A stretch of 64,000 nucleotides of DNA from Salipaludibacillus daqingensis (lineage in GTDB: Bacteria > Bacillota > Bacilli > Bacillales > Salisediminibacteriaceae). The notes under the pieces are model-generated. The model was not told where the DNA came from, searched no databases, and worked only from the letters and a program-made list of their open reading frames with translations. The translations under genes and the position numbers were made by a program. Within the stretch, counting starts at the first letter, position 1. The number at the start of each line of letters is the position of its first letter. Below are positions 1 to 64,000 of this stretch, one piece after another. The stretch is from positions 25,616-89,615 of the forward strand of contig NZ_JARZHF010000013.1 in assembly GCF_029891575.1 (NCBI RefSeq). Direction: 5' to 3'.

Positions 1-796
1 TTTTGAACAACAGCTCGTTTTAGATGCTTATGAAAAAGAGAATGTATTAAAAACGCAAGCGGGTGAAGATAAAGTTAAACAAGATTTAAAAAATAAAATA
101 ACGTCCATTACAGAAGAACTAGCAGCCCTTTCAGAAGAAACGTCAGCATCTGTTGAGCAATTAGTTCATACTAGTAATGACGTTAGTGATACGATTATAA
201 ATAGCTCAACAAAAGCAGAACAGACAAAAAATATTGCGTTAGATAGTAGCTCAAGCATGGATAAATTAGCTAGTGGGATGGATAATTTAAAAGATAAATC
301 TTATGTGATGAATGACCTAACTGTGAAGTTAATCGATTCTTCTGAGGAAATAAAAAGGGTTATCGGAATTGTAAAAGGGATTGCAGATCAAACGAATCTA
401 TTAGCCTTGAATTCGGCAATTGAAGCAGCTAGAGCTGGAGAGTATGGGAAAGGTTTTGCAGTTGTTGCTGATGAAGTACGTAAGTTAGCAGATCAGACAA
501 AAAATTCAGTAGAAACAATTGAGTCATTAGTTGAAAAATCATCTTCATATATTTCCAAAGTCAATCACGCCATTGAAGAAGTTAATCAATTGATAGAAGT
601 CGGTTCTGAAGAAACATCAACGACTGCTGATTCTTTTCAACAAATTATAGACTCAATGACTGAAGGAACCAAATTCGTTAATGAAGCTGAAAAAGAATTC
701 AAGTCATTATTAACCGTTATGCAAGAGATAGGTGATGCCTCTACAAGAGTAGCAGAATCAGCGGAAGACCTTAATGAAACAGCGAAGGAAATATAA
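1..796 (+). CDS. hemAT: HemAT-like globin-coupled chemoreceptor, C-terminal part (5' end outside window)
   Basis: The reading frame is open from base 2 and ends with TAA at 796, giving the last 264 residues of a methyl-accepting chemotaxis protein. The first residues ([14 protein letters not shown]) match the last globin helix of B. subtilis HemAT (LEQQLVLEAF), so the missing N-terminus is probably a heme globin that senses oxygen. The rest is the cytoplasmic signalling hairpin, with the conserved tip containing [20 protein letters not shown] and [15 protein letters not shown]. No membrane segment is visible, which fits a soluble receptor that controls CheA. The family assignment as a chemoreceptor is certain; the HemAT subtype rests on the short N-terminal match. 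Confidence 0.88.
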
Positions 797-903
797 AGCA
801 ACGAAAGAAAACGAATAACAGGAATAAGGATAAAGAAGGATGTTGTTTTTAAAGTATGTTTGTTAATCAAAGCTGAAGGCATAGTTTAATAATGCACATT
901 TGC

Positions 904-943
904 CTCTGGAACTTAGGATATTCCTAAGAATCAGAGTTTTTTT
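904..943 (+). terminator. Intrinsic terminator after the chemoreceptor
   Basis: CTCTG and CTTAGG arms pair with CCTAAG and CAGAG around a 5-nt loop, followed by seven T. Confidence 0.85.
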
Positions 944-1089
944 GTTTAATAGAGTCTCAAATCTCTATAGATAAAATACTCTAAGTAAAATAGTTTGGAG
1001 GTCTTATATCGTCCGACTAAGGAAGAGCAGCGTAATTGGAAAAGGTGAAGAAACCACGATACAATTCATCAGAATAGATAAAAGAAAAT

Positions 1090-1124
1090 CGTGTGCTGAT
1101 CTGACCATCAGTGCGCGTTTTTTT
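1090..1124 (+). terminator. Second intrinsic terminator in the gap before the TraB-like gene
   Basis: CGTGTGCTGAT pairs with ATCAGTGCGCG (three G-T wobbles), followed by T7. No gene lies between this hairpin and the one at 904-943, so it may end a short untranslated RNA or a leader. The rest of 797-1280 holds nothing I can name. Confidence 0.6.
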
Positions 1125-1280
1125 ACTTTACAACGTAAAATATATAACTTACCATTAAGTGGGAATAATTGCATAATTAGCAACTTTTCCACATGTTTTT
1201 TCAAAAAACAGGAACTTTTGTCGCATCAAAACCGTATGAAAAGATGGAAATGTACACAGGAACAAAAGGGGATGGAAAAA

Positions 1281-2531
1281 GTGAGAAAAAGTTTAGGAAT
1301 GAAGCAAGGCCTTATTGGAACGCTTGTTTTATTAGCTGCATGTTCCCCATCAGACGACGGAGAAGTCTCGTTTTCTGATGATGGGTTAGAAGATGCGGTT
1401 CAGGAAACAGCAGGAACCGAGGGGGAATTAACCGCAGAAGAGGTAGAAAGCATCGAACATTTAGAAGCAGTTGATGCAGGTATCACGAATATCGAAGGCA
1501 TCGAGTCACTCAACTCGTTGAAAACGATTGACTTTCGTGAGAACGCCATCGAAGATTTCGAACCGTTACTAGCATTAGATCATTTAGAAGAAATCCATGT
1601 AGGAGACGTTTTTTTCACCGAAGATATCGAACAGAACAATGCTATCGAAGAAGTCATGACAAAACTTGAAGACGATGGTGTTGAAATCGATGCTAGAACT
1701 CGATTGGCCTTTCCAGAACACGACGGTGTTTCGAATGGATTGTTTTATGAAGTTACGCATGATGATCAGACCGTTTATTTGTTCGGTTCGATCCATGTCG
1801 GGGACGAAAGCCTTTACCCACTCCGAGACGAAGTAGAATCGGCCTTTGCTGAATCATCAAGCTTGTCCGTTGAAATCGATATAGACGACATTAATGAAAT
1901 GGAAGCAAGTGCCACCATGATGAACATGGGCTCGTTTCATAATGATGATACTTTAAGAAATTATGTTGAAGATGACACGTTTGAAGAGATTTCCGGATAT
2001 TTATCAGAATTCATGATTCCAGCTGAGTATATTGAACAATTTCAGCCTTGGTTCGTTTCCATGTTATTAAACGACTGGGGAAGAGAACAAACAGACTTAA
2101 CAGGTGATGAAGGGATTGATCAATATTTCATCGATGAAGCTAATGAAAGAGATTTAGAAATTATTAGTCTCGAAACACTAGAAAGTCAATTACAAACAAT
2201 CAGTTCAGCACCACTCGACGAACAAACTGACGGCTTACATGCTACTCTTGATGGACTCGAAATCTATGAAGAAGAAATGGAACAAATGCTCAACCTCTGG
2301 AAAAAAGGAGATGTAGACGTCTTTGAACACCTTCGTGATAACGATGACGAACATGGAACGGAAATGATGGACATGAGAGACGAAGAAATGGCCAACCAAA
2401 TCGTCGACTACTTAGAAAGCGGTAGCGGAGAAAGCTACTTTGTCGTCGTCGGTGCCCTCCACCTAGCAGGTGATACAAGCATTCCAGGGCTCCTTGAAGC
2501 CGAAGGATATGACGTTACATTTGTAGAATAA
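1281..2531 (+). CDS. TraB/GumN (Tiki-type) family lipoprotein
   Basis: Predicted exported lipoprotein of about 416 residues. The GTG at 1281 is chosen because AAGGGGATGG lies just upstream and the product then starts with a short basic stretch and a lipobox ending LLAAC. After an acidic linker comes a short leucine-repeat-like stretch (ITNIEGIESLNSLKTIDF and following). A TraB/PrgY/GumN domain follows, marked by LFGSIHVGDESLYPL near its start and VVVGALHLAGDTSIPGLL at the end, the GxxH-type motifs of this putative metalloprotease family. The substrate is unknown. The mature protein is very acidic, as in surface proteins of salt- or alkali-adapted bacilli. It appears to be a single-gene unit with its own terminator. 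Confidence 0.82.
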   Translation: MRKSLGMKQGLIGTLVLLAACSPSDDGEVSFSDDGLEDAVQETAGTEGELTAEEVESIEHLEAVDAGITNIEGIESLNSLKTIDFRENAIEDFEPLLALDHLEEIHVGDVFFTEDIEQNNAIEEVMTKLEDDGVEIDARTRLAFPEHDGVSNGLFYEVTHDDQTVYLFGSIHVGDESLYPLRDEVESAFAESSSLSVEIDIDDINEMEASATMMNMGSFHNDDTLRNYVEDDTFEEISGYLSEFMIPAEYIEQFQPWFVSMLLNDWGREQTDLTGDEGIDQYFIDEANERDLEIISLETLESQLQTISSAPLDEQTDGLHATLDGLEIYEEEMEQMLNLWKKGDVDVFEHLRDNDDEHGTEMMDMRDEEMANQIVDYLESGSGESYFVVVGALHLAGDTSIPGLLEAEGYDVTFVE

Positions 2532-2596
2532 GAAACGAACATACTCCTTTGGTAAAACGCAGGTCAATAAGATCCTACGAACATCAATCATCTTCA

Positions 2597-2640
2597 AAAA
2601 CCTCTGAACCTAGTGAACTCACTTGGTCTCAGAGGTTTTT
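2597..2640 (+). terminator. Intrinsic terminator after the TraB-like gene
   Basis: AACCTCTGA pairs with TCAGAGGTT, followed by a T run. Confidence 0.85.
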
Positions 2641-2728
2641 CTATACTCACGGGAATGACGAGTCATATTTAACTTAGGCTCTTCGTTTTCGATACTAGAC
2701 TTAAATAAAAGATCTGAATGGTGTACTT

Positions 2729-2887
2729 CTATAATAAAAAGGAAAAGGAAACAATCACAACAGAAATATAAAAGCCAATGTCAAACCAAGCTTTGCTACC
2801 AACATTAATAAGATTTATCGCCTTATAGCCGCACCTAGCTATGATAAAGACCCAAGCAATTTGAATGAGTATTTCGGGAATAACCAA
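2729..2887 (-). CDS. Small two-helix membrane protein
   Basis: A 52-codon minus-strand frame begins with TTG at 2887, preceded by AAAAGGAGGG at a good distance, and ends with TAG at 2729. The product begins MVIPEILIQIAWVFIIARCG and ends in a second hydrophobic stretch (IGFYISVVIVSFSFLL), so two membrane segments joined by a short polar loop are likely. I do not recognise a family. It could also be the surviving end of a longer gene, because it lies in a region with other decayed genes. Confidence 0.5.
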   Translation of the reverse strand: MVIPEILIQIAWVFIIARCGYKAINLINVGSKAWFDIGFYISVVIVSFSFLL

Positions 2888-2996
2888 AGCCGACGTCCCT
2901 CCTTTTTGGTTGGCTGATTTTAACTATGTTTATGTTCCCTAACTAATTGCTATGACAGAAAGTTCATGCATAAATGTAACTATATCACTTCCATAA

Positions 2997-3242
2997 ATCA
3001 TCTCTTTAGAAAGGGTTAACAATGGTTTTACTTTTCTGTTTCCTTCGACAGGTACATTTAGCGATGGGGGAACCTTTTCTGTAGGTTTAGTCACAGCAGC
3101 ACGACACGCGACTGGATGGAAGTTAGATATTTTCGGTACAGAAGGAACGTTAGTCATGTCGGAAGATAACAAAGTGCTTGTAGGACAAGGACAAGAACCT
3201 CTTACAGAAGTAGAACTCATGCCAGATCTCAAAGAAGATTAA
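2997..3242 (+). pseudogene. Decayed C-terminal fragment of a Gfo/Idh/MocA oxidoreductase
   Basis: The plus-strand frame reads GTFSDGGTFSVGLVTAARHA and then WKLDIFGTEGTLVMSED before a stop at 3240. This is the pattern of the C-terminal substrate domain of Gfo/Idh/MocA enzymes, where an induced-structure or GTEGT segment is common. There is no start codon, no NAD-binding half, and a stop (TAA at 2994) just upstream in frame. It is therefore read as a remnant. A complete family member lies at 4552, but the two sequences do not look like a recent duplication. Confidence 0.65.
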
Positions 3243-3341
3243 CAAATGAGCAAGGTGGCTGCTAATTACTACAATGCCTTTTATCGCATGTTAACCAATT
3301 CCATAAAGCAATCGTGCTAAACGATTTATTTTATATAAACG

Positions 3342-3377
3342 AACCGCATGGCATTCCTAATGGAAGACCATGCGGTT
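3342..3377. terminator. Inverted repeat, possible terminator
   Basis: AACCGCATGG pairs with CCATGCGGTT across a 16-nt loop. The T tract is short, so termination is uncertain. Confidence 0.4.
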
Positions 3378-3508
3378 TCATGTCCCTAACCCTCCGATAA
3401 GATAACTACTCTTAAAAAATCTGTTTTTTGAAAACGAATTCATTTATAATGAAGAGAAACGCATAAAGAACAAAAATAGATGAACAAGTTGAAAGGTGGT
3501 CTAACATC

Positions 3509-4498
3509 TTGAAAAGCAGAAGCATTAGTATTTTTCTTATTCTTGTGATCTTTTTTTCTACTTTTTCAACAGGACACGCTCATCCGGAGGACAGGCTTCG
3601 CTTGAATAGCGAAGCGGCAATTTTAATGGATGCAACAACAGGTCAAATCTTATTTAATCAAAATGCTTCAAAGCAAATGTATCCAGCAAGCATTACGAAA
3701 ATGATTACTGGATTGATTGCGATCGAACAAGGAGATTTAGCGGAAACGGTTTCCGTTAGTAAAAAAGCTACCGAAGTTATTGGAACGACAGTTTATTTGT
3801 TAGAAGACGAAGAAGTAGAGTTAAAACGTCTAGTAAAAGGTCTTTTAATTAATTCTGGTAATGATGCAGGAACGGCGATTGCCGAACATCTTGCAGGAAG
3901 TGAACGCATGTTTTCTAGCACAATGAATGATTTTGTAAAAAAGATTGGGGTTAGGAATTCAAATTTTACGAATCCACATGGATTATTCGATGAAAATCAT
4001 TATACAACGGCTTATGATATGGCAAAAATCGCGCAATATGCGATGAAAAATGACTTATTCAAAAAAATTGTAGGTACAAGGGAACTAGAATGGAATGGTG
4101 AGGGATGGGAAACAACGCTCTATAATCATCATCGTCTTATAGATAATTTTGAAGGGGTAACTGGGATTAAAAATGGGTACGTATCCAAGTCTGGATTCAC
4201 ATTGGTCACTTCTGCGGAACGAAATGGTGTAGAATTAATTGCTGTAACATTAAATGCCGACTCAGCAGATATAGGGTATGACGATACGATGAGATTATTG
4301 AACCACGGATTTGACAACTATTTAAACTCAAATCAAGCATACTTAAGTCTATTTAGCAATCCGTTCATTTCTCCAATAAAAGGAAATATTCCATCGAATT
4401 CTCATCATGGTTTATCTTTTATTGGTCGAGGGTTTGACCTTGAAAGTAATCGACAAATCATGGTACTTATTGAACAACTCTTATTAGATATTGACTAA
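3509..4498 (+). CDS. Serine-type D-Ala-D-Ala carboxypeptidase (penicillin-binding protein 5 family)
   Basis: Exported enzyme of 329 residues that trims the terminal D-alanine from peptidoglycan stem peptides. The TTG start at 3509 follows AAAGGTGGT. A signal peptide covers about residues 1-24. The active-site motifs are SITK at 61-64 and SGN at 116-118. The third motif, usually KTG, reads KNG at 221-223, in the context GVTGIKNGYVSKSGF. The protein is shorter than DacF/DacA because the usual C-terminal beta domain and amphipathic anchor are missing or replaced by about 60 unrelated residues. It is followed 53 bases later by the oxidoreductase gene, without an obvious terminator. Confidence 0.85.
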   Translation: MKSRSISIFLILVIFFSTFSTGHAHPEDRLRLNSEAAILMDATTGQILFNQNASKQMYPASITKMITGLIAIEQGDLAETVSVSKKATEVIGTTVYLLEDEEVELKRLVKGLLINSGNDAGTAIAEHLAGSERMFSSTMNDFVKKIGVRNSNFTNPHGLFDENHYTTAYDMAKIAQYAMKNDLFKKIVGTRELEWNGEGWETTLYNHHRLIDNFEGVTGIKNGYVSKSGFTLVTSAERNGVELIAVTLNADSADIGYDDTMRLLNHGFDNYLNSNQAYLSLFSNPFISPIKGNIPSNSHHGLSFIGRGFDLESNRQIMVLIEQLLLDID

Positions 4499-4551
4499 CT
4501 ACCATATTAAATTTAGCAATCTATTAAACCACTTTTCAGGAGGAATCAATT

Positions 4552-5637
4552 ATGAAAAAGAAGTTGAACGTAGGTATTATCGGTTGTGGTGGAATTGCAC
4601 TTGGAAAACATTTGCCTAGCTTGACAAAATTAGAAACAGTGAATATCGTTGCTTTTTGCGATACGATACCGGAACGAGCGAAAGAAGCAGCTTCGTCTTT
4701 TGGAACAGAATCTGCAAAAGTATTTGAGGACTACAAAGCTTTATTGAAAGATCGTTCGATTGATGTCGTTCATGTGTGTACACCGAACATCTCTCACAGT
4801 GAAATATCCATTGCTTCCTTAGAAGCTGGAAAACATGTCATGTGTGAAAAGCCAATGGCGAAAACCGCTGAAGAAGGTCGTCAAATGGTGGAAGCAGCAA
4901 AACGCACAGGAAAGAAATTGACGATCGGTTACCAAAATCGGTTCCGTACAGATAGCCAATATTTACATAAAGTTACGTCTAGTGGTGATCTTGGAGAAAT
5001 CTATTATGCCAAAGCACATGCGATAAGGAGACGAGCTGTCCCAACATGGGGAGTGTTCTTAGATGAAGAAAAACAAGGGGGAGGTCCTCTTATCGATATA
5101 GGAACTCATGCCTTAGATTTAACCTTATGGATGATGAATAATTACAAGCCAAAAGTGATTATGGGGTCTACTTTTCATAAGTTAGGAAAAAAAGAAAATG
5201 CTGCAAACGCATGGGGACCATGGGACCCAAATAAGTTTAACGTGGAAGATTCGGCGATGGGTTTTATAAAAATGGAAGATGGAGCAACGATCATGTTAGA
5301 AGCGAGTTGGGCGCTGAACTCCTTGGATGTAGATGAAGCAAAGTGCTCCCTTAGCGGGACAGAAGGTGGAGCGGATATGAAAGATGGTTTACGTCTTAAT
5401 GGAGAGAAGTATAGTGAATTATTTACGAAAAAAATAGAGTTAGGTGCCGAAGGTGTAGCTTTCTATGATGGAGCAGAAGAGAGCGATGCTGATAAAGAAG
5501 CTAGGTTATGGATCGAAGCGATTTTACAAGACAAGGAGCCGGTTGTGAAACCGGAAGAAGCATTAGTAGTTACCGAAATACTAGAAGCAATTTATACTTC
5601 TGCTGAAACAGGAGAACCTGTATTTTTGAACAAATAA
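4552..5637 (+). CDS. Gfo/Idh/MocA family NAD(P)-dependent oxidoreductase
   Basis: Soluble 361-residue dehydrogenase, probably acting on a sugar, inositol or sugar-derived acid. The start at 4552 follows an AGGAGGAAT site. The Rossmann fold begins VGIIGCGGIALG (residues 7-18). The family motif EKP lies at 99-101 (K100 is the usual catalytic lysine), and IDIGTHALDL supplies the conserved Asp and His of the C-terminal domain. The length is normal. Neighbours give no clue to the substrate: a carboxypeptidase upstream and a converging membrane-protein pair downstream. Confidence 0.85.
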   Translation: MKKKLNVGIIGCGGIALGKHLPSLTKLETVNIVAFCDTIPERAKEAASSFGTESAKVFEDYKALLKDRSIDVVHVCTPNISHSEISIASLEAGKHVMCEKPMAKTAEEGRQMVEAAKRTGKKLTIGYQNRFRTDSQYLHKVTSSGDLGEIYYAKAHAIRRRAVPTWGVFLDEEKQGGGPLIDIGTHALDLTLWMMNNYKPKVIMGSTFHKLGKKENAANAWGPWDPNKFNVEDSAMGFIKMEDGATIMLEASWALNSLDVDEAKCSLSGTEGGADMKDGLRLNGEKYSELFTKKIELGAEGVAFYDGAEESDADKEARLWIEAILQDKEPVVKPEEALVVTEILEAIYTSAETGEPVFLNK

Positions 5638-5667
5638 GGTAGGTTTGTCATCTCAGGAGACTTTACT

Positions 5668-5714
5668 AACACGTGATTGCCAGTGCTCTTATGCGCTGAC
5701 GATCACGTGTTTTA
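5668..5714. terminator. Bidirectional terminator between convergent genes
   Basis: AACACGTGAT pairs perfectly with ATCACGTGTT, followed by TTTT on the plus strand. It separates the oxidoreductase from the GDYXXLXY gene, which ends just beyond it. Confidence 0.75.
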
Positions 5715-5718
5715 TTAA

Positions 5719-6165
5719 TTATTCGTTTCTTATTTCTAAATCTTTAGGTCGAATAGAACCCCAAGGTGCAACATCAACTGTCAGTTGGAGATCTCTAGCA
5801 TCCTCTAGTTCTGGACCTAGACCTTGTTCCACATAAAATTGCTCTAGCTGTTCGGTCACAATTCGATTGTCATAGGAGTACCCACGAATAGCCCCGAAGA
5901 ATGGTTCATTTTCAATTTTGTCGATGACAGCAAAACGGTCAGGCCCTTCTTTTATTGTAAAGTAAATAGTGCCTGGCTCAATGGTGTCCGTTGCTGTTAG
6001 GTCGGGATATTGAAGCATGACGTATTCTCCGTAAAAAGGATCGAATGGATCATAAGGTTCCGCACGGAGGACATACGATTCCCCAAACCATGATATGGCA
6101 TAAAAGCTAAGGACAAGGATCGAAACAAAAAGAGTTTGAGCGAATGGAAAAAGAAAATTTTTCAT
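5719..6165 (-). CDS. GDYXXLXY domain protein
   Basis: 148-residue protein with one N-terminal membrane segment (about residues 6-26) and an extracytoplasmic domain. The signature region reads YGEYVMLQYPDL, a variant of the GDYxxLxY motif (GEYVMLQY) that names this family. Its start overlaps the stop of the upstream DUF2157 gene by four bases (ATGA), so the two are translationally coupled. Such proteins usually sit beside DUF2157 or DUF4401 membrane proteins; the function of the pair is unknown. Confidence 0.75.
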   Translation of the reverse strand: MKNFLFPFAQTLFVSILVLSFYAISWFGESYVLRAEPYDPFDPFYGEYVMLQYPDLTATDTIEPGTIYFTIKEGPDRFAVIDKIENEPFFGAIRGYSYDNRIVTEQLEQFYVEQGLGPELEDARDLQLTVDVAPWGSIRPKDLEIRNE

Positions 6166-7331
6166 GTTATCGCACCTTCTTTCTTGCGATTAATCCACCA
6201 ACCAATACCGGAAAGAATAAATAGCAGGAGGGCACCGATTAAGAAAAATAAGGACATGTCCAATCGTTCCCACACATAGATGACATAGATCACAAATTGC
6301 ACAATGATGAAATAGACAAAACCAAGTGTTAGTGATCTTTCTTGTCGTTGTGCCATAATTAAATAAGAAAGTGCTGATAGTTGTGCAACAATTGCGATAC
6401 CAATTGCTGTGTCGTCAACTAATAGCAGACCGACGGTACCAAGAATTGCGATCCATGATATCGTACGAAACTTGATAAAACAAAGTCCGAATATCCCAAT
6501 ACTAACAACGGCTAATAAAATCACTTCTAACCAGCTGAAATCGATAAAAGATAAATTGGCTTCTCCACGTACCCCAAGATAGACGATTAGCTGTATCGCA
6601 CCAATAATTAAGTAGAGTGGACGAAGGATTGGTTCCTTTTGAGGTGCAAGGATTAGAAGGAAAACAAGCGTGAATAATGTCCAGATTGGCCATAATGCAC
6701 TAGTGTAATCAATTAAGCTCCATAACATTAACCCCGAACCAAATAATAAAAGCCAACTGAATACAATTGGCAAAGCTTCTTTACTGAAGTAAAACCACGC
6801 AAGTGTTATAGCGATAAACAATCCCCACTCTACCCAGCTAATCGCTGGAAGGGCAGATGTTAAAACTTGTAATCCGAAAAAGAAGCCAACCAAAGTATAA
6901 GACATGTGTCGCCAATAAAAATAGTGCCCCAAGGCTGCAAGGAACATCGCCCAAGGTAAAACGGAGTTCGATAAGGAAAAGTGGAACGTTTGAGCTGTAA
7001 CAATGATGCTTGCTGCAAACATAGCTAGGCCAATAAGTCTAAACAGGATTGGCCAACCGAATTGTTTTCGTTCGGCAGCGTAACCAAGACCATAAAAGAT
7101 CCACATGAGAAGTAATACGAGAGAAACTTTCAACAAGTCAGGCATGAGTTGCCAATTTGCTGCAATAAAGCTAAAAATAGCAAGTGCCAAGAAAATAAGA
7201 CTGATCATTAACAGCAGAGGTACTTTCTTCTTTTGTGGTTGCTGTTTCTCAAAAGCCAATATTCGCTCAATGGATGCTTGATCAATGAAACCTTCATCTC
7301 GCCACTGATACAACTTTCGCTTCATTTCCAC
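6162..7331 (-). CDS. DUF2157 polytopic membrane protein
   Basis: Integral membrane protein of about 389 residues with a short cytoplasmic N-terminus (KRKLYQWRDEGFIDQASIE, typical of DUF2157) followed by ten or more hydrophobic segments. The start is placed at the GTG at 7331, which has GGAGGTGA at the right spacing; a GTG three codons earlier overlaps that site. The gene is the first of a two-gene unit with the GDYXXLXY protein. Function unknown. Confidence 0.78.
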   Translation of the reverse strand: MEMKRKLYQWRDEGFIDQASIERILAFEKQQPQKKKVPLLLMISLIFLALAIFSFIAANWQLMPDLLKVSLVLLLMWIFYGLGYAAERKQFGWPILFRLIGLAMFAASIIVTAQTFHFSLSNSVLPWAMFLAALGHYFYWRHMSYTLVGFFFGLQVLTSALPAISWVEWGLFIAITLAWFYFSKEALPIVFSWLLLFGSGLMLWSLIDYTSALWPIWTLFTLVFLLILAPQKEPILRPLYLIIGAIQLIVYLGVRGEANLSFIDFSWLEVILLAVVSIGIFGLCFIKFRTISWIAILGTVGLLLVDDTAIGIAIVAQLSALSYLIMAQRQERSLTLGFVYFIIVQFVIYVIYVWERLDMSLFFLIGALLLFILSGIGWWINRKKEGAIT

Positions 7332-7340
7332 GTTCGTCAC

Positions 7341-7644
7341 CTCCGTAATGTGTTGTTATCTTTATTATAACTCTTTTTTAACAGAATAATTTGAATATTA
7401 TTCCTATTTAATAAATGCTTAATAGGAATATATGTTATCGTGGTTGAATTTTTTTAAATTTGGCAACTTCAAAGTTGTTTATTCAATTGGCATTCACTCC
7501 CCTTTTATAATGCACGATAATCTTGTCCTAACTAAACAAGATATTTCTAACCCGTGACAAGTACCGTTCGCAAATTGGAACTCAACGACATATGTTATTT
7601 ATGCGAAGAACTTTTCGCAAAAAGTTATGAAAGGAGGATTCTTC
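7341..7644. other. Gene-free gap with an inverted repeat
   Basis: Between two divergent genes. TTCCTATT and AATAGGAA (about 7400-7430) flank a 12-nt AT-rich spacer. GCGAA and TTCGC (about 7602-7620) form a small hairpin just before the YjcZ ribosome site. No other gene was seen. Confidence 0.4.
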
Positions 7645-7740
7645 ATGTCGTATGCTCATAAACCTGTTAACAACTTTGCATTGATCGTCGTCCTGTTTAT
7701 TTTATTAGTCATCGTAGGAACAGCCTATGTGACTTGGTAA
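7645..7740 (+). CDS. YjcZ-family sporulation peptide
   Basis: A 31-codon gene with an AAAGGAGGA ribosome site. The product starts MSYAHKPVNN and continues FALIVVLFILLVIVGTAYV, which is the hallmark of the YjcZ/YrrI-type small sporulation proteins: a short polar head, then a single hydrophobic helix starting FALIVVLFILL. The family is found in endospore formers and is usually made during sporulation. It has its own terminator. Confidence 0.85.
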   Translation: MSYAHKPVNNFALIVVLFILLVIVGTAYVTW

Positions 7741-7781
7741 ATACAACGGGAATAAAATTTGAAACCTCTTTATGAATGACG

Positions 7782-7809
7782 AGCAAAGGCAATTCTTGCC
7801 TTTGCTTTA
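7782..7809 (+). terminator. Intrinsic terminator after the YjcZ gene
   Basis: GCAAAGGCAA pairs with TTGCCTTTGC around a 3-nt loop, followed by TTT. Confidence 0.8.
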
Positions 7810-7909
7810 TATACATAGATCATAAGTTAATTAGATACATATAAAGCATAAAATTCGGAGGTGATTAGTATACATACGTTGACTAAGATTAAATGAAGGA
7901 GGAGAAGTG

Positions 7910-8617
7910 GTGAAAATAGTAAGTAAACAAGCAGCAATTGCTTTTATAAACGAAAAATTTCCGAATTGTGATGTTGCGTTATTAGCTGGAAGTGCTGCAA
8001 GAGACGAATTAACTAGCCATTCAGATTTGGATGTAGTGATTCTAGATCAAACACAATCATCCAATTTTCGTCAATGTTTCGTTTGGCATGATTGGAAAAT
8101 GGAGACGTTTGTTTATAATCATCCCACATCTCTTTCTTTTGCATTTGATGCAAGTCGATTGGAGGCTATTCCAACGATTCCTCGCATGTGTGCTGAGAGA
8201 ATCGTTTTAAAAGATAATGGATTAGCTTCACAAATAAAAAGTCAAGCGATGGATGCTTTATATAAAGGACCAGTAAAATGGACAAAAGACAATAAAGAAT
8301 CCATGCAATATATGATCTCGGACCTACTAGATGATTTAAGAAGCAATATAAATGTGGAAGAGAAAATATTTGTAGCTTATAAGCTATTTGATTATGTCGC
8401 CGAATTCACACTGAGAGCAAATGGTCATTGGATTGGATATGGAAAGTGGTTGTATCGCTCTTTATTAAATTTTGATGAGCAGTTTGCAAAACAGCATCTT
8501 GACGTTTTTCAGGATTTTATGAAGACTGGAAAAAGTGAGCCTTTATGTACTTTTATAGATAACGTATTAGAACAACATGGTGGAGAATTGTTTGAGGGGT
8601 ATATAGATCGCCTATAA
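7910..8617 (+). CDS. Nucleotidyltransferase-fold protein
   Basis: About 235 residues. Two adjacent GTG codons (7907, 7910) could start it; the second is better spaced from AAGGAGG. Near the N-terminus the sequence LLAGSAARDELTSHSDLDVV gives the GS-x(9-10)-DxD signature of the polymerase-beta-like nucleotidyltransferase fold. The C-terminal half looks alpha-helical, like the substrate-binding part of kanamycin-nucleotidyltransferase relatives. The substrate cannot be read from the sequence. Single gene. Confidence 0.75.
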   Translation: MKIVSKQAAIAFINEKFPNCDVALLAGSAARDELTSHSDLDVVILDQTQSSNFRQCFVWHDWKMETFVYNHPTSLSFAFDASRLEAIPTIPRMCAERIVLKDNGLASQIKSQAMDALYKGPVKWTKDNKESMQYMISDLLDDLRSNINVEEKIFVAYKLFDYVAEFTLRANGHWIGYGKWLYRSLLNFDEQFAKQHLDVFQDFMKTGKSEPLCTFIDNVLEQHGGELFEGYIDRL

Positions 8618-8752
8618 AAAAGTGACTCAACGAGCCCAATTTTGAATGTGAAAATTGTGTCGCTTTTATGAATTCGTCAAGGGTTTTGATTTTTTAGTTA
8701 TTTTTCATGATATATTTTAAGTAACTTAATATTTAATGCAGAGATGATGAGT

Positions 8753-8810
8753 ATCGCATGAACAAGTCTAAGAGATTTCAGACCTTAGTCCTGTTTCATG
8801 CGATTTTTTT
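8753..8810 (+). terminator. Leader terminator upstream of the glycerol-3-phosphate dehydrogenase operon
   Basis: ATCGCATGAA pairs with TTCATGCGAT, enclosing a smaller CTAAG/CTTAG stem, and is followed by seven T. It lies 48 bases before the first gene of the operon, with an AT-rich promoter-like region (TTGATT, TATATT) about 40-70 bases upstream of it. In B. subtilis the glp operons have such a leader terminator that the antiterminator protein GlpP overrides when glycerol-3-phosphate is present. GlpP control here is an inference. Confidence 0.65.
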
Positions 8811-8858
8811 ATTCTCTGAGAAAAAGAGCGTACTAAAACGTAGAGAGGGGATTGGCAA

Positions 8859-10307
8859 ATGTATGATGTAACGATTATAGGTGCTGGAGTTGTTGGAACA
8901 GCGATTGCTCGTGAATTAGCAAAATACGATCTGAAAACAGTCTTAGTTGATAAGGAGAATGATGTATCGAATGGAACAACCAAAGCAAATAGTGCTATTG
9001 TTCATGCTGGATTTGACTGTAAACCTAATACCGAGAAAGCAAAAATGAACGTAAGAGGGAATGAAATGTATGAACAAATGTGCAAAGATCTGGACGTCCC
9101 TTTTAAAAAAATAGGTTCTTTCGTCGTAGCTTTTGATGAAGATGATCTGACCACTCTTGATAAATTGAAAAAGCAAGGAGAAATAAACGGTGTACCTGGT
9201 TTGAAGATTTTATCAAAGGAGGAGGTTGAAAAACGAGAGCCTAATCTTTCAAAAGATGTTATTGGAGCGTTATATGCTCCGTCGGCGGGAATTGTTGGTT
9301 CCTATGAATTAGCGATCGCTTTAGCAGAAAATGCAGCAGATAATGGTGTCAACATTTTATTGAATAGCCCTGTGACAAATATCGATAAAACAGCGGAAGG
9401 CTTTCAGATTACTGCGGGTAAAGAAACATTGGTGAGTCACTTTGTTATTAACTGCGCTGGCGTTTACGCAGACAAAATCAATAACTTCGTAAACAAACCG
9501 ACGTTTGAAATATTGCCATTTATTGGGGAATATAACTTGTTTGATAAATCAACAGGAGATTTCTTAAATACGATCGTTTTTCAAGCTCCTTCTAGCAAAG
9601 GAAAGGGTGTTGTATCGTTGCCAACGGTAGAGGGAAACTTCTTAATTGGACCAACATCTGAAGGACCGAAACAACCGAATGATCTTAAGACATCAAGAAA
9701 TGGATTGCAAGAACTTCGTGAAAAAGGAGCGAAAGTGGTACCGAACTTTCCTTTTCATAAAGTCATTACTTCTTTTGCTGGACTTCGTGCGAAAGTGGCT
9801 CACAACGATTTTATTATCGAAGAATCCGAAACGGCTAATTTTATAAACGTAGCAGCGATTGATTCTCCTGGTTTAACAGCAGCGCCTGCGATTGCAGAAA
9901 AAGTTATGGAAATGCTGAAGGATAAACTCGTTGATCTACAAGCAAACATGACATTTGTTCCTACACGAAGACCTGTGACGAGGTTTATGGAATCGTCGAA
10001 CGAAATGAAAGCAGAGTTAATTGGAAAAGATCATCGATACGGGCGGGTAATATGTCGTTGTGAAAACATCACGGAGGCAGAGATTGTTGATATGATTCAT
10101 CGACATGCTGGAGCAACGACGGTTGACGGTGTGAAGCGAAGAATTAGGGCAGGTGCTGGTCGATGCCAAGGTGGTTTTTGTGCTCCTCGAGTGATGGAAA
10201 TATTAGCAAGAGAAAGGAATGTGGATGTTTTATCTATTGTAAAAGACAAACAAGATTCGTATATCTTAACTGGTGAAACAAAAGCGACAACTGTTGAATT
10301 CGTCTGA
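8859..10307 (+). CDS. FAD-dependent glycerol-3-phosphate dehydrogenase-type oxidoreductase with BFD-like [2Fe-2S] domain
   Basis: 482 residues, GlpA-like. An N-terminal FAD fold begins VTIIGAGVVGTAIARELAKY, followed by the DAO substrate domain. From about residue 398 there is a bacterioferritin-associated-ferredoxin-like domain with cysteines at about 399, 401, 436 and 441 (CRC ... CQGGFC) that would bind a [2Fe-2S] cluster. It is first in a tight three-gene operon with a second flavoprotein and a DUF1667 protein. This arrangement is known in Firmicutes and spirochaetes, often near glpK, and resembles an anaerobic dehydrogenase that hands electrons on through iron-sulfur partners. Substrate assignment is by family and context only. 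Confidence 0.8.
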   Translation: MYDVTIIGAGVVGTAIARELAKYDLKTVLVDKENDVSNGTTKANSAIVHAGFDCKPNTEKAKMNVRGNEMYEQMCKDLDVPFKKIGSFVVAFDEDDLTTLDKLKKQGEINGVPGLKILSKEEVEKREPNLSKDVIGALYAPSAGIVGSYELAIALAENAADNGVNILLNSPVTNIDKTAEGFQITAGKETLVSHFVINCAGVYADKINNFVNKPTFEILPFIGEYNLFDKSTGDFLNTIVFQAPSSKGKGVVSLPTVEGNFLIGPTSEGPKQPNDLKTSRNGLQELREKGAKVVPNFPFHKVITSFAGLRAKVAHNDFIIEESETANFINVAAIDSPGLTAAPAIAEKVMEMLKDKLVDLQANMTFVPTRRPVTRFMESSNEMKAELIGKDHRYGRVICRCENITEAEIVDMIHRHAGATTVDGVKRRIRAGAGRCQGGFCAPRVMEILARERNVDVLSIVKDKQDSYILTGETKATTVEFV

Positions 10308-10340
10308 TGTGATCAGCTATTTAGAGGAGGGAAAAAGAAA

Positions 10341-11609
10341 ATGAACTATGATTTAGTAATTATTGGCGGAGGACCAGCGGGATTAGCAGCTGCTATTGAG
10401 GCAAGGGAAAATGGAGTGGAATCCATCTTAGTATTAGAAAGAGATCGGGAGCTAGGCGGAATCTTGCAACAATGTATTCATAATGGATTTGGATTGCATC
10501 GATTTAAAGAAGAGTTAACTGGTCCTGAATATGCGGAAAGATTCATTATGAAATTACACGAGCTATCGATTGCATTTAAATTAGACACAATGGTGTTAGA
10601 TATTACGGAAGAAAAACTGGTAAGTGCAGTAAATACTGTAGATGGATTTTTTCAAATTCAAGCGAAAGCAGTTGTTTTGGCGATGGGATGTTTGGAGCGG
10701 ACAAGAGGTGCGATTAATATTCCTGGAACTCGCGCAGCAGGAGTTTATACTGCAGGAACAGCACAAAGATTTGTCAATATGGAAGGGTATATGGTTGGTA
10801 AAGATGTGGTTATAGTTGGTTCCGGAGATATAGGACTAGTGATGGCACGTCGGATGACATTGGAAGGAGCAAATGTTCATGCGGTTGTAGAGCTGATGCC
10901 GTATTCAGGAGGATTAGCGAGAAATATCGTTCAGTGCCTGAACGATTTCGATATCCCCTTGCTTTTAAGCCATACGGTAACGGAAGTAAGAGGAGAGAGT
11001 CGAGTTGAAGAAGTGGTTATTGCAAAAGTGGATGAACAAAATCGACCGATTGAAGGGACAGAACAAGTCATTACATGTGATACGTTATTATTATCCGTTG
11101 GACTAATTCCAGAAAATGAACTTTCTAAAAAGGCAAGTGTGGAAATAAACCCATTAACAGGTGGTCCGGTTGTGAATGAATCGATGGAAACATCCGTACC
11201 TGGAATATTTGCTTGTGGAAATGTTGTTCATGTGCATGATTTAGTCGACTGGGTAACAGAAGAAAGTTGCAGAGCAGGCAAACACGCTGCTTTATACATT
11301 CAAGATAAACTTGTGAAAAACGACGATCCAATGGTAACGAAAGCAGAAAATGGCGTACGGTATATCGTTCCACATCACGTTCAAACAGATAATCTTGTCG
11401 ATAAGCTTACTCTCATGTTTCGAGTCGACAGTGTCTATGAAAATGTAAGGATTGTTATCAAGAATAACGAAGAGAAAATAAAATCAATTAAAAAGAGACA
11501 CCTTGTTCCTGCTGAAATGGAGTCAGTTCATTTAAAAACGAGAGATATCGAAAAACTCCAAGCTGGAACCCTTTCTGTATCTTTGGAATTAGAGGAGGTT
11601 GTCCAATGA
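10341..11609 (+). CDS. NAD(P)/FAD-dependent oxidoreductase, second subunit of the GlpA-like operon
   Basis: 422 residues with two dinucleotide folds: FAD at the N-terminus (LVIIGGGPAGLAAAIEARE) and a second at about 154 (VVIVGSGDIGLVMARRM). MGCLERTRGA and the C-terminal FACGNVVHVHDLVD segment are typical of the class II pyridine nucleotide oxidoreductases that accompany GlpA-like proteins. It probably moves electrons between NAD(P)H and its partner. The gene starts 33 bases after the first gene, behind TTAGAGGAGGG, and its stop overlaps the next start (ATGA). Confidence 0.8.
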   Translation: MNYDLVIIGGGPAGLAAAIEARENGVESILVLERDRELGGILQQCIHNGFGLHRFKEELTGPEYAERFIMKLHELSIAFKLDTMVLDITEEKLVSAVNTVDGFFQIQAKAVVLAMGCLERTRGAINIPGTRAAGVYTAGTAQRFVNMEGYMVGKDVVIVGSGDIGLVMARRMTLEGANVHAVVELMPYSGGLARNIVQCLNDFDIPLLLSHTVTEVRGESRVEEVVIAKVDEQNRPIEGTEQVITCDTLLLSVGLIPENELSKKASVEINPLTGGPVVNESMETSVPGIFACGNVVHVHDLVDWVTEESCRAGKHAALYIQDKLVKNDDPMVTKAENGVRYIVPHHVQTDNLVDKLTLMFRVDSVYENVRIVIKNNEEKIKSIKKRHLVPAEMESVHLKTRDIEKLQAGTLSVSLELEEVVQ

Positions 11610-12013
11610 GTGTAACCGAATTAATTTGTATTACTTGTCCAATAGGCTGTCATTTAGAAGTGGAAAAGGTCATCAATGATGATAATGAAACGGTTAGTTA
11701 TATTGTTCGAGGGAATACGTGCAAACGGGGAGAAAAGTACGGTATTGAAGAAATGACAGCTCCTACGAGGATGGTGACATCCACGGTGAAAGTGGATGGA
11801 GCTCACTTGTCTCGAATTCCTGTGAAAACATCCAAACCGATTCCAAAGGAGAGTATCTTTGAATGTATGAAAGTAATTAATGATGTTAAAATTCATGCAC
11901 CTGTAACGTGTGGAGATGTGATTATCGAGAATTTCTTAGGGTTAGATATCAATATCATTGCTTCACGAAGTATGAAAAAAAGAACAAAAGTTACAGAAAC
12001 AGTTAACGTGTAA
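11606..12013 (+). CDS. DUF1667 iron-sulfur-type protein
   Basis: 135-residue protein with the DUF1667 pattern: CITCPIGC at residues 8-15 and VRGNTCKRGEKYGIEEM followed by a conserved arginine-rich segment, then a late cysteine (VTCGDVI). The cysteine spacing suggests a metal or iron-sulfur site. It is translationally coupled to the preceding flavoprotein. Family members occur almost only in this operon type, so it is probably a small electron-transfer or maturation subunit of the complex. Confidence 0.8.
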   Translation: MSVTELICITCPIGCHLEVEKVINDDNETVSYIVRGNTCKRGEKYGIEEMTAPTRMVTSTVKVDGAHLSRIPVKTSKPIPKESIFECMKVINDVKIHAPVTCGDVIIENFLGLDINIIASRSMKKRTKVTETVNV

Positions 12014-12025
12014 TGAAACTAGATA

Positions 12026-12067
12026 AAAGACAGCCCGCAGCGTATTGATCCGCTGCAGGCTGTCTTT
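12026..12067 (+). terminator. Terminator of the dehydrogenase operon
   Basis: AGACAGCC and GCAGCG arms pair with CGCTGC and GGCTGTCT, followed by TTTG. Confidence 0.8.
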
Positions 12068-12098
12068 GTTTCAGGCAATATAATTATCTGTAGTGAAC

Positions 12099-12218
12099 TT
12101 ATGACCCTTCGTTTGTAAGATACTCTTCTCTAATCACCGATTTTTGCCACTGAATTTGTTGTTCTTCTGCTTCTTTTTTTAAATCTTTCCATTCTTTTGT
12201 TTTGTCATTCTCCGTCAT
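12099..12218 (-). CDS. Small charged protein, 39 residues
   Basis: The minus-strand frame starts ATG at 12218 behind a perfect AGGAGGACTATA and ends TAA at 12099. The product starts MTENDKTKEWKDLKKEAEEQ and has further QIQWQKSVIREEYL; it is hydrophilic, helical and has two tryptophans. I do not recognise a family, but the ribosome site and amino-acid composition look like a real Bacillus small protein. Confidence 0.6.
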   Translation of the reverse strand: MTENDKTKEWKDLKKEAEEQQIQWQKSVIREEYLTNEGS

Positions 12219-12691
12219 TATAGTCCTCCTAGTATTCTCATTCATTCGGCTTTGTATGAAACCTTAGATAAAACTTCATATGTATGAAATTTGTTTATTG
12301 CTTTTATCTTTTCTTACATATTTGGACATAGAACTTCCTTTTCCATGGAAGAAATGGGTAGTAAGATAATCAAATACTAACACGTTATCAGAATTTTCGC
12401 AATACAATGTCTTGTTAAAATATGGTGATATTTGCAAACAAATGATAGAGGATGTTGAAATTATGAGACTTTATTAATGATCGTTGGCATTATAAGGTGT
12501 AAATTAAGCTATTATTGCAATAAAACGTCGGTCTAACATCAAATTTCTTTCAGTTTAAGAAGAAAATACTGTTATGAAGTTAATTTAAATGAGTAAGGGT
12601 GAAGGGATGGGACTAAAAACTGAAAAAATGACAAATTAGTGAACAAATGTCGTTTTCGTTCATGAGATTTATTCCAGACCACTTTTTAATA
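12219..12691. other. Gap of about 470 bases without a recognisable gene
   Basis: AT-rich sequence between the small minus-strand gene and the TetR-operon promoter. No frame with both a ribosome site and coding character was seen on either strand. Confidence 0.5.
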
Positions 12692-12720
12692 TTGACAAAA
12701 ATAATTCCTCAGAATAAAAT
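12692..12720 (+). promoter_or_regulatory. SigA-type promoter of the TetR operon
   Basis: TTGACA (12692-12697), a 17-nt spacer, TAAAAT (12715-12720). Confidence 0.85.
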
Positions 12721-12721
12721 A

Positions 12722-12751
12722 TGACTATATAGTCATATGACTATATAGTCA
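12722..12751. promoter_or_regulatory. Tandem palindromic operator, probably for the TetR protein at 13290
   Basis: Two perfect copies of the palindrome TGACTATATAGTCA lie head to tail with a 16-bp period, starting one base after the -10 hexamer. Binding would block transcription start. The TetR gene is second in the operon, so autoregulation is likely. Confidence 0.8.
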
Positions 12752-12787
12752 CATATGTTTATTACCTTGCGAAGGGAGTGGAGGACG

Positions 12788-13189
12788 GTGAATTATTTTC
12801 AAGTAATTAGTATTTTATTTGGAATCGTCTTGATAGGGGGGAGGCTTCTCATTCATATTATGCCTGAGAAGTGGGCGAGGTTTGAACTTGATCATGTTTA
12901 TAAGCAGAAAAGGCCTTCGTGGGTTTGGATTGTGGGAATGATTTCGCTTATTATTGTAAGTATAACTTGGTACATGCAGCTAACATCAGAAGTTCCTATG
13001 TCAATGATTGTAACAATTGTTGTGACATTAACATTAGTGAAGGTATCCCAAGTCATCTTTAATTATGAACGGTTTCGACAGTTTGCCAAAAAAGCATTGA
13101 CAGAGGATCGAAGTATTATAGTGAAAATAAACATTGTCACGACGGTTTTAGGAGTGATCCTTATCGTACTTGGTGTAAGCATATATTAA
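12788..13189 (+). CDS. Small membrane protein cotranscribed with a TetR regulator
   Basis: 133 residues. The start is the GTG at 12788, preceded by GTGGAGGAC; the longer frame from 12755 would overlap the operator and lacks a ribosome site. Four hydrophobic segments are visible (about residues 5-20, 42-60, 66-85 and 108-130), with a cytoplasmic basic loop between the first two. No family recognised. Being the only non-regulatory gene behind the TetR operator, it is probably what the regulator controls, perhaps a stress or efflux accessory protein. Confidence 0.65.
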   Translation: MNYFQVISILFGIVLIGGRLLIHIMPEKWARFELDHVYKQKRPSWVWIVGMISLIIVSITWYMQLTSEVPMSMIVTIVVTLTLVKVSQVIFNYERFRQFAKKALTEDRSIIVKINIVTTVLGVILIVLGVSIY

Positions 13190-13289
13190 TGTTGCGTTGT
13201 TACTTGTTTGTTGTATTTGAAGAATCTACGAGACTCCTCATGAAATACAGAAACACTTAAAAAGATTGGAATTGGAGGAGAAGTCATAG

Positions 13290-13922
13290 ATGCCAAAAGA
13301 TACTTTCTATAATCTACCTAGTGAAAAGAGGCAATTCATCATTGACGTGATCATCGATGAATTTTACGAATATGGATTTGAAAAAGCAAGTATTAGCAGA
13401 ATTGTTCAGCAAGCTGGAATTGCGAAGGGAAGTTTTTATCAGTATTTTATCAATAAAAATGATCTATTCTCCCATGTAATAGAAATAATCACAGAAAAGA
13501 AATTTGCTTATCTAAAGCATATCCAGGAAGAGATACACGAGTTACCTTTTTTTGATATTTTGACAGAAATGTATATGGGGGCACTTGAGTTTTTGAAAGA
13601 CAATCCGAAGCTTGCTACAATCAGTGATGAATTTATGAAAAATAGTAATGAAGTAAGAAAAAAAATCTTAGGAGAAAATGTGCATAAAAGCAACGAATTT
13701 CTTGCAGGACTGATTCAAAAAGGCATTGATCGAAATGAAATTAATTCTAACATTGACGTTCTTTATCATGCACATATGCTAACATCCATGTCTATTTCCA
13801 TTGGAGACTATTATCGAAATCGTGAAAAGGAAAAGGAGGATAATGAAGTCGATGAAGACGTATATGCAAACCTTGTTCATGAAACGGTCCACCTATTTAA
13901 AAATGGTATAGGGAAAGGTTAA
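13290..13922 (+). CDS. TetR/AcrR family transcriptional regulator
   Basis: 210 residues. The N-terminal helix-turn-helix reads EYGFEKASISRIVQQAGIAKGSFYQYFINKNDLF, the standard TetR pattern; the remaining helices form the ligand and dimer domain. The gene follows the small membrane protein by 100 bases behind GGAGGAG. The tandem palindrome at 12722-12751 is the natural candidate operator. Confidence 0.9.
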   Translation: MPKDTFYNLPSEKRQFIIDVIIDEFYEYGFEKASISRIVQQAGIAKGSFYQYFINKNDLFSHVIEIITEKKFAYLKHIQEEIHELPFFDILTEMYMGALEFLKDNPKLATISDEFMKNSNEVRKKILGENVHKSNEFLAGLIQKGIDRNEINSNIDVLYHAHMLTSMSISIGDYYRNREKEKEDNEVDEDVYANLVHETVHLFKNGIGKG

Positions 13923-14092
13923 CCATTATTTTACTATTTTTGGCACCTGAAGGGTGAAAAAGGCTATACTGAACGAATTTATAATGCGAAGAAAGAGGAA
14001 GTCCCCATGAGACTGCTTCTTTCTCTGCAAGTTTCCCTCTTTTTGGAAGCTGTGTCGAAGCAAATCGAAGCTTATTCGTAAAGGTAAACGCT

Positions 14093-14172
14093 CTTTCCCG
14101 CGGAAGAACGAGCCAAATGAGAACCCGGCAGCGCATGAGCCCGAGGAAGCTCAATGCTCGTCCGTGGGAAAG
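14093..14172. repeat. Long imperfect hairpin in a repeat-like intergenic stretch
   Basis: CTTTCCCGCGG pairs with CCGTGGGAAAG (one mismatch) and ACGAGC pairs with GCTCGT further in. The surrounding 13940-14280 is GC-richer than neighbours and shares the CCGCGGAA / GGAAAGCGAG vocabulary with the centre of the 263-bp elements at 24548 and 50512. It is probably a member or relic of a dispersed Bacillaceae repeat. No gene is seen there. Confidence 0.45.
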
Positions 14173-14277
14173 CGAGTGGAGATCTTCCGTAACTTTTTAT
14201 TTTCAAGGTATATGAGCGATTTATAATCCAGTTGGGTTATCAGCTATATATTAGACTAAATGAGAGTGCCCTATCAG

Positions 14278-14487
14278 CTAACTGGGCCTTGTTTCATTTT
14301 CTTTAGCCACTTCATGAGGTGGTTCTTCTTTTTCCAACTCTCGTGCAGCTTCGATTTTGCCTGAATTCTCTCTCATACTCACCGTACCTCCACCGAGGCC
14401 TTCATTTATCATTCGGTCTACATCAATAAAATATTTTTCTTTGCCTTCATTGGCGTTTTCGAATGGATGATCATTTTTCTTCTTCAT
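14278..14487 (-). CDS. Small hydrophilic protein, 69 residues
   Basis: Starts ATG at 14487, immediately after the stop of the upstream small gene (TAG-ATG), so the two are coupled. The product is charged, with a central segment KYFIDVDRMINEGLGGGTVS and an acidic tail. No membrane segment or known domain recognised. It resembles the many uncharacterised small proteins of spore formers. Confidence 0.55.
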   Translation of the reverse strand: MKKKNDHPFENANEGKEKYFIDVDRMINEGLGGGTVSMRENSGKIEAARELEKEEPPHEVAKENETRPS

Positions 14488-14625
14488 CTAATCCCTCGCT
14501 CTGCTTCTGGGTCCACCGTCTTCAGGGGCAACTTTCGAAATCGTAGTACGTTCCTTCCTATTATTGGGCTGAACTGCATTTTTACTTTCCTGCATATTTC
14601 TCTTCGATTTTGATCGTTTACTCAT
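14488..14625 (-). CDS. Small basic protein, 45 residues
   Basis: The start at 14625 has AAAGGAGGG at good spacing; the longer upstream frame has no ribosome site. The product begins MSKRSKSKRNMQESKNAV and ends VAPEDGGPRSRARD, strongly basic and probably unstructured. It forms a two-gene unit with the next small gene. Function unknown. Confidence 0.55.
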   Translation of the reverse strand: MSKRSKSKRNMQESKNAVQPNNRKERTTISKVAPEDGGPRSRARD

Positions 14626-14891
14626 AGAAAACCCTCCTTTTAACAGTATTTTTTCCTGAAAAAGTTGAAAATATGAATGGGATAAACTGGACGAATAAAT
14701 GAAAAACTCTTTCTTGAATACCTTCTTTGCCAAAGAATTTGTTCAAGAGAAAGACATAATTTGAACAACTTTTCTTCGCTATAATTAAAGCTAACATATG
14801 TACTTTTGCAGCAACTGAAAAGGCCAACTTCGGACAGCAAGTTGGAAAGGTAAATTTTTTGTTTCAGATAGAGAAGAGAGGTGAGGTAATC

Positions 14892-15368
14892 ATGGTCAAG
14901 CATAAAACAGATAAGAAACCATTTTCCTGTAAAGTCCTCATTTTCTTGCATGTGTTTTTAGGTGTAGGGGCAGTTTTTGGAGGCGGAGCGTTCATCATTG
15001 ATAATACTGGAGAAATAATTAATATGCCAATCAGTTTGTTAGAGTCAACTCCGTTTACTAATTTTTTTGTACCAGGGCTTATTTTGTTTTTCATATTAGG
15101 AATTATCCCTTTAATTATCGCTATCTCTCTTTTAAAAACAAAAGAAAGGAAACGAGTGCAACGTTTCAATTTGTTTAAAGATAATTATTGGGCGTGGAGT
15201 TTCTCTCTTTATATTGGTTTTGCACTAATTATCTGGATAAATGTACAAGTGTTTCTTATCAATGCTGTAGAAGTCGTTCATCTCGTATATATAGGAATAG
15301 GAGTGGCGATTCAAGCGGTTACACTTTTACCGTCTGTTCAACAATATTACAAAATAGAGGAAAAATAA
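14892..15368 (+). CDS. Four-helix membrane protein, unknown function
   Basis: 158 residues from the ATG at 14892, which follows AGAGAGGTGAGGT. Four hydrophobic segments (about residues 17-38, 55-80, 103-122 and 128-148) are joined by short charged loops, such as LLKTKERKRVQRF after the second. No family recognised. Single gene with its own terminator. Confidence 0.6.
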   Translation: MVKHKTDKKPFSCKVLIFLHVFLGVGAVFGGGAFIIDNTGEIINMPISLLESTPFTNFFVPGLILFFILGIIPLIIAISLLKTKERKRVQRFNLFKDNYWAWSFSLYIGFALIIWINVQVFLINAVEVVHLVYIGIGVAIQAVTLLPSVQQYYKIEEK

Positions 15369-15395
15369 CTCACTGAGTACCAATGCATTATTTAG

Positions 15396-15427
15396 AAAAG
15401 CTTAGATTTAACTTCTAAGCTTTTTTT
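15396..15427 (+). terminator. Intrinsic terminator
   Basis: AAAAGCTTAGA pairs with TCTAAGCTTTT around a 7-nt loop, followed by a T run. Confidence 0.85.
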
Positions 15428-15665
15428 CGAGTGTTGTGCCAATTTAAGCAACCTATTATGAGAAAAGAACTGGTTATACCCTCATTTTAAATTTCAAATA
15501 TATGTTACAAATCGGTGAATAGACCTATTTTGAAACACAATCATAATATTTTTATTACAAGACTGTTATGTTTGTCTGTTACAGTATGGAATGATAAGAT
15601 GATAACTTGAGTTTAAAACTAGACACCAAGAACGATACACTAATAACTCTTAGGGGGAAGAAAGT

Positions 15666-17030
15666 GTGCTAAAAAAGTTAATAATAGTAATGATGCTCAT
15701 ATGTTTGTCTCCATTTTTTATTGTTAGTGGAGTTTTTGCCACAGAGGAGCTTGAGGACGAACGGGAACAAATAGAGCAAGAGCGTGACGCTGTTCAATCG
15801 AACCTCTCAGATGCTGAGGTTGAACTAGTTGCATTAGTACAGGAGCTAGACGAACTAAATGAACAACTTGAAGATCTCAACGACGCTATTGCGAAAAATG
15901 AGGAGTCGATTGACGAGACGGAAGTAGAGATTGATGAAAATGAAGCAGAAGTTGAAGAGTTAGAGTCAAATATTGAGCGACTTCAAAATGATATCGAACA
16001 ACGCTTCGAATTATTAAAAGATCGTGCGAGCTCTTATCAGAAAAATGGGAGTGGAAATGCGTCTTACATTGAAGTTATTTTAGGAGCAGAGAACTTCGGT
16101 GACTTTATTAGTCGTATCGTAACAATATCTAAAATTGCTAAAGCAGATAACGACTTCATTGAACAACTTGAATTAAATCAACAAGAGTTAGAAAACGCAC
16201 AAGGAAAACATGAGGAAATTCTCCTCGAACTTGAGCATCAAGTGAAAGAGCTTGAGGAATTACATGCACAGATTAAAAAGCAACATGATAAAACGAAAGA
16301 AGTAAGAGACGAAGTGGAAAATAATGAATCAGAGCAAGAAGCACTCATTTCTCAATTAGTGGATGAAGATAAAGATTTAGCTTCTCAAGAAGAACAAATT
16401 CTCGAACGAATCGAAGATGAAATTCGTCGACAAGAAGAAGCTCGAATCGAAGCAGAAAAGCAAGCAGAAATAGAAGCGCAGGCGAAGGCAGAAGAAAAGG
16501 CTCGTCAAGCGGAAGAAAAAGAAGCAGAAGAAGCTCGTCAAGCTGAGGAAGAAGCTGACAAGGCTCGCCAGGCAGAGAAAAAAGCTGCTGAAAAGAAAGC
16601 GGCAGAAGAAAAAGCTAGTCAATCAAATCAAACGAATAGTTCAAACACCAATGACAGTAGTTCATCTAAGAGCTCGGAAAGCTTGAGTAGCCGAAGTTCT
16701 TCTAGTTCAAACAATTCTTCGGGTTCATCCTCTGAAGGTGGAAACTGGCAGACATTCTCAGCAACAGCGTATACAGCTTCCTGTACAGGTTGTTCAGGAG
16801 TGACGAGAACTGGGATTGACTTAAATGCCAATCCGAATGCTCAAGTGATCGCTGTTGATCCAAGTGTGATTCCACTCGGGTCCCGAGTAGAAGTGAAAGG
16901 CTATGGCACTTTTTTAGCTGCAGACACTGGAGGAGCGATTAATGGACGAAAGATTGACATCTTTATGGCAGACCGTTCTGATGCGATAGCATTTGGACGA
17001 CGATCGGTGGAAGTACGTGTTTTAGATTAA
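15666..17030 (+). CDS. Exported coiled-coil protein with C-terminal 3D domain
   Basis: 454 residues, GTG start behind TTAGGGGGA. A signal peptide covers about residues 1-25. Residues about 26-310 are a long acidic coiled coil of the type found at the N-terminus of CwlO/PcsB, with an Ala/Glu/Lys-rich end. A serine/asparagine linker covers about 315-360. The last 95 residues form a 3D (Asp-Asp-Asp) domain, as in YocH and resuscitation-factor-like muralytic enzymes: FSATAYTASCTGCSG, VIAVDPSVIPLGSRVEV, FLAADTGGAIN and KIDIFMAD carry the conserved aspartates. It probably cleaves or remodels peptidoglycan, with the coiled coil controlling or placing the domain. Confidence 0.82.
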   Translation: MLKKLIIVMMLICLSPFFIVSGVFATEELEDEREQIEQERDAVQSNLSDAEVELVALVQELDELNEQLEDLNDAIAKNEESIDETEVEIDENEAEVEELESNIERLQNDIEQRFELLKDRASSYQKNGSGNASYIEVILGAENFGDFISRIVTISKIAKADNDFIEQLELNQQELENAQGKHEEILLELEHQVKELEELHAQIKKQHDKTKEVRDEVENNESEQEALISQLVDEDKDLASQEEQILERIEDEIRRQEEARIEAEKQAEIEAQAKAEEKARQAEEKEAEEARQAEEEADKARQAEKKAAEKKAAEEKASQSNQTNSSNTNDSSSSKSSESLSSRSSSSSNNSSGSSSEGGNWQTFSATAYTASCTGCSGVTRTGIDLNANPNAQVIAVDPSVIPLGSRVEVKGYGTFLAADTGGAINGRKIDIFMADRSDAIAFGRRSVEVRVLD

Positions 17031-17052
17031 ATATGAGACGATAGACTTAAAG

Positions 17053-17092
17053 AACCTCTGACTCTTTTCTAAGAAGACAGAGGTTTTCTTTT
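17053..17092 (+). terminator. Intrinsic terminator after the 3D-domain gene
   Basis: AACCTCTG pairs with CAGAGGTT, followed by TTCTTTT. Confidence 0.8.
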
Positions 17093-17260
17093 ATTCTGAT
17101 GAAGATGCCTTTAATTGGTATCATGTGACAGAAGTTGGTCAACTCATGGGAATTATTCAGTATTTATAAAAAAAGAGCTGGTGTAACGGATGTGTACTTG
17201 GTAAAATATATTCTGTCTAAAATTGTTATTTTGGGTTAAATTATTATTGGAGGTTCTGTT

Positions 17261-17464
17261 ATGGAAGTGAAATTTAAACGGAATTTAACACCTACAGAAA
17301 AGGAAAAAATAAGGCAATATGTAGGGTTTTATAGAGGAATAGCAGTTTTTAAAAATTCTAATTCGCTAGAAGTTATTCCAAAGAAAAAGTTCTCAGAAGA
17401 TGAGCTTTTTGAAACGTTAAAGTCACTAGATGTACCGATAGAAAACGCAGTGGTTACCATTTAA
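17261..17464 (+). CDS. Small protein of 67 residues, unknown function
   Basis: ATG start behind GGAGGTTC. The product is a compact alpha/beta-looking chain (KFKRNLTPTEKEKIRQYVGF ... VIPKKKFSEDELFETL). No cysteine or membrane segment. The terminator stem begins inside its last codons. I do not recognise the family. Confidence 0.6.
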   Translation: MEVKFKRNLTPTEKEKIRQYVGFYRGIAVFKNSNSLEVIPKKKFSEDELFETLKSLDVPIENAVVTI

Positions 17465-17480
17465 CCTCCTGCGTTTTTTT
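17444..17480 (+). terminator. Terminator overlapping the end of the 67-residue gene
   Basis: AACGCAG, inside the coding end, pairs with CTGCGTT, followed by T7. Confidence 0.75.
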
Positions 17481-17569
17481 GTTTGCATTCAGTTTATTTT
17501 TAAAAATACCACTTGTAGGACTATAATAAATGAAATTGTACATTCGTTCGGAAGTATTTATAGATACTT

Positions 17570-18241
17570 CTATATATATGAAACGTCAGGATAGATCGTT
17601 AATTCACCATTATCCTTTATGTAGGCATAGTAAATGTGATGAAGGTTGTCATAACCATAGTCCGCCAATTTATTTTTCAACCATTGTTCATCTCTTTCAA
17701 TTAATTGGAGATTACGATGATTGATGTTGCCTTCATTTACAACAGTTATTGGTAAACCTGAAAACGTTACATCTATGTCCATATCTTTTGGTTTTAATGG
17801 TCGCATGTTTTCTCTAGGAATGATACTTATTTTCCCGTTTGGCTCTAATATGGCGTATTCAAGATCCTTAATATCTGGATAACCTGAACTTCTTAAAGTT
17901 GAGAGAAGCTCAATGAGTGAGAACCTCGTTTTTTGTAAATTTTTTTGAATGATTTCGCCATTTCTTATTAAAATACTCGGTTGACCAATAATGAAATGGT
18001 TAAGTATCCGGTGCATACTTAGTTTTGATAAAACCAAGTACAAAGACATGATTAAAAAAATACAGATGCAAGCATGAATAAAACCTTGGACTTCCACTGC
18101 ACTTAATGCAGAGTATGCTAGGAAAAATATTGTCACAAGGTCATACGCGGTCCATTGAGATAATAGTGTTTTTCCCAAAATACGCATGGCAACAAATACT
18201 AAAAGAAATAAGAAGGCTAATTTAAGTGTTTCAATCAGCAT
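17570..18241 (-). CDS. DUF421 (YetF-type) membrane protein
   Basis: About 223 residues. It begins MLIETLKLAFLFLLVFVAMR and then ILGKTLLSQWTAYDLVTIFFL, the normal N-terminus of DUF421 proteins; the longer frame to 18295 adds 18 residues without a clear ribosome site. Three membrane segments are followed by the two cytoplasmic alpha/beta subdomains (GQPSILIRNGEIIQKNLQK, GYPDIKDLEYAILEPNGKIS). YetF-type proteins are common in spore formers; their function is not settled. Confidence 0.8.
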   Translation of the reverse strand: MLIETLKLAFLFLLVFVAMRILGKTLLSQWTAYDLVTIFFLAYSALSAVEVQGFIHACICIFLIMSLYLVLSKLSMHRILNHFIIGQPSILIRNGEIIQKNLQKTRFSLIELLSTLRSSGYPDIKDLEYAILEPNGKISIIPRENMRPLKPKDMDIDVTFSGLPITVVNEGNINHRNLQLIERDEQWLKNKLADYGYDNLHHIYYAYIKDNGELTIYPDVSYI

Positions 18242-18328
18242 GTGATATCCAACTTTCATGATTATTAGACATTTTTTATTGTCTTCAAAAAACAAAAATA
18301 TATGTCAGAAATAACATGCTTATTATCA

Positions 18329-18886
18329 TTATTTTCTAGCTAAAATCGTCTGCCGGCTTTCTTGCTCATTTTCTTCATAAAAAAGAATGTCCCACTCAGA
18401 AAACTCTAATAATAATTCTTTTGGCTGAAGCTTATATTGATCAGATACGTTATTTTGATCATTTATAGAAGAAAGATAGAACGTCTCCATGAAAAAATAT
18501 CCGTTGGGTTTAATGATGGATTTTACAAATGGAAAAATGTGACGGTCGAGGTAATAAGTAATGACGACTAGATCGATTGTGTTTTCTTCTAGGTCTAATT
18601 CATTCCATTCAGTAAGGTCTCTGACGTGAGCAACAATTGGAAGTTGTTGTTTAGCAGCATTGACTTGGATATCATTAATAGCAATATCAGATATATCAAA
18701 TGCTTTGACATGATAATTACATTTGGCTAAGAAATAACTGTTAGCACCAAGCCCACAAGCAAGGTCAACGGCAGATCCGCCTGATAAATAAGGAGCCAAA
18801 TTCATCAGACGAGTGTTTGGTGTCGCCACCACATTTTGATATAGACGATCAGTATGTTTACTGTTCCATTTCTGTTTTACGTCCAT
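18329..18886 (-). CDS. Class I SAM-dependent methyltransferase (TehB-like)
   Basis: 185 residues from the ATG at 18886, which follows GAGGGAGGT; the longer frame has no ribosome site. Motif I reads AVDLACGLGANSYFLAK, motif II region VKAFDISDIAI, and VVITYYLDRHIFPFVKSIIKPNG covers the later beta strands. This is the small Rossmann methyltransferase type annotated as TehB-like. Substrate unknown. Same strand as the DUF421 gene, 87 bases upstream of it. Confidence 0.8.
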   Translation of the reverse strand: MDVKQKWNSKHTDRLYQNVVATPNTRLMNLAPYLSGGSAVDLACGLGANSYFLAKCNYHVKAFDISDIAINDIQVNAAKQQLPIVAHVRDLTEWNELDLEENTIDLVVITYYLDRHIFPFVKSIIKPNGYFFMETFYLSSINDQNNVSDQYKLQPKELLLEFSEWDILFYEENEQESRQTILARK

Positions 18887-18922
18887 GGGTACCTCCCTCA
18901 TAAATTTAGTAGTAAAATTGGG

Positions 18923-19117
18923 AAATATCACGCAACATTATTGTTTTTCTCACTAGGAAATCTAGTTTATAACTACTATACAGCAAATCACTTTCTTTGG
19001 CGTATGAATGCTGATTTTATTTCTAATTACAGTCTTACAGAAATGCAATACACATTTATTGTCTTCCCAGCAACTGGGCTGCCGATCCATCTACCAGTGG
19101 AAGATAGAGTTTTATAA
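18923..19117 (+). pseudogene. Possible remnant of a CBO0543-type membrane protein
   Basis: A plus-strand frame without a usable start reads KYHATLLFFSLGNLVYNYYT, then FLWRMNADFISNYSLTEMQY and FIVFPATGLPIHLP. Hydrophobic segments with this layout resemble the middle part of the CBO0543 proteins also present at 52462 and 62037. Upstream and downstream ends are missing. The assignment is tentative. The rest of 18887-19383 shows no gene. Confidence 0.35.
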
Positions 19118-19383
19118 GGGAGAAAATAATAATTAAGTTTGAAAACCAAATATGTAAGATTGAAAACAATATTTCATTTAAAGCTGAGCTAACGTGTAAA
19201 AAACATGGAAGCTCAATTTTTTTTGAGTAAATATATTCTCCGTGGAAAGAGAAGCCATGAAAGAGGCGTCCTGTAAAAACTAATAAATGGCACCGGCTCA
19301 GAAGCCCAGAATAATCAGCAGTTTGTATAGAGGTAGGTTCGTTCAACTTTCAGCAATACAAAAGGAGTATTTCATTTATTTAG

Positions 19384-19412
19384 TTGACAATGTCATTATA
19401 ATCATATATTGT
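19384..19412 (+). promoter_or_regulatory. SigA-type promoter of the RND/TetR operon
   Basis: TTGACA (19384-19389), a 17-nt spacer, TATTGT (19407-19412). Confidence 0.75.
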
Positions 19413-19434
19413 TTGTAAGTACTTACTTACAAAC
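19411..19434. promoter_or_regulatory. Palindromic operator overlapping the RND promoter
   Basis: GTTTGTAAG and CTTACAAAC form perfect 9-bp arms around TACTTA, beginning within the -10 hexamer. The TetR gene at 21949, third in the operon, is the likely ligand. Confidence 0.75.
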
Positions 19435-19496
19435 AAAACGATGTATTGATTCAAAGAATTGTCACTAGGAATAGAAAAGGGGGGGGGATGTAACAA

Positions 19497-20537
19497 ATGA
19501 AAAGTTTATTGAATAGATGGTTGATCCGTCATCCAGTGAAAAGTGTTATTTATATGATCTTACTCATCATATTGTTGCTGACTGGTGTACCATTTATTGA
19601 AATGGCCACTGGTAATGACACGTTAGTAGAAACAGATACGGATGTATATCAAGATAACGAAATGTTAGCCGAGGAGTTCGGTGGTGAATCGGTAATTATC
19701 CTTTTTGAAGCTGAAAATATTGAAACATTGTTTTCAGTTGATAATCTAGGTGTTCTTGAGAAGTTGACGACGTTTGCTAAGGAGGAATCTGAAGTAATTC
19801 ATAGCATTGTCAGCCCGTATACAGTATTAGATCAGATATTTACAAAACGTCGACAGGAAATAGAATCGGGATTGGGAGAAATGGAGGATGGTCTAGAAGA
19901 ACTGGCTGAAAAAATGGAGCAATCTAATGAGCAGTCGCCAGAACATATACGACAGGTAATAACAGAGTTTAACCAGTTAAAGTCCCAAAGTGGTGCATTT
20001 CATGAAGGGATCCCGAGGGATCAAGAGACACTTGATCAAATACTTTACGAAGACGGGGAGATCAAAAGTACGTTTCGAGATATGACTATTGATGATCAGT
20101 TTATGACGATGATAATTACATTCAAAGGGAACATTGATGATAATGATAAAAGTGATTTTGTCGCAAGTTTACATGATGCGGTAGATGATCGAAATATAAC
20201 AGATATGGAGATGATTATTTCAGGCAAGCCAGTACTTGATGATGATATTCGTGATTCGATGCAGGAAAGCATTCAAATAATGTTGGTGATGTCATCTGGG
20301 TTCATGATTATTATTCTTTTTGTCGTTTTTCCAGTGAGGTGGCGTTTGTTACCGTTAGTAATCATTCTGATTGCACTCGTAGGAACAGTTGGCCTAATGG
20401 GGTGGATCGGTGTTCCAATCACGATGGTGTCTATGGCTGTATTCCCAATTTTAATTGGACTCGGTATTGATTATGCCATTCAGTTTCAAAGTCGATACAG
20501 TGAAGATTTAAGAGAGGAGGACGAAACAAATGAGTAG
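19497..20537 (+). CDS. RND (MMPL/HAE2-type) exporter, N-terminal half
   Basis: 346 residues with TM1 (about 17-35), a large extracytoplasmic domain (about 40-255), then three membrane segments ending in ILIGLGIDYAIQFQSRYSED, which carries the GxxxDY element of the proton-relay helix. Family members are normally one chain of about 700-850 residues. Here the frame stops at 20537, and the second half is in the +1 frame starting with the overlapping ATG at 20530. An AGGAGG lies 8 bases before that ATG, so the halves could be made as two coupled chains. A one-base frameshift lesion is equally possible. Confidence 0.75.
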   Translation: MKSLLNRWLIRHPVKSVIYMILLIILLLTGVPFIEMATGNDTLVETDTDVYQDNEMLAEEFGGESVIILFEAENIETLFSVDNLGVLEKLTTFAKEESEVIHSIVSPYTVLDQIFTKRRQEIESGLGEMEDGLEELAEKMEQSNEQSPEHIRQVITEFNQLKSQSGAFHEGIPRDQETLDQILYEDGEIKSTFRDMTIDDQFMTMIITFKGNIDDNDKSDFVASLHDAVDDRNITDMEMIISGKPVLDDDIRDSMQESIQIMLVMSSGFMIIILFVVFPVRWRLLPLVIILIALVGTVGLMGWIGVPITMVSMAVFPILIGLGIDYAIQFQSRYSEDLREEDETNE

Positions 20538-21924
20538 ATTAACGAGTCAAAAAATCGAAGCAAGGAAACGACTGAAGACAACAGTTAATCAGATGATTCC
20601 TGCCGTTTTGACTGCCCTTGTAGCGACAGCTCTTGGATTTATTGCTTTATATACTTCTCCTGTGCCAATGATTCAAGATTTTGGGAAAATGCTGACAATA
20701 GGTATGACTATCAGTTTTATTGTTGGTATATTTATCTTAATTCCTCTCTTATTTATCCGAGATGGATATTTTGTAAGAAATAATGACTCTCAAAAGTCGC
20801 AAAAAAATCGATCTATTTCGAAGATGGATGTTATTTTGCGTAGATGGACGAATATAGTCGGAAAATTAAAATGGGTGATTCTTATCGTTTCAATTGTTGC
20901 AGCAAGTGTTGGTGTCTACTTAGATCTTGATGCAAAGGCAGAAACCGATGTGGAGTCATTTATGCCACAAGAGTCACAAGCACTAATGAATATTGAAACT
21001 GTTCGAAATGTTCTTGGTACAACGGAACAAGTATCAATTGTGTACGAAAGTGAAAACGTTTTGGCTGAAGAAACAATGCAGTGGGTTGATGATCTAGGGG
21101 GGGATTTAGAAGAAGAGTTTTTCAATGAAATCGTTACAGTACAATCGCTACCAGCAGTATTAGAGAGTACCGGTGAAATGGATGGAAAAGAAAAGTTTGG
21201 TAGAGATGTACTAGATTCCTTGCCAACTGATCAACGTGATCGTCTCGTTAATCCCTCTATGACAAAAGGGGTTCTCCACATTGGAATAGAAAAATTACCT
21301 ACGGAAGATTTGGAAATATTTATTGAGGACTTAGGAATCTTTATAGAAGAGGAACGAATTGGGGGTGTGGAGACAACGATTACTGGTCAATCAGTTGTAG
21401 ACTTAGAAATGGTTTCTGCACTAACATCTGGTCGATATCAAATGACACTCCTTGGTATGGCTTTTGTGTTTCTTGGATTGTTCGCTTTTTATCGAAGTCC
21501 AATAAAAGCGCTGTTACCACTTTTTCCGATAGTATTGATCGTTGGCTGGTCTGGTCTTGCTGTTTCTTTACTTGGTATAGAATATACACCTCTTACTGCA
21601 ACGTTAGGAGCACTCATCATCGGTATTGGAACAGAATTTACAATTTTGTTAATGGAGCGCTATTACGAAGAGCGAAAAAATGGTGAATTAAACTTACGTG
21701 CTATTTTGATTGCCAATCAGAAAGTAGGAAAGGCAATTCTTGCTTCTGCTTTGACCACCCTTGGTGGTTTTAGTGCACTTCTTATTTCTGACTTTGAAAT
21801 TTTGAGTAATTTTGGTATGATGACGTTGATAAACATCGCATTGGCCGTCGTTAGTACCTTAGTTGTCATGCCCGCCCTTTTGATGATTGTAGGGAGATGG
21901 ATTAATGTAAAATCAGTGTCATGA
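20530..21924 (+). CDS. RND (MMPL/HAE2-type) exporter, C-terminal part
   Basis: 464 residues. It starts just before TM5 (MIPAVLTALVATALGFIALY), continues through TM6, TM7 (ILIVSIVAASVGVYL), the second extracytoplasmic loop and the last five helices (LGALIIGIGTEFTILLMERY is the second relay helix). It supplies everything the upstream chain lacks. Substrate unknown; drug-, lipid- or surfactin-type export is usual for Bacillus relatives such as YdfJ. The TetR gene follows 24 bases later. Confidence 0.75.
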   Translation: MSRLTSQKIEARKRLKTTVNQMIPAVLTALVATALGFIALYTSPVPMIQDFGKMLTIGMTISFIVGIFILIPLLFIRDGYFVRNNDSQKSQKNRSISKMDVILRRWTNIVGKLKWVILIVSIVAASVGVYLDLDAKAETDVESFMPQESQALMNIETVRNVLGTTEQVSIVYESENVLAEETMQWVDDLGGDLEEEFFNEIVTVQSLPAVLESTGEMDGKEKFGRDVLDSLPTDQRDRLVNPSMTKGVLHIGIEKLPTEDLEIFIEDLGIFIEEERIGGVETTITGQSVVDLEMVSALTSGRYQMTLLGMAFVFLGLFAFYRSPIKALLPLFPIVLIVGWSGLAVSLLGIEYTPLTATLGALIIGIGTEFTILLMERYYEERKNGELNLRAILIANQKVGKAILASALTTLGGFSALLISDFEILSNFGMMTLINIALAVVSTLVVMPALLMIVGRWINVKSVS

Positions 21925-21948
21925 CAATAAGAGATTGAAGGGGATAAC

Positions 21949-22509
21949 TTGAAAGATAAAAAAGACCAAATCATCCATGCTGCAATCGAAGTGTTCATTC
22001 GTAAAGGATTACAAGCAACAACTCAAGAATTAGCAAATGAAGCAAATGTAGCTGAAGTTACGCTATATCGTAAATTTGGCAACAAGCAACAATTGTTCGT
22101 CACTGTACTTAAATCAGTTATCGAAAACAAGTTTTCTAGTCAATTAATGAAACAAGCTAAAACAAGTGATTCACAAAAGTTTTTGCGGGAACTGATCGAT
22201 AATCGATTAGATGTGCTTTCTCGGCACCAAGCTCTTGTTAAAATGCTTATTTCTGAAAGTTTAATGGGGCATTTGCCTCCAGAAATTGATTTACCGGAGA
22301 TTATTTTTGCCACATTAAAAGAAGGGATTGTTCTTCATGCTGAGCATAAGGAACAAACTATTGATGCAGAAACGCTTGCTAGGCAACTGAGTGGAATATT
22401 TTTAAGCCATCTCATCTTACCATCTAGTAAAGCTTATCATGAACTTTCGGAAGAAGAAAAAAATCTCCTTTTAGACCGATATGTTTCGTCTATGATTGGC
22501 AACATATAA
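21949..22509 (+). CDS. TetR/AcrR family regulator of the RND exporter
   Basis: 186 residues, TTG start behind GAAGGGGAT. The helix-turn-helix reads RKGLQATTQELANEANVAEVTLYRKFGNKQQLF. As the last gene of the exporter operon it probably represses the promoter through the palindrome at 19411-19434. Confidence 0.9.
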   Translation: MKDKKDQIIHAAIEVFIRKGLQATTQELANEANVAEVTLYRKFGNKQQLFVTVLKSVIENKFSSQLMKQAKTSDSQKFLRELIDNRLDVLSRHQALVKMLISESLMGHLPPEIDLPEIIFATLKEGIVLHAEHKEQTIDAETLARQLSGIFLSHLILPSSKAYHELSEEEKNLLLDRYVSSMIGNI

Positions 22510-22524
22510 GAGAATTTTTTTGAA

Positions 22525-22549
22525 AACGAGCCAATTGGTTCGTTTTTTT
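22525..22549 (+). terminator. Terminator of the RND/TetR operon
   Basis: AACGAGCCAATTGGTTCGTT is nearly self-complementary and is followed by T5. Confidence 0.8.
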
Positions 22550-22637
22550 GCGAAGTAATATATTTTTCAAATCTGAACTGAAAAAATAAGAGTATAGTAA
22601 TAAAGTCAAATTCGTTTCGAGATTCCCGTTCTTTTTT

Positions 22638-22646
22638 TGATATAAT
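22638..22646 (+). promoter_or_regulatory. Extended -10 promoter element
   Basis: TGATATAAT, about 80 bases before the phosphodiesterase start; no good -35 hexamer, as usual for extended -10 promoters. Confidence 0.55.
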
Positions 22647-22726
22647 GAAGAAAAGAATTCATTTTAGTGATCACTCGCTGAATAAGGTTATGGTTAGCCT
22701 TCTAGGCATGAAAAGAAGGGATAGCT

Positions 22727-24520
22727 ATGTTAGTAATTGTAAAAAGAAGTTTACAAGACTTTTATCTTTCTTATAAAAAATATGTAGCTTTTGCATTAAT
22801 CTATATGTTGATGACAAGTTTTCTGTTCGTTCCAGTCATTTCATTTTTATTTAATCGTATGTTAAAAGCATTCGGTTCGGGTTCTCTTCTCAATGCTGAA
22901 GTGTATCGTATCGGTTTAAGCACGGTCGGTTTAATAGGATTGCTGATTATTAGTTTCTTAACAGTAGTTATTTTCTTTATTGAATTTGGTGTGATGATTA
23001 TTATCGCACAACAAACCTACTTTAAAAGAGATGTTCTCGTTTCAGAAGCATTGGTAACAACAGTGAAGAAACTACCTGCTTTACTTGGATTTGGAATGAT
23101 CCAGCTTATGGTCATTTTCTTCATGATTCTTCCGTTTATTGATTCACCAGTGTTTCCGGCTTTGTTAGATTTTAATATACCGATTATTCTAACGAGCCAA
23201 TTCTACTCTATGTCAACAGTCGCAATGATTCTATTTTTAATCATGTTTCTCATGGCAGTCTTCTTTTTAACAAGATTAATATTCACACTTCACTTCATTT
23301 TTATTGAACAAAAGTCTGTATGGAATGCCATGAAAGAAAGCTGGAAGTTTACAAAATATAAAAAAGTGTACATCATCGTAAATGTTCTATTGCTAAATCT
23401 CGTCATATTCGTATCTGGTTTTTTAATCATTACCATTCTGTCCTATATACCAAACGTGGCAGATACTATTTTTGTTAGTCAAATCATCGAGAATTATTTG
23501 ATTACATTTTCCAGTTTTATGGCGCTAATTATTTCTTTGCTCTTTATTCCATTGAACATCATTATTTTGACGAATTTATATTATCATTTTAAAAATCAGC
23601 AAGGCAGAGGCGAATCAGTCAAAAATAAATTAATCGTCTATCCATCGAAGAGATTAGCAAAGGTTGAAAATGGACTGACTGGATTTTTCGCAAAAAGAAA
23701 ATACTCACTTGTAGCTGTAATCTTTATCTATGTCACGACAGTGTTTGCATTAAATTATACGGTGAATGATCAACTTGTATATCTAAAGTGGAATGTGCAA
23801 GTAGCTGCTCATAGAGGGGATTTACAAAATGCACCAGAAAATTCGTTAAGTAGCATCGAATCAGCTTTAGAAAAAGGTGTCGATGCCATTGAAATCGATG
23901 TTATGTTAACATCTGATGGTGTCATCGTGTTAAATCATGATCCAACACTCAGACGGGTTGCAGATATGCCCGACAGAGTGGAAGAAATGCCCTATGTAGA
24001 AGTGGCCGAAGTAGATATTGGCAGCCAGTTTTCAGAGGAGTTTATTGGAGAAACGATTCCCACATTAGACGAAGCTTTGGACCTTTTGCAAGATGAACCA
24101 GTTACTGTGATCATTGATATTAAACTTCAAGATCTTACGCGAAGCAATGAAATGGCAAAAAGTATCGTTGAATTAGTTGAAAAATATGAAATGGAAGATA
24201 ACGCATATGTTCAAGCGTTCGATTATGAACCACTTCAAGAAGTGCGTAAAGAGAATAGTGAAATTAAAATTGGTATAATCCTTTATTTAGTGGCTGGAGG
24301 GTTAGATAGTTTAGACGTCGATTTTTACACAATTAGACAAACGATGTTGACCGAACGATTTATAGAAACCGCGAAAGCTCAAGATCGAGAAGTATGGGTC
24401 TGGACGGTTAATCTTCCAAGAAACATACGAGAAGTACTCAAATATGACATTGACGGCATCATTACAGATTACCCAGTAAGAGTTCAGCGCATGACAGGAA
24501 TTGAAATGGTCCAGGATTGA
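22727..24520 (+). CDS. Membrane-anchored glycerophosphodiester phosphodiesterase
   Basis: 597 residues. The first 330 form a polytopic membrane domain with about seven hydrophobic segments (the glycerophosphoryl diester phosphodiesterase membrane domain). The C-terminal 250 residues are a GDPD TIM barrel: VAAHRGDLQNAPENSLSSIE gives the first catalytic His and metal-binding Glu, IEIDVMLTSDGVIVLNHDPT the second set, and VWTVNLPRNIREVLKYDIDG the barrel end. It hydrolyses glycerophosphodiesters from lipid or teichoic-acid turnover at the membrane. Start behind AAGAAGGGATAGCT. The stop is followed directly by a REP-like unit that was split by a mobile element. Confidence 0.88.
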   Translation: MLVIVKRSLQDFYLSYKKYVAFALIYMLMTSFLFVPVISFLFNRMLKAFGSGSLLNAEVYRIGLSTVGLIGLLIISFLTVVIFFIEFGVMIIIAQQTYFKRDVLVSEALVTTVKKLPALLGFGMIQLMVIFFMILPFIDSPVFPALLDFNIPIILTSQFYSMSTVAMILFLIMFLMAVFFLTRLIFTLHFIFIEQKSVWNAMKESWKFTKYKKVYIIVNVLLLNLVIFVSGFLIITILSYIPNVADTIFVSQIIENYLITFSSFMALIISLLFIPLNIIILTNLYYHFKNQQGRGESVKNKLIVYPSKRLAKVENGLTGFFAKRKYSLVAVIFIYVTTVFALNYTVNDQLVYLKWNVQVAAHRGDLQNAPENSLSSIESALEKGVDAIEIDVMLTSDGVIVLNHDPTLRRVADMPDRVEEMPYVEVAEVDIGSQFSEEFIGETIPTLDEALDLLQDEPVTVIIDIKLQDLTRSNEMAKSIVELVEKYEMEDNAYVQAFDYEPLQEVRKENSEIKIGIILYLVAGGLDSLDVDFYTIRQTMLTERFIETAKAQDREVWVWTVNLPRNIREVLKYDIDGIITDYPVRVQRMTGIEMVQD

Positions 24521-24529
24521 TGTGTAGGT

Positions 24530-24830
24530 GATGCGCAGGGACGGTTCGGGACTGCTGAAAAAGTCAATTTACCAATATTAAAATGCATGATAATCCAATT
24601 TGACTTATTACAGAGGTAGTTGATGAGACTGGAGCAAGCGAGACTCCTGCGGAAAAGGAAGTCAGTCAAGACCCTGCAGGGAAAGCCCGAAGCGGCTTGA
24701 CGACTTCTCCGCGGAAAGCGAGTTTGCGCAGGGCTCGTCAACCTCTTTATGCGGCTCACCTTATAATTTTAATAACGTTTCTGAAAATATAACACTTTTT
24801 CACTGGTCTCGGACGGTTCTCGTTCGGCAT
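24530..24830. repeat. REP-like unit interrupted by a 263-bp element
   Basis: The left part ends in GGACGGTTC (24539-24547). The same nine bases recur at 24811-24819 and continue TCGTTCGGCA. Removing the insert rebuilds a REP-like unit of the family seen throughout the right part of the window. Confidence 0.8.
24548..24810. mobile_element. 263-bp MITE-like element, copy 1
   Basis: Non-coding element with imperfect terminal inverted repeats (left GGGACTGCTGAAAAAGT; the right end, read inward on the other strand, begins GAGACCAGTGAAAAAGT), flanked by the 9-bp direct repeat GGACGGTTC. The centre is GC-rich and forms a hairpin (GGAAGTC-GTCAAG with CTTGAC-GACTTC). The copy at 50512 has the same length and roughly 90 percent identity. 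No transposase; it must be moved by an enzyme encoded elsewhere. Confidence 0.82.
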
Positions 24831-24896
24831 TAATGATTTTTTTGCTGTGAAGTATAGAAGAATAGCTTGGATTGATTCGATAGTGATTAAAGAGAC

Positions 24897-24929
24897 AAAA
24901 AAGAAGGTGAATGAACCACCTTCTTTTTT
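24897..24929. terminator. Strong terminator, perfect 13-bp stem
   Basis: AAAAGAAGGTG pairs with CACCTTCTTTT; A and T tracts allow use from both strands. It ends the minus-strand DUF302 gene. Confidence 0.85.
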
Positions 24930-24939
24930 GATATGATTT

Positions 24940-25419
24940 CTATTTAATAACAGACTCAAGGATTTCTTCTGTTTCTTGTGCGGCTTTTTGCATTACATCG
25001 TCAATTGTACCGCCAAAAGGTTTCGCCATAAGGCTAGAATTCATTCGAGTAATATATGTTGTCCCATCACTTTTTTCATAAAATGAAATTCGACAAGGCA
25101 TCAATGGTGATACAAGTCTTTCATCATCAAGTGCAAGAATTTCAGCTGAGTATTTAGAAGAACAAAGTTCATAAATTTTAATTGGAATGACTTCATGACC
25201 GTGTCCATCTAAAATTTCTTGCATATCATGTGTGCCAGCTACACTCCATCCTGCCTCTTCCACTGCATTTTCAAAAACTTCAATCGTTTCGTCAAAATCA
25301 TATTTACTCTCATCTTCATGCATCATGATGGTTGGTCCCGCCTGAAAAGCAAAAATAAGCATAGAAATAAGACTGATGATGACCCCAATTAGAATACCAA
25401 TACCAATATTTTTTTTCAT
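24940..25419 (-). CDS. Membrane-anchored DUF302 protein
   Basis: 159 residues from the ATG at 25419 (AGGAGGAAT six bases upstream; the 14-residue longer frame has no site). One N-terminal membrane segment (IGIGILIGVIISLISMLIFA) is followed by a DUF302 domain: IKIYELCSSKYSAEILALDD ... LMPCRISFYEKSDGTTYITR. DUF302 proteins bind small ligands or metals and are often near sulfur or anaerobic genes; the precise role is unknown. A TGTGA/TCACA palindrome lies 110 bases upstream and the Crp/Fnr gene is next, so regulation by that protein is likely. Confidence 0.78.
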   Translation of the reverse strand: MKKNIGIGILIGVIISLISMLIFAFQAGPTIMMHEDESKYDFDETIEVFENAVEEAGWSVAGTHDMQEILDGHGHEVIPIKIYELCSSKYSAEILALDDERLVSPLMPCRISFYEKSDGTTYITRMNSSLMAKPFGGTIDDVMQKAAQETEEILESVIK

Positions 25420-25529
25420 TTTAATTCCTCCTATGTTCATTCTGTTAAAGTTGACATCCATTAAATGAATTGTTTATTCATTCAAAGTATGACCTTAACT
25501 AAAGAATACACGGATAGGAAAAAAGGTTC

Positions 25530-25544
25530 TGTGACTAAATCACA
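25530..25544. promoter_or_regulatory. Crp/Fnr-type operator candidate
   Basis: TGTGACTAAATCACA: perfect TGTGA and TCACA half sites. The spacer is 5 rather than the usual 6 bases. It lies between the Crp/Fnr gene and the DUF302 gene. Confidence 0.55.
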
Positions 25545-25586
25545 TAAGCAATGAATTATATAAAATCACTATTATGTAAAGCAGTT

Positions 25587-26261
25587 TCATAACAGCTCTT
25601 CCAAGGAATTTCGGTCAATGACTTTTATAGACCCTCTTGATATCTGAACAATATTTTTCGCAGCAAATTTCTTTAACGTTCTGCTTACTACTTCACGAGC
25701 TGTTCCTATTTCATAGGCAATATTTTCGTGGGTTAATTTATAAACGAAGTTTGGTTTTTCCTCTGTTAAGGAGTATAAAAAGGAAGCAACTCTTTTGTCC
25801 ATGTTATCAAAAGTGATCGTTTCAACAACGGACATGATGTCATGCATTCGCTCAAATGTTTTTGCGAATATAAATTTTTGGAAAGCTCCGTTTTGAGATA
25901 ACAACTTTTTAAAAATTTTTGCCGGAACTGCAACAACCTCGATGTCTTTCTCTACTTGAGCCATTGCATTAAACTCCATATCCGTCATGATACAAGAAGC
26001 GGTCATGAGGCACGTCTCTCCTTCACCCATGCGATACAATGTGATTTCTCTGCCTTCCTCAGATAATTTATATACTCTAATTACTCCTTTTAAAATAAAA
26101 AAAATATGAAGACAATGGAATCCTTCACCCATCAAAATTTGATCTTTCTCCATTTGAGAAAAAGTCATATGATTTTGAGTTAACTTTTCTTCCTCTCCTG
26201 TCATTTCATTGAAAAATGGAAATAGTTTTTGAGCTTTTTCGAGTGTATGTTCGTTTATCAT
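25587..26261 (-). CDS. Crp/Fnr family transcriptional regulator
   Basis: 224 residues: cyclic-nucleotide-binding-like beta barrel (about 25-130; GVIRVYKLSEEGREITLYRM is typical), a dimer helix, and a winged helix with THENIAYEIGTAREVVSRTL as recognition motif. The four-cysteine cluster of true Fnr is absent. Two cysteines in GETCLMTASCIM could sense redox or sulfur species, as suggested for relatives beside rhodanese genes; here a rhodanese remnant lies 300 bases upstream. It probably controls the DUF302 gene and possibly formate dehydrogenase. Confidence 0.85.
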   Translation of the reverse strand: MINEHTLEKAQKLFPFFNEMTGEEEKLTQNHMTFSQMEKDQILMGEGFHCLHIFFILKGVIRVYKLSEEGREITLYRMGEGETCLMTASCIMTDMEFNAMAQVEKDIEVVAVPAKIFKKLLSQNGAFQKFIFAKTFERMHDIMSVVETITFDNMDKRVASFLYSLTEEKPNFVYKLTHENIAYEIGTAREVVSRTLKKFAAKNIVQISRGSIKVIDRNSLEELL

Positions 26262-26544
26262 TTTGTACCCTCCAAAAACGATGATTGTATTTATCTGTTC
26301 TCCGAGTTAACTCGATAATTTGTTAACGAAACGATCCACAACTTTTTCTGTAACAACCTATAACATAGCTTTTTGAAAAAAAACGGGTTTTCTGACTATT
26401 TATATTATTTTATATTATACCGAAAATAATGCGTTTAGGCTTAGAAGAAGCTTTAGTGAAATCAATACAAATTGGGAAATTTTAATGGACTGTAGGAGTA
26501 TTTGATTGAAATTTACATGATTCTAAACAAAGAGGATATAGTTT

Positions 26545-26619
26545 GTGAAAAATATACCTCTTGGTGAACTAGAACAACGTTTTGAAGAACTAAGTAAAAA
26601 TGATAACATTCATGGGTAA
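26545..26619 (+). pseudogene. Rhodanese-domain fragment
   Basis: A 24-codon frame reads MKNIPLGELEQRFEELSKND and stops four residues later. (K)NIPLGELEERxxEL is the segment that precedes the active-site loop in rhodanese domains. The catalytic CRSG part and the N-terminal half are missing, so this is a remnant of a sulfurtransferase gene. Confidence 0.55.
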
Positions 26620-26714
26620 ACTTGATCCAGGCATGGAGAAGAATCTGGAAATGGAAATTGTACCGAATCGCTGTGCCGTTCGATAAAAAGGTTACTTTTA
26701 GCGTGCTTAGGACT

Positions 26715-26746
26715 ACCCTTCATACATAGTGTTAAAGGGTTTTTTG
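26715..26746 (+). terminator. Terminator-like hairpin
   Basis: ACCCTT pairs with AAGGGT, followed by T6; possibly the old end of the rhodanese transcript. Confidence 0.55.
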
Positions 26747-26937
26747 TTGATTGATAACTAAGGAGGAATGATTGTGAATAGATCACTTTATTAGAAAAAA
26801 GGTGAGCTGAGGCAAACCTATAGCAAATTTAGAATCTGGAACGTCAAGGAAAGATTGGTTGTGACAAACAGAACTTCAAATTCCAGTAGAGAAAAAAGAT
26901 GTGTAGGAGCGATTCTTAAAGGGGTAAATGGTAAATT

Positions 26938-27014
26938 GGAAGTTACGCCACAAAAACCGACCTGAAAGTGATTGTAACTCACGGTCAGGTCGGTTTTTAC
27001 ATCGTAGATAAGCA
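26938..27014. repeat. Repeated terminator-like hairpin, copy 1
   Basis: AAAAACCGACCTGA (26952-26965) pairs perfectly with TCAGGTCGGTTTTT (26985-26998). The flanks GGAAGTT..GCCACA on the left and GATAAGCA on the right recur around a similar hairpin at 61650-61737, so the unit is larger than a simple terminator. Confidence 0.65.
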
Positions 27015-27134
27015 TATTTTTGGTGTACGTATTGTGTCAATGCAATCAACTAGTGCAATTGTTACCTCTGTTAATCTCCAAATTAATTTGTCCTCAAATC
27101 TTGCATACGCTAATCTTTCCAACTAGCTAATAAC

Positions 27135-27163
27135 TTGACTTTGAAAGCGGTTACATATAAAAT
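27135..27163 (+). promoter_or_regulatory. SigA-type promoter upstream of formate dehydrogenase
   Basis: TTGACT (27135-27140), a 17-nt spacer, TAAAAT (27158-27163). It lies 286 bases before the start codon. Confidence 0.75.
27142..27155. promoter_or_regulatory. CcpA cre site inside the promoter spacer
   Basis: TGAAAGCGGTTACA matches the Bacillus cre consensus and lies between the -35 and -10 boxes, so CcpA binding would repress transcription when a preferred sugar is present. Confidence 0.7.
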
Positions 27164-27268
27164 TTAGTTAAATGTTTACAATAGTGCAAATAGTGCATAC
27201 GTTAGAGTTTTTCATAGTTAATCCTCATAAGTCAAAGCTTATGCATCAAACTTTGTTCTAGTATTGAT

Positions 27269-27330
27269 AGTGCCAGACCTCCAATTCATTAAAAATGGAA
27301 TTAATGGAGATCAGGCACTTTTGTTGTTTT
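27269..27330 (+). terminator. Leader terminator between promoter and formate dehydrogenase
   Basis: AGTGCC-GA-CTCCA pairs with TGGAG-TC-GGCACT through single mismatches, followed by TTTTGTTGTTTTT. With the promoter at 27135 this makes a roughly 100-nt leader that ends in a terminator, so attenuation is possible; it could also just end an upstream transcript. Confidence 0.6.
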
Positions 27331-27448
27331 TCAGACGAGAAGGCTTTAAAGGAATTAACGGTATATGTTTGCTGGAGGTATTCTTCTATAACAAGGTTTT
27401 GTCCACATCCATTTCCTAGATGAATAGAAAAAGAGAGGAGAGGTTAGT

Positions 27449-29563
27449 ATGGATCATTTGCAGCAAGAACAAAGTCCACGAGCGATGGAGACGATTTGTA
27501 GTTTTTGTGGAACGGGTTGCGGTTTAACCGTAAAGGTGGAAGATGATAAAATTTCGAAAGTCGTCGGCACGAAAGCAAATGCTTCTAGCCATGGAGAAAC
27601 GTGCGTGAAAGGTTCGATGGGCTGGAGGTATCTTTATAGCGATAAACGAATCAAACACCCTTGGATTCGAAAAAATGGGGAGCTTGTTCCAGGAACGTGG
27701 GAGGAAGCACTAGCAGTTATTGCAGATAAATTTAATGGATTGAAAGAAAAACATGGACCGGATTCATTAGGGTGTTTCAGTTCATCACGATCTTCCAATG
27801 AGTTGAATTATTTAGCAGCGAAATTTATGAGGACAGTCATCGGAACGAATAATATTGATAGCTGCAATCGAACCTGACACGCACCAAGTGTCACCAGTTT
27901 GGTGGCTGTATTCGGTACAGGAGCGACAACAAATTCTTATGATGAAATGGAAAATACCGATGTCCTTATTGCTTGGGGAAGCAATACGCAAGAATGTCAC
28001 CCGATCATATTTAATCATATTAGAAGGGGAATTAAAAATAATGGAACGAAGATGATCGTTATCGATCCGAGAAAAATTGATCAAACGAAATTAGCAGAAA
28101 AATGGCTGCCAGTTCGAGTAGGAGCTGATATTGCATTAGCCAATTCTATGGCCCAAGTGATCATTGAAGAAGAATTGTATGACGAGGAATTTGTTTCACG
28201 AGCGACAGAACATTTCAACCAATATAAAGAATGTGTGAAAGAGTATCCACCGGAAGTTGCCGAGGGAATCACAGGTGTTCCGGCAGAGGATATCCGCGAA
28301 GTGGCGAGGATGTATGCAAAAGCAGATAAAGCAATCATTAACTGGACCCTCGGTATTACAGAACACCACAATGGGACGGAGAATGTATTCGCTCTCATCA
28401 ACTTAGCTCTATTAACGGGGCATATCGGTAAATATGGTTCAGGTTTAAATCCTTTACGCGGTCAAAATAACGTGCAAGGTGGAGGAGATATGGGAGCCTT
28501 GCCGAATCGCTTAACTGGCGGTTGGGATTATGATGACCCGAAAGCTCTGGAACTTTTTAAAAACGTGTGGGGAGTTCCGGTCCCTGAAACAAAGGGAAAA
28601 CACCAGACGGAAATGTTAGCTGCAATGGAACAAAAGGAGATCAAGTCACTCTATATTATCGGAGAAAATCCTGTTCAGTCAGATGCTGATGGGCATCATA
28701 TCCAGAAGTTGTTTAATGACTTGGAGTTTCTAGTAGTTCAAGATATTTTAATGACAAAAACGGCGCAAATGGCCGATGTGGTTTTGCCTGCAGCAGCGAG
28801 TTGGGCTGAAAGTGATGGAACAGTGACGAACTCAGAGCGTCGTGTGCAACGGGTTCGATCAATCGTTGCCCCGCCAGGCGAAGCACGTCACGACCATGAA
28901 ATTCTTCAGGATATAGCGAATGCGATGGGACTTGATTGGAACTATCAGTCGGCGGGTGAGATATGGGACGAAGTGAGGTTGTTATCACCGAATTTTGCAG
29001 GAATTAGCTATGACCGTTTGGAAAAAGAAGGGGGGATTCAGTGGCCATGTCCGGATGAATCTCATCCAGGAACAGGTTTTCTTCACGATAGACTTTGGGA
29101 AAAGAATGTCACGAAAAAAGTGCCGTTTCATCCGACAAATTATCAAGCTCCCGTGGAAATGCCGGATAATGATTATCCGTTCCAGTTGACAACCGGAAGA
29201 CGTCTGTCTTTTTATAACACAGGGGTACAAACGCAAGATTATAAAAAAATCAAAGACAATGAAGAATTTCTTGAAATTTCCCAAGAGGATGCGGATGAAC
29301 TAGGGTTTGAAAATGGGGATATGGCAAGGATTATTTCTAGAAGGGGCCATGTTACGGCCAAAGTTAAAATTAGTAAAAAGCTATATAAAGGACTGTTATT
29401 TATGACCTTCCACTTCCCAGATCAAACCGATACGAACTTGTTAACGATTAACGCAACCGATCCACTCGCTGGAACTGCAGAATTCAAAGCATGTGCCGTA
29501 AAAATAGAACGAGCAGACCGGAAACAGCGGGAAAGTTCCCCAGTTTCTGCCCATGGAGATTGA
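27449..29563 (+). CDS. fdhF: Formate dehydrogenase catalytic subunit, predicted selenoprotein (TGA = selenocysteine 143)
   Basis: A single frame of 704 residues, interrupted only by TGA at 27875-27877. The N-terminus binds [4Fe-4S] through CSFCGTGC and GETCVKG. Around the TGA it reads NNIDSCNRT-U-HAPSV, matching NVDCCARV-U-HGPSV of E. coli FdhF (U140), where selenocysteine binds molybdenum. The molybdopterin-guanine-dinucleotide fold follows with RGQNNVQGGGDMGALP, VVQDILMTKTAQMADVVLP and the C-terminal LTTGRRLSFYNTG region. Oxidises formate to CO2 with a bis-MGD cofactor. B. subtilis homologues have cysteine here and carry an N-terminal ferredoxin extension that this protein lacks. A hairpin follows the TGA. 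If TGA is not recoded, the gene is dead. Ribosome site GAGAGGAGAGG. Confidence 0.88.
27890..27906 (+). promoter_or_regulatory. Candidate SECIS hairpin of formate dehydrogenase
   Basis: GTCACC pairs with GGTGGC (one G-T), with loop AGTTT (or GTT if A-T closes). The loop begins 18 nt after the TGA, within the distance used by bacterial SelB-dependent SECIS elements, and contains the G-U that SelB contacts in E. coli. Confidence 0.6.
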
Positions 29564-29567
29564 AACG

Positions 29568-29610
29568 AAAAAAAGCAAGGGTATATGTTTATGCCCTTGC
29601 TTTTTCTTTT
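29568..29610 (+). terminator. Terminator of formate dehydrogenase
   Basis: AAAAAAGCAAGGG pairs with CCCTTGCTTTTT, followed by CTTTTT. Confidence 0.85.
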
Positions 29611-29669
29611 TATGAAAAAATGTCCTAATGTGTAATGATTCGAATGCGGAAAAGTGATCTGAGGATTTT

Positions 29670-30572
29670 CTACTTAGCTTGATTTTTTTGTCTGTAGAAA
29701 CGATCTCTCACCTTTTTTAGTCTTGCATGATAGCGTAAAATATCTAACCGAGCTTCTTCTGCTTGTCCGTTTTTAGGGCGTAATTTTTCCAGTTCCCAAT
29801 AATCTACGATCACGTCTAGTACTTGATCAAAATATTCTAATGGACCATAGTTTGCTTCTTTTGCAATAATCGACATTCGATCTTCGAAGTCAGGCATAAC
29901 AGCACCTGGCATTTGAAAGTTTTTAATAACATGTCCTAAATAGTAGCAATAATTAGGCTCTAGTTGCAAATGATGCTTTATGACGTCTCGATAAAAAGCA
30001 TAGTGTAACGTTTCATCCTTTGCTAGACGCCTGAGCATAGTAGCTAAATCCTTATCATGGTCATTTGCAAGCTTTGCCACATTCGTATAGAAAACCATTG
30101 TCGCTAATTCTTGTAATGTCGTATACACCATCGTTTCAAACGGAGTTTCAAAATCAGGATCAAATCCACTTTCTACCGTTTGTTTATGAAGCTGATGCAA
30201 ACGCATCGGTTCAACGTTTCTAGTTATTAAAAGATAGTTTTCTAATAAATTGGAATGCTGGTCTTCCTCTGCAGTCCAAGTATGTACAAAATCCCGAATG
30301 ACAGACAAAGACCCTTTAAACGTTTGATCTAAGTGTGACGTAAACCAAGGGAGATTGACCTCCGTTAACAGCGCTGTTTCCACAGCAGTAATGATTGACT
30401 TTGGCAAGGTGACTTGGCTTTCATCCCATGGCACTCTCTGAAAACTTTGGGCCTTGTCCCATGGTAAAAATTCGTGATAACCCCAATCAATCTTTGCAGC
30501 CCTTACCTTATGTTCTTCATACATTTCTCGTAACTTAGGTTCTAACCTATAATCTAAATGATTCGTTAACAA
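29670..30572 (-). CDS. Acyl-ACP desaturase-like diiron protein
   Basis: 300 residues, TTG start behind AGGAGGAACC. A ferritin-like four-helix fold with the two diiron motifs EEDQH (102-106) and DETLH (186-190), plus Glu71 and Glu155 as the other ligands, as in soluble FA_desaturase_2 (DesA-type) enzymes. It inserts a double bond in ACP-bound acyl chains using O2 and reduced ferredoxin. This fold is not the integral membrane Des of B. subtilis. A perfect 12-bp inverted repeat lies 82 bases upstream and may be its operator. Confidence 0.82.
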   Translation of the reverse strand: MLTNHLDYRLEPKLREMYEEHKVRAAKIDWGYHEFLPWDKAQSFQRVPWDESQVTLPKSIITAVETALLTEVNLPWFTSHLDQTFKGSLSVIRDFVHTWTAEEDQHSNLLENYLLITRNVEPMRLHQLHKQTVESGFDPDFETPFETMVYTTLQELATMVFYTNVAKLANDHDKDLATMLRRLAKDETLHYAFYRDVIKHHLQLEPNYCYYLGHVIKNFQMPGAVMPDFEDRMSIIAKEANYGPLEYFDQVLDVIVDYWELEKLRPKNGQAEEARLDILRYHARLKKVRDRFYRQKNQAK

Positions 30573-30653
30573 AACAGGTTCCTCCTAATAATTTTTTGAG
30601 CCGATTCTATCATTAGCACTGTTTTAAAAGTATTAATCTAGTTGGGGTTAATT

Positions 30654-30682
30654 ATACAGATAATTTAGATAATTATCTGTAT
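30654..30682. promoter_or_regulatory. Perfect 12-bp inverted repeat upstream of the desaturase
   Basis: ATACAGATAATT and AATTATCTGTAT flank TAGAT. The position upstream of a minus-strand start suggests an operator for a lipid or temperature regulator; no regulator is adjacent. Confidence 0.5.
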
Positions 30683-30782
30683 TTTTAATAAATTAATAAT
30701 ATTTAATACTTTGAGAGGATAAATGGGGAACGGATATGTTGTGAAAAATGGTGTAGGTGAGGGAGATAGCACAAATTTTATG

Positions 30783-30839
30783 AAAACCACCTGAGTGAAA
30801 TGTGATTAACAGTTGAGTCAGGTGGTTTTAAATGAAACA
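30783..30839. terminator. Bidirectional terminator
   Basis: AAAACCACCTGA pairs perfectly with TCAGGTGGTTTT. It lies below the end of the minus-strand cupredoxin gene. Confidence 0.7.
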
Positions 30840-30885
30840 TAAAATAGATTTTTTAATATGCTCTCTCAAGATTCACTCTCAAACT

Positions 30886-31335
30886 TTAATCAACAACTAA
30901 ATAAGCGATCATTGGACCGTTATCATCGATCGTTTCGTGAGCTGTACAGATCAGTCTGTAAGTTCCTGATTTATTGAATTGAAGGTTTAAGATTGTTTCC
31001 TCTCCTTTTTTAACGGTACCTGTTACGTCTGTTCCTTCAATGATAAATGGATGTTCTTTTCCATTCACCCCGTAAATACTCAGCTTGATCGGTTTTCCTT
31101 TAGATAGATGAACCGTCCCAGGATCCCAGCGGTAAGATTCAATTTTTTCCCCAGATTCGGTTTCCGATTTAAATTCAGTGGTGATCATGTTGATGTGATA
31201 AGGTTCATCATCTTCAGAACTAAATATTCCTCCAGTCACTTGAGTAAATGAGTTTAAAAAAAGGAATGTGACGACAATAAAAAAACTAATCAATGCAATA
31301 ATGATCCATTTCCCTTTTAAAGTGATAAAATTCAT
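30886..31335 (-). CDS. Membrane-anchored cupredoxin-like protein
   Basis: 149 residues: one N-terminal membrane helix (about 10-30) and an extracytoplasmic cupredoxin fold. The C-terminal segment GTYRLICTAHETIDDNGPM carries Cys, His and Met in the order of a copper site, with the upstream His in KEHPFIIEG as fourth ligand. It could bind one copper (type I) or act in copper delivery to a terminal oxidase. Start behind GGAGAGAA. Single gene. Confidence 0.72.
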   Translation of the reverse strand: MNFITLKGKWIIIALISFFIVVTFLFLNSFTQVTGGIFSSEDDEPYHINMITTEFKSETESGEKIESYRWDPGTVHLSKGKPIKLSIYGVNGKEHPFIIEGTDVTGTVKKGEETILNLQFNKSGTYRLICTAHETIDDNGPMIAYLVVD

Positions 31336-31439
31336 TTCTCTCCTCCATTCTCGTTTGATAGTTATTTATACGTAGGAATGTTGGAAACTTGTCCTTTTTC
31401 AAAAAATAGTTGAAAAGTATGGGGGATGATTTTTGATTT

Positions 31440-31466
31440 TGCCGAATGGGAACCGTCCCCATTCCT
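31440..31466. repeat. REP-like unit
   Basis: TGCCGAATGGGAACCGTCCCC followed by ATTC; variant in which the core itself is more symmetric. It lies before the ZorA-like gene. Confidence 0.75.
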
Positions 31467-31569
31467 CGTGCTTGGAAAAACAAACATGATTTGTCCACCA
31501 ATGGAATAACATGAGATAAGAAGTAATTCTGAAGATAGTCGGAAGTTTTATTTTAGGGGGACAGCCATT

Positions 31570-33396
31570 ATGGTGCAAGCGATTTTAGAGCGTTTCATGA
31601 GTGAGCAACAAGCACAATCGGTTTTATCTAATCAACTAATTGAAATGATTTTTATGGTACTATTTGTTTTCTTTGTCATAGCATTTGTCATTCACTTTCT
31701 TTTGTTTTTCAAACTTCGAAAAATACGCCATGTCTTACAAGGGACAAACTCATTGGATGTGGAACCAATACGGGATTTTAAAGCTGATTTTGACAAGAAA
31801 CAAAAAGAAGAATCAGTAAAAGTGGAGACGTTTGTGCAACAGAAGTTTTCCAGTTGGCGTATGTTTAACGTTCCTGTCATCAGTCTTATAAAGATGATTC
31901 AAATGACCGTTTCGATGTTTATTTTAGTAGGTGTGTTAGGGACATTTATTGGGCTTACGATGTCACTTGGAACGATTAATGCTACAGGTGATCAGCTTGT
32001 AGAAAATGTCGCTCTTGTCTTAGCTGGTATTGATGTGGCATTTTACACGAGTATTGCAGGGATGGGATTATCGTTGATCATGACCATGGTCATTCGAATG
32101 GCTAATACGGAGTATTTATTAACAGATATTATGCTAAAAATGGAGTCTCATTTAGAAGAAAACGAACAGAATGGGATGGCACGTTTAATCGAAGTGTCGG
32201 AAACGATTCATTCCTCGATTGTGGACCTTCATGAGACGAATCAAGCATCACTACAAAAGATTGAAAAGGCCTTTCATGGTTTTCAAGACTATACAGTCGG
32301 ACTACAAAAAGCTGCAGAAGATTTAGACAAATTTAATGAAGGGTTATCCAATAACTTAGAACAATTCAACGTTCTTTTTACAAGTATGAAAGAGGTGACG
32401 GAGGGCTTTAGTAAAGAAGTATCGAAGCTAAATCAGAACTTCGATCAACTATTTTCATACTTCACGAAAATGGATAAGCGACACGAACGAATGTCTCAAG
32501 CTTTTCAGTACACGTATCAAAAAATAGAAGAGTTATCTAAGTCTCAGATGAACACGTTGCATCAATTTGAAGATTCTGTTGTTGATTGGAAAGACTACAT
32601 TGCCTCTGTCGTAAATAGGCAAGAGTCCGCAGAGGCGGCATTTGAAAAAGTGAATGTACAAAGTGATCATTTAGTCAGGTTAATGAAACAAAATAACCAG
32701 CAGTTTAAAGCCATTTTTGGAGAAGAGGTTAGCTCGAAATTAACTGGGGTAGCGTCTCACTTGAAAGAGTTAAGAAGTGGTTTTGATACACTTGGAAATT
32801 CGGTTGTTAAGCTACCTGACGCGTTGGATACAATAAATCGAACACAGGCAGAGTACAAGCATCTTTTAACCGATCGTTTCGACGAATTGAAGCAATTTAA
32901 TAATGAGTTCAATCATCATTTAAGAGCTCATGCTACAGATTCAGTCGCATTCGAAAAACATGTGAATGAAGCTTCGCAAACATATGAACAGTTAGGGATG
33001 AAAAATAATCAATTGATCAATGAAATCAATCGTAGTATTTCGCAAATGACCGATTCATTTAACCAACGAGAAAATCAAATCGAAACGAGCGTCGGTGTCC
33101 TTCAAGATACGTTATCGAGATACGTATCCAATTTAGAAGGAACGCTTGGAGATAAATTAGATAAGGTTAGTAGAAATCTCGGAGACTATGTGTTGGATAT
33201 GAATGGGGCGTTAAAAAAAGAGTTCAAACAAATAGGAGAAATAACGGAAGAAAATCAGCAAAAAAATATTCGTCTTACGCAACAAACTCTCCATGAGTTG
33301 AGTCAAGAATTTCATCAATTGAATCGGCAGCTTCAGTCTTTTAAGCAAGAATCAATCGAGCAACCAAAACGGATAAGGGTTGGAGCGAATGATTAA
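31570..33396 (+). CDS. ZorA/MotA/ExbB-type proton channel subunit with long coiled-coil tail
   Basis: 608 residues. TM1 at about 24-47, TM2 at about 113-133 (MFILVGVLGTFIGLTMSLG), TM3 at about 150-176 (ALVLAGIDVAFYTSIAGMGL): the MotA/TolQ/ExbB stator core. From about 180 to the end it is one long heptad-rich chain that would project into the cytoplasm as a tail, as in ZorA of Zorya phage-defence systems. It overlaps the MotB/ZorB-like gene by 8 bases, so a complex is near certain. Zorya normally adds ZorC/ZorD or ZorE; none is adjacent. Start behind TTAGGGGGA. Confidence 0.82.
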   Translation: MVQAILERFMSEQQAQSVLSNQLIEMIFMVLFVFFVIAFVIHFLLFFKLRKIRHVLQGTNSLDVEPIRDFKADFDKKQKEESVKVETFVQQKFSSWRMFNVPVISLIKMIQMTVSMFILVGVLGTFIGLTMSLGTINATGDQLVENVALVLAGIDVAFYTSIAGMGLSLIMTMVIRMANTEYLLTDIMLKMESHLEENEQNGMARLIEVSETIHSSIVDLHETNQASLQKIEKAFHGFQDYTVGLQKAAEDLDKFNEGLSNNLEQFNVLFTSMKEVTEGFSKEVSKLNQNFDQLFSYFTKMDKRHERMSQAFQYTYQKIEELSKSQMNTLHQFEDSVVDWKDYIASVVNRQESAEAAFEKVNVQSDHLVRLMKQNNQQFKAIFGEEVSSKLTGVASHLKELRSGFDTLGNSVVKLPDALDTINRTQAEYKHLLTDRFDELKQFNNEFNHHLRAHATDSVAFEKHVNEASQTYEQLGMKNNQLINEINRSISQMTDSFNQRENQIETSVGVLQDTLSRYVSNLEGTLGDKLDKVSRNLGDYVLDMNGALKKEFKQIGEITEENQQKNIRLTQQTLHELSQEFHQLNRQLQSFKQESIEQPKRIRVGAND

Positions 33397-34081
33397 TAAA
33401 TACGGACGTTTATTTAAAGGAGAGCAGGAAGAAGGACATTTTTGGCCATCATTTACAGATTTATTAACAGTTATTTTACTCTGTTTTGTGTTGATTTTTA
33501 TCATTATGATGGTAATTAAATCCTATCAAATTGAAGAGATGGAACGGACGATTGATCAAATTATGGGAGTCAGAGTAAACTTAATCGAGGATTTAAATGA
33601 CGAATTTAGGGAGTCTACTGTCGGAGTCAACGTAGATGAAGATACAGGTGCTTTGATCTTTAACACGGATATTTTGTATGAATTTGATGAAGCAGACTTA
33701 AAGGAGGAAGGATTTGAGTTTTTAGATGAGTTCGTTCCGACCTATTTAGAGGTGTTACTAGAAGGGGGTTATGAAGAGTATATTTCAGAAATAATAATTG
33801 AAGGCCATGCAGATCGAACAGGTGGCTATTTGTACAATTTAGAGTTATCTCAGCAAAGAGCATACAGTGTTGCTGATCATATTCTTAGTGAGAAATTCCC
33901 TGAGAAGGCAGTTCAAGAACCATTGAAAGAAAAATTAACGGTAAACGGCAAGTCTTTTACTGACGGCCGAAAAAATGATGAAGGGGAATATAGCGATGAG
34001 GATTCTCGGCGTGTTGAATTTAAATTCCGATTAAAAGATGAAGAGATTTTGGAACAAACGAGAGAACTGCTTGGAAAGTGA
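33389..34081 (+). CDS. ZorB/MotB-type OmpA-domain stator partner
   Basis: 230 residues from the ATG at 33389 (TTGGAG upstream). A short N-terminal cytoplasmic part is followed by one membrane helix that starts FTDLLTVILLCFVLIFIIMM; D24 is placed like the proton-carrying Asp of MotB/ZorB. A coiled linker leads to an OmpA-type peptidoglycan-binding domain (EGHADRTGGYLYNLELSQQR, then SRRVEFKFRL). With the upstream channel it forms a wall-anchored, ion-driven rotary unit. The power stroke's target is unknown. Confidence 0.85.
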   Translation: MINKYGRLFKGEQEEGHFWPSFTDLLTVILLCFVLIFIIMMVIKSYQIEEMERTIDQIMGVRVNLIEDLNDEFRESTVGVNVDEDTGALIFNTDILYEFDEADLKEEGFEFLDEFVPTYLEVLLEGGYEEYISEIIIEGHADRTGGYLYNLELSQQRAYSVADHILSEKFPEKAVQEPLKEKLTVNGKSFTDGRKNDEGEYSDEDSRRVEFKFRLKDEEILEQTRELLGK

Positions 34082-34093
34082 TGAGCTGGTGAT

Positions 34094-34166
34094 GAATGGG
34101 GACGGTTCTCATGGTGAATAGGCATGGTGAATGGGCATGGTGAATGGGGACGGTTCTCATGCGGCA
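34094..34166. repeat. REP-like units, two, with short tandem spacers
   Basis: Two copies of GAATGGGGACGGTTCTCATG joined by a short ATGGTGAAT(A/G)GG duplication; the second continues GCGGCA. They follow the ZorB-like gene directly. Confidence 0.8.
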
Positions 34167-34257
34167 ATCGAAGGGTATTTAGGATATTCTTGGATGGAAA
34201 TTCACATCAAAGGCATCAGATATAACTTAACTGTTAGAAGAGGTAGGAACTTGTGAC

Positions 34258-34300
34258 CAAAGAGGGCTCGATTCGAAGAATAACGGTCAGAAGAGAGCCC
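34258..34300 (-). terminator. Weak terminator of the MscS-type gene
   Basis: GGGCTC and GAGCCC arms around a 25-nt loop; on the minus strand followed by TCTTT. Confidence 0.4.
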
Positions 34301-34304
34301 CCTG

Positions 34305-35228
34305 CTAACTTTGATCTTCCAGTTGTTTAGTACTTTTTATATTAACATCCACAGGAGGGGCGCTGACTAATTCAAATGTAGCCGATGCAAGCTGAACTTT
34401 ATTAGAATTTCGCTCAATTTTTTCAAGAACACTCGTAAAGAGGATGTCCTTTGTTGATCTTCTCGTTTTGTATTCAACAATATATCTTAACGTAAACTCG
34501 ACCCAATTATCATTAACAGCAAGAGTGACCATCGGTTCTGTTGTTGCATCTTCAATGATGAATTTACGAACCATAGAATCCCAATGCTCTTTCGTTTGTT
34601 CATTGTAATCGCCTAACTGTTCTTTTGCAGTTTCACGGATGAGTTCTCTTGTAAACGTATAGTCGCTTCCGAATTTAATAGGCAAGGTAATTTCATCCCA
34701 TAAAAAAGGGAAATCGGTGGAATAATTGTAAACTGGTTGTGTAAAAACAAAACTGTTGGCAATTTTTACGATTCTACCACTGTATAAATCTGCGTTAACC
34801 CACTCACCAGTTTCCATAATCGTTGTTCGTAAGACTCCAAGATCTATTACATCGCCACTTACACCTCCAAGTTGAACCCTGTCTCCTGTTTTGAACATCC
34901 CACCGACTAATATTGTCAACCATCCAGCAATACTTGCAATCACCTCTCTCAAAGAAAAGGCAATCCCGGCGCTGGCTACCCCAAGTATGACAGTAATTCC
35001 ACCTAACATGTCACTGTATAAAATAGCTAAAAAGATGGCAACTAAAATGAAACCAAATATATTCATCGCTTTCCTAGTTTTATACCAATTATTATGGTCT
35101 TTTACATATCGTTGAAGACTTTTTTTCAATAGACTAATAATAATACCGATAATGAGCAATCCAATAGCGGCAATGATTAATTTATAAATGGTTGTATTTG
35201 CAGTAAAAAAATTATATAGTTCAGTCAT
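34305..35228 (-). CDS. MscS-family mechanosensitive channel
   Basis: 307 residues from the ATG at 35228 (AAAGGGAG upstream; a 22-residue longer frame lacks a site). Three to four membrane helices end in the pore helix region GVASAGIAFSLREVIASIAG, followed by the beta domain (VGGMFKTGDRVQLGGVSGDV, DLGVLRTTIMETGEWVN) and the cytoplasmic vestibule. It releases solutes on hypo-osmotic shock, or serves a related role. Confidence 0.85.
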   Translation of the reverse strand: MTELYNFFTANTTIYKLIIAAIGLLIIGIIISLLKKSLQRYVKDHNNWYKTRKAMNIFGFILVAIFLAILYSDMLGGITVILGVASAGIAFSLREVIASIAGWLTILVGGMFKTGDRVQLGGVSGDVIDLGVLRTTIMETGEWVNADLYSGRIVKIANSFVFTQPVYNYSTDFPFLWDEITLPIKFGSDYTFTRELIRETAKEQLGDYNEQTKEHWDSMVRKFIIEDATTEPMVTLAVNDNWVEFTLRYIVEYKTRRSTKDILFTSVLEKIERNSNKVQLASATFELVSAPPVDVNIKSTKQLEDQS

Positions 35229-35515
35229 TTTAAAACTCCCTTTAAAATCATTCATTACTAGAAGGATTACCCTTCCGAATGAATATATAATCAAATGATT
35301 TTTTGCTTACATCGGCCGTCTGACTATGGTCATTCACATAATGATGAGGATTAACGTAGTTTTTAGAAAAATTACGAATAATGCTTTATTAAGCATTTTT
35401 TTATAAAAATGTGCTTGAGGTATAAATACATTCGAGTGAGATCTAGTCAACATCGGACACTTAAACTATACCGCTTGAATATGATAAAAAGTGAAATTGG
35501 GAGGGGTGGAGTGTT

Positions 35516-36079
35516 GTGAAGGAGGAGTATAATCAATTAACCGGTGCTTGGTTAGACGCTTTTGGGACAATTATTTCTGCCTATGGGGAAACGAGAACAT
35601 TAGTTGGTTTAAACGACATTAATAATCAACTTTTAATGATTGGAGATGGTTTACAAGCTTTTGGATCGGGGCTAGAAGGGACGATTGCAAAGGACTCCTC
35701 ACTAGATTTTGCTGGGAATTGGATTGATGGAGCGGGCGCAGCGACAAGTTCATTTACTGCTTACTTAGAAGATCGCGTCGAAACAGAGAGAGATGAACTT
35801 ATCCAATTAGGACTATTAGGTAGTAGTTTTCAGTCGATGGGGGCTTCTATGAGTGCTCTTTCTGATTATTTACAAGAAGAATACAAATATTTTGTAGGGA
35901 ACGCCTTACAAGGATTAGGCGCAGGATTAGAAGCGATTGGGAGTCTTTATGTGTTAAACGAAAAAGAAATGCAAGGCCAATACCTCAAAGTGCTAGGTGC
36001 GACTTTCCAAGCGATTGGATCAAATTTAGTAGTGATCTATTTGACAAAAGATTTGTTGAAGAGTAGCGAAAGGCTTTAA
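35516..36079 (+). CDS. Glycine-rich repetitive helical protein (DUF6944-like)
   Basis: 187 residues, GTG start behind GGGAGGGGTGGAG. At least six degenerate repeats of about 25-30 residues follow the pattern (L)Gxx(F/L)QxxGxxLxxI, for example GDGLQAFGSGLEG, GSSFQSMGASMSAL, GNALQGLGAGLEAIG and GATFQAIGSNLVVI. Each looks like a small-residue-lined amphipathic helix. It resembles proteins annotated as DUF6944 family repetitive proteins in Bacillus; function unknown. Single gene. Confidence 0.65.
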   Translation: MKEEYNQLTGAWLDAFGTIISAYGETRTLVGLNDINNQLLMIGDGLQAFGSGLEGTIAKDSSLDFAGNWIDGAGAATSSFTAYLEDRVETERDELIQLGLLGSSFQSMGASMSALSDYLQEEYKYFVGNALQGLGAGLEAIGSLYVLNEKEMQGQYLKVLGATFQAIGSNLVVIYLTKDLLKSSERL

Positions 36080-36125
36080 AGTGAACCTTCTTCAAAAGGG
36101 GAGAGACATGTCACAATTCTAATAA

Positions 36126-36154
36126 TGCCACATGAGAACCGTCCCCGTTCGGCA
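36126..36154. repeat. REP-like unit
   Basis: TGCCACATGAGAACCGTCCC continuing CGTTCGGCA; sits between convergent genes. Confidence 0.8.
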
Positions 36155-36158
36155 CCCA

Positions 36159-36686
36159 CTACTCGGGAATAATCACGGTTGCTAACGTTCTTCGGCGGCG
36201 CTTTTCGTTTGGTTCGTTGCGTCCATATTTATTAAAAACCGCAGCATAGTCCATTGAAAAATTCTTCAATTCTTCATCATCTAAATACAAGTCAACTTGG
36301 CTATATCCAAATCCATCTTTCTCCATATCAACCGTGTCTTGTTGTAAATAATTTTCCACGCCTTGCAACAGTCCCATCGTATAAGTAATAAAATATTTCA
36401 AGTGCTCATCTTTACTGATCTCGAGGGCATCATTTGGCGAGATCGTTGCGTGTTGTTGATCTATGGCATATGTTCTTTCAAACGTTCCTTTTATTTTTCG
36501 TTCTTTAGAAACATAAATCATCTCGTTTTCGGATAACACTTTCAATTGCCTATATAACGTCGCTTGCGGAATATCAGGGAGCCACTCCATTAATTCTTGA
36601 CTCGTAAGTGGACGTTTTATAAGAGATTGGATAATTCGCATTCTTACAGGGTGTAAAATCACATCTGCTTTAGACATGGATGTCAT
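36159..36686 (-). CDS. ArsR-like helix-turn-helix regulator
   Basis: 175 residues. Winged helix at the N-terminus (VILHPVRMRIIQSLIKRPLT then SQELMEWLPDIPQATLYRQL) of the HTH_20/YdfF type, followed by an alpha-helical domain of unknown ligand. Start behind AGGAGGTTAA. It is divergent from the CuA-like lipoprotein gene, and the 460-base gap between them holds a Fur-like box and an inverted repeat. Which genes it controls is not clear. Confidence 0.78.
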   Translation of the reverse strand: MTSMSKADVILHPVRMRIIQSLIKRPLTSQELMEWLPDIPQATLYRQLKVLSENEMIYVSKERKIKGTFERTYAIDQQHATISPNDALEISKDEHLKYFITYTMGLLQGVENYLQQDTVDMEKDGFGYSQVDLYLDDEELKNFSMDYAAVFNKYGRNEPNEKRRRRTLATVIIPE

Positions 36687-36871
36687 TGTTGTTAACCTCC
36701 TATGGAAATAAGTTTTTTACAACCGCTTCTCAATCGTTTCGATAAGTTCAAGATGTAGAGGGCCAGAGGGCCATCATGAAGAGATAAATGCACTTCCTCC
36801 TGTGATTAGATCTGATATTAGGGAGCGAAATGACAATAGTTCTCTACTTATTTGTTTTCTGCCGATTCATA

Positions 36872-36897
36872 TATTATCGTTATCAATAATGATAATA
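36872..36897. promoter_or_regulatory. Fur-family-like box
   Basis: TATTATCGTTA and TAATGATAATA (one mismatch) around TCAA give a (G)ATAATGATAAT-rich palindrome, as bound by Fur-family metal regulators. Confidence 0.45.
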
Positions 36898-37023
36898 TAA
36901 AAGTTCTATAGATGCAACTAAGAGATGGAATGAATACTAGTTCTTTCGTTTTTTGCTAATTAGAAGGATTATGCTCCTTCACTAATAAAAACATAAATAC
37001 TATAAAAAATAAAGTGTGTTTAC

Positions 37024-37069
37024 TTGCTTATTGTAAGTTATTTTAATTATAATCATTATTAATAAGCAA
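37024..37069. promoter_or_regulatory. Inverted repeat upstream of the CuA-like lipoprotein gene
   Basis: TTGCTTATT and AATAAGCAA are perfect 9-bp arms separated by 28 AT-rich bases, 82 bases before the start codon. It may be two half-operators or a looped site. Confidence 0.4.
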
Positions 37070-37150
37070 GGAACTTTGTGATGAAATTCGTAACGGAAAA
37101 GTTTCAATTTCAAAGTTTTAAGCTTTAAAAATCAATTGGGGGAATGTTGT

Positions 37151-37528
37151 ATGAAGAATAAATGGATCGCTTTTATGTTTCTAGCACTCGCATTAGTATT
37201 GGCAGCTTGTGGAGGAAACAATGACGATGTGACAGAAATAGAGAATAATAGTGATAGTGGAGAAAATGCTTCCGCAAGTGAAGTTAATGTGACTGCAACG
37301 AATTGGGATTTTGACCAAGAAACTTATACAGCGAGCGCTGGTGATGTCACGATAAACCTAACGAATGAAGATGGACATCATGGGATCATGATCGACGGCA
37401 CAGATGTAGAAATTGACGGTGAAGGGTCTGCAACAGCAACGTTGGAAGCTGGGGAATACAGAATTTATTGCAGTATTCCTTGTGGAGAAGGTCATGACGA
37501 AATGGAAGCGACATTAGTTGTAGAGTAG
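37151..37528 (+). CDS. Lipoprotein with a complete CuA-type site (COX2-like cupredoxin)
   Basis: 125 residues from the ATG at 37151 behind GGGGGAATG. Lipoprotein signal with Cys20 (LVLAAC). After an Asp/Asn/Ser linker the domain VTATNWDFDQETYTASAGDV is like the cupredoxin of cytochrome oxidase subunit II. The ligand set is complete: His76 or 77, then CSIPCGEGHDEM with Cys107, Cys111, His115 and Met118 (C-x3-C-x3-H-x2-M). No subunit I gene is adjacent and the usual membrane hairpin of COX2 is replaced by a lipid anchor. It may shuttle electrons or copper. Regulation by the divergent HTH protein or the Fur-like box is possible. Confidence 0.8.
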   Translation: MKNKWIAFMFLALALVLAACGGNNDDVTEIENNSDSGENASASEVNVTATNWDFDQETYTASAGDVTINLTNEDGHHGIMIDGTDVEIDGEGSATATLEAGEYRIYCSIPCGEGHDEMEATLVVE

Positions 37529-37545
37529 TAGACTTTGTAATATAA

Positions 37546-37588
37546 AAGAAATGCTTAAGGCGTTTGAGACGCTTAAGCATTTCTTTTT
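37546..37588 (+). terminator. Intrinsic terminator
   Basis: AAGAAATGCTTAAG pairs with CTTAAGCATTTCTT, followed by TTT. Confidence 0.85.
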
Positions 37589-37671
37589 GTTATAGAATTT
37601 TACGTCATATTTTTTGACAGATCAATGTCATCTAGGCAAAAAGGATATTGATAGGTGCATACATTCTTAAA

Positions 37672-39000
37672 TTATCTAACTTCTGAAGCGTGAGAACCGC
37701 CCGTTGGATTCATCCGGAACCAGATGACTGCTGGGATGAGGAGTAAGGAAAGGATACCTCCGGCAAGTGATAAGAAGGGGTAACTAGTGTAAGCGACCAC
37801 GACACCAGATAGCACGCCCCCAGATGCACCAGCTAAAGCAATGAAAACATCGACAGACCCTTGTGTTTTTGCCCGGTTCGTTGGATTCGTAGCATCAACG
37901 AGAAGGGCAGTCCCACTTATTAAGCCGAAGTTCCATCCAAGTCCAAGGAGTGCCAGTGCGATCGTCAGAATGAGCATGGAATCAGTTGGTGCTACAGCAG
38001 CTAAAATACCAGAAGCAAGTAATGTTGCACCTGCTGCAATGGCCATCGGTATGCGCCCAACCTTGTCCACGAGAATTCCCGTAACGAGAGAAGGAAGATA
38101 CATAGCAGCGACATGGATACTAATGATTAGCCCTACAGCACTTAATGCGTGTCCGTGATGACCCATATGAACAGGTGTCATGGTCATAATTGCTACCATG
38201 ACAATCTGGGTGATGACCATGATCGTTGCCCCGAGAAGGATTCCGCGTTTGTTTTTTGACTGTGGAATAACAATTCCAGATGAACTCAATCTTTCGTCAG
38301 ATTTTTTCACAGATGCGATCGCTTTCGCAACAATAAACGGGTCTGGGCGTAGGAAAAGAAGTAGGACCAAACCTGCAAGGATATAAGCCGTAGCAGCTAA
38401 AATAAATGGACCTGCTAGAGGAGGTATTCCGATTGACGTAGCGAACTGACCCATCACTCCTACTAAGTTTGGTCCTGCAACCGCTCCAAAAGTCGTTGAC
38501 ATCAAAGCAACACTAACGGCAGTTGCCCGTTGAGTAGGTGTCGCTAAATCTGTTCCGGCATAGCGTGCTTGTAAATTAGAAGCAGTTCCAGCACCATAGA
38601 TTAATAATGAAGCAAATAGAAGGATAATGTTACTCGTTAATGCTGCAATGACAACACCAATCGCCCCAAATCCTCCTGCTAAAAATCCAGTGGCCAGTCC
38701 GGAACGTCTGCCAAAATGTTGGGAAAGTCGACCAATAAGTAACGCTGCACCAGCAGAACCTAACGTAAACAACCCTACTGGAAGTCCGGCAAAACTATCC
38801 GTCCCTAAAATATCCTGAGCAAGAAGTGCCCCAACTGTAATTCCAGCAGCAAGTCCAGCCCCGCCAAATATTTGCGAAATAACAACAATCATTAACGTAC
38901 GTTTATACAATTGCTTTTGTTTTTCAGGGGAATCTATGTATTGTTTTAACCAAGTTGGTTGATCTTCTAAACTGTCGGAATAACCTTGTTTATCTGACAT
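37672..39000 (-). CDS. MFS transporter
   Basis: 442 residues from the ATG at 39000 (AAAGGTGG at good spacing). Twelve hydrophobic segments; after TM2 the loop GRLSQHFGRRSGLATG is the MFS motif A, and VDKVGRIPMAIAAG is its counterpart in the second half. A histidine-rich MGHHGHAL stretch lies at the start of the second half. Substrate unknown. Confidence 0.82.
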   Translation of the reverse strand: MSDKQGYSDSLEDQPTWLKQYIDSPEKQKQLYKRTLMIVVISQIFGGAGLAAGITVGALLAQDILGTDSFAGLPVGLFTLGSAGAALLIGRLSQHFGRRSGLATGFLAGGFGAIGVVIAALTSNIILLFASLLIYGAGTASNLQARYAGTDLATPTQRATAVSVALMSTTFGAVAGPNLVGVMGQFATSIGIPPLAGPFILAATAYILAGLVLLLFLRPDPFIVAKAIASVKKSDERLSSSGIVIPQSKNKRGILLGATIMVITQIVMVAIMTMTPVHMGHHGHALSAVGLIISIHVAAMYLPSLVTGILVDKVGRIPMAIAAGATLLASGILAAVAPTDSMLILTIALALLGLGWNFGLISGTALLVDATNPTNRAKTQGSVDVFIALAGASGGVLSGVVVAYTSYPFLSLAGGILSLLLIPAVIWFRMNPTGGSHASEVR

Positions 39001-39115
39001 GACTTCATCCACCTTTCCAAGTACCTACCAATGTATTTCTCTCATGTAGCTTATTGTAATGGCTATATAAAATTGGAACAACATAATTGCTTTAAAGAGT
39101 GCCGAATAGGTGCCT

Positions 39116-39236
39116 GCCGAATGGGGACGGTTCTCATGCAGCAAACTAAGTCATTAGCCGAATGGGGACGGTTCTCATGCGGCAAACTAAGTCATTAGCC
39201 AAATGGGGACGGTTCTCATGCGGCAAACTAAGTCAT
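39116..39236. repeat. Tandem array: three 41-bp units each containing a REP-like core
   Basis: Units begin at 39116, 39157 and 39198. Each reads GCC(G/A)AATGGGGACGGTTCTC, then ATGC(A/G)GCAAACTAAGTCAT. Nearly identical, so recent tandem duplication. Lies between divergent genes. Confidence 0.9.
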
Positions 39237-39354
39237 CATGTTTGAAGTTTAGGAGAGAGATTGTAAAATGTCATCAGAATTCGCAGTGAGTTTTGCTCTT
39301 GAAATGTTTCGTACTATAATAGAAGTGTGAAAAAATGGAAGGGAGTGTTTAATT

Positions 39355-39780
39355 ATGAAAACTACATTAGATTGGCAAGGCAAGATGGCCTTTAAAGGAG
39401 AGAATCCGTCTGGGCATGAGGTGACAATGGATGCTGCACCAGAAGTGGGAGGTGAGAATACGGGTCCAAGACCGATGGAATTACTTCTTCAGTCTGTGGC
39501 AGGATGCACGGCGATTGATATTGTGTCGATCTTAACAAAAATGCGTATGAAACCTACATCTTTTACAACAGAAGTAGAAGGTGAGCGCGCAGAGGACCAT
39601 CCGAGAAAATTTACTAAGCTACATATTCATTACATTCTTGAAGGTGATTTAGATGAAAGTAAAGTTGTTCGTGCGATCAAGCTTTCAAAAGATCAATACT
39701 GTTCCGTTTCTCATACGTTGAGTGCAGAAATTACTGCAAGTTACACACTTAACGGCGTCAAAGGAAAAGAAAACGTCTAA
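39355..39780 (+). CDS. OsmC/Ohr-family peroxide reductase-like protein
   Basis: 141 residues, start behind AAGGGAGTG. The two redox cysteines of the family are present: Cys51 in SVAGCTAIDIV and Cys116 in SKDQYCSVSHTL. It belongs to the YhfA/OsmC branch that reduces organic hydroperoxides with thiol donors; some relatives work in sulfur metabolism. Single gene with a terminator. Confidence 0.88.
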   Translation: MKTTLDWQGKMAFKGENPSGHEVTMDAAPEVGGENTGPRPMELLLQSVAGCTAIDIVSILTKMRMKPTSFTTEVEGERAEDHPRKFTKLHIHYILEGDLDESKVVRAIKLSKDQYCSVSHTLSAEITASYTLNGVKGKENV

Positions 39781-39788
39781 CAAAAAAT

Positions 39789-39828
39789 GAGCCTGACCTA
39801 GTAATTTAACTAGAACAGGCTCGTTTTT
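39789..39828 (+). terminator. Terminator of the OsmC gene
   Basis: GAGCCTG pairs with CAGGCTC, followed by GTTTTT. Confidence 0.8.
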
Positions 39829-39830
39829 GG

Positions 39831-39899
39831 GGCATGGGGACGGTTCCGATGCATCATTAACGCAATATATTGCCGCATGAGAACCGTCCCCATTCATCA
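39831..39899. repeat. REP-like units in inverted orientation
   Basis: GGCATGGGGACGGTTCCGAT and, 17 bases on, TTGCCGCATGAGAACCGTCC continuing CCATTCATCA. The two can pair with each other. Confidence 0.8.
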
Positions 39900-39906
39900 C
39901 CAGGCA

Positions 39907-41385
39907 TCACTTGTAGCCTTTGTTTTGTTTGGTGATGTAGCTTTCTTTTTCTAACTGAAATATTGCCTTTGTAATGTATTTTTCTGGCCAGCAGTCTAAT
40001 AGACCGAATAGTTCTTCTTCATGAAAATGAAGACTTCGCAATTTATTTGTTGCTTCCCCTTTTAACACTTGAACGAGGATATGGAGCGGGATTTCTCGAT
40101 CTTGTTTTTCTAAAAATAGGACAATTATCTCAGCTTTTTCTCGTGTTATCTTATAGTTTTTCATTTGTACGATGATATCATCTGGTCGTGCGCGATTTTC
40201 TTCTGCCAGTTGAGTTAAATGAATGTGAACCCTTTTTAGTTCTTCTGAAATATCGCTATGCATCATGCTTTGCCATTCCTCGATTTTTTTAAAAATAGAA
40301 ATGTCAGAAATTTGCACGTTAGACATCCATAAAAGCATGGATTCGTTCATTGATTCTGGAAGTGAAACCTGATGGATCTCTTCATAACAATGAATGAGAG
40401 GGTGGGAAGGCATCTCCAATTTTTTCGGAAGAGTATCTTGTAAGTCAAGGATCGCTTCAATGATGACTCTATGCTCGGCTAAAAAATACTTAAATTCCTG
40501 CAACTTCTGAATATTTTTCGTTACATTTTCACTTTGCGACGCAATATCATTAAATTGCCGCTCAATCGTTGCTATTCGTTTTGTTGCTTGAAATAGGTTC
40601 ACTTCTTTTGGTAAGGCAACGTCATGCTCATCAATATCATATGTCACCGAAAAATCACACTCGTGACATATGCATTTGATCGTGTTGGAAGCAGGTTGTG
40701 GCAACAACTCTTTTTCATGGTTGCACATTTTCCAACGCCATTTGGACGGAATCGCACGATAAGGACGCATGACAATTTCTACGCGGTGGCGCCAATACGA
40801 AATGTCTTCAGGATATTTTAGCACAGCTAAAAGGGAAGATTTATTCATAATTTCCACGGCTTCTACAATATTTTTCTTGGAACGGGCTAACTGAATAAAT
40901 GGGTGGTTTTCATATGCTTTTTCAATGCTAGAAAGCCAATATCTCTTTTCGTGAGAAGATACCTTCGCACAAAATAAATAAACACTTACAACTGCATTTA
41001 CATGGTTTATCAGTTGATCTGTGGTGAGACGTCCCCATATCTTTTTATAAAAATATTGTGATTCAATAGATATACGTTGGTAAGGCGATACTTGATTGAA
41101 TAGAAACATCTCAGCTTTTAATAGATTAGGATAAAGATGTTTTTGTTGAAATATTGGGACCGGAATACATGGCCGATCAGTTCCAAGAAATGTTTCTAAC
41201 AGTTTGAGCTCTATCTTTGATCGAGTCGAAAACTCATGAAATACTGCTTCCTGTAGACGAGACAACTGAGCCTTTTCTTCTTTTGTACCTACTGATCGGA
41301 TCATTGAGGACTTGTCACCAACTGGCACAAAAAGAAGAGAAGGATAAATGTTGACATGATCAGGTAATTCCTGTGCAATGCTCAT
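39907..41385 (-). CDS. RQC-minor-type DNA-binding protein
   Basis: 492 residues from the ATG at 41385 behind AGAGGTGATTGG. The longer upstream frame only reads through a REP-like unit and is rejected. A central zinc-ribbon-like stretch has CNHEKELL and KCICHECDFSV. The last 90 residues form a winged helix, EIPLHILVQVLKGEATNKLR ... LLDCWPEKYITKAIFQL, of the RQC (RecQ C-terminal) kind. Bacillus proteins with this layout are annotated as RQC-minor-2 family DNA-binding proteins; no helicase is attached. Function unknown. Confidence 0.68.
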   Translation of the reverse strand: MSIAQELPDHVNIYPSLLFVPVGDKSSMIRSVGTKEEKAQLSRLQEAVFHEFSTRSKIELKLLETFLGTDRPCIPVPIFQQKHLYPNLLKAEMFLFNQVSPYQRISIESQYFYKKIWGRLTTDQLINHVNAVVSVYLFCAKVSSHEKRYWLSSIEKAYENHPFIQLARSKKNIVEAVEIMNKSSLLAVLKYPEDISYWRHRVEIVMRPYRAIPSKWRWKMCNHEKELLPQPASNTIKCICHECDFSVTYDIDEHDVALPKEVNLFQATKRIATIERQFNDIASQSENVTKNIQKLQEFKYFLAEHRVIIEAILDLQDTLPKKLEMPSHPLIHCYEEIHQVSLPESMNESMLLWMSNVQISDISIFKKIEEWQSMMHSDISEELKRVHIHLTQLAEENRARPDDIIVQMKNYKITREKAEIIVLFLEKQDREIPLHILVQVLKGEATNKLRSLHFHEEELFGLLDCWPEKYITKAIFQLEKESYITKQNKGYK

Positions 41386-41495
41386 AAACCAATCACCTCT
41401 ATCTGAGAGAATTTCTTTCAATTTTAAATGTACAAACATTATACATGATGTGTACATAAGTGGACAGGAACTAAACTTGAGTGAAGTGGGTGACG

Positions 41496-41562
41496 CGTGG
41501 GGACGGTTCTTATGCATCAGTAACACTCAAAAATGCCACAGGAGAACCGTCCCCATTCATCA
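41496..41562. repeat. Two REP-like units in inverted orientation
   Basis: GTGGGGACGGTTCTTATGCA and TGCCACAGGAGAACCGTCCC, the latter continuing CATTCATCA. Confidence 0.8.
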
Positions 41563-41575
41563 TTCCCATTCATTA

Positions 41576-41604
41576 TTGTATACCTAACAGGGGTATAGTA
41601 AAAT
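41576..41604 (+). promoter_or_regulatory. Promoter of the sulfite-reductase-like gene
   Basis: TTGTAT (41576-41581), a 17-nt spacer, TAAAAT (41599-41604). Confidence 0.6.
41579..41597. promoter_or_regulatory. CsoR/CstR-like operator within the promoter
   Basis: TATACCTAACAGGGGTATA: six outer bases of each arm pair perfectly. The TATACC..GGTATA form is that of CsoR-family operators (copper-sensing CsoR, persulfide-sensing CstR). It fills the promoter spacer, so repression is expected. The regulator gene is not in the window. Confidence 0.6.
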
Positions 41605-41638
41605 AGAAAGAGACTTGAAGGAGAAAGGGGAGTTCCAC

Positions 41639-42268
41639 GTGAGTATGAATGACAAACTCGTCCCATTGGCTGTCAATGGTGGGATTGGATTCGGTTCAAA
41701 ACTAACACCGAAACAATTGATTGCGTTAGGAAATTATTTAGAAGAGGATACAGAAATTGAATTAACGACGTTCCAACAGTTAATTATTAAAGTGCCTGAA
41801 ACAGAACTAGATCAAGCGAAAGACGAGCTAAATGATGCCGGTTTATCTGTATATAAAGTAGGACCATACGTGAAAAGTCTCCGAACATGTAATTTTTGTA
41901 AAGGAGCGGAAGAAGAAGGGATGCCGGTAGCAATTGAACTTAATGAGCGAATCGCAGGCCAAGATGTTCCATTTACGCTTCGCCCAGCTTATACTGGCTG
42001 TCCTAATGCTTGTGGGGAACCGCTAATTAACGATATTGGTGTCATAAAACGAGATGATCTTTATGAGTTTTATATTGGTGGCCAAGCAAAAGGGGAAGAC
42101 GCGAGAACCGCGCTACTATTAAAGGAAGGGTTAACTCCGGATCAATTATTTGATATCGTTGATCGATTTCTAGATGTCTATAGAAATAACGGTAGGAAAC
42201 GAGAAAGAGTGGCCAAATTCATCGATCGATATGGCTTTGACAATATAAAAAATGACATAGGTGTTTAA
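41639..42268 (+). CDS. Small nitrite/sulfite reductase-like iron-sulfur protein
   Basis: 209 residues from the GTG at 41639, behind AAAGGGGAG. The N-terminal half is a ferredoxin-like sulfite/nitrite reductase domain (KLTPKQLIALGNYLEEDTEI ... QQLIIKVPE). The second half has CNFCKG (Cys84, Cys87) and TGCPNACGEP (Cys121, Cys125), which match the [4Fe-4S]-siroheme ligand pattern, though at about half the length of NirA/CysI. It may be a low-molecular-weight reductase or an electron-transfer relative. The operator suggests induction by reactive sulfur or copper. Confidence 0.72.
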   Translation: MSMNDKLVPLAVNGGIGFGSKLTPKQLIALGNYLEEDTEIELTTFQQLIIKVPETELDQAKDELNDAGLSVYKVGPYVKSLRTCNFCKGAEEEGMPVAIELNERIAGQDVPFTLRPAYTGCPNACGEPLINDIGVIKRDDLYEFYIGGQAKGEDARTALLLKEGLTPDQLFDIVDRFLDVYRNNGRKRERVAKFIDRYGFDNIKNDIGV

Positions 42269-42276
42269 TTCATAGT

Positions 42277-42312
42277 AAAAGAAGCCTGGTGAAATCACCA
42301 GGCTTCTTTTAA
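42277..42312. terminator. Bidirectional terminator
   Basis: AAAAGAAGCCTGGTG pairs perfectly with CACCAGGCTTCTTTT around AAAT. Confidence 0.9.
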
Positions 42313-42336
42313 TTACGTAGAAACACTTACTTTTTC

Positions 42337-43770
42337 CTAAGCTGATTTAGCTAGAGTTCGCTCATGCTTTTGGTGTGTCATGATTTTCTTTATATACCAA
42401 CCGATAATGATGACTGTCAGGACCGCACCAAGAATCATTGACACGTTGTATCCCATGTTAAAGCCTTCAGGTGCATAAAAGATGTACGTGCATACGACAC
42501 CAGACATGAACATAGCCGGCACACCGCATATCCAGTGAAACTTGTTATTGTTAAGCAAGTAAATGGCACCAGTCCAGAGCATGACGGTGGCAACCAATTG
42601 GTTCGTCCACCCAACATAACGCCATAGGAAAGTGTAGTCGATCGTAGACAAAAGGAAAGCAGGAATCGTAACGATCAAGGTAGCTGCAATAATCAGACCT
42701 TTGCCTTTTACATTCTTAAAACCTTTGCTTAATAGGTCAATCACCATCATTCTTGAAGATCGTATAGCCGTGTCACCGGTTGTGATTGGTAAAATGATCA
42801 CACCTAACACAGCAAGGACGCCACCTAGTGTCCCAAGAAGAGTGATGGAAATCTCATTTACAACACTAGCAGGACCGCCGGCAGCGAGAGCACTAGCCAG
42901 TCCATCCGTTCCGCCGAAGAAAGTCATGCCGGCAGCGGCCCAGATTAATGCAATAATACCTTCAGCGATCATCGCACCAAAAAATACTTTTCTGCCATCT
43001 GATTGCTTTTTTAACGTTCTTGCAATAATTGGACTTTGCGTACTATGAAAACCTGAAATAGCACCACATGAAATAGTGACCATTAATAGTGGCCACACCG
43101 GAAGATTGTCAGGATGAAGGTTCGCATACGTTAAATTTGGTACGTGAAGATTACTAAATAGTAACGCAAAAGCAACAGACAGAGCCATAAAGATTAATAT
43201 ACCGCCAAAAATAGGATAAATTCTGCCGATTATTTTGTTAACTGGCAATAAGGCGGCTAGTAAGAAATAGCTAAAAATAATAATAATTGCAGCAATAAAA
43301 CTGAGTGGTGTCAGTTCAGTAATGAGTTGAGCAGGCCCGGCGGTAAAAGCCGCAGCAACTAAAATCATCAACACTATTGAAATCAAATTAATACAAACTT
43401 GCATCGTTTTACCTAAGTATTTTCCTACAAGTGCAGGATATTGTGCTCCGTTATGTTTTAAAGATAGCATTCCAGAAAAGTAGTCGTGAACAGCTCCAGC
43501 AAAAATACAACCAACAACAATCCAAATAAAGGCAATTGGCCCATAAAGAGCACCTAAAATGGCCCCGAATATTGGTCCAAGTCCTGCAATATTTAATAAC
43601 TGAATTAAACTTCCTTTCCACCAACTCATCGGCACAAAATCCATGCCATCTGAATTAGCATAAGCAGGTGTTGCTTGCTGATCATTAATACCAAAAATTC
43701 GTTCGACTACTTTCGAATACACGATGTAACCGACAATAAGCAGAATAACTGCCAACAGGAAAGTAATCAC
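42337..43770 (-). CDS. cstA: CstA-family carbon-starvation transporter
   Basis: 477 residues, GTG start behind GAGGTGGTTT. Polytopic, with family landmarks PMSWWKGSLIQLLNIAGLGP, GAVHDYFSGMLSLKHNG and GFHSTQSPIIARTLKKQSDG. This is the shorter Gram-positive form, without the extra C-terminal domain of E. coli CstA. Family members import pyruvate or peptides when preferred carbon runs out. A cre site upstream fits catabolite control. Confidence 0.85.
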   Translation of the reverse strand: MITFLLAVILLIVGYIVYSKVVERIFGINDQQATPAYANSDGMDFVPMSWWKGSLIQLLNIAGLGPIFGAILGALYGPIAFIWIVVGCIFAGAVHDYFSGMLSLKHNGAQYPALVGKYLGKTMQVCINLISIVLMILVAAAFTAGPAQLITELTPLSFIAAIIIIFSYFLLAALLPVNKIIGRIYPIFGGILIFMALSVAFALLFSNLHVPNLTYANLHPDNLPVWPLLMVTISCGAISGFHSTQSPIIARTLKKQSDGRKVFFGAMIAEGIIALIWAAAGMTFFGGTDGLASALAAGGPASVVNEISITLLGTLGGVLAVLGVIILPITTGDTAIRSSRMMVIDLLSKGFKNVKGKGLIIAATLIVTIPAFLLSTIDYTFLWRYVGWTNQLVATVMLWTGAIYLLNNNKFHWICGVPAMFMSGVVCTYIFYAPEGFNMGYNVSMILGAVLTVIIIGWYIKKIMTHQKHERTLAKSA

Positions 43771-43909
43771 TTTAAACCACCTCTATTTTGTTAAGTTATT
43801 TAACGATAGAGATTAGTTTAACTATTTAAAGCGGGAAAGACAACCGTTTTTTCTGAAAATATTTATAAATCAGAGTTATTAGATAGATAAATATTTGACG
43901 TGATAGTGG

Positions 43910-43923
43910 AGGTAACGTTTACA
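43910..43923. promoter_or_regulatory. Likely CcpA cre site upstream of cstA
   Basis: On the minus strand TGTAAACGTTACCT, one mismatch from cre, 140 bases before the cstA start. A plausible minus-strand promoter (TTGTCT, 17 nt, TAAACT) lies between it and the gene. Nothing else was seen in 43771-44041. Confidence 0.5.
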
Positions 43924-44041
43924 TAATTATTGTAAAAAAGTATGTATTTTATGATACAAAGGATGTGGAGACCGATAAAAGACGACCGTTGTCGTTTAGG
44001 AAGTACTAAAGGGGGGAGTATCTTAGGTGGAATTCATCATA

Positions 44042-44074
44042 AAAGGCAGTTCCGCTTTAAGGAATACTGCCTTT
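44042..44074. terminator. Terminator of the small lipoprotein gene
   Basis: AAAGGCAGT pairs with ACTGCCTTT, with inner TTCC/GGAA. Confidence 0.65.
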
Positions 44075-44090
44075 CAGATTCTAATGACGA

Positions 44091-44519
44091 TTAGTCTGCT
44101 TCATTAATGACGATAAAACCGGACATATTTGATCCATCTTCACCACCAAAAGCCGTTAAACTTACATTTAACTCAACTCCGTGACCAGATACACCCCAAT
44201 CAGCTGTCCTTTCACCTTCATTTGTTTCGGGAATATCTTCATCTTGGATCGTCCAACCATCCGACGAGAACCCATCTGAGAAGAAGTCGATGCCATCGGG
44301 ATAATCGATACCTGGCCTAAACATGAGACTATACGTTCCATCTTCTTCATTTTGAAAGTTTATGCTAGCCTCTGCCGGTAAAGGTAACTTCGACTCGATC
44401 CCATTTGGCAATTCCAAGTCATGAGCTTCAGCGGTCTCTGTTGAGCTACCATTTCCGCATCCAGTGAGGCCAAGTATGCTTACTAAAAATAATAAATAAA
44501 TCCATCCTGTTCTTTTCAT
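44091..44519 (-). CDS. Small lipoprotein, unknown function
   Basis: 142 residues with lipobox GLTGC (Cys21) and an acidic mature domain containing LMFRPGIDYPDGIDFFSDGF and SDGWTIQDEDIPE, a pattern of a small beta-rich ligand-binding fold. No family recognised. Start behind GGAGGATTTTG. Confidence 0.65.
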   Translation of the reverse strand: MKRTGWIYLLFLVSILGLTGCGNGSSTETAEAHDLELPNGIESKLPLPAEASINFQNEEDGTYSLMFRPGIDYPDGIDFFSDGFSSDGWTIQDEDIPETNEGERTADWGVSGHGVELNVSLTAFGGEDGSNMSGFIVINEAD

Positions 44520-44651
44520 ACAAAATCCTCCATTACTAATTTTTTGTGAGTGCGCAGATCAACCGCAAATAACATACTTTACATCTTATGACAGGTCCAT
44601 CGAGATGCATATTATACGAAGGTATATGAATGGTTATGGCAAGACACTGAT

Positions 44652-44698
44652 ACATGAGAACCGTCCCCATTAACCACAAGAACCGTCCCCATTAACCA
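44652..44698. repeat. Two REP-like cores in direct repeat
   Basis: CATGAGAACCGTCCCCATTA and CAAGAACCGTCCCCATTAAC, 26 bp apart. Confidence 0.8.
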
Positions 44699-44792
44699 GC
44701 CATTCACCACTTCCTCAAAAACTAGGTTTTAAAGTTGAAGAAATTTGGAATATGGGGGTTAGGAAAAGAAATTGGTAGTAGGAGGTATTGTT

Positions 44793-46349
44793 GTGAGAAA
44801 GGAAAATGAAGAAACGAGTAAAGGGAAATTATTAGATTACAAGATTTTTGTCCCATCATTATTGATTATTATCGGGATTAGTATCCCCTTTTCGATATAC
44901 GAGGCACAATCGTTAGACTTGTTAAATTGGACGTTTGATACTATTGTGGATGTGTTTAGTTGGGGGTATATTTGGTATGCAATCATTTTATTAGGTGCAG
45001 GTTTATACCTCTCTTTTTCTAAATATGGAAAAGTTGTGTTAGGCGATCCAAAAGAAAAACCGAGGTTTACGTTGTTTGAATATGCTTCGATTTTAATCGC
45101 AATGGGAGTTGGCTCGACCATTATGCGAACTGGCATGGTGCAATGGGCAGCCGTTGCGGAAGACCCTCCTTTTGGATTGGAAGCTCAATCCTCAGAAGCG
45201 CTTTTAATGGGAAATGCGTATAGCATGTTCCTTTGGAGTTTCCAAGTATTTGCTATTTTTGTGATGGCGGCTCCTGCCATGGGTTATATCTTACATGTGA
45301 GGAAACGTCCTTTGATGAGAATATCCGAAGCGTGCCGCTGTATTTTTGGAGATCGTTTTACCGATGGTGTCGGCGGAAAATTTCTAGATATAATTTTTCT
45401 CGTCAGTATTCTTTCGGGGGCAGCAGTTACATTAGGGTTAGGAACGCCAATTGTGACGTATAATTTATCACAATTATTTACGATAGAAGTGACGTTTGGT
45501 TTAACGTTAATTGTCACAGTTCTCTGGGTATTTCTCTTTTCTATGAGTGCCTATTTAGGAATTGATAAAGGAATTAAGAGATTGAGTACATTTAATATGT
45601 ATTTAGCAGGAGCGTTTGCTTTGTTCATTATGGTCGTAGGACCGGGAGTATTTATCTTAGATTATTTTACAGAAACGGTTAGTTACTTATTAACTAATTA
45701 TATTAATATCTCGCTTTATACGGATTCATTATCGACAGAAGGTGCTACACATGTTCAAAGCAATACGGTCTTTTGGTTTGCTTATAGTGCAACGTGGGCG
45801 ATGCTACACAGTATTTTTGCAGCAAAAATCTCGCAAGGCAGAACGATAAAAGAAATGATATTAACGTATTTATTAGCTCCAACTCTTTTATCATGGGTAG
45901 CAACTGGTGTTCTCGGTGGTTTAGGTGTTCATAGATTTGTTACTGAGCGCGTTGCTGTAATGGATATTGTGCAAAATCAAGATGAAATGGCTGTCATTCC
46001 GGAAATTTTAGCATCACTGCCATTTTCAACTTTAGCTCTGATTGTTTTTTCCATTGTAGCAATGATTTTCTTAACAACGACATTAGACTCAACCACATAT
46101 ACGATTGCAGCTTATACGAGTACGAAGGATATGAGTATATCAGAACCTTCGAAGTTATTACGGATTATGATTGCAATCATCATTGCGGCCGTTGCGTTAG
46201 TATTAATGAGAGTAGGTGGTTTAGCACCTCTAGAAGTTGTTTCAGGACTGATGGGACTACCGATCATTGTCATTCAATTTTTAACAATCTTTGCAGCCAA
46301 AAAAATGATGGATCAAGATCAAGCTTGGCTAACAAACGTAAGAAAATAG
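44793..46349 (+). CDS. BCCT-family transporter
   Basis: 518 residues from the GTG at 44793 behind AGGAGGTATT. Twelve hydrophobic segments with the betaine/choline/carnitine carrier layout: AMGVGSTIMRTGMVQWAAVA in the TM3 area and FAYSATWAMLHSIFAAKISQ at TM8, then the long helix ending GRTIKEMILTYLLAPTLLSW. The tryptophan-rich substrate box is weaker than in OpuD/BetP, so the substrate may differ from glycine betaine. Confidence 0.8.
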   Translation: MRKENEETSKGKLLDYKIFVPSLLIIIGISIPFSIYEAQSLDLLNWTFDTIVDVFSWGYIWYAIILLGAGLYLSFSKYGKVVLGDPKEKPRFTLFEYASILIAMGVGSTIMRTGMVQWAAVAEDPPFGLEAQSSEALLMGNAYSMFLWSFQVFAIFVMAAPAMGYILHVRKRPLMRISEACRCIFGDRFTDGVGGKFLDIIFLVSILSGAAVTLGLGTPIVTYNLSQLFTIEVTFGLTLIVTVLWVFLFSMSAYLGIDKGIKRLSTFNMYLAGAFALFIMVVGPGVFILDYFTETVSYLLTNYINISLYTDSLSTEGATHVQSNTVFWFAYSATWAMLHSIFAAKISQGRTIKEMILTYLLAPTLLSWVATGVLGGLGVHRFVTERVAVMDIVQNQDEMAVIPEILASLPFSTLALIVFSIVAMIFLTTTLDSTTYTIAAYTSTKDMSISEPSKLLRIMIAIIIAAVALVLMRVGGLAPLEVVSGLMGLPIIVIQFLTIFAAKKMMDQDQAWLTNVRK

Positions 46350-46359
46350 GGAAGGATAT

Positions 46360-46413
46360 TGCCGAATGGGAACCGTCCCCATTCGGCAAAGTGATGTATG
46401 GGGACGGTTCTTA
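46360..46413. repeat. REP-like units; the first is a near-perfect palindrome
   Basis: TGCCGAATGGG and CCCATTCGGCA close around the core, followed by a second unit GTATGGGGACGGTTCTTAT. Confidence 0.8.
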
Positions 46414-46470
46414 TTTATCAATATGTTATAATCGAACAATCATGGATGTAATTGGTAGGGGGATCTTGTA

Positions 46471-47550
46471 GTGCGGAAATACATAGGAGCGTTCGGTTTA
46501 CTAAGTCTCATTATCTTTAGTGGGTATGAGAACAATCCGAAAGCTGATAGCCAGTTTTTTGATGACGATGAATTTAATTTTGAATTTGAGCTGAATAAAG
46601 GAGATTATGAATCTACGAATTCTTATGGTGAGGATTTTGCAGATAATCAATTCAGATCGAACAGTACGAATGGAACGAACAGGAGTAACAGCAAGAATCA
46701 TTCTAATTCAAATGATCAACCGAATAATAATGACCAACACATATATTTTGAAAGGGAAAGGAATGAATCGACTTCTTCTCAAGGTGCGGGCGTCATGGAT
46801 CCAGCAACCGGTGTTTCTCAAGTACTCGAGGATGAGACATCGGGACAACTGGGAGAAGAGGGGCAAGCGATGGACGATCTTTTAAGTGAAATGATCCCAG
46901 GGTTGGCAGAAAATGAGTTAATTGATTTGGTCCCTGGTCTTGCAGAAGAAGGGGTGGAAAATTCCCTGATGAGTGAGTCACAACAACCATTAGACAATTG
47001 GGATATGTCATCGGAAGAAACGGTTTTGGAAGGTTTTGATGATCAAGAAAACGTAAATGGTGAGGTGGAAGAATTTTATCATGCTGAAACGATCGAAGAG
47101 ATACTACAGAACTCATCAGAGGAAGGACAATTACCGCAACCGTTCCGTTTACCTTCTCCCATTTTAGAGATGCTTATGTCTCATGAAAATGATAGGAGTG
47201 TCGATGACGGAACGGAAGAAGCAGTGAACGATGAAGATTTTGAAGAGACGTTGGAAAGAGAATATGCATCGATGCCTTATATGCTATCGATGGATTTAAA
47301 TGATATGTTCATTGTCAGCACCGCTATTCTCGAGTCTGGTGAGGGGGAAGATCCTTGGCATGGAAACATCGAAGAACAAGGATTAATTGACTATTGGACC
47401 TTTTTTGAATTGTCCGAGGATTTACAAGCTCATGAAGAGACCGATGAGATTATTTCAACTTTAGAAACGCATTATGATCAGTATCAAGAAGCAGTGGAGG
47501 CGCTGACGGCTCAGTTTGAAGGGGCCGGAGTTAGCAACATGGAGGAATAA
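46471..47550 (+). CDS. Very acidic exported protein with degenerate lipobox
   Basis: 359 residues, GTG start behind GTAGGGGGAT. The N-terminus MRKYIGAFGLLSLIIFSGYE looks like a lipoprotein signal, but the cysteine expected after FSG is tyrosine (codon TAT; one base from TGT). A low-complexity Asn/Ser linker (about 65-90) is followed by a long Glu/Asp-rich region with EMIPGLAENELIDLVPGLAE and a helical C-terminus with a DPWHGNIEEQGLIDYWTFFE segment. No known domain recognised. Confidence 0.6.
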   Translation: MRKYIGAFGLLSLIIFSGYENNPKADSQFFDDDEFNFEFELNKGDYESTNSYGEDFADNQFRSNSTNGTNRSNSKNHSNSNDQPNNNDQHIYFERERNESTSSQGAGVMDPATGVSQVLEDETSGQLGEEGQAMDDLLSEMIPGLAENELIDLVPGLAEEGVENSLMSESQQPLDNWDMSSEETVLEGFDDQENVNGEVEEFYHAETIEEILQNSSEEGQLPQPFRLPSPILEMLMSHENDRSVDDGTEEAVNDEDFEETLEREYASMPYMLSMDLNDMFIVSTAILESGEGEDPWHGNIEEQGLIDYWTFFELSEDLQAHEETDEIISTLETHYDQYQEAVEALTAQFEGAGVSNMEE

Positions 47551-47567
47551 TTTACGATTTTTTAGAT

Positions 47568-47618
47568 GGCCGATTCCATGCTCACGAGCGTGAAATCGGC
47601 CTTATTTGGTTGTTTTTT
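47568..47618 (+). terminator. Terminator of the acidic exported protein
   Basis: GGCCGATT pairs with AATCGGCC, followed by TTATTTGGTTGTTTTTT. Confidence 0.65.
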
Positions 47619-47639
47619 CAAGGGGATTCGTCAAAGCTT

Positions 47640-47669
47640 TGCCGAATGGGAACCGTCCCCATGCTTCAC
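47640..47669. repeat. REP-like unit
   Basis: TGCCGAATGGGAACCGTCCC continuing CATGC; just upstream of glcB. Confidence 0.75.
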
Positions 47670-47731
47670 TTTTGATCAGATCAATGCCACAATATTAGTA
47701 GATTTGATTAATTAAGTAGGGGGGAATGGTT

Positions 47732-49906
47732 ATGACGAAAAAAGGTTATGTGAAAGTTGGGGAACTTCAAGTTGCGGAAGAACTATATGAATTTATTCAG
47801 TCAGAGGCGTTACCGGGTAGTCAAGTGGAGGGGAAACATTTTTGGTCTGAGTTAGATCGATTGATTCATGATTTAACTCCGGAAAACAAAGCTTTGTTGC
47901 AACGTCGTGATGAAATACAAATGGCCATCGACACTTGGCATAAAGAACACAAGGACAGTTTTAATGAGGACACGTATCATGCGTTTTTACAAGAGATTGG
48001 ATATGTAGAACCTGACGTAGAAGATTTCCATATTACAACCGATGGAGTAGATGAAGAAATTACGTTTCAAGCAGGACCTCAGCTTGTTGTTCCAGTAAAT
48101 AATGCTCGATATGCAATAAATGCCGCTAATTCTCGGTGGGGAAGTTTGTACGACGCACTTTATGGCACAGACGTGATCTCGGAAGAAAATGGCGCTACGC
48201 GAGAAGGAAGTTACAATCCTATTCGTGGAGACAAAGTGGTGTCGTTTGCCAAAGACTTTCTAGATCAAGCCATTCCTTTAGCGAATGCTTCTCATAAAAA
48301 TGTCGTGGAATATAAGTTAGATGATGGAAAATTAACGGTCACATTGGAAGATGGAAGGAAGACGGTTCTTGATGATGAATCGAAATTCGTTGGTTACAAC
48401 GGCGATCTAGAAAGAATAGAAGCTATATTACTGAAAAATAACCGACTGCATGTAGAGATTCAAATCGATCGAGATCATCCGATAGGAAAAACAGATAAAG
48501 CAGGCGTGAAAGATATTCTAATGGAAGCTGCCTTGACAACAATAATGGATTGTGAAGATTCAGTCGCAGCTGTCGATGCGGAAGATAAAGTTCTCGTTTA
48601 CCGAAACTGGTTAGAGTTGATGACAGGCGACCTCTCGGTTACGTTTAAAAAAGGAAACAAATCGGTTGAACGGAAACTGAATCCAAATCGAGTATACAAA
48701 ACAATCGAAGGCAAAGAGCGAACGCTGTCAGGACGGTCACTTATGTTTGTTAGAAACGTCGGTCATTTGATGACGAATAATGCCATTTTAGATAAAGGTG
48801 GCGCAGAAGTTTTTGAAGGGATATTGGATACGGTATTTACGAGTTTGTTAGCAAAACATACGCTTTTAGGAAATGGGCAATATCAGAACTCTTCTGAAGG
48901 TTCGGTTTACATTGTGAAACCGAAAATGCACGGATCGAAAGAAGTGGCTTTTGCGAATAAACTGTTTAATCGAGTGGAAGATCTTCTTGGTTTGAATCGT
49001 TACACGTTGAAAATTGGAGTCATGGACGAAGAAAGACGAACGAGTTTGAACTTACTAGCATGCATTCGTGAAGTTAAAGATCGAATCGTATTTATTAATA
49101 CAGGCTTCTTAGATCGAACGGGAGATGAAATTCATACGTCGATGGAAGCAGGGGCAATGATTCGAAAAAATGAGATGAAATCATCCTCATGGTTGCAAGC
49201 TTATGAAAACTTGAATGTCACAACAGGTCTCGCAGCAGGGTTTCTAAATAGAGCTCAAATCGGTAAAGGGATGTGGGCCATGCCTGAATTGATGAACGAC
49301 ATGGTTCAGCAAAAACGAGGTCAATTGGAAGCAGGTGCGAATACGGCTTGGGTTCCATCACCGACAGCTGCCACGCTTCATGCGTTGCATTATCATGAGG
49401 TTGATATACCAGAAATCCAAACGACGATGAGTAAAGAAACAAAAAATGATCGACAAGATATGTTGGAGATTCCGGTTTCATCCGATTCCAAATGGAGTGA
49501 TGAAGAAATACAACAGGAATTAGACAACAATGCTCAAGGGATTCTCGGTTACGTGGTCCGTTGGGTGGAACAAGGCGTTGGCTGTTCCAAAGTTCCAGAT
49601 ATAAATGATGTGGCACTGATGGAAGACCGTGCCACGTTAAGAATATCTAGTCAACATATGGCTAATTGGCTATTCCACGGGATATGCACGGAAGACCAAG
49701 TGAAAGAAACGATGGAACGAATGGCCAAAGTCGTCGACGAACAAAATGCGGACGATCCAAATTACGACCCAATGGCAAATGACTATCATAATTCTGTTGC
49801 ATTCCAAGCAGCTTGCGAACTCGTTTTCAAAGGCACGATTCAACCTAGTGGATACACAGAACCTATCTTACACCGTCGTAGATTAGAGTATAAAGCAAAA
49901 CTCTAA
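47732..49906 (+). CDS. glcB: Malate synthase G
   Basis: 724 residues from the ATG at 47732 behind AGGGGGGAAT. It condenses glyoxylate with acetyl-CoA to malate. Recognised by overall length and by [15 protein letters not shown] in the catalytic barrel, [31 protein letters not shown] and the C-terminal [19 protein letters not shown]. An isocitrate lyase gene is not adjacent, which is usual for the G isoform that serves glycolate use. The next gene, 45 bases on, may share the transcript. Confidence 0.95.
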
Positions 49907-49951
49907 AGCGGTTAGGTAAAAAAACAGAGAAGTGTTGGAGGGATCAAAAAC

Positions 49952-50389
49952 ATGGCAGACTTTCATCAGCTTTTAAATAGTATTTTCATGTGTGGAGAAC
50001 AAGAAGTGCAGTCTATTATTAATGCAAAAAAGATTAAATATGTTGTTGATCTCCGAGCAGAAGCAAATGAAAGTATTGCAAAAGATGAAAGCACGGAATG
50101 GGTTCATATTCCATTAGAGGATGGAATACCAGATCAATCAAGAAATCTCCGGAAAGCAATTTCTTATGTTGCAAAAGCTTACCTTGAAGGGAAAGAGACG
50201 ATTCTTCATTGAAAAGGTGGGGAAAACCGCACAGGTAGTGTGGCAATTGGTGTACTACTAGAACTAGGATTAGCGTCAACAATCGAAGAAGCTGAATCGA
50301 TGGTACAAGAGATTAGGCCACAGATTTCGATTAATGATAATTTTTATCGAGATATATTAGAGATCTACCCAGATTCAAAGAGTGAGTAG
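49952..50389 (+). CDS. Tyrosine/dual-specificity phosphatase, candidate selenoprotein (TGA at the catalytic cysteine)
   Basis: A 145-residue frame, ATG behind TTGGAGGGATC, interrupted only by TGA at 50210-50212 (residue 87), then 58 sense codons to TAG. The first half has the DSP-like N-terminus (LLNSIFMCGEQEVQSIINAK, VVDLRAEAN, WVHIPLEDG). Around the TGA it reads ETILH-U-KGGENRTGSVAIG, which fits the P-loop HCx5R(S/T)G of Cys-based phosphatases with the nucleophilic Cys replaced by TGA. The C-terminal helices (TIEEAESMVQEIRPQISIND) are intact. A hairpin with loop AGGTA starts 20 nt later. Either selenocysteine is the nucleophile or this is a pseudogene with a single lesion in the catalytic codon. 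Cotranscription with glcB is likely. Confidence 0.72.
50227..50243 (+). promoter_or_regulatory. Candidate SECIS hairpin in the phosphatase gene
   Basis: CCGCAC pairs with GTGTGG (one G-T) around the 5-nt loop AGGTA. The loop starts 20 nt after the TGA; its AGGU start is the same as in the E. coli fdhF SECIS loop. Same loop length and nearly the same distance as the formate dehydrogenase hairpin. Confidence 0.6.
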
Positions 50390-50423
50390 GGACAAACCTG
50401 TGGAAAATACGATAATGAATAAG

Positions 50424-50461
50424 AAAGTGGGTGACATTGCTTACAATGTCACCCACTTTTT
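50424..50461 (+). terminator. Strong terminator after the phosphatase
   Basis: AAAGTGGGTGACATTG pairs perfectly with CAATGTCACCCACTTT, followed by TT. Confidence 0.9.
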
Positions 50462-50493
50462 GAGTATTTATGAGAATATTTGGTTTTAAAAAT

Positions 50494-50791
50494 GCCGAAC
50501 GAGAACCGTCCGAGACTGCTGAAAAAGTCAATTCACCTAAATTAGAATGCATAATAATCCAATTTAACTTATTGCAGAGGTAGTTGATGAGACTGGAGCA
50601 AGCGAGACTCCTGCGGAAAAGGAAGTCAGTCAAGACCCTACAGGACAAAGTCCGAAGCGGCTTGACGACTTCTCCGCGGAAAGCGAGTTTGCGCAGGGAT
50701 CATCAAGCCTTTATGCATCTCAACTTATAATTTTAATAACGTTTCTGAAAATATAACACTTTTTTACTGGTCTCGAACCGTCCCCGTTCAT
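50494..50791. repeat. REP-like unit interrupted by a 263-bp element
   Basis: TGCCGAACGAGAACCGTCC ends at 50511. GAACCGTCC recurs at 50775-50783 and continues CCGTTCATCA. Joined, they form a normal REP-like unit. Confidence 0.8.
50512..50774. mobile_element. 263-bp MITE-like element, copy 2
   Basis: Same length and plus-strand orientation as copy 1 at 24548. Ends GAGACTGCTGAAAAAGT and, read inward from the right, GAGACCAGTAAAAAAGT. Flanked by the 9-bp direct repeat GAACCGTCC, which is the complement of the target used by copy 1. No coding capacity. Confidence 0.85.
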
Positions 50792-50798
50792 CACCCTG

Positions 50799-52208
50799 TT
50801 ACTTCTTCCCGAAATAAAACAAGCCAAGGATGAGCCAGAAAATGGTCACAATAAATGCGAAAATGAGGATGGATACGGGACCGAATTGAGCAACAAGTGG
50901 CATGGCTGCTGCTGTGAATAGTCCACCACCTACTAATGGTTCGAACAAGATTTGTTTGTAGCCAAAGCCTTCTAATGCAGGTGTCCGATTTTCGGGATCG
51001 ACAACTTTCATTAATAATAATCCTGTTGCTGTGATGCCTGTTGCCTGGCCGAAGTCACCGATTCCACGTTCAAACCAATAAGAAGGGATCATTTTTGGAG
51101 CTAATACTAAAAACGCAAAAACGTTCCAAATCAGACCTGCCAAAGCTAATGATACGAAGGCAACAATATTGTCCCCTATGACTTGTAGAGAAATCGTACC
51201 AATAGCAGCAACAATTAATATATCTAAAGATAACCCGCCAACACGGTTAATTAGTTTCCGATCAATAATCTTGAATTTATCATAACGCTGAGAAAAACCT
51301 TGTACAATAATCCCGCCAGCCATGGCGAGAGGGAATAACGGTACATAGATCATTAAGTATGTATCTGTTAAAGGTCCCCATGTTACCGACTCAAGTATAA
51401 TCAATCCTTCCAACAGAAGAATCCCAATTCCAACAGCAACACCGATATAGGCGAGGTGAATGGATAGAGGTTCAATCGATTCTGGTCGCGTAGTGATGTC
51501 GGCTCCAGAGTCACGTTCATCAAAGTCAATAATCCCGTGTTGTCCATCCACAGAGACTTTACCGTCTCTACCAAGTTCCTTTGCACGTCCCGTTCGAGCT
51601 CCCCAATTGATAAGAATAATCCCGATAAGAACACCACTGAGAATACCGATCGTTGCTAATCCTATAGCCATGTCATAACCTTCTGCGAATCCTAACTCTT
51701 CAAATGTATTGCCTAAACCAGCAGCTGTCCCGTGTCCACCAACAAAACTAATTTCGATCAGTGTACCAGCTAAAGGATTCACTCCGTATAAAGGAGTCAG
51801 TAATAATAAGACGAGTAACAAACCAACGACGTACTGCCCCCAGGATACCATTTGCCCCATGGCAACTTGAGGTCCACCAATGTCCCACACTTTTTTTAAG
51901 CTCGGTAAATCTTTTCCGAGAAATAAACAAGCAAACACGATATTAATAAATAGCCCTGGAAGGGTAGACCAAACAGACAAAATGTCATCTGTCAGGAACC
52001 CTTGATTTAGAAAAAAGCCTTCTTCAGTAAAAATAGAAATTAATCGTCCGAGCACTTCGGGACCAACCAAAAGTGCAATAAGACCGGCGATAATCGAAGA
52101 AGGAAGAAATATATTTTGTAGTAAGGGAGTATATACTCGCACCCACTTCCCAATGACAATAAAAACGGCTAAAACAACAAACCCAAGTCCAACAAGTTCC
52201 GGTGACAT
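50799..52208 (-). CDS. gltS: Sodium/glutamate symporter
   Basis: 469 residues, start behind AAGGAGGG. ESS-family carrier with inverted-repeat topology: two halves each with a re-entrant glycine-rich loop (ISFVGGHGTAAGLGNTFEEL in the first, GIGDFGQATGITATGLLLMK in the second), which form the Na+/glutamate pathway. Around residue 230 there is an acidic cytoplasmic loop. Use of Na+ suits a salt- or alkali-adapted cell. Confidence 0.92.
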   Translation of the reverse strand: MSPELVGLGFVVLAVFIVIGKWVRVYTPLLQNIFLPSSIIAGLIALLVGPEVLGRLISIFTEEGFFLNQGFLTDDILSVWSTLPGLFINIVFACLFLGKDLPSLKKVWDIGGPQVAMGQMVSWGQYVVGLLLVLLLLTPLYGVNPLAGTLIEISFVGGHGTAAGLGNTFEELGFAEGYDMAIGLATIGILSGVLIGIILINWGARTGRAKELGRDGKVSVDGQHGIIDFDERDSGADITTRPESIEPLSIHLAYIGVAVGIGILLLEGLIILESVTWGPLTDTYLMIYVPLFPLAMAGGIIVQGFSQRYDKFKIIDRKLINRVGGLSLDILIVAAIGTISLQVIGDNIVAFVSLALAGLIWNVFAFLVLAPKMIPSYWFERGIGDFGQATGITATGLLLMKVVDPENRTPALEGFGYKQILFEPLVGGGLFTAAAMPLVAQFGPVSILIFAFIVTIFWLILGLFYFGKK

Positions 52209-52461
52209 GAAAAATAACCCTCCTTTAAGTATTGAAACGTGGACGACTCTTCACACGATTCAGTCCTAAGTGTGTATACCCACAAAGCTTGCTAGAAAAA
52301 CAAGGGAAGTGAAGAAACAAGCATATAAAGGGCGTGATAATAAGGACAATTTTATTTAACTTTTTAATAACATAAAAAAACAAATTCACGGTCTTCTTTT
52401 GGTTAATGATGTGTATTTTTACTAATACTAATCAGACAAAACTTTTAGGGCGTGATTAGCC

Positions 52462-53286
52462 ATGAATCTGAAGAAAAACAAGAGTAAATATCCTTACATT
52501 TTATTGGGAATCATTCACTTAATCATGTTGATCTATACTTTTTATAAAAGTAAACAGAGAAAAAAACACGTTGTATTGTTGTTTTCATTTATAGGATGGG
52601 CTTATATACTAGACTATATCGTAATTGTTCTTTTCCAAGGATATGTCTATACACCTAAGTTCTTAAAGCAGAAAGATTTAGATAATATTTTCGGTTCTAT
52701 TATGTCTCAATTCTTTTATGTCCCAGTATCAGCACTGTTTATAACAGTTTTTGGTCTAGGGTGGAAAGTGAAGTTGGTTTTTAGTATTTGTTACTCACTG
52801 ATTGAAATCGTGTTTATTTATTTAGGGATTTTTAAACATAATTGGTGGAAAACAAAGTATACGTTTGTGTTAATTTTCAGTTCTTTCTTTTTTAATGATA
52901 GGTGGAACAAAATGATAACAAAAGAATACCCACGAATGTTATTTTTCTCTCTATTCTCCTTCGTCCAAGTTACTTGGATGAATATAATTTTTATATTGGC
53001 TGTATTGAGAATGATTAAATATGGGAAAAAACATAACCATTCGTGGAAAACCCATATAAAAGTTGCGCCATTGTTTGGGCTACTATTTGGCTACGTGACA
53101 ACATCATTGGTGAAAACAGGTGGTTTATTATCTGAAGTAAAATCGTTTCTTTTTATGTTCACCATCGACCTCATCTTGCTCCAAAAAAGAATGTTAAAAA
53201 CAAAGTCGTTTATTATTCTCCCATTCATCTATATAACAACAATAACCAGCGCTAAATACTTCAAAAAGTTGGTCTATCAAAGATGA
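52462..53286 (+). CDS. CBO0543-type membrane protein
   Basis: 274 residues with about eight hydrophobic segments. The segment SQFFYVPVSALFITVFGLGW and the later WNKMITKEYPRMLFFSLFSF resemble proteins of the CBO0543 family that are plentiful in Bacillaceae; the length suggests two fused units. Weak ribosome site (TTAGGGCG). Function unknown. A shorter relative lies at 62037. Confidence 0.6.
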   Translation: MNLKKNKSKYPYILLGIIHLIMLIYTFYKSKQRKKHVVLLFSFIGWAYILDYIVIVLFQGYVYTPKFLKQKDLDNIFGSIMSQFFYVPVSALFITVFGLGWKVKLVFSICYSLIEIVFIYLGIFKHNWWKTKYTFVLIFSSFFFNDRWNKMITKEYPRMLFFSLFSFVQVTWMNIIFILAVLRMIKYGKKHNHSWKTHIKVAPLFGLLFGYVTTSLVKTGGLLSEVKSFLFMFTIDLILLQKRMLKTKSFIILPFIYITTITSAKYFKKLVYQR

Positions 53287-53306
53287 ACGAGTGGTGAATG
53301 GGTGTT

Positions 53307-53370
53307 GAATGGGGACGGTTCTCGTGCGGCAGTAGTGGGGTATGGGTGGGGTATGGGGACGGTTCTCACA
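53307..53370. repeat. Two REP-like units in direct repeat
   Basis: GAATGGGGACGGTTCTCGTG continuing CGGCA, and GTATGGGGACGGTTCTCAC. Confidence 0.8.
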
Positions 53371-53603
53371 CTTCATTTTTGTATCATAAACGGAATTTTC
53401 TATGACTTACTCCGACTAATTTTAAATAGAAATTTTTAACGAAAAGAAGCATGAATGAATGCTATCTCATATGTGTGCCTTAATAGAAAATACATCTACG
53501 TCCTTTACAGGTTTTTATACGAGCCTCTTCAAAAAAGCAAAGGTTAACTAGTCCAAATAAAGGGGATATACAAGGAAGAAACATTATTTGGGAGGCTTAG
53601 TGA

Positions 53604-54443
53604 ATGAGAAATATACTTTCATTTTTGAAAACATTAGGACAGGAGTTTTCTAAAGATAAAGTTCCCCTTTTGGGAGCGGCGCAGGCCTATTATTATCTTT
53701 TATCGTTAATACCTATGCTTATATTGATCTTGTCAATCTTACCTTATCTAAATCTCGATCCTAATCAGGCTATGGTGACTATTAGTAACGTCATGCCTGA
53801 AGAACTAGCATCCGTTTTTGAGGATCAAATAGTTAGTATTTTGACTGAACAACGTGGTGGCCTTTTGACCATCGGTATACTTGGTACGATTTGGTCTGCA
53901 TCGACTGGAATGAATGCTTTTATACAAGCATCTAACTTAGCATATAATGTAAAAGATAAACGGCCTTTTCTGAAAGTTAGACTTCTCTCTATTGGGTTAA
54001 CTTTTGGGATGATATTTGCGCTTATTATTGCTTTGGTTTTACCTATTTTTGGTGATGTGATCATTAGTTATGTCCATTCCATCGTGAATTTGCCAAGTGA
54101 AACGGAGATGCTATTTCAAGTGCTTCGCTGGACCGTTAGTTTGATTATCATTGCTGGTATCCTAACTTCACTCTATCATTTTGCACCGAACTTGAAGCTT
54201 CCTTTTAAAACGGCGATTCCAGGGGCCTTGTTTGCCACGATTGCTTGGCTTGTGACGTCATATGGCTTTTCCATTTATGTGAATAACTTTGGAAATTTCT
54301 CAGAAACATACGGAAGTTTGGGAGGTGTGGTGATCTTAATGATCTGGTTCTTCCTTATCGGAATCATTTTAGTCATTGGTGCTGAGATCAACGCCATCCT
54401 TTATCGAAGAAAAACAACCAATGTAACGTCAAAAACAGCTTAA
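53604..54443 (+). CDS. YihY/BrkB family membrane protein
   Basis: 279 residues, start behind GGGAGGCTTAG. Six membrane segments; landmarks are LLGAAQAYYYLLSLIPMLIL at the N-terminus, GTIWSASTGMNAFIQASNLA in the middle, and NFGNFSETYGSLGGVVILMI near the end. The family was once misannotated as RNase BN; its function is not established. Confidence 0.88.
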   Translation: MRNILSFLKTLGQEFSKDKVPLLGAAQAYYYLLSLIPMLILILSILPYLNLDPNQAMVTISNVMPEELASVFEDQIVSILTEQRGGLLTIGILGTIWSASTGMNAFIQASNLAYNVKDKRPFLKVRLLSIGLTFGMIFALIIALVLPIFGDVIISYVHSIVNLPSETEMLFQVLRWTVSLIIIAGILTSLYHFAPNLKLPFKTAIPGALFATIAWLVTSYGFSIYVNNFGNFSETYGSLGGVVILMIWFFLIGIILVIGAEINAILYRRKTTNVTSKTA

Positions 54444-54451
54444 ATGAGGTG

Positions 54452-54499
54452 TGGGGACGGTTCTCGTGCGGCATAGATGCCGCACGAGAACCGTCCCCA
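54452..54499. repeat. Perfect 23-bp inverted repeat made of two REP-like units
   Basis: TGGGGACGGTTCTCGTGCGG continuing CAT, then AG, then the exact reverse complement. It separates convergent YihY and IF-3-like genes and would form a very stable RNA hairpin. Confidence 0.9.
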
Positions 54500-54506
54500 T
54501 TCACCA

Positions 54507-54974
54507 CTAAACTGGGTCGACCTGTACTATGGATTGTTTGCCACTTATCTGGATGCCAGTTTTTTTCGTGCCGACGTGACTGAGATCGTTCAATAAATTT
54601 GCTAACAATTCTTTCGACTGATCTGTTCCTTTGCCTTTGACGACGAAATAAACGGAGTCACCTGACTGCAGAATGTTTTCTGCACGTCTTTTTTTTGTGT
54701 CGTAGTCATGTTCTTCAATAAATGGTGTCAATCTGATTTCCTTTAATTTAGGCTTTCGAGCCTTCTTTTGTGCCTTTTGTTTTTCATTTTTTGCAGCGCT
54801 CGATGCAATTAACTTTGCAGGCGGGGGGTTAGACATTAAAGATGTGCAGATTAAATCTACTTTATTCTCTTTCGCCATAGCTAAAGCCTCAGAAGTTTGC
54901 AGAATGCCTAAATCTTCTCCGTCAAGTCCAGTCAAGTGTACCTCTTCCGCTTTAATTTTATTATTTTTAATCAT
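54507..54974 (-). CDS. Divergent translation initiation factor IF-3 paralogue
   Basis: 155 residues from the ATG at 54974 behind GGAGGTTTTT. N-terminal IF-3 domain (IKAEEVHLTGLDGEDLGILQ, TSEALAMAKENKVDLICTS), a lysine-rich linker helix, and the C-terminal 30S-binding domain (LKEIRLTPFIEEHDYDTKKR, AENILQSGDSVYFVVKGKG). The linker motif PPVCRIMDYGKF of genuine InfC is changed to PPPAKLIASSAAKNE, and the gene is not followed by rpmI-rplT, so it is an extra, diverged copy. It may act on ribosomes under stress or in dormancy. Confidence 0.82.
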   Translation of the reverse strand: MIKNNKIKAEEVHLTGLDGEDLGILQTSEALAMAKENKVDLICTSLMSNPPPAKLIASSAAKNEKQKAQKKARKPKLKEIRLTPFIEEHDYDTKKRRAENILQSGDSVYFVVKGKGTDQSKELLANLLNDLSHVGTKKTGIQISGKQSIVQVDPV

Positions 54975-55297
54975 CGCAAAAAACCTCCATTGAACAGATG
55001 GTATCAAGTTTCATCTACACATAATACTAAGCGATACTAAATGATTATGATAGGTCTTTAAGTAAACAATGAGAAGAATCCACTAGAAGAGTCGTTGTTA
55101 TTCCTATTCTGCTTTTGAAAAATATAGCGCGAAGTGTCTGTGATGAACTTTCTAATTATAAAAGAATGAAATACGAGCCGATAAATTGTTATACTTAGTT
55201 AAGTATCATGATTTTTAAATAATCCGACAAAAATATTATGGATGAGATAGCATTGTTGTAAAATAGCACAGATGATAAAGAGGAGTGGATTAATAGT

Positions 55298-56212
55298 ATG
55301 AAGTCGAAGCATTTATCTTATGATGAAGAATCGTTACAAGTATTAAAAGCGATAGCAAATAAACATCGGCTTGAAATTTTACGTATCCTGAGTGTGCGTC
55401 CTCATAACGTTAATGAACTAGCTGATAAATTAAATCTCCCTTTTTCTACTACAGCTACAAATGTAAAGAAGTTGGAAGATGCACAATTAATATCGACAGA
55501 ACTAGTACCAGGTCGTGGGACACAAAAAGTGAATGCCAAAAATTACGACCGGATCATTTTAGATTTGTTTGAAAAAGAAATGGAAGAAAATGATAAACAG
55601 TTTCTCATTGATATGCCTATTGGTGAATATTTTGACTGCCAAGTTTACCCTAATTGTGGAATTGTTGGTGAAAAGAATTATATAGGGATGCAAGATGACC
55701 CCCGTTCCTTTTATGACCCAAATAGAAAGGATGCTCAGCTACTATTTATGCGAGATGGGTTCGTGGAATACCGGTTTCAAAATAAAATTACATATGGTGA
55801 AAATGCAAAAGAGATAGAGATATCGGCTGAATTATGTTCAGAAGCACCGAATCATAAGCTGGACTGGCCATCAGATATTACGGTTTGGATTAATGGTGTT
55901 GACGTCGGTATGTGGACATCCCCCAGTGACTTTGGAGGGAAGCGTGGATTTTTAACACCGTCTTGGTGGCACACAAATTATACACAGTATGGCATGCTTA
56001 AACGATGGAGAATCACTACCGAAGGCTGCTTTATTGATGGGGAAAAAATAATGGATAAGACTACTATTCAAGATTTAAAACTGGAGAAACACCCTTTTAT
56101 ATCCGTAAAAATAGGAATAAAAGAAGGTGCTGAAAATAAAGGCGGTTTTAACTTATTTGGACATAAATTTGGTAACTATGAACAAGGTGTTTACCTTAAA
56201 GCAAATACGTAA
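55298..56212 (+). CDS. ArsR-type regulator with C-terminal beta-sandwich domain
   Basis: 304 residues. Winged helix at about 12-75 (LKAIANKHRLEILRILSVRP, ELADKLNLPFSTTATNVKKL). The C-terminal 190 residues (EISAELCSEAPNHKLDWPSD, ITVWINGVDVGMWTSPSDFG, PSWWHTNYTQYGMLKRWRI) form a jelly-roll-like domain seen in regulators next to glycoside hydrolase genes, and probably bind a sugar. The sugar operon starts 200 bases downstream on the same strand. Confidence 0.8.
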   Translation: MKSKHLSYDEESLQVLKAIANKHRLEILRILSVRPHNVNELADKLNLPFSTTATNVKKLEDAQLISTELVPGRGTQKVNAKNYDRIILDLFEKEMEENDKQFLIDMPIGEYFDCQVYPNCGIVGEKNYIGMQDDPRSFYDPNRKDAQLLFMRDGFVEYRFQNKITYGENAKEIEISAELCSEAPNHKLDWPSDITVWINGVDVGMWTSPSDFGGKRGFLTPSWWHTNYTQYGMLKRWRITTEGCFIDGEKIMDKTTIQDLKLEKHPFISVKIGIKEGAENKGGFNLFGHKFGNYEQGVYLKANT

Positions 56213-56263
56213 GCGTTTAAATTCATAGTAAAGATTAAGATATACGATCATGCTTTTCGAAGA

Positions 56264-56302
56264 GGGAAATAATCACAAAATTATTTTTTTGATTATTTCC
56301 CC
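56264..56302 (+). terminator. Terminator of the sugar regulator
   Basis: GGGAAATAATCA pairs with TGATTATTTCCC around a T-rich loop; it abuts the -35 box of the next promoter. Confidence 0.65.
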
Positions 56303-56331
56303 TTGTTTATTACTGAAAATATAGTTATAAT
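56303..56331 (+). promoter_or_regulatory. Promoter of the GH2/GPH operon
   Basis: TTGTTT (56303-56308), a 17-nt spacer, TATAAT (56326-56331). Confidence 0.75.
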
Positions 56332-56344
56332 AAAACCACGCCAA

Positions 56345-56358
56345 TGAAGGCGCTTTAT
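56345..56358. promoter_or_regulatory. Probable cre site
   Basis: TGAAGGCGCTTTAT, two mismatches from the cre consensus, just downstream of the transcription start. Confidence 0.45.
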
Positions 56359-56367
56359 TTTTACTCA

Positions 56368-56391
56368 TTATTACCGATTAAACAGTAATAA
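56368..56391. promoter_or_regulatory. Inverted repeat, candidate operator of the ArsR-type regulator
   Basis: TTATTAC and GTAATAA are perfect 7-bp arms around 10 bases, between the promoter and the GH2 start. Confidence 0.5.
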
Positions 56392-56424
56392 AACTACTAT
56401 TATGATAATGAAAGGTTGATAGTT

Positions 56425-58245
56425 ATGAAGTGTGAGATCGATTTGCCACAAAAAATGAAGCAAACCTTTTCTCCAAACCCCCAGTTTCAGAGAAATAACT
56501 GGATCGAACTAGACGGCTACTGGAATTTTACTACAGATCCTGAAGATGAAGGGATCGATCAGCGTTGGTTTGAAAGAATACCACTTTCAGGAAGGATTCA
56601 TGTTCCTTTCGTTCAGGAAAGTAAAAGTCAAACTACAAATATGGAAAATGCTCCGATCATTTGGTATGAGCGAGAAGTGGATCTAGAAGATACGCAAAAA
56701 AATAAACGAGTACTCCTCCATTTTGAAGCGGTTGATTACAGAACAATCGTCTGGATTAATGGTATGCAAGTTGGTGTTCACGAAGGTGGACACACACCGT
56801 TCACAGTCACTTATAAGCCAAGAACAAATGAAGAAACATTGAAAGTTACTGTTCGTGTGGAGGATTTTAACAGAACAGATCAACCGATTGGCAAGCAGTC
56901 TTGGAAAGATTCGAATTTTTTATGTTGGTACTCTCGAACAACTGGCATTTGGCAATCTCTATGGATGGAATTTGTAAGCGATTTCTACTTAGAGCGTGTG
57001 CAAATGACACCGGATATCGATAGAGGACAACTGATTGTAGAGTCATTCTGTCATTTCCCTCGGAGTCTGGCAAATCAAGAGAGGGTAGCGCTGACAATGA
57101 AAGTCTATTTACGAGATACGTTAATAACAGATGTGACGGTGAAAAATATACAGGATTATACGAAAACAACCCTTTGTATTGATTCAGACTTACCTGATTT
57201 CAGGATTGCTTATTGGACACCTGAATCACCTGAGCTTTATGACATCGTATTTACGCTAGAAACAAACGAATCCGTGAAAGATCAGGTACAGAGTTATTTT
57301 GGTATGAGGAGTATATCTACAGAAGCGAATGAAATATTGCTAAATAATGAGAAATTTTATCAGAAATTAATATTGGACCAAGGGTACTACAAAGAAACGC
57401 TTATGACAGCGCCTCATCCACAAGCAGAGCTCGAGGATATTCAAAAAATAAAGGCAATGGGGTTTAATGGCGTGAGGAAACATCAAACAGTTGGGACACA
57501 TCGATATCTATATTTGTGCGACAAATTAGGTTTAGTTACTTGGGCGGAAATGCCGAGCTTTTACAAGTTTCATAGTGGATCGATTGGGCGAGCTTATGCA
57601 GAATGGCAAGAGATTGTTCAAAAACATTATAACCATCCAAGTACAATTATTTATACACTTATGAATGAATCTTGGGGTGTAAACGAGATTTATGCGAATA
57701 AGCAACAACAACATTTTGTTGACTCATTATATTCGTTAACGAAATCCATGGATCCTACAAGACTCGTTGTAGGAAATGATGGTTGGGAACATACGAACAC
57801 AGATATTTTAACGATTCACGATTATAACCAGAAAGCTGAACAAATAAAGGAAGCATACGATTCCAAAGACTCTTTTGTTAATGGCGCTCCTTCAAAAACA
57901 AGCAATAAATATACGTATGCACAAGGTTATGAGTATGAAGGTCAACCGATTCTTTTAAGTGAGTTTGGCGGTGTCGCTTATACTGAAAATGTTTTATCCG
58001 AAGAAAACGGATGGGGATATGGAGATCGTCCAGACTCGAAAGAACAAGCATGGGAGAGAATGTCTGCATTAATCAAGGCAGTCATGGAAAATGAGCACTT
58101 CTGTGGTTTTTGCTACACACAGCTCTCAGATGTTGAACAAGAGGTGAATGGATTACTTACTCATGATCACGAGTACAAATTTGATCCAGACGAAGTGAAA
58201 AAACTGATGAATCATAAACATACACGTGGATTTATTTTTGAATGA
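56425..58245 (+). CDS. Glycoside hydrolase family 2 enzyme
   Basis: 606 residues from the ATG at 56425 (AAAGG nine bases upstream). N-terminal sugar-binding jelly roll (VWINGMQVGVHEGGHTPFTV), an immunoglobulin-like domain, and a TIM barrel from about 320. The acid/base Glu is residue 415 in YTLMNESWGVNE and the nucleophile Glu is 513 in LLSEFGGVAY. This is the short beta-galactosidase/beta-glucuronidase type. No signal peptide, so it cleaves imported oligosaccharides; the partner symporter of the GPH (galactoside-pentoside-hexuronide) family fits this. Confidence 0.88.
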   Translation: MKCEIDLPQKMKQTFSPNPQFQRNNWIELDGYWNFTTDPEDEGIDQRWFERIPLSGRIHVPFVQESKSQTTNMENAPIIWYEREVDLEDTQKNKRVLLHFEAVDYRTIVWINGMQVGVHEGGHTPFTVTYKPRTNEETLKVTVRVEDFNRTDQPIGKQSWKDSNFLCWYSRTTGIWQSLWMEFVSDFYLERVQMTPDIDRGQLIVESFCHFPRSLANQERVALTMKVYLRDTLITDVTVKNIQDYTKTTLCIDSDLPDFRIAYWTPESPELYDIVFTLETNESVKDQVQSYFGMRSISTEANEILLNNEKFYQKLILDQGYYKETLMTAPHPQAELEDIQKIKAMGFNGVRKHQTVGTHRYLYLCDKLGLVTWAEMPSFYKFHSGSIGRAYAEWQEIVQKHYNHPSTIIYTLMNESWGVNEIYANKQQQHFVDSLYSLTKSMDPTRLVVGNDGWEHTNTDILTIHDYNQKAEQIKEAYDSKDSFVNGAPSKTSNKYTYAQGYEYEGQPILLSEFGGVAYTENVLSEENGWGYGDRPDSKEQAWERMSALIKAVMENEHFCGFCYTQLSDVEQEVNGLLTHDHEYKFDPDEVKKLMNHKHTRGFIFE

Positions 58246-58265
58246 TAAGAGAGGAGAGAGGGAAG

Positions 58266-59642
58266 ATGGAAGAACGAGCACAAGTAATTAACACAGAAGC
58301 GCCGGAAAGAAAAAAGATTAGTAATAAGGAGGTTCTTTCCTATTTTAGTTACGGAATGGGTCAATGTATGAGTTTCGGGTTAGTGGGGACTTATATCTTG
58401 TACTTTTACACCGATATTTTAGGAATCTCTGCACTAGCAGCAAGTATGATTTTTGTTATCGCTCGTACCTTTGATGCCGCTAATGATCCACTTATGGCAT
58501 CTATTATGGATACGAAGCGCTCCAAACATGGAAAGTTTCGTCAATATCTGCTTTATATGCCTTTTTTCATATCCATGATTACGATTATCGCTTTTTTACC
58601 ACTGAATCTTAGCCCTACAGCTAGTGTGATTTTTGCAGGAGCTACGTATATTTTATGGGGAGTTTTCTATACACTTTCTGACGTACCATTTTGGTCCATG
58701 TCAGCTGTGATGAGTCAGGAACCTCAAGAAAGAACGAAACTTGTTACGTATGCCAATTTAGGAGTTTTCGTAGGGATCGGGATTCCAACACTTCTTTTTA
58801 CACCTTTAGCAGAATTTCTTGGTGGCGGTAGTTTAAATGATGGATTTTTCTTTGCGGTTGTCATTTTATCATTACTTATGCTTCCGTTCATGTACGTTGG
58901 TTTTCGAAATACGAAAGAACGTGTGGAACCTCCGAAAGAGCGCGTACGAATTCGCGATGCGATAAAAATAGTTAAAGGAAACAAACCGATGTTTATTATT
59001 TTAGCGACGTTTTTCTGCAACGTTTTTGTCAATATCACGTTGACTCTAAACATCTATTTTTTCACATACAATCTTGGAAACGCTTCATTAATGGCTATCT
59101 TTGGTATTATTAGTCTGGTCAGCTGTGTGGGATTCTTCTTTATTCCGATGCTTACTAAATATTTTTATAAAAAACATATACTCATGACGGTTTTGATTAT
59201 AGATATTATCGTTCGCGTTGTATTCTTCATGACTGGATACGGGAACACGATGGTTGTCCTTGCGTTTTTAACAGTTACAATGATTTTGTATACTGCAACA
59301 GGTCCACTTATTTCGGCGATGCTTGCTGAAACGATCGAGTTGACAGAAGTTAGAACAGGACAGCGATCGGAAGCGGTAACGTTTTCTGGACAAACCTTTA
59401 CAGGCAAGCTTTCTATTGCCATAGCAGGTGGTGCGACAGGAGTGATTTTGACAGTAGTTAATTATGTTCCGAATCAAGCGCAGACGGAATGGACGCTACA
59501 AGGGTTGTTTTTCGTTATTGCTCTGTTACCAGCCGTAGGTTCTATTATTCGATTGATATTAATGTATTTCTATAAATACACCGAACGAGAATTTAATGAT
59601 GCGGTCGCTGAACTGCAAATGCGTAAAGATCAAAGTTCATAA
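58266..59642 (+). CDS. GPH-family sugar:cation symporter
   Basis: 458 residues from the ATG at 58266 behind GAGGAGAGAGGG; an overlapping ATG at 58242 (ATGA with the GH2 stop) lacks a site. Twelve hydrophobic segments with the MelB-like signature ARTFDAANDPLMASIMDTKR and KHGKFRQYLLYMPFF. It imports a galactoside, pentoside or hexuronide with Na+ or H+ for the GH2 enzyme. Confidence 0.9.
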   Translation: MEERAQVINTEAPERKKISNKEVLSYFSYGMGQCMSFGLVGTYILYFYTDILGISALAASMIFVIARTFDAANDPLMASIMDTKRSKHGKFRQYLLYMPFFISMITIIAFLPLNLSPTASVIFAGATYILWGVFYTLSDVPFWSMSAVMSQEPQERTKLVTYANLGVFVGIGIPTLLFTPLAEFLGGGSLNDGFFFAVVILSLLMLPFMYVGFRNTKERVEPPKERVRIRDAIKIVKGNKPMFIILATFFCNVFVNITLTLNIYFFTYNLGNASLMAIFGIISLVSCVGFFFIPMLTKYFYKKHILMTVLIIDIIVRVVFFMTGYGNTMVVLAFLTVTMILYTATGPLISAMLAETIELTEVRTGQRSEAVTFSGQTFTGKLSIAIAGGATGVILTVVNYVPNQAQTEWTLQGLFFVIALLPAVGSIIRLILMYFYKYTEREFNDAVAELQMRKDQSS

Positions 59643-59651
59643 TGTTTGACG

Positions 59652-59689
59652 AAAAACAGGGTGCGTGAAGGAAAGCGCATCCTGTTTTT
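59652..59689 (+). terminator. Terminator of the sugar operon
   Basis: AAAAACAGG-TGCG pairs with GCGCA-CCTGTTTTT. Confidence 0.85.
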
Positions 59690-59942
59690 CAATGCGAAAA
59701 AGGGGTAATATCGACATAAATAATAGAGATATAATAGGTTTGTTTTACTCATGATTTGTTCTGCAAACGAATATCATTAAGGAATAAGAGAGGGGTGGGG
59801 ACGAGTAAGACAATGATCTTTTTTGAAGCTGTGAAAACGATGGTTTTTTCCCTATTTTAAAAATACATAAGCTTTTTCGACAACTTTTTTATTCATTTTC
59901 ATTTATACTAGAGAGTAATGTAGTTGATAAAAAGGGAGGTAA

Positions 59943-60860
59943 ATGCAGGTTATGAAACGTTGCGTCCGCTTTTTCATTTTACTAATAATCATAACACTTA
60001 TGTTTCCAACGATATTTTTAGCGGGAAACGATGATGATCATGCAAATAAGAAGGAAACACTTGTCGCAATAGGTGATTCTATCCCTTTTGGCTATAATCT
60101 TGGTGATGATAATGGTTCCCCTTCTAACTATGCATTTCCGTATTTGATAGGATTAGACGCTGGTATGCTTGTTCCAAATCTAGCAGTCGCTGGCTGGCGA
60201 TCTGAGGATTTGCTTACTGCTCTTGAAAGCCAGCTTTACAGGCGGGCGCTTCACCATGCTGATTATATCACCTTAAATATTGGGAATAACGATTTAATTG
60301 AAGCATTATTTTCGGCTTGGGTATTAAGTGAAATTGATGAAACGAAATCATTTGATGACCATTTAGAGGTAGAGTTAGAAGAGCATCAGTTATTTCGTAA
60401 TCTTAAGAAAATCATCGCAACGATTCGAGGAGTAACAGATGCCCCAGTTATCATTTATAACATATATAATCCTTTTCAGACGCATTACCCGATGCATGAC
60501 TTGGCACAAAACGTTTTACCAGAATTTAATGAAACTTTTGAAAAACACGTTCATCAACTAAATAAAACGCAAAACGATGTCATCCTCGTTGATGCATATA
60601 GTGCATTTGGAAAAAATCAAAAGAACTTTGTTATAGATGGAGGAAACAATCCAGACATCCATCCAACCATTGCAGGACAGAGAAAACTAGCAGATATAGG
60701 GCTAGAGGCTTTGGATTCCTTTAAGGAAAGAGAAGCAAGAAGGCTGGCAAGGAAAGTGGAAGATGAACGATTTGCTCACGTATCCCTTACATACGAAAGA
60801 GAGCAAGCTATCGTTAATCCAACGTTTCCCTTCAGCTACTACACAATGACAACACCTTAA
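59943..60860 (+). CDS. Exported SGNH/GDSL hydrolase
   Basis: 305 residues with a signal peptide (about 1-28). SGNH blocks: GDSIPFGYN (Ser46) in block I, the glycine region NLAVAGWRSEDLL, GNNDL (block III Asn) and DIHPTIAGQ (catalytic Asp and His). It is an esterase of the type acting on lipids, acylated sugars or wall acetyl groups. GGGAGG lies 3 bases before the first ATG; a second ATG three codons on is also possible. Confidence 0.86.
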   Translation: MQVMKRCVRFFILLIIITLMFPTIFLAGNDDDHANKKETLVAIGDSIPFGYNLGDDNGSPSNYAFPYLIGLDAGMLVPNLAVAGWRSEDLLTALESQLYRRALHHADYITLNIGNNDLIEALFSAWVLSEIDETKSFDDHLEVELEEHQLFRNLKKIIATIRGVTDAPVIIYNIYNPFQTHYPMHDLAQNVLPEFNETFEKHVHQLNKTQNDVILVDAYSAFGKNQKNFVIDGGNNPDIHPTIAGQRKLADIGLEALDSFKEREARRLARKVEDERFAHVSLTYEREQAIVNPTFPFSYYTMTTP

Positions 60861-60878
60861 TGAGTGATGAAGAAGTGA

Positions 60879-60904
60879 TGAATGGGGACGGTTCTCATGC
60901 GGCA
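60879..60904. repeat. REP-like unit
   Basis: TGAATGGGGACGGTTCTCAT continuing GCGGCA; the consensus form, between convergent genes. Confidence 0.85.
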
Positions 60905-60936
60905 ACATTGAAAATCCTATCCCTAGTCTAACCATT

Positions 60937-60988
60937 AATCAGCGCCTCAGTGTGATAGTCATTCACTTAGGCGCTGATTTTATTATTT
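60937..60988. terminator. Bidirectional terminator
   Basis: AATCAGCGCCT-AGTG pairs with CACT-AGGCGCTGATT, with T-rich flanks; touches the stop of the Gly/Tyr-rich gene. Confidence 0.8.
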
Positions 60989-61489
60989 TTAATAAAGTCT
61001 TGGGGGATATCCTGGAAACAAGCCAGAACTGTCCCATCCGTCAAATTCTGGGTTATTTTGTTCGGGGCCATACCAAGTATTTTCATTTCCCGTTGTATTT
61101 GAAAATCCATATCCAGAATCAGATTCTTGACCATACCCCCAAAAACCTGATCCGTATCCTGGTTCAAAACCTTGATTAGGTCCGTACCCGAACTCATCCC
61201 CATAACCAGGGGATTGCCAAGGTCCACCTCCGTATCCTTGCCCAGGACTGAAGCCGCCTCCAAAACCAGGACCATAACCACCTTGACCAGGGCCGAAGCC
61301 ACCTCCACTTCCATAACCAGGACCGTACCCTGGATGGCCAGGTCCGTATCCTGATGGATGATGATGATGGTGGTTTAATAATCCTCCGCCTAAATAACCT
61401 AAACCAACACCTATTAATCCAGCAGTCAATGGACTGAACCTTTCATCGGAACCTCTCATATGCGATGGATAATATCCATGTTGATACAT
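60989..61489 (-). CDS. Gly/Tyr/Pro-rich coat-like protein
   Basis: 166 residues from the ATG at 61489 (AAAGGAG seven bases upstream). A short N-terminus with MYQHGYYPSHMRG is followed by one glycine-rich hydrophobic helix (LTAGLIGVGLGYLGGGLL), a five-histidine run, then about 100 residues of GYGPG/GFGPGQGG repeats. This composition is common in spore coat or surface proteins of Bacillus. Function is not known. The repeat DNA also gives a long spurious frame in another phase. Confidence 0.65.
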   Translation of the reverse strand: MYQHGYYPSHMRGSDERFSPLTAGLIGVGLGYLGGGLLNHHHHHPSGYGPGHPGYGPGYGSGGGFGPGQGGYGPGFGGGFSPGQGYGGGPWQSPGYGDEFGYGPNQGFEPGYGSGFWGYGQESDSGYGFSNTTGNENTWYGPEQNNPEFDGWDSSGLFPGYPPRLY

Positions 61490-61618
61490 ATACATTCTCC
61501 TTTCGATTAGGACCAAGTCATTCTATTGTCCTTAACCTTCCGTATAGCCTATGTTTCAAAAATATCAAATGGACTAGGTAAGAACCTAGATTCCGATGAT
61601 TAGTTCATTTGCCTATGA

Positions 61619-61637
61619 TGAATGGGGACGGTTCTTA
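61619..61637. repeat. Partial REP-like unit
   Basis: TGAATGGGGACGGTTCTTA; lacks the GCGGCA end. Confidence 0.7.
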
Positions 61638-61649
61638 AAGGGATCAATC

Positions 61650-61737
61650 GGAAGTTTTGCCACATAAAAACGACCTGGACGTGATGATTGCTCACGTTCA
61701 GGTCGTTTTTCGTATGTGGGATAAGCAGGCAAATTTG
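61650..61737. repeat. Repeated terminator-like hairpin, copy 2
   Basis: CCACATA, AAAACGACCTG and ACGTGA on the left pair with TCACGT, CAGGTCGTTTT and TATGTGG on the right. Flanks GGAAGTT..GCCACA and GATAAGCA match copy 1 at 26938. Confidence 0.7.
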
Positions 61738-62036
61738 TTGATTGTCCAGACGAAGGAAGTCGCGTTTCTCAGGCACAAAATAAGATCAAAAAATACACAA
61801 AAAAATAAGTAGCAGGAATTTTAGAATTAACTTCGAATTTTAGCGATTCAATAAATAATCTTATTTTCAGCTCTTTTTTACCATTTAACTATCTTCATTA
61901 TATGTAATAACGAGATAGATAGCACTGAGGTTTTAATTTTAGCCATCGCGCAGTGATTTCGATCTTCTCATTCACCATTTCCATTTATACTAATATTTCA
62001 AAATAAGGTGGCGTTTTTCATTCGTCTCCGATTTTT
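61738..62036. other. Gap without a recognisable feature
   Basis: AT-rich; no coding frame with a ribosome site on either strand and no clear hairpin. Confidence 0.5.
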
Positions 62037-62537
62037 CTATTCTGTTGAGATTTTACCTTTGTTGATTAGTCTAATAAGGGCGATAATGCTCCTACATAAT
62101 ACAAACTTCAGAAGTAAAGTTATGAACGAGTGATACCATGACCATCCTTTTTTCCATGTAATTAATTTCGTCTTTTTGGCTAGAATGGTCTCAATGATTA
62201 CTTGAGGTACCACAAATGGAAATAGTTTTAAAAAAATGCCTAGTGGTTTACTATTCAACGTCCATTGATTGTAATAAAGGAGCAATAAAGGATAATGAAT
62301 GTAATCAAAAGGCAAGTGAACTTTAAATCTCTTAGGGAAAGGCCTTATTTTGTATTTTAAATAACCTTCCGATACCAAGTATCCGTCAGCAAAATAATTT
62401 CCTATAATACTAACAAGGTAAACAATAATCCAGTCCTTAAATGATCGTTTTACAATCGCAAACGGCAATAATAAAAAGGCAGTGAATGAAGTTATCACTA
62501 AAAAAGTTACTGAAACTTTCGATTTATTTCGATTCAA
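62037..62537 (-). CDS. CBO0543-family membrane protein
   Basis: 166 residues, TTG start behind AGGAGGTGATT. Four or five hydrophobic segments; DWIIVYLVSIIGNYFADGYL and the central FDYIHYPLLLLYYNQW segment are like CBO0543 proteins of Bacillus. Function unknown; these are often found as single, variable accessory genes. Confidence 0.65.
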   Translation of the reverse strand: MNRNKSKVSVTFLVITSFTAFLLLPFAIVKRSFKDWIIVYLVSIIGNYFADGYLVSEGYLKYKIRPFPKRFKVHLPFDYIHYPLLLLYYNQWTLNSKPLGIFLKLFPFVVPQVIIETILAKKTKLITWKKGWSWYHSFITLLLKFVLCRSIIALIRLINKGKISTE

Positions 62538-62597
62538 AATAAATCACCTCCTATTTATAGTGTGATACTATTTTAATTTTTTATGTGTGGGTGGTAA

Positions 62598-62613
62598 GCG
62601 GGGACGGTTCTCC
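62598..62613. repeat. Truncated REP-like core
   Basis: AGCGGGGACGGTTCTC only. Further degenerate relatives are around 63148-63200 (GAACGGTTCCC, GAGAACTGTCTCCATT). Confidence 0.55.
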
Positions 62614-62855
62614 AATCAGTGTGATGTTTTAAGCCCCCCTTGATTATTTATGAAAAACGAGTAGATGGCTGAGCACTTTGGACAATTTATTTTTAATGTA
62701 TATAGATTATGATTTAAACCACATTGGAGAATATATGTCGGTACTTAATATGTTCAACTTTTCCTTTACACGTTTTTCTACAGACAAACACAATATAGCG
62801 ATGATAAAATATAGATAATAATATCGCTAAAAATAATCTAGAAAAGGTGATGACA

Positions 62856-63044
62856 ATGAGTCTTACGGAAGACATAGTATTGGAATATGAATGGAAAGGC
62901 ACGAAGAACAATTCATTGCATGTTCTCTATCAAGGGGAAGTTTGCATGTGCTACAAAGAAAACAAAGAACGAATTGCCACCTGTAATAGAGATGAGTTAA
63001 TCACGTTTATGAAAGAATTGAAAGAGGGACACTACGCAAGGTGA
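62856..63044 (+). CDS. Small protein, 62 residues
   Basis: The ATG at 62856 has AAAAGGTG seven bases upstream; ATG and GTG codons just before it overlap the site. The product is LEYEWKGTKNNSLHVLYQGE ... VCMCYKENKERIATCNRDEL, a mostly beta chain with three cysteines. No family recognised. Confidence 0.55.
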   Translation: MSLTEDIVLEYEWKGTKNNSLHVLYQGEVCMCYKENKERIATCNRDELITFMKELKEGHYAR

Positions 63045-63297
63045 GAGGGAACAAGGTGGGGGAAATGTTGTCTATATAGGGTATTAGAAATGACAAAAGT
63101 GAACATGTTTATTTTCGTTCAGACAGAAGGTAATTTAACTCCCAATCTAGGAACGGTTCCCTGTTTTGTTCCCGTGAATTTATGATGAAATACGAGAACT
63201 GTCTCCATTTGTTTGAAGGAGCACAATAAACACTTCCCTTAACTTCTAGTTAATCAAGAGAAGTAGTCCTGTTTGCAAGACGTTTACAATAGCGTTA

Positions 63298-63756
63298 GTG
63301 ACAAACTTCACAAAAGGAATTATACTTACTTTAAAATATTTGATGACAGGAGTTGTCTCCATTGTGAAAAGTAAAATAATGGTGGAATTAAAACGTGGAT
63401 TTCTATTTTTTTGTGTCATTTTTGCAATCACAACACTCATAAGTAGTTCCATTCAATTATTTTCAGGACAACCTACAGATTTAAATATTCATATACTAAA
63501 TAGAGCAGCGATTGTACTTATTGCTGTGATTACGATTAGTTTATTTGACAGAATAAAGCTTAAAAGTAAGGTGTTCACATATGTTGTTCCTTATGTTATT
63601 TCCATGGGGATTGTCTTTTTATATGTTTGGCTAACAGGTTTTTTTGTAACGCTCCATCCAAACGCCTACCGGGATATTTTCCTTAATTTTACGGCAGTCA
63701 CGATTGGCGTTATAGCTGTCATAATAATAAAAGATAAGATTAATAAGAAAACTTAA
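63298..63756 (+). CDS. Membrane protein, DUF6608-like
   Basis: Up to 152 residues; the start is uncertain (GTG at 63298 has a poor site, and a GTG at 63364 follows CAGGAG). Four hydrophobic segments, with the conserved-looking stretch LNRAAIVLIAVITISLFDRI and a C-terminal AVTIGVIAVIIIKDK. It resembles DUF6608 proteins. Function unknown. Confidence 0.55.
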   Translation: MTNFTKGIILTLKYLMTGVVSIVKSKIMVELKRGFLFFCVIFAITTLISSSIQLFSGQPTDLNIHILNRAAIVLIAVITISLFDRIKLKSKVFTYVVPYVISMGIVFLYVWLTGFFVTLHPNAYRDIFLNFTAVTIGVIAVIIIKDKINKKT

Positions 63757-63865
63757 ATTTCCTAATTAAATTCACGTCAAAGCAAAATTGCGCAGCAACT
63801 TGCGATCCATTTTAGTGAAAATTCAAGTGATGCCTGATGCCCGCATGATACATATAAAAAACGAC

Positions 63866-64000
63866 CGTAACACCTAAAGTGGACCCCATGTCAAGGACAC
63901 TTTGAAAAAAACGACTAACTTTTTTTACTTGTTCCTCTTATGCTTGCTTCATAGGAGGAGCGGTGACAAGTCCAAAAGGACACGCTCAAAACTAAGAGCG
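63866..64000 (+). other. Possible terminal sequence of an IS3-type element at the window edge
   Basis: ACCTAAAGTGGACCCCATGT and CAAGGACACTTT resemble ends of IS3/IS150-type elements as I remember them. A ribosome-like AGGAGGAGC and GTG at 63962 then give only ten codons before a stop. The element would continue beyond the window. Weak evidence. Confidence 0.3.

What the first reader, a model, noticed from the sequence alone, without database searches (positions are those of the whole stretch)
49952..50389. Tyrosine/dual-specificity phosphatase whose catalytic cysteine codon is TGA: candidate selenocysteine phosphatase
Seen directly: a 146-codon frame (stop included) with one interruption, TGA at 50210, exactly where the HCx5R loop needs its nucleophilic Cys (ILH-TGA-KGGENRTG). 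The remaining 58 codons form the intact end of the domain and stop normally. A hairpin CCGCAC-AGGTA-GTGTGG starts 14 nt after the TGA, its loop 20 nt after. Known: bacterial SECIS elements lie just downstream of the UGA with a short loop containing GU; the E. coli fdhF loop begins AGGU. Inference: selenocysteine is inserted, which would give a phosphatase with a stronger, redox-sensitive nucleophile. I do not know of a described selenocysteine PTP/DSP family. The alternative is a Cys-to-stop mutation in a dying gene.
Basis: partly seen in the sequence, partly recalled or inferred. Interest (0 to 1): 0.95.

Follow-up and report, generated by a model that had tools for sequence, protein, structure and literature searches.

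The report
Selenocysteine enzyme on phosphatase scaffold
A Bacillus-group bacterium and 25 relatives carry a phosphatase-like gene with the codon UGA exactly at the catalytic cysteine, followed in 25 of the 26 by the same RNA hairpin, so the gene is predicted to make a selenium-containing enzyme of a kind absent from a 2026 catalogue of bacterial selenoproteins, one that likely helps cells handle toxic oxyanions such as chromate.

Summary
The selenocysteine reading holds. The genome has selA, selB, selC and a UGA-containing selD, plus two UGA-containing formate dehydrogenases, one in this window. Twenty-six distinct Bacilli loci have TGA at this codon; 25 keep the hairpin at the identical site against 0 of 57 Cys-codon homologues, and one stem pair switches A-U to G-C in concert. 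All 26 genomes have selB or selA. A 2026 inventory of 119 prokaryotic selenoprotein families lists no DSP or tyrosine phosphatase. Function (inferred): perhaps not plain dephosphorylation. Chromate transporter ChrA lies near 11 of 26 Sec loci; ars genes lie near 24 of 30 Cys loci examined and 0 of 26 Sec loci; 8 of 24 Sec proteins lack the general-acid Asp; 19 of 24 have Cys14, found in 0 of 57 Cys proteins. Best guess: a selenium-based oxyanion-processing enzyme with a Sec/Cys redox pair. The window's own copy keeps Asp57 and has no ChrA neighbour. No experiment was seen.

The parts
49952..50389 (+). Gene of a DSP-fold protein of 145 residues if the TGA is read through
50210..50212 (+). In-frame TGA at the HCx5R nucleophile position (residue 87), predicted Sec codon
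   Evidence: same codon in 26 distinct loci
50227..50243 (+). bSECIS-like hairpin CCGCAC-AGGTA-GTGTGG, loop 50233-50237
   Evidence: conserved at the identical site in 25 of 26 TGA loci, 0 of 57 Cys loci; helix found by RNAalifold; -8.4 kcal/mol
49937..49942 (+). Shine-Dalgarno-like GGAGGG
   Evidence: sequence; role inferred
49991..49993 (+). Codon of Cys14, the only Cys codon of the gene; candidate resolving Cys
   Evidence: Cys in 19 of 24 Sec proteins, 0 of 57 Cys proteins; role inferred
50120..50122 (+). Codon of Asp57, at the DSP general-acid position, kept in this copy
   Evidence: general-acid assignment from knowledge of DSPs, not from a call
50422..50461 (+). Terminator-like hairpin downstream of the gene
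47726..49906 (+). Upstream 726-aa gene (recognised by eye as malate synthase G), 45 nt before the DSP gene; possible co-transcription
   Evidence: name not tested by a search

Best explanation
This is a gene of a DSP-fold enzyme in which UGA at the catalytic-cysteine codon is predicted to be read as selenocysteine, directed by a bSECIS-like hairpin 14 nt downstream and likely by the genome's own selA, selB, selC and selD products. Shown from sequence: the shared UGA, the hairpin and its restriction to UGA loci, the sel genes and the gene neighbourhoods. Predicted: the DSP fold. Inferred: SelB with Sec-tRNA decodes this UGA and gives a full protein of about 16 kDa with the loop HUx5R. The function I think most likely, also inferred, is handling of a tetrahedral oxyanion, chromate being the best candidate: the P-loop would bind the oxyanion, the selenolate would attack it or pass electrons to it, and Cys14 would resolve the selenium as a Se-S bond that thioredoxin or a small thiol would reduce. 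This would resemble what ArsC and Acr2 arsenate reductases do with cysteine on other PTP-like scaffolds (recalled). My confidence is about 0.96 for selenocysteine insertion and about 0.4 for the oxyanion function. The window's own protein keeps Asp57 and could still be a phosphatase. The figure below is for the selenoprotein claim with the function left open.
For: Full Sec machinery on contig C12 of the same genome: selA, tRNA-Sec with anticodon UCA, selB, selD with its own UGA; two UGA-containing formate dehydrogenases, one in the window. TGA at the same codon in 26 distinct loci, hairpin in 25 of 26 against 0 of 57 Cys loci; synonymous draws give such a stem in 2.0% of cases on average. A-U to G-C double change in 7 sequences at one pair. 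SelB in 18 of 18 TGA genomes against 37 of 61 others; SelA above 300 bits in 10 of 10 against 34 of 60. Downstream part more conserved than upstream part. For the oxyanion function: ChrA near 11 of 26 Sec loci against 2 of 34 Cys contexts, ars genes near 24 of 30 Cys loci, non-acidic residue 57 in 8 of 24 Sec proteins against 0 of 57, Cys14 in 19 of 24 against 0 of 57.
Against: No experimental evidence. Single-sequence folding is not significant, and in a strict hairpin-only energy sum the window's own hairpin is -7.3, just short of the published -7.5 limit. Covariation rests on one pair; three of seven pairs never vary. The Sec loci are one lineage or nearly so, so counts across them are not independent and the p values ignore this. 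For the oxyanion function: 15 of 26 Sec loci, the window's among them, have no ChrA nearby; 5 of 24 Sec proteins lack Cys14; 16 of 24, the window's among them, keep Asp57; the Cys14-Sec87 distance was not measured.
Confidence: 0.93

Rival explanations
1. Selenocysteine is inserted and the enzyme is an ordinary DSP-type phosphatase whose selenolate makes it a stronger, redox-switchable nucleophile.
For: DSP fold and Pfam DSPc match; H86, G89, G90, R93 and G95 of the loop kept in 24 of 24 Sec proteins aligned, Asp57 kept in 16 of 24 including the window's; no ChrA near 15 of 26 Sec loci.
Against: Asp57 is Asn, Ser or Ala in 8 of 24 Sec proteins; Cys14 is Sec-specific; ChrA lies near 11 of 26 Sec loci and ars genes near 24 of 30 Cys relatives.
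Confidence: 0.4
2. The gene is dying: a Cys codon mutated to TGA and the 86-codon fragment is all that is made.
For: The public protein set stores only the 86-residue fragment (P0002). Real broken copies exist in relatives: L020, L021, L107.
Against: TGA shared by 26 species; 24 keep the frame open after it; downstream identity exceeds upstream identity; hairpin restricted to TGA loci.
Confidence: 0.02
3. The TGA is read through by another route (a suppressor tRNA or near-cognate Trp or Cys insertion) or is a regulated stop, and the hairpin is a pausing element, not a SECIS.
For: Not excluded by sequence alone; some short product should arise if decoding is incomplete.
Against: The 26 TGA genomes all have selB (18) or selA (8). 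The hairpin fits the published bSECIS limits for loop size, loop G, spacing and stem. FdhA and SelD of the same genome carry UGA at their known Sec positions.
Confidence: 0.02

Closest known systems
Dual-specificity phosphatases (Pfam PF00782 DSPc; human DUSP10, DUSP18)
   Different: UGA in place of the Cys codon; Cys14 at a site that is Gly in 56 of 57 Cys relatives; general acid lost in 8 of 24 Sec relatives.
Cys-type bacterial DSPs of arsenic (ars) operons, the sister lineage
   Same: 31-43% identity to the window protein over the whole length; same loop.
   Different: Cys codon, no hairpin, acidic residue 57 in 57 of 57, no Cys14, ars neighbours in 24 of 30.
Known selenoproteins with oxyanion- or sulfur-handling loops: rhodanese-like forms (PF00581), arsenate reductase (TIGR00014), arsenate reductase-like (NF041106)
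   Same: Sec in an active-site motif of an enzyme whose Cys form works on sulfur or arsenate; listed in PMC13188914 Table 1.
   Different: Different domain families; none of the 119 listed families is a DSP or tyrosine phosphatase.
PTP-like arsenate reductases (ArsC of the LMW-PTP type; Acr2 of the Cdc25 type), recalled
   Same: What it may work like: a P-loop nucleophile on an oxyanion, resolved by a second Cys.
   Different: Other scaffolds, Cys not Sec; activity here untested.

Membership tests
Bacterial selenoprotein gene | In-frame UGA aligned with a conserved Cys of homologues | tested here: met
   26 TGA loci aligned with 57 TGC/TGT loci
Bacterial selenoprotein gene | bSECIS: loop of 3-9 nt, stem of 4-16 pairs, G in the first two loop positions, loop 16-37 nt after UGA, MFE at most -7.5 | tested here: met
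   Loop AGGUA, 6 pairs, 20 nt, -8.4 by RNAfold; -7.3 in a hairpin-only sum, just short. Limits from PMC13188914
Bacterial selenoprotein gene | selA, selB, selC and selD in the genome | tested here: met
Bacterial selenoprotein gene | Selenium in the protein (75Se label or mass spectrometry) | not testable with these tools
   needs an experiment
A selenoprotein family already modelled by NCBIfam | Match to a selenoprotein model | tested here: not met
   Only PRK12361 (35.7 of 505 bits) and purD (13.4 of 288 bits) at E up to 0.1, both far under cut-off
DSP phosphatase (DSPc) | Fold and Pfam match | tested here: met
DSP phosphatase (DSPc) | Nucleophilic Cys in HCx5R | tested here: not met
   TGA at this codon; Sec predicted
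DSP phosphatase (DSPc) | General-acid Asp | tested here: met
   Asp57 in the window copy; Asn, Ser or Ala in 8 of 24 Sec relatives
DSP phosphatase (DSPc) | Phosphatase activity | not testable with these tools
   needs an assay
PTP-fold oxyanion reductase (like ArsC or Acr2 in action) | Resolving Cys near the nucleophile | tested here: inconclusive
   Cys14 present and Sec-specific; distance not measured
PTP-fold oxyanion reductase (like ArsC or Acr2 in action) | Genetic linkage to oxyanion export or resistance genes | tested here: inconclusive
   ChrA near 11 of 26 Sec loci, none near the window's copy; ars near 24 of 30 Cys relatives
PTP-fold oxyanion reductase (like ArsC or Acr2 in action) | Reductase activity | not testable with these tools
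   needs an assay

The most novel reading that the evidence does not exclude
A new class of selenoenzyme: a DSP scaffold turned into a selenium-based oxyanion reductase, with one Sec in the P-loop and one resolving Cys at the end of strand 1, working with the chromate exporter ChrA, while its Cys sister lineage was recruited into ars operons as a further, independent PTP-type arsenic enzyme. It would be the first selenocysteine known in a CX5R phosphatase-fold active site.
Probability: 0.35. Interest if true: 0.95.

Novelty: new variant of a known kind. Interest (0 to 1): 0.93.

Why it matters
The majority of characterised selenoproteins have a thioredoxin-like fold (PMC13188914). A selenocysteine as the nucleophile of an HCx5R P-loop would carry selenium chemistry into the PTP superfamily. 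It would allow a natural test of what Sec gains over Cys there, since the Sec lineage has close Cys sisters, in two genomes (G182, G017) side by side with a Sec copy. It would tie bacterial Sec use to chromate and arsenic stress, and it would correct annotations that stop at the UGA and show an 86-residue fragment, as the public set does for this window (P0002).

Tried and rejected
Pseudogene: rejected on 26 shared TGA loci, hairpin restriction and downstream conservation. Chance hairpin: single-sequence tests are weak; only the comparison decides. Rfam on the window at gathering thresholds gave no match. Arsenic link for the Sec form: looked for and not found in 26 contexts (ArsR-like hits alone in two of them were not counted). 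Phage origin: tblastn of the phage collection found no match. Plasmids: 71 records matched, under 60% identity in each; only 4 of the 71 were opened, all four annotated as uninterrupted genes, and their active-site codons were not read. A scan of named genomes with the single protein found nothing, one of its patterns spelling the codon as Cys; an alignment with that residue masked worked. The protein search returned the window's own 86-residue fragment and seven Cys-type proteins. Second relatives in G563, G573 and G592 (L108-L110) showed no readable motif in my script and are not in the counts. Literature: ten searches of an open-access library listed no paper whose title or shown abstract describes a selenocysteine phosphatase or this DSP in ars or chr clusters; listed papers were mostly not opened (PMC12655506, the one paper with both selenocysteine and HCX5R, was seen in the listing only), and subscription papers are not in the library, so absence from print is not proven. 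The Cys14-Sec87 distance was wanted, but no model coordinates reach the script box. A viral fold search was started and not collected.

Full report

The genome can make selenocysteine. One 20-kb stretch of contig C12 holds selA (455.5 bits), selD, selB (633 aa) and a tRNA-Sec with anticodon UCA (61.2 bits against a gathering score of 47). SelD itself has an in-frame UGA (KKAGUGCK). Two formate dehydrogenase alpha genes have one TGA each. One lies inside this window at 27449-29563, TGA at 27875 in NRT-U-HAP, followed by a bSECIS-like hairpin with the loop 18-19 nt away. The nearest named relative in these data is Salipaludibacillus keqinensis: G007, labelled same genus, has a contig of the same length as NZ_PDOD01000001.1.

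The family. Protein searches found matches in 19 of 60 relatives, 76 of 397 genomes of the order, 51 of 398 of the class and 7 of 398 of the phylum (the sets overlap); a scan of named genomes gave 26 loci. After removing two duplicates (L103, L097), one of each pair of overlapping fetches, and loci without a readable motif (L055, L107-L110), I had 83 loci: 26 with TGA and 57 with TGC or TGT. L057, an actinobacterial Cys relative, and L100-L102 were left out of the counts, as were hits for which no locus was fetched. Of the 26, L020 and L021 have broken frames, and L033 looks frameshifted at its start. Eleven TGA loci are in named species: Bacillus sp. MRMR6, Halalkalibacter wakoensis, H. nanhaiisediminis and H. 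akibai, Evansella clarkii and E. halocellulosilytica, Alkalicoccus saliphilus, Halalkalibacterium ligniniphilum, Mesobacillus campisalis, Salipaludibacillus keqinensis and Sinobaca qinghaiensis. In the phylum sample the three hits outside the class have no internal stop.

The hairpin. At the identical offset, a stem of 6 or 7 pairs closing a 5-nt loop is present in 25 of 26 TGA loci; in the 57 Cys loci the stem there is 0 pairs in 55, 1 in one and 2 in one. The exception, L021, has a broken frame. The 25 loops have G at position 2. Arg93 is CGC in 26 of 26 TGA loci, while the Cys loci use all six Arg codons. Drawing synonymous codons at random gives a stem of at least 6 pairs in 2.0% of draws on average and 4.2% at most (25 loci). 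The sixth pair is A-U in 17, G-C in 7 and G-U in 1, linking residue 94 (Thr or Ala) to the third base of Ser96; the G-C loci (L007, L012, L041, L084, L085-L087) fall in several parts of the tree. RNAalifold on 25 sequences finds this one helix. In the pair count 98.9% of cells pair; 0 of 500 shuffles reach the observed percentage, number of doubly changed cells or covariation score, but the two measures that count pairs and pair types do not exceed the shuffles (487 of 500 reach them), and three of seven pairs never vary. A looser bSECIS scan at -7.5 kcal/mol passes 25 of 26 TGA loci, L021 among them by a different hairpin, and 3 of 57 Cys loci; the one TGA locus that misses is the window's own, at -7.3, while RNAfold gives its hairpin -8.4.

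Machinery across species. SelB is above its cut-off in 18 of 18 TGA genomes and 37 of 61 others (p 5e-4). In a second set of 70 genomes, a SelA match above 300 bits is present in 10 of 10 TGA genomes and 34 of 60 others (p 0.006). Two of those ten (G000, and G185, which holds the Sinobaca duplicate) repeat the first set, so 26 of 26 distinct TGA genomes have selB (18) or selA (8). Half of the Cys-only genomes of the first set (9 of 18) also have SelB. These p values ignore relatedness.

Descent. On a tree of 81 proteins the Sec/Cys label needs two changes, against a mean of 21 on shuffled labels. Fifty-six of the 57 Cys rows form one supported group; the other, L016, is a long branch of unsure place in a genome (G017) that also has a Sec copy (L022). 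The root is not known, so the direction of change is not shown.

Function. Two contexts emerged. (i) Cys forms: ArsA or thioredoxin-type ArsC is encoded in the fetched flanks of 24 of 30 Cys loci (30 of the 57 were examined), and the four plasmid loci opened lie in ars operons; those supplied the query proteins and are left out of the test. (ii) Sec forms: 0 of 26 have ArsA, ArsC or ArsD nearby, but 11 of 26 have the chromate transporter ChrA, against 2 of 34 Cys contexts (p 0.001). Pfam PF02417 confirms four of these 11 directly, and one search lists PF02417 hits at eight of them. In the contexts of L018, L019, L020, L021 and L058 ChrA is the next gene downstream on the same strand; elsewhere its order and strand differ. 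ChrA genes exist somewhere in 20 of 20 Sec genomes searched, so presence is not informative but adjacency is. A partial second TGA copy in G484 (L107) also lies beside a ChrA. Flank lengths differ between loci (about 3 or 6 kb, less at contig ends), and the other neighbours scanned were mixed.

Residues. Position 14 is Cys in 19 of 24 Sec proteins (Gly 3, Ser 2) and 0 of 57 Cys proteins; in 18 of the 19 it is the only Cys of the protein. Position 57 is Asp in 16 of 24 Sec proteins (Asn 5, Ser 2, Ala 1) and Asp or Glu in 57 of 57 Cys proteins. That it is the general acid is taken from knowledge of DSPs. On the predicted topology Cys14 lies in strand 11-15 and residue 87 ends strand 83-87, so both may lie on one edge of the sheet; their distance was not measured. 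From these points I infer an oxyanion-processing, probably reducing, selenoenzyme. For this window's own copy, which keeps Asp57 and has no ChrA neighbour, the phosphatase reading stays about as likely.

Novelty. The 2026 review PMC13188914 (abstract, SECIS section and the whole selenoprotein section with Table 1 read) lists 119 families and subfamilies, none a DSP or tyrosine phosphatase. PMC2398784 was seen in passages; its phosphatase is a PP2C-type domain fused to peroxiredoxin. PMC10298544 passages treat Cys phosphatases. PMC6205960, a survey of arsenic genes, has no occurrence of the word phosphatase in its main text. NCBIfam release 20 gave no selenoprotein model.

Noticed in passing
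window 27449-29563, TGA at 27875-27877: A formate dehydrogenase alpha gene with in-frame TGA at the NRT-U-HAP site and a bSECIS-like hairpin lies in the same window: a built-in positive control for UGA recoding.
   Followed up: yes
L031 (G000:C12:66001-86000): selA, selD, selB and tRNA-Sec lie together; selD itself has an in-frame UGA (KKAGUGCK) and so is missed at its start by ordinary ORF calling.
   Followed up: yes
L143, L146-L148, L151-L157, L159-L162 and nine named loci; plasmid loci L120-L123: The Cys-type DSP is a recurrent member of arsenic operons (ArsA, ArsC, ArsD, sometimes TrxB and an Fe-S protein): 24 of 30 loci examined. I found no paper on this in the searches run.
   Followed up: partly
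L127, L129-L131, L133-L135, L137, L033, L037, L045: Chromate transporter ChrA near the Sec-type DSP in 11 of 26 loci, in varied orders and strands.
   Followed up: partly
L033, L037, L127: A small protein family shared by these three ChrA-linked Sec loci; the L033 member matches the PadR regulator family.
   Followed up: no
L016 and L022 (both genome G017): One genome holds a Sec-type copy and a very divergent Cys-type copy that falls outside the main Cys group: possible Sec-to-Cys reversal or long-branch effect.
   Followed up: partly
L020, L021, L107: Broken TGA copies in relatives; L021 has lost both frame and hairpin, L020 keeps the hairpin.
   Followed up: partly
P0002 (public protein set): The window's gene is stored publicly as an 86-residue fragment ending at the TGA.
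   Followed up: no
window 24631-24722 and 50595-50687: Two copies of an interspersed repeat that share exact 22-nt and 29-nt blocks, one just downstream of this gene.
   Followed up: no
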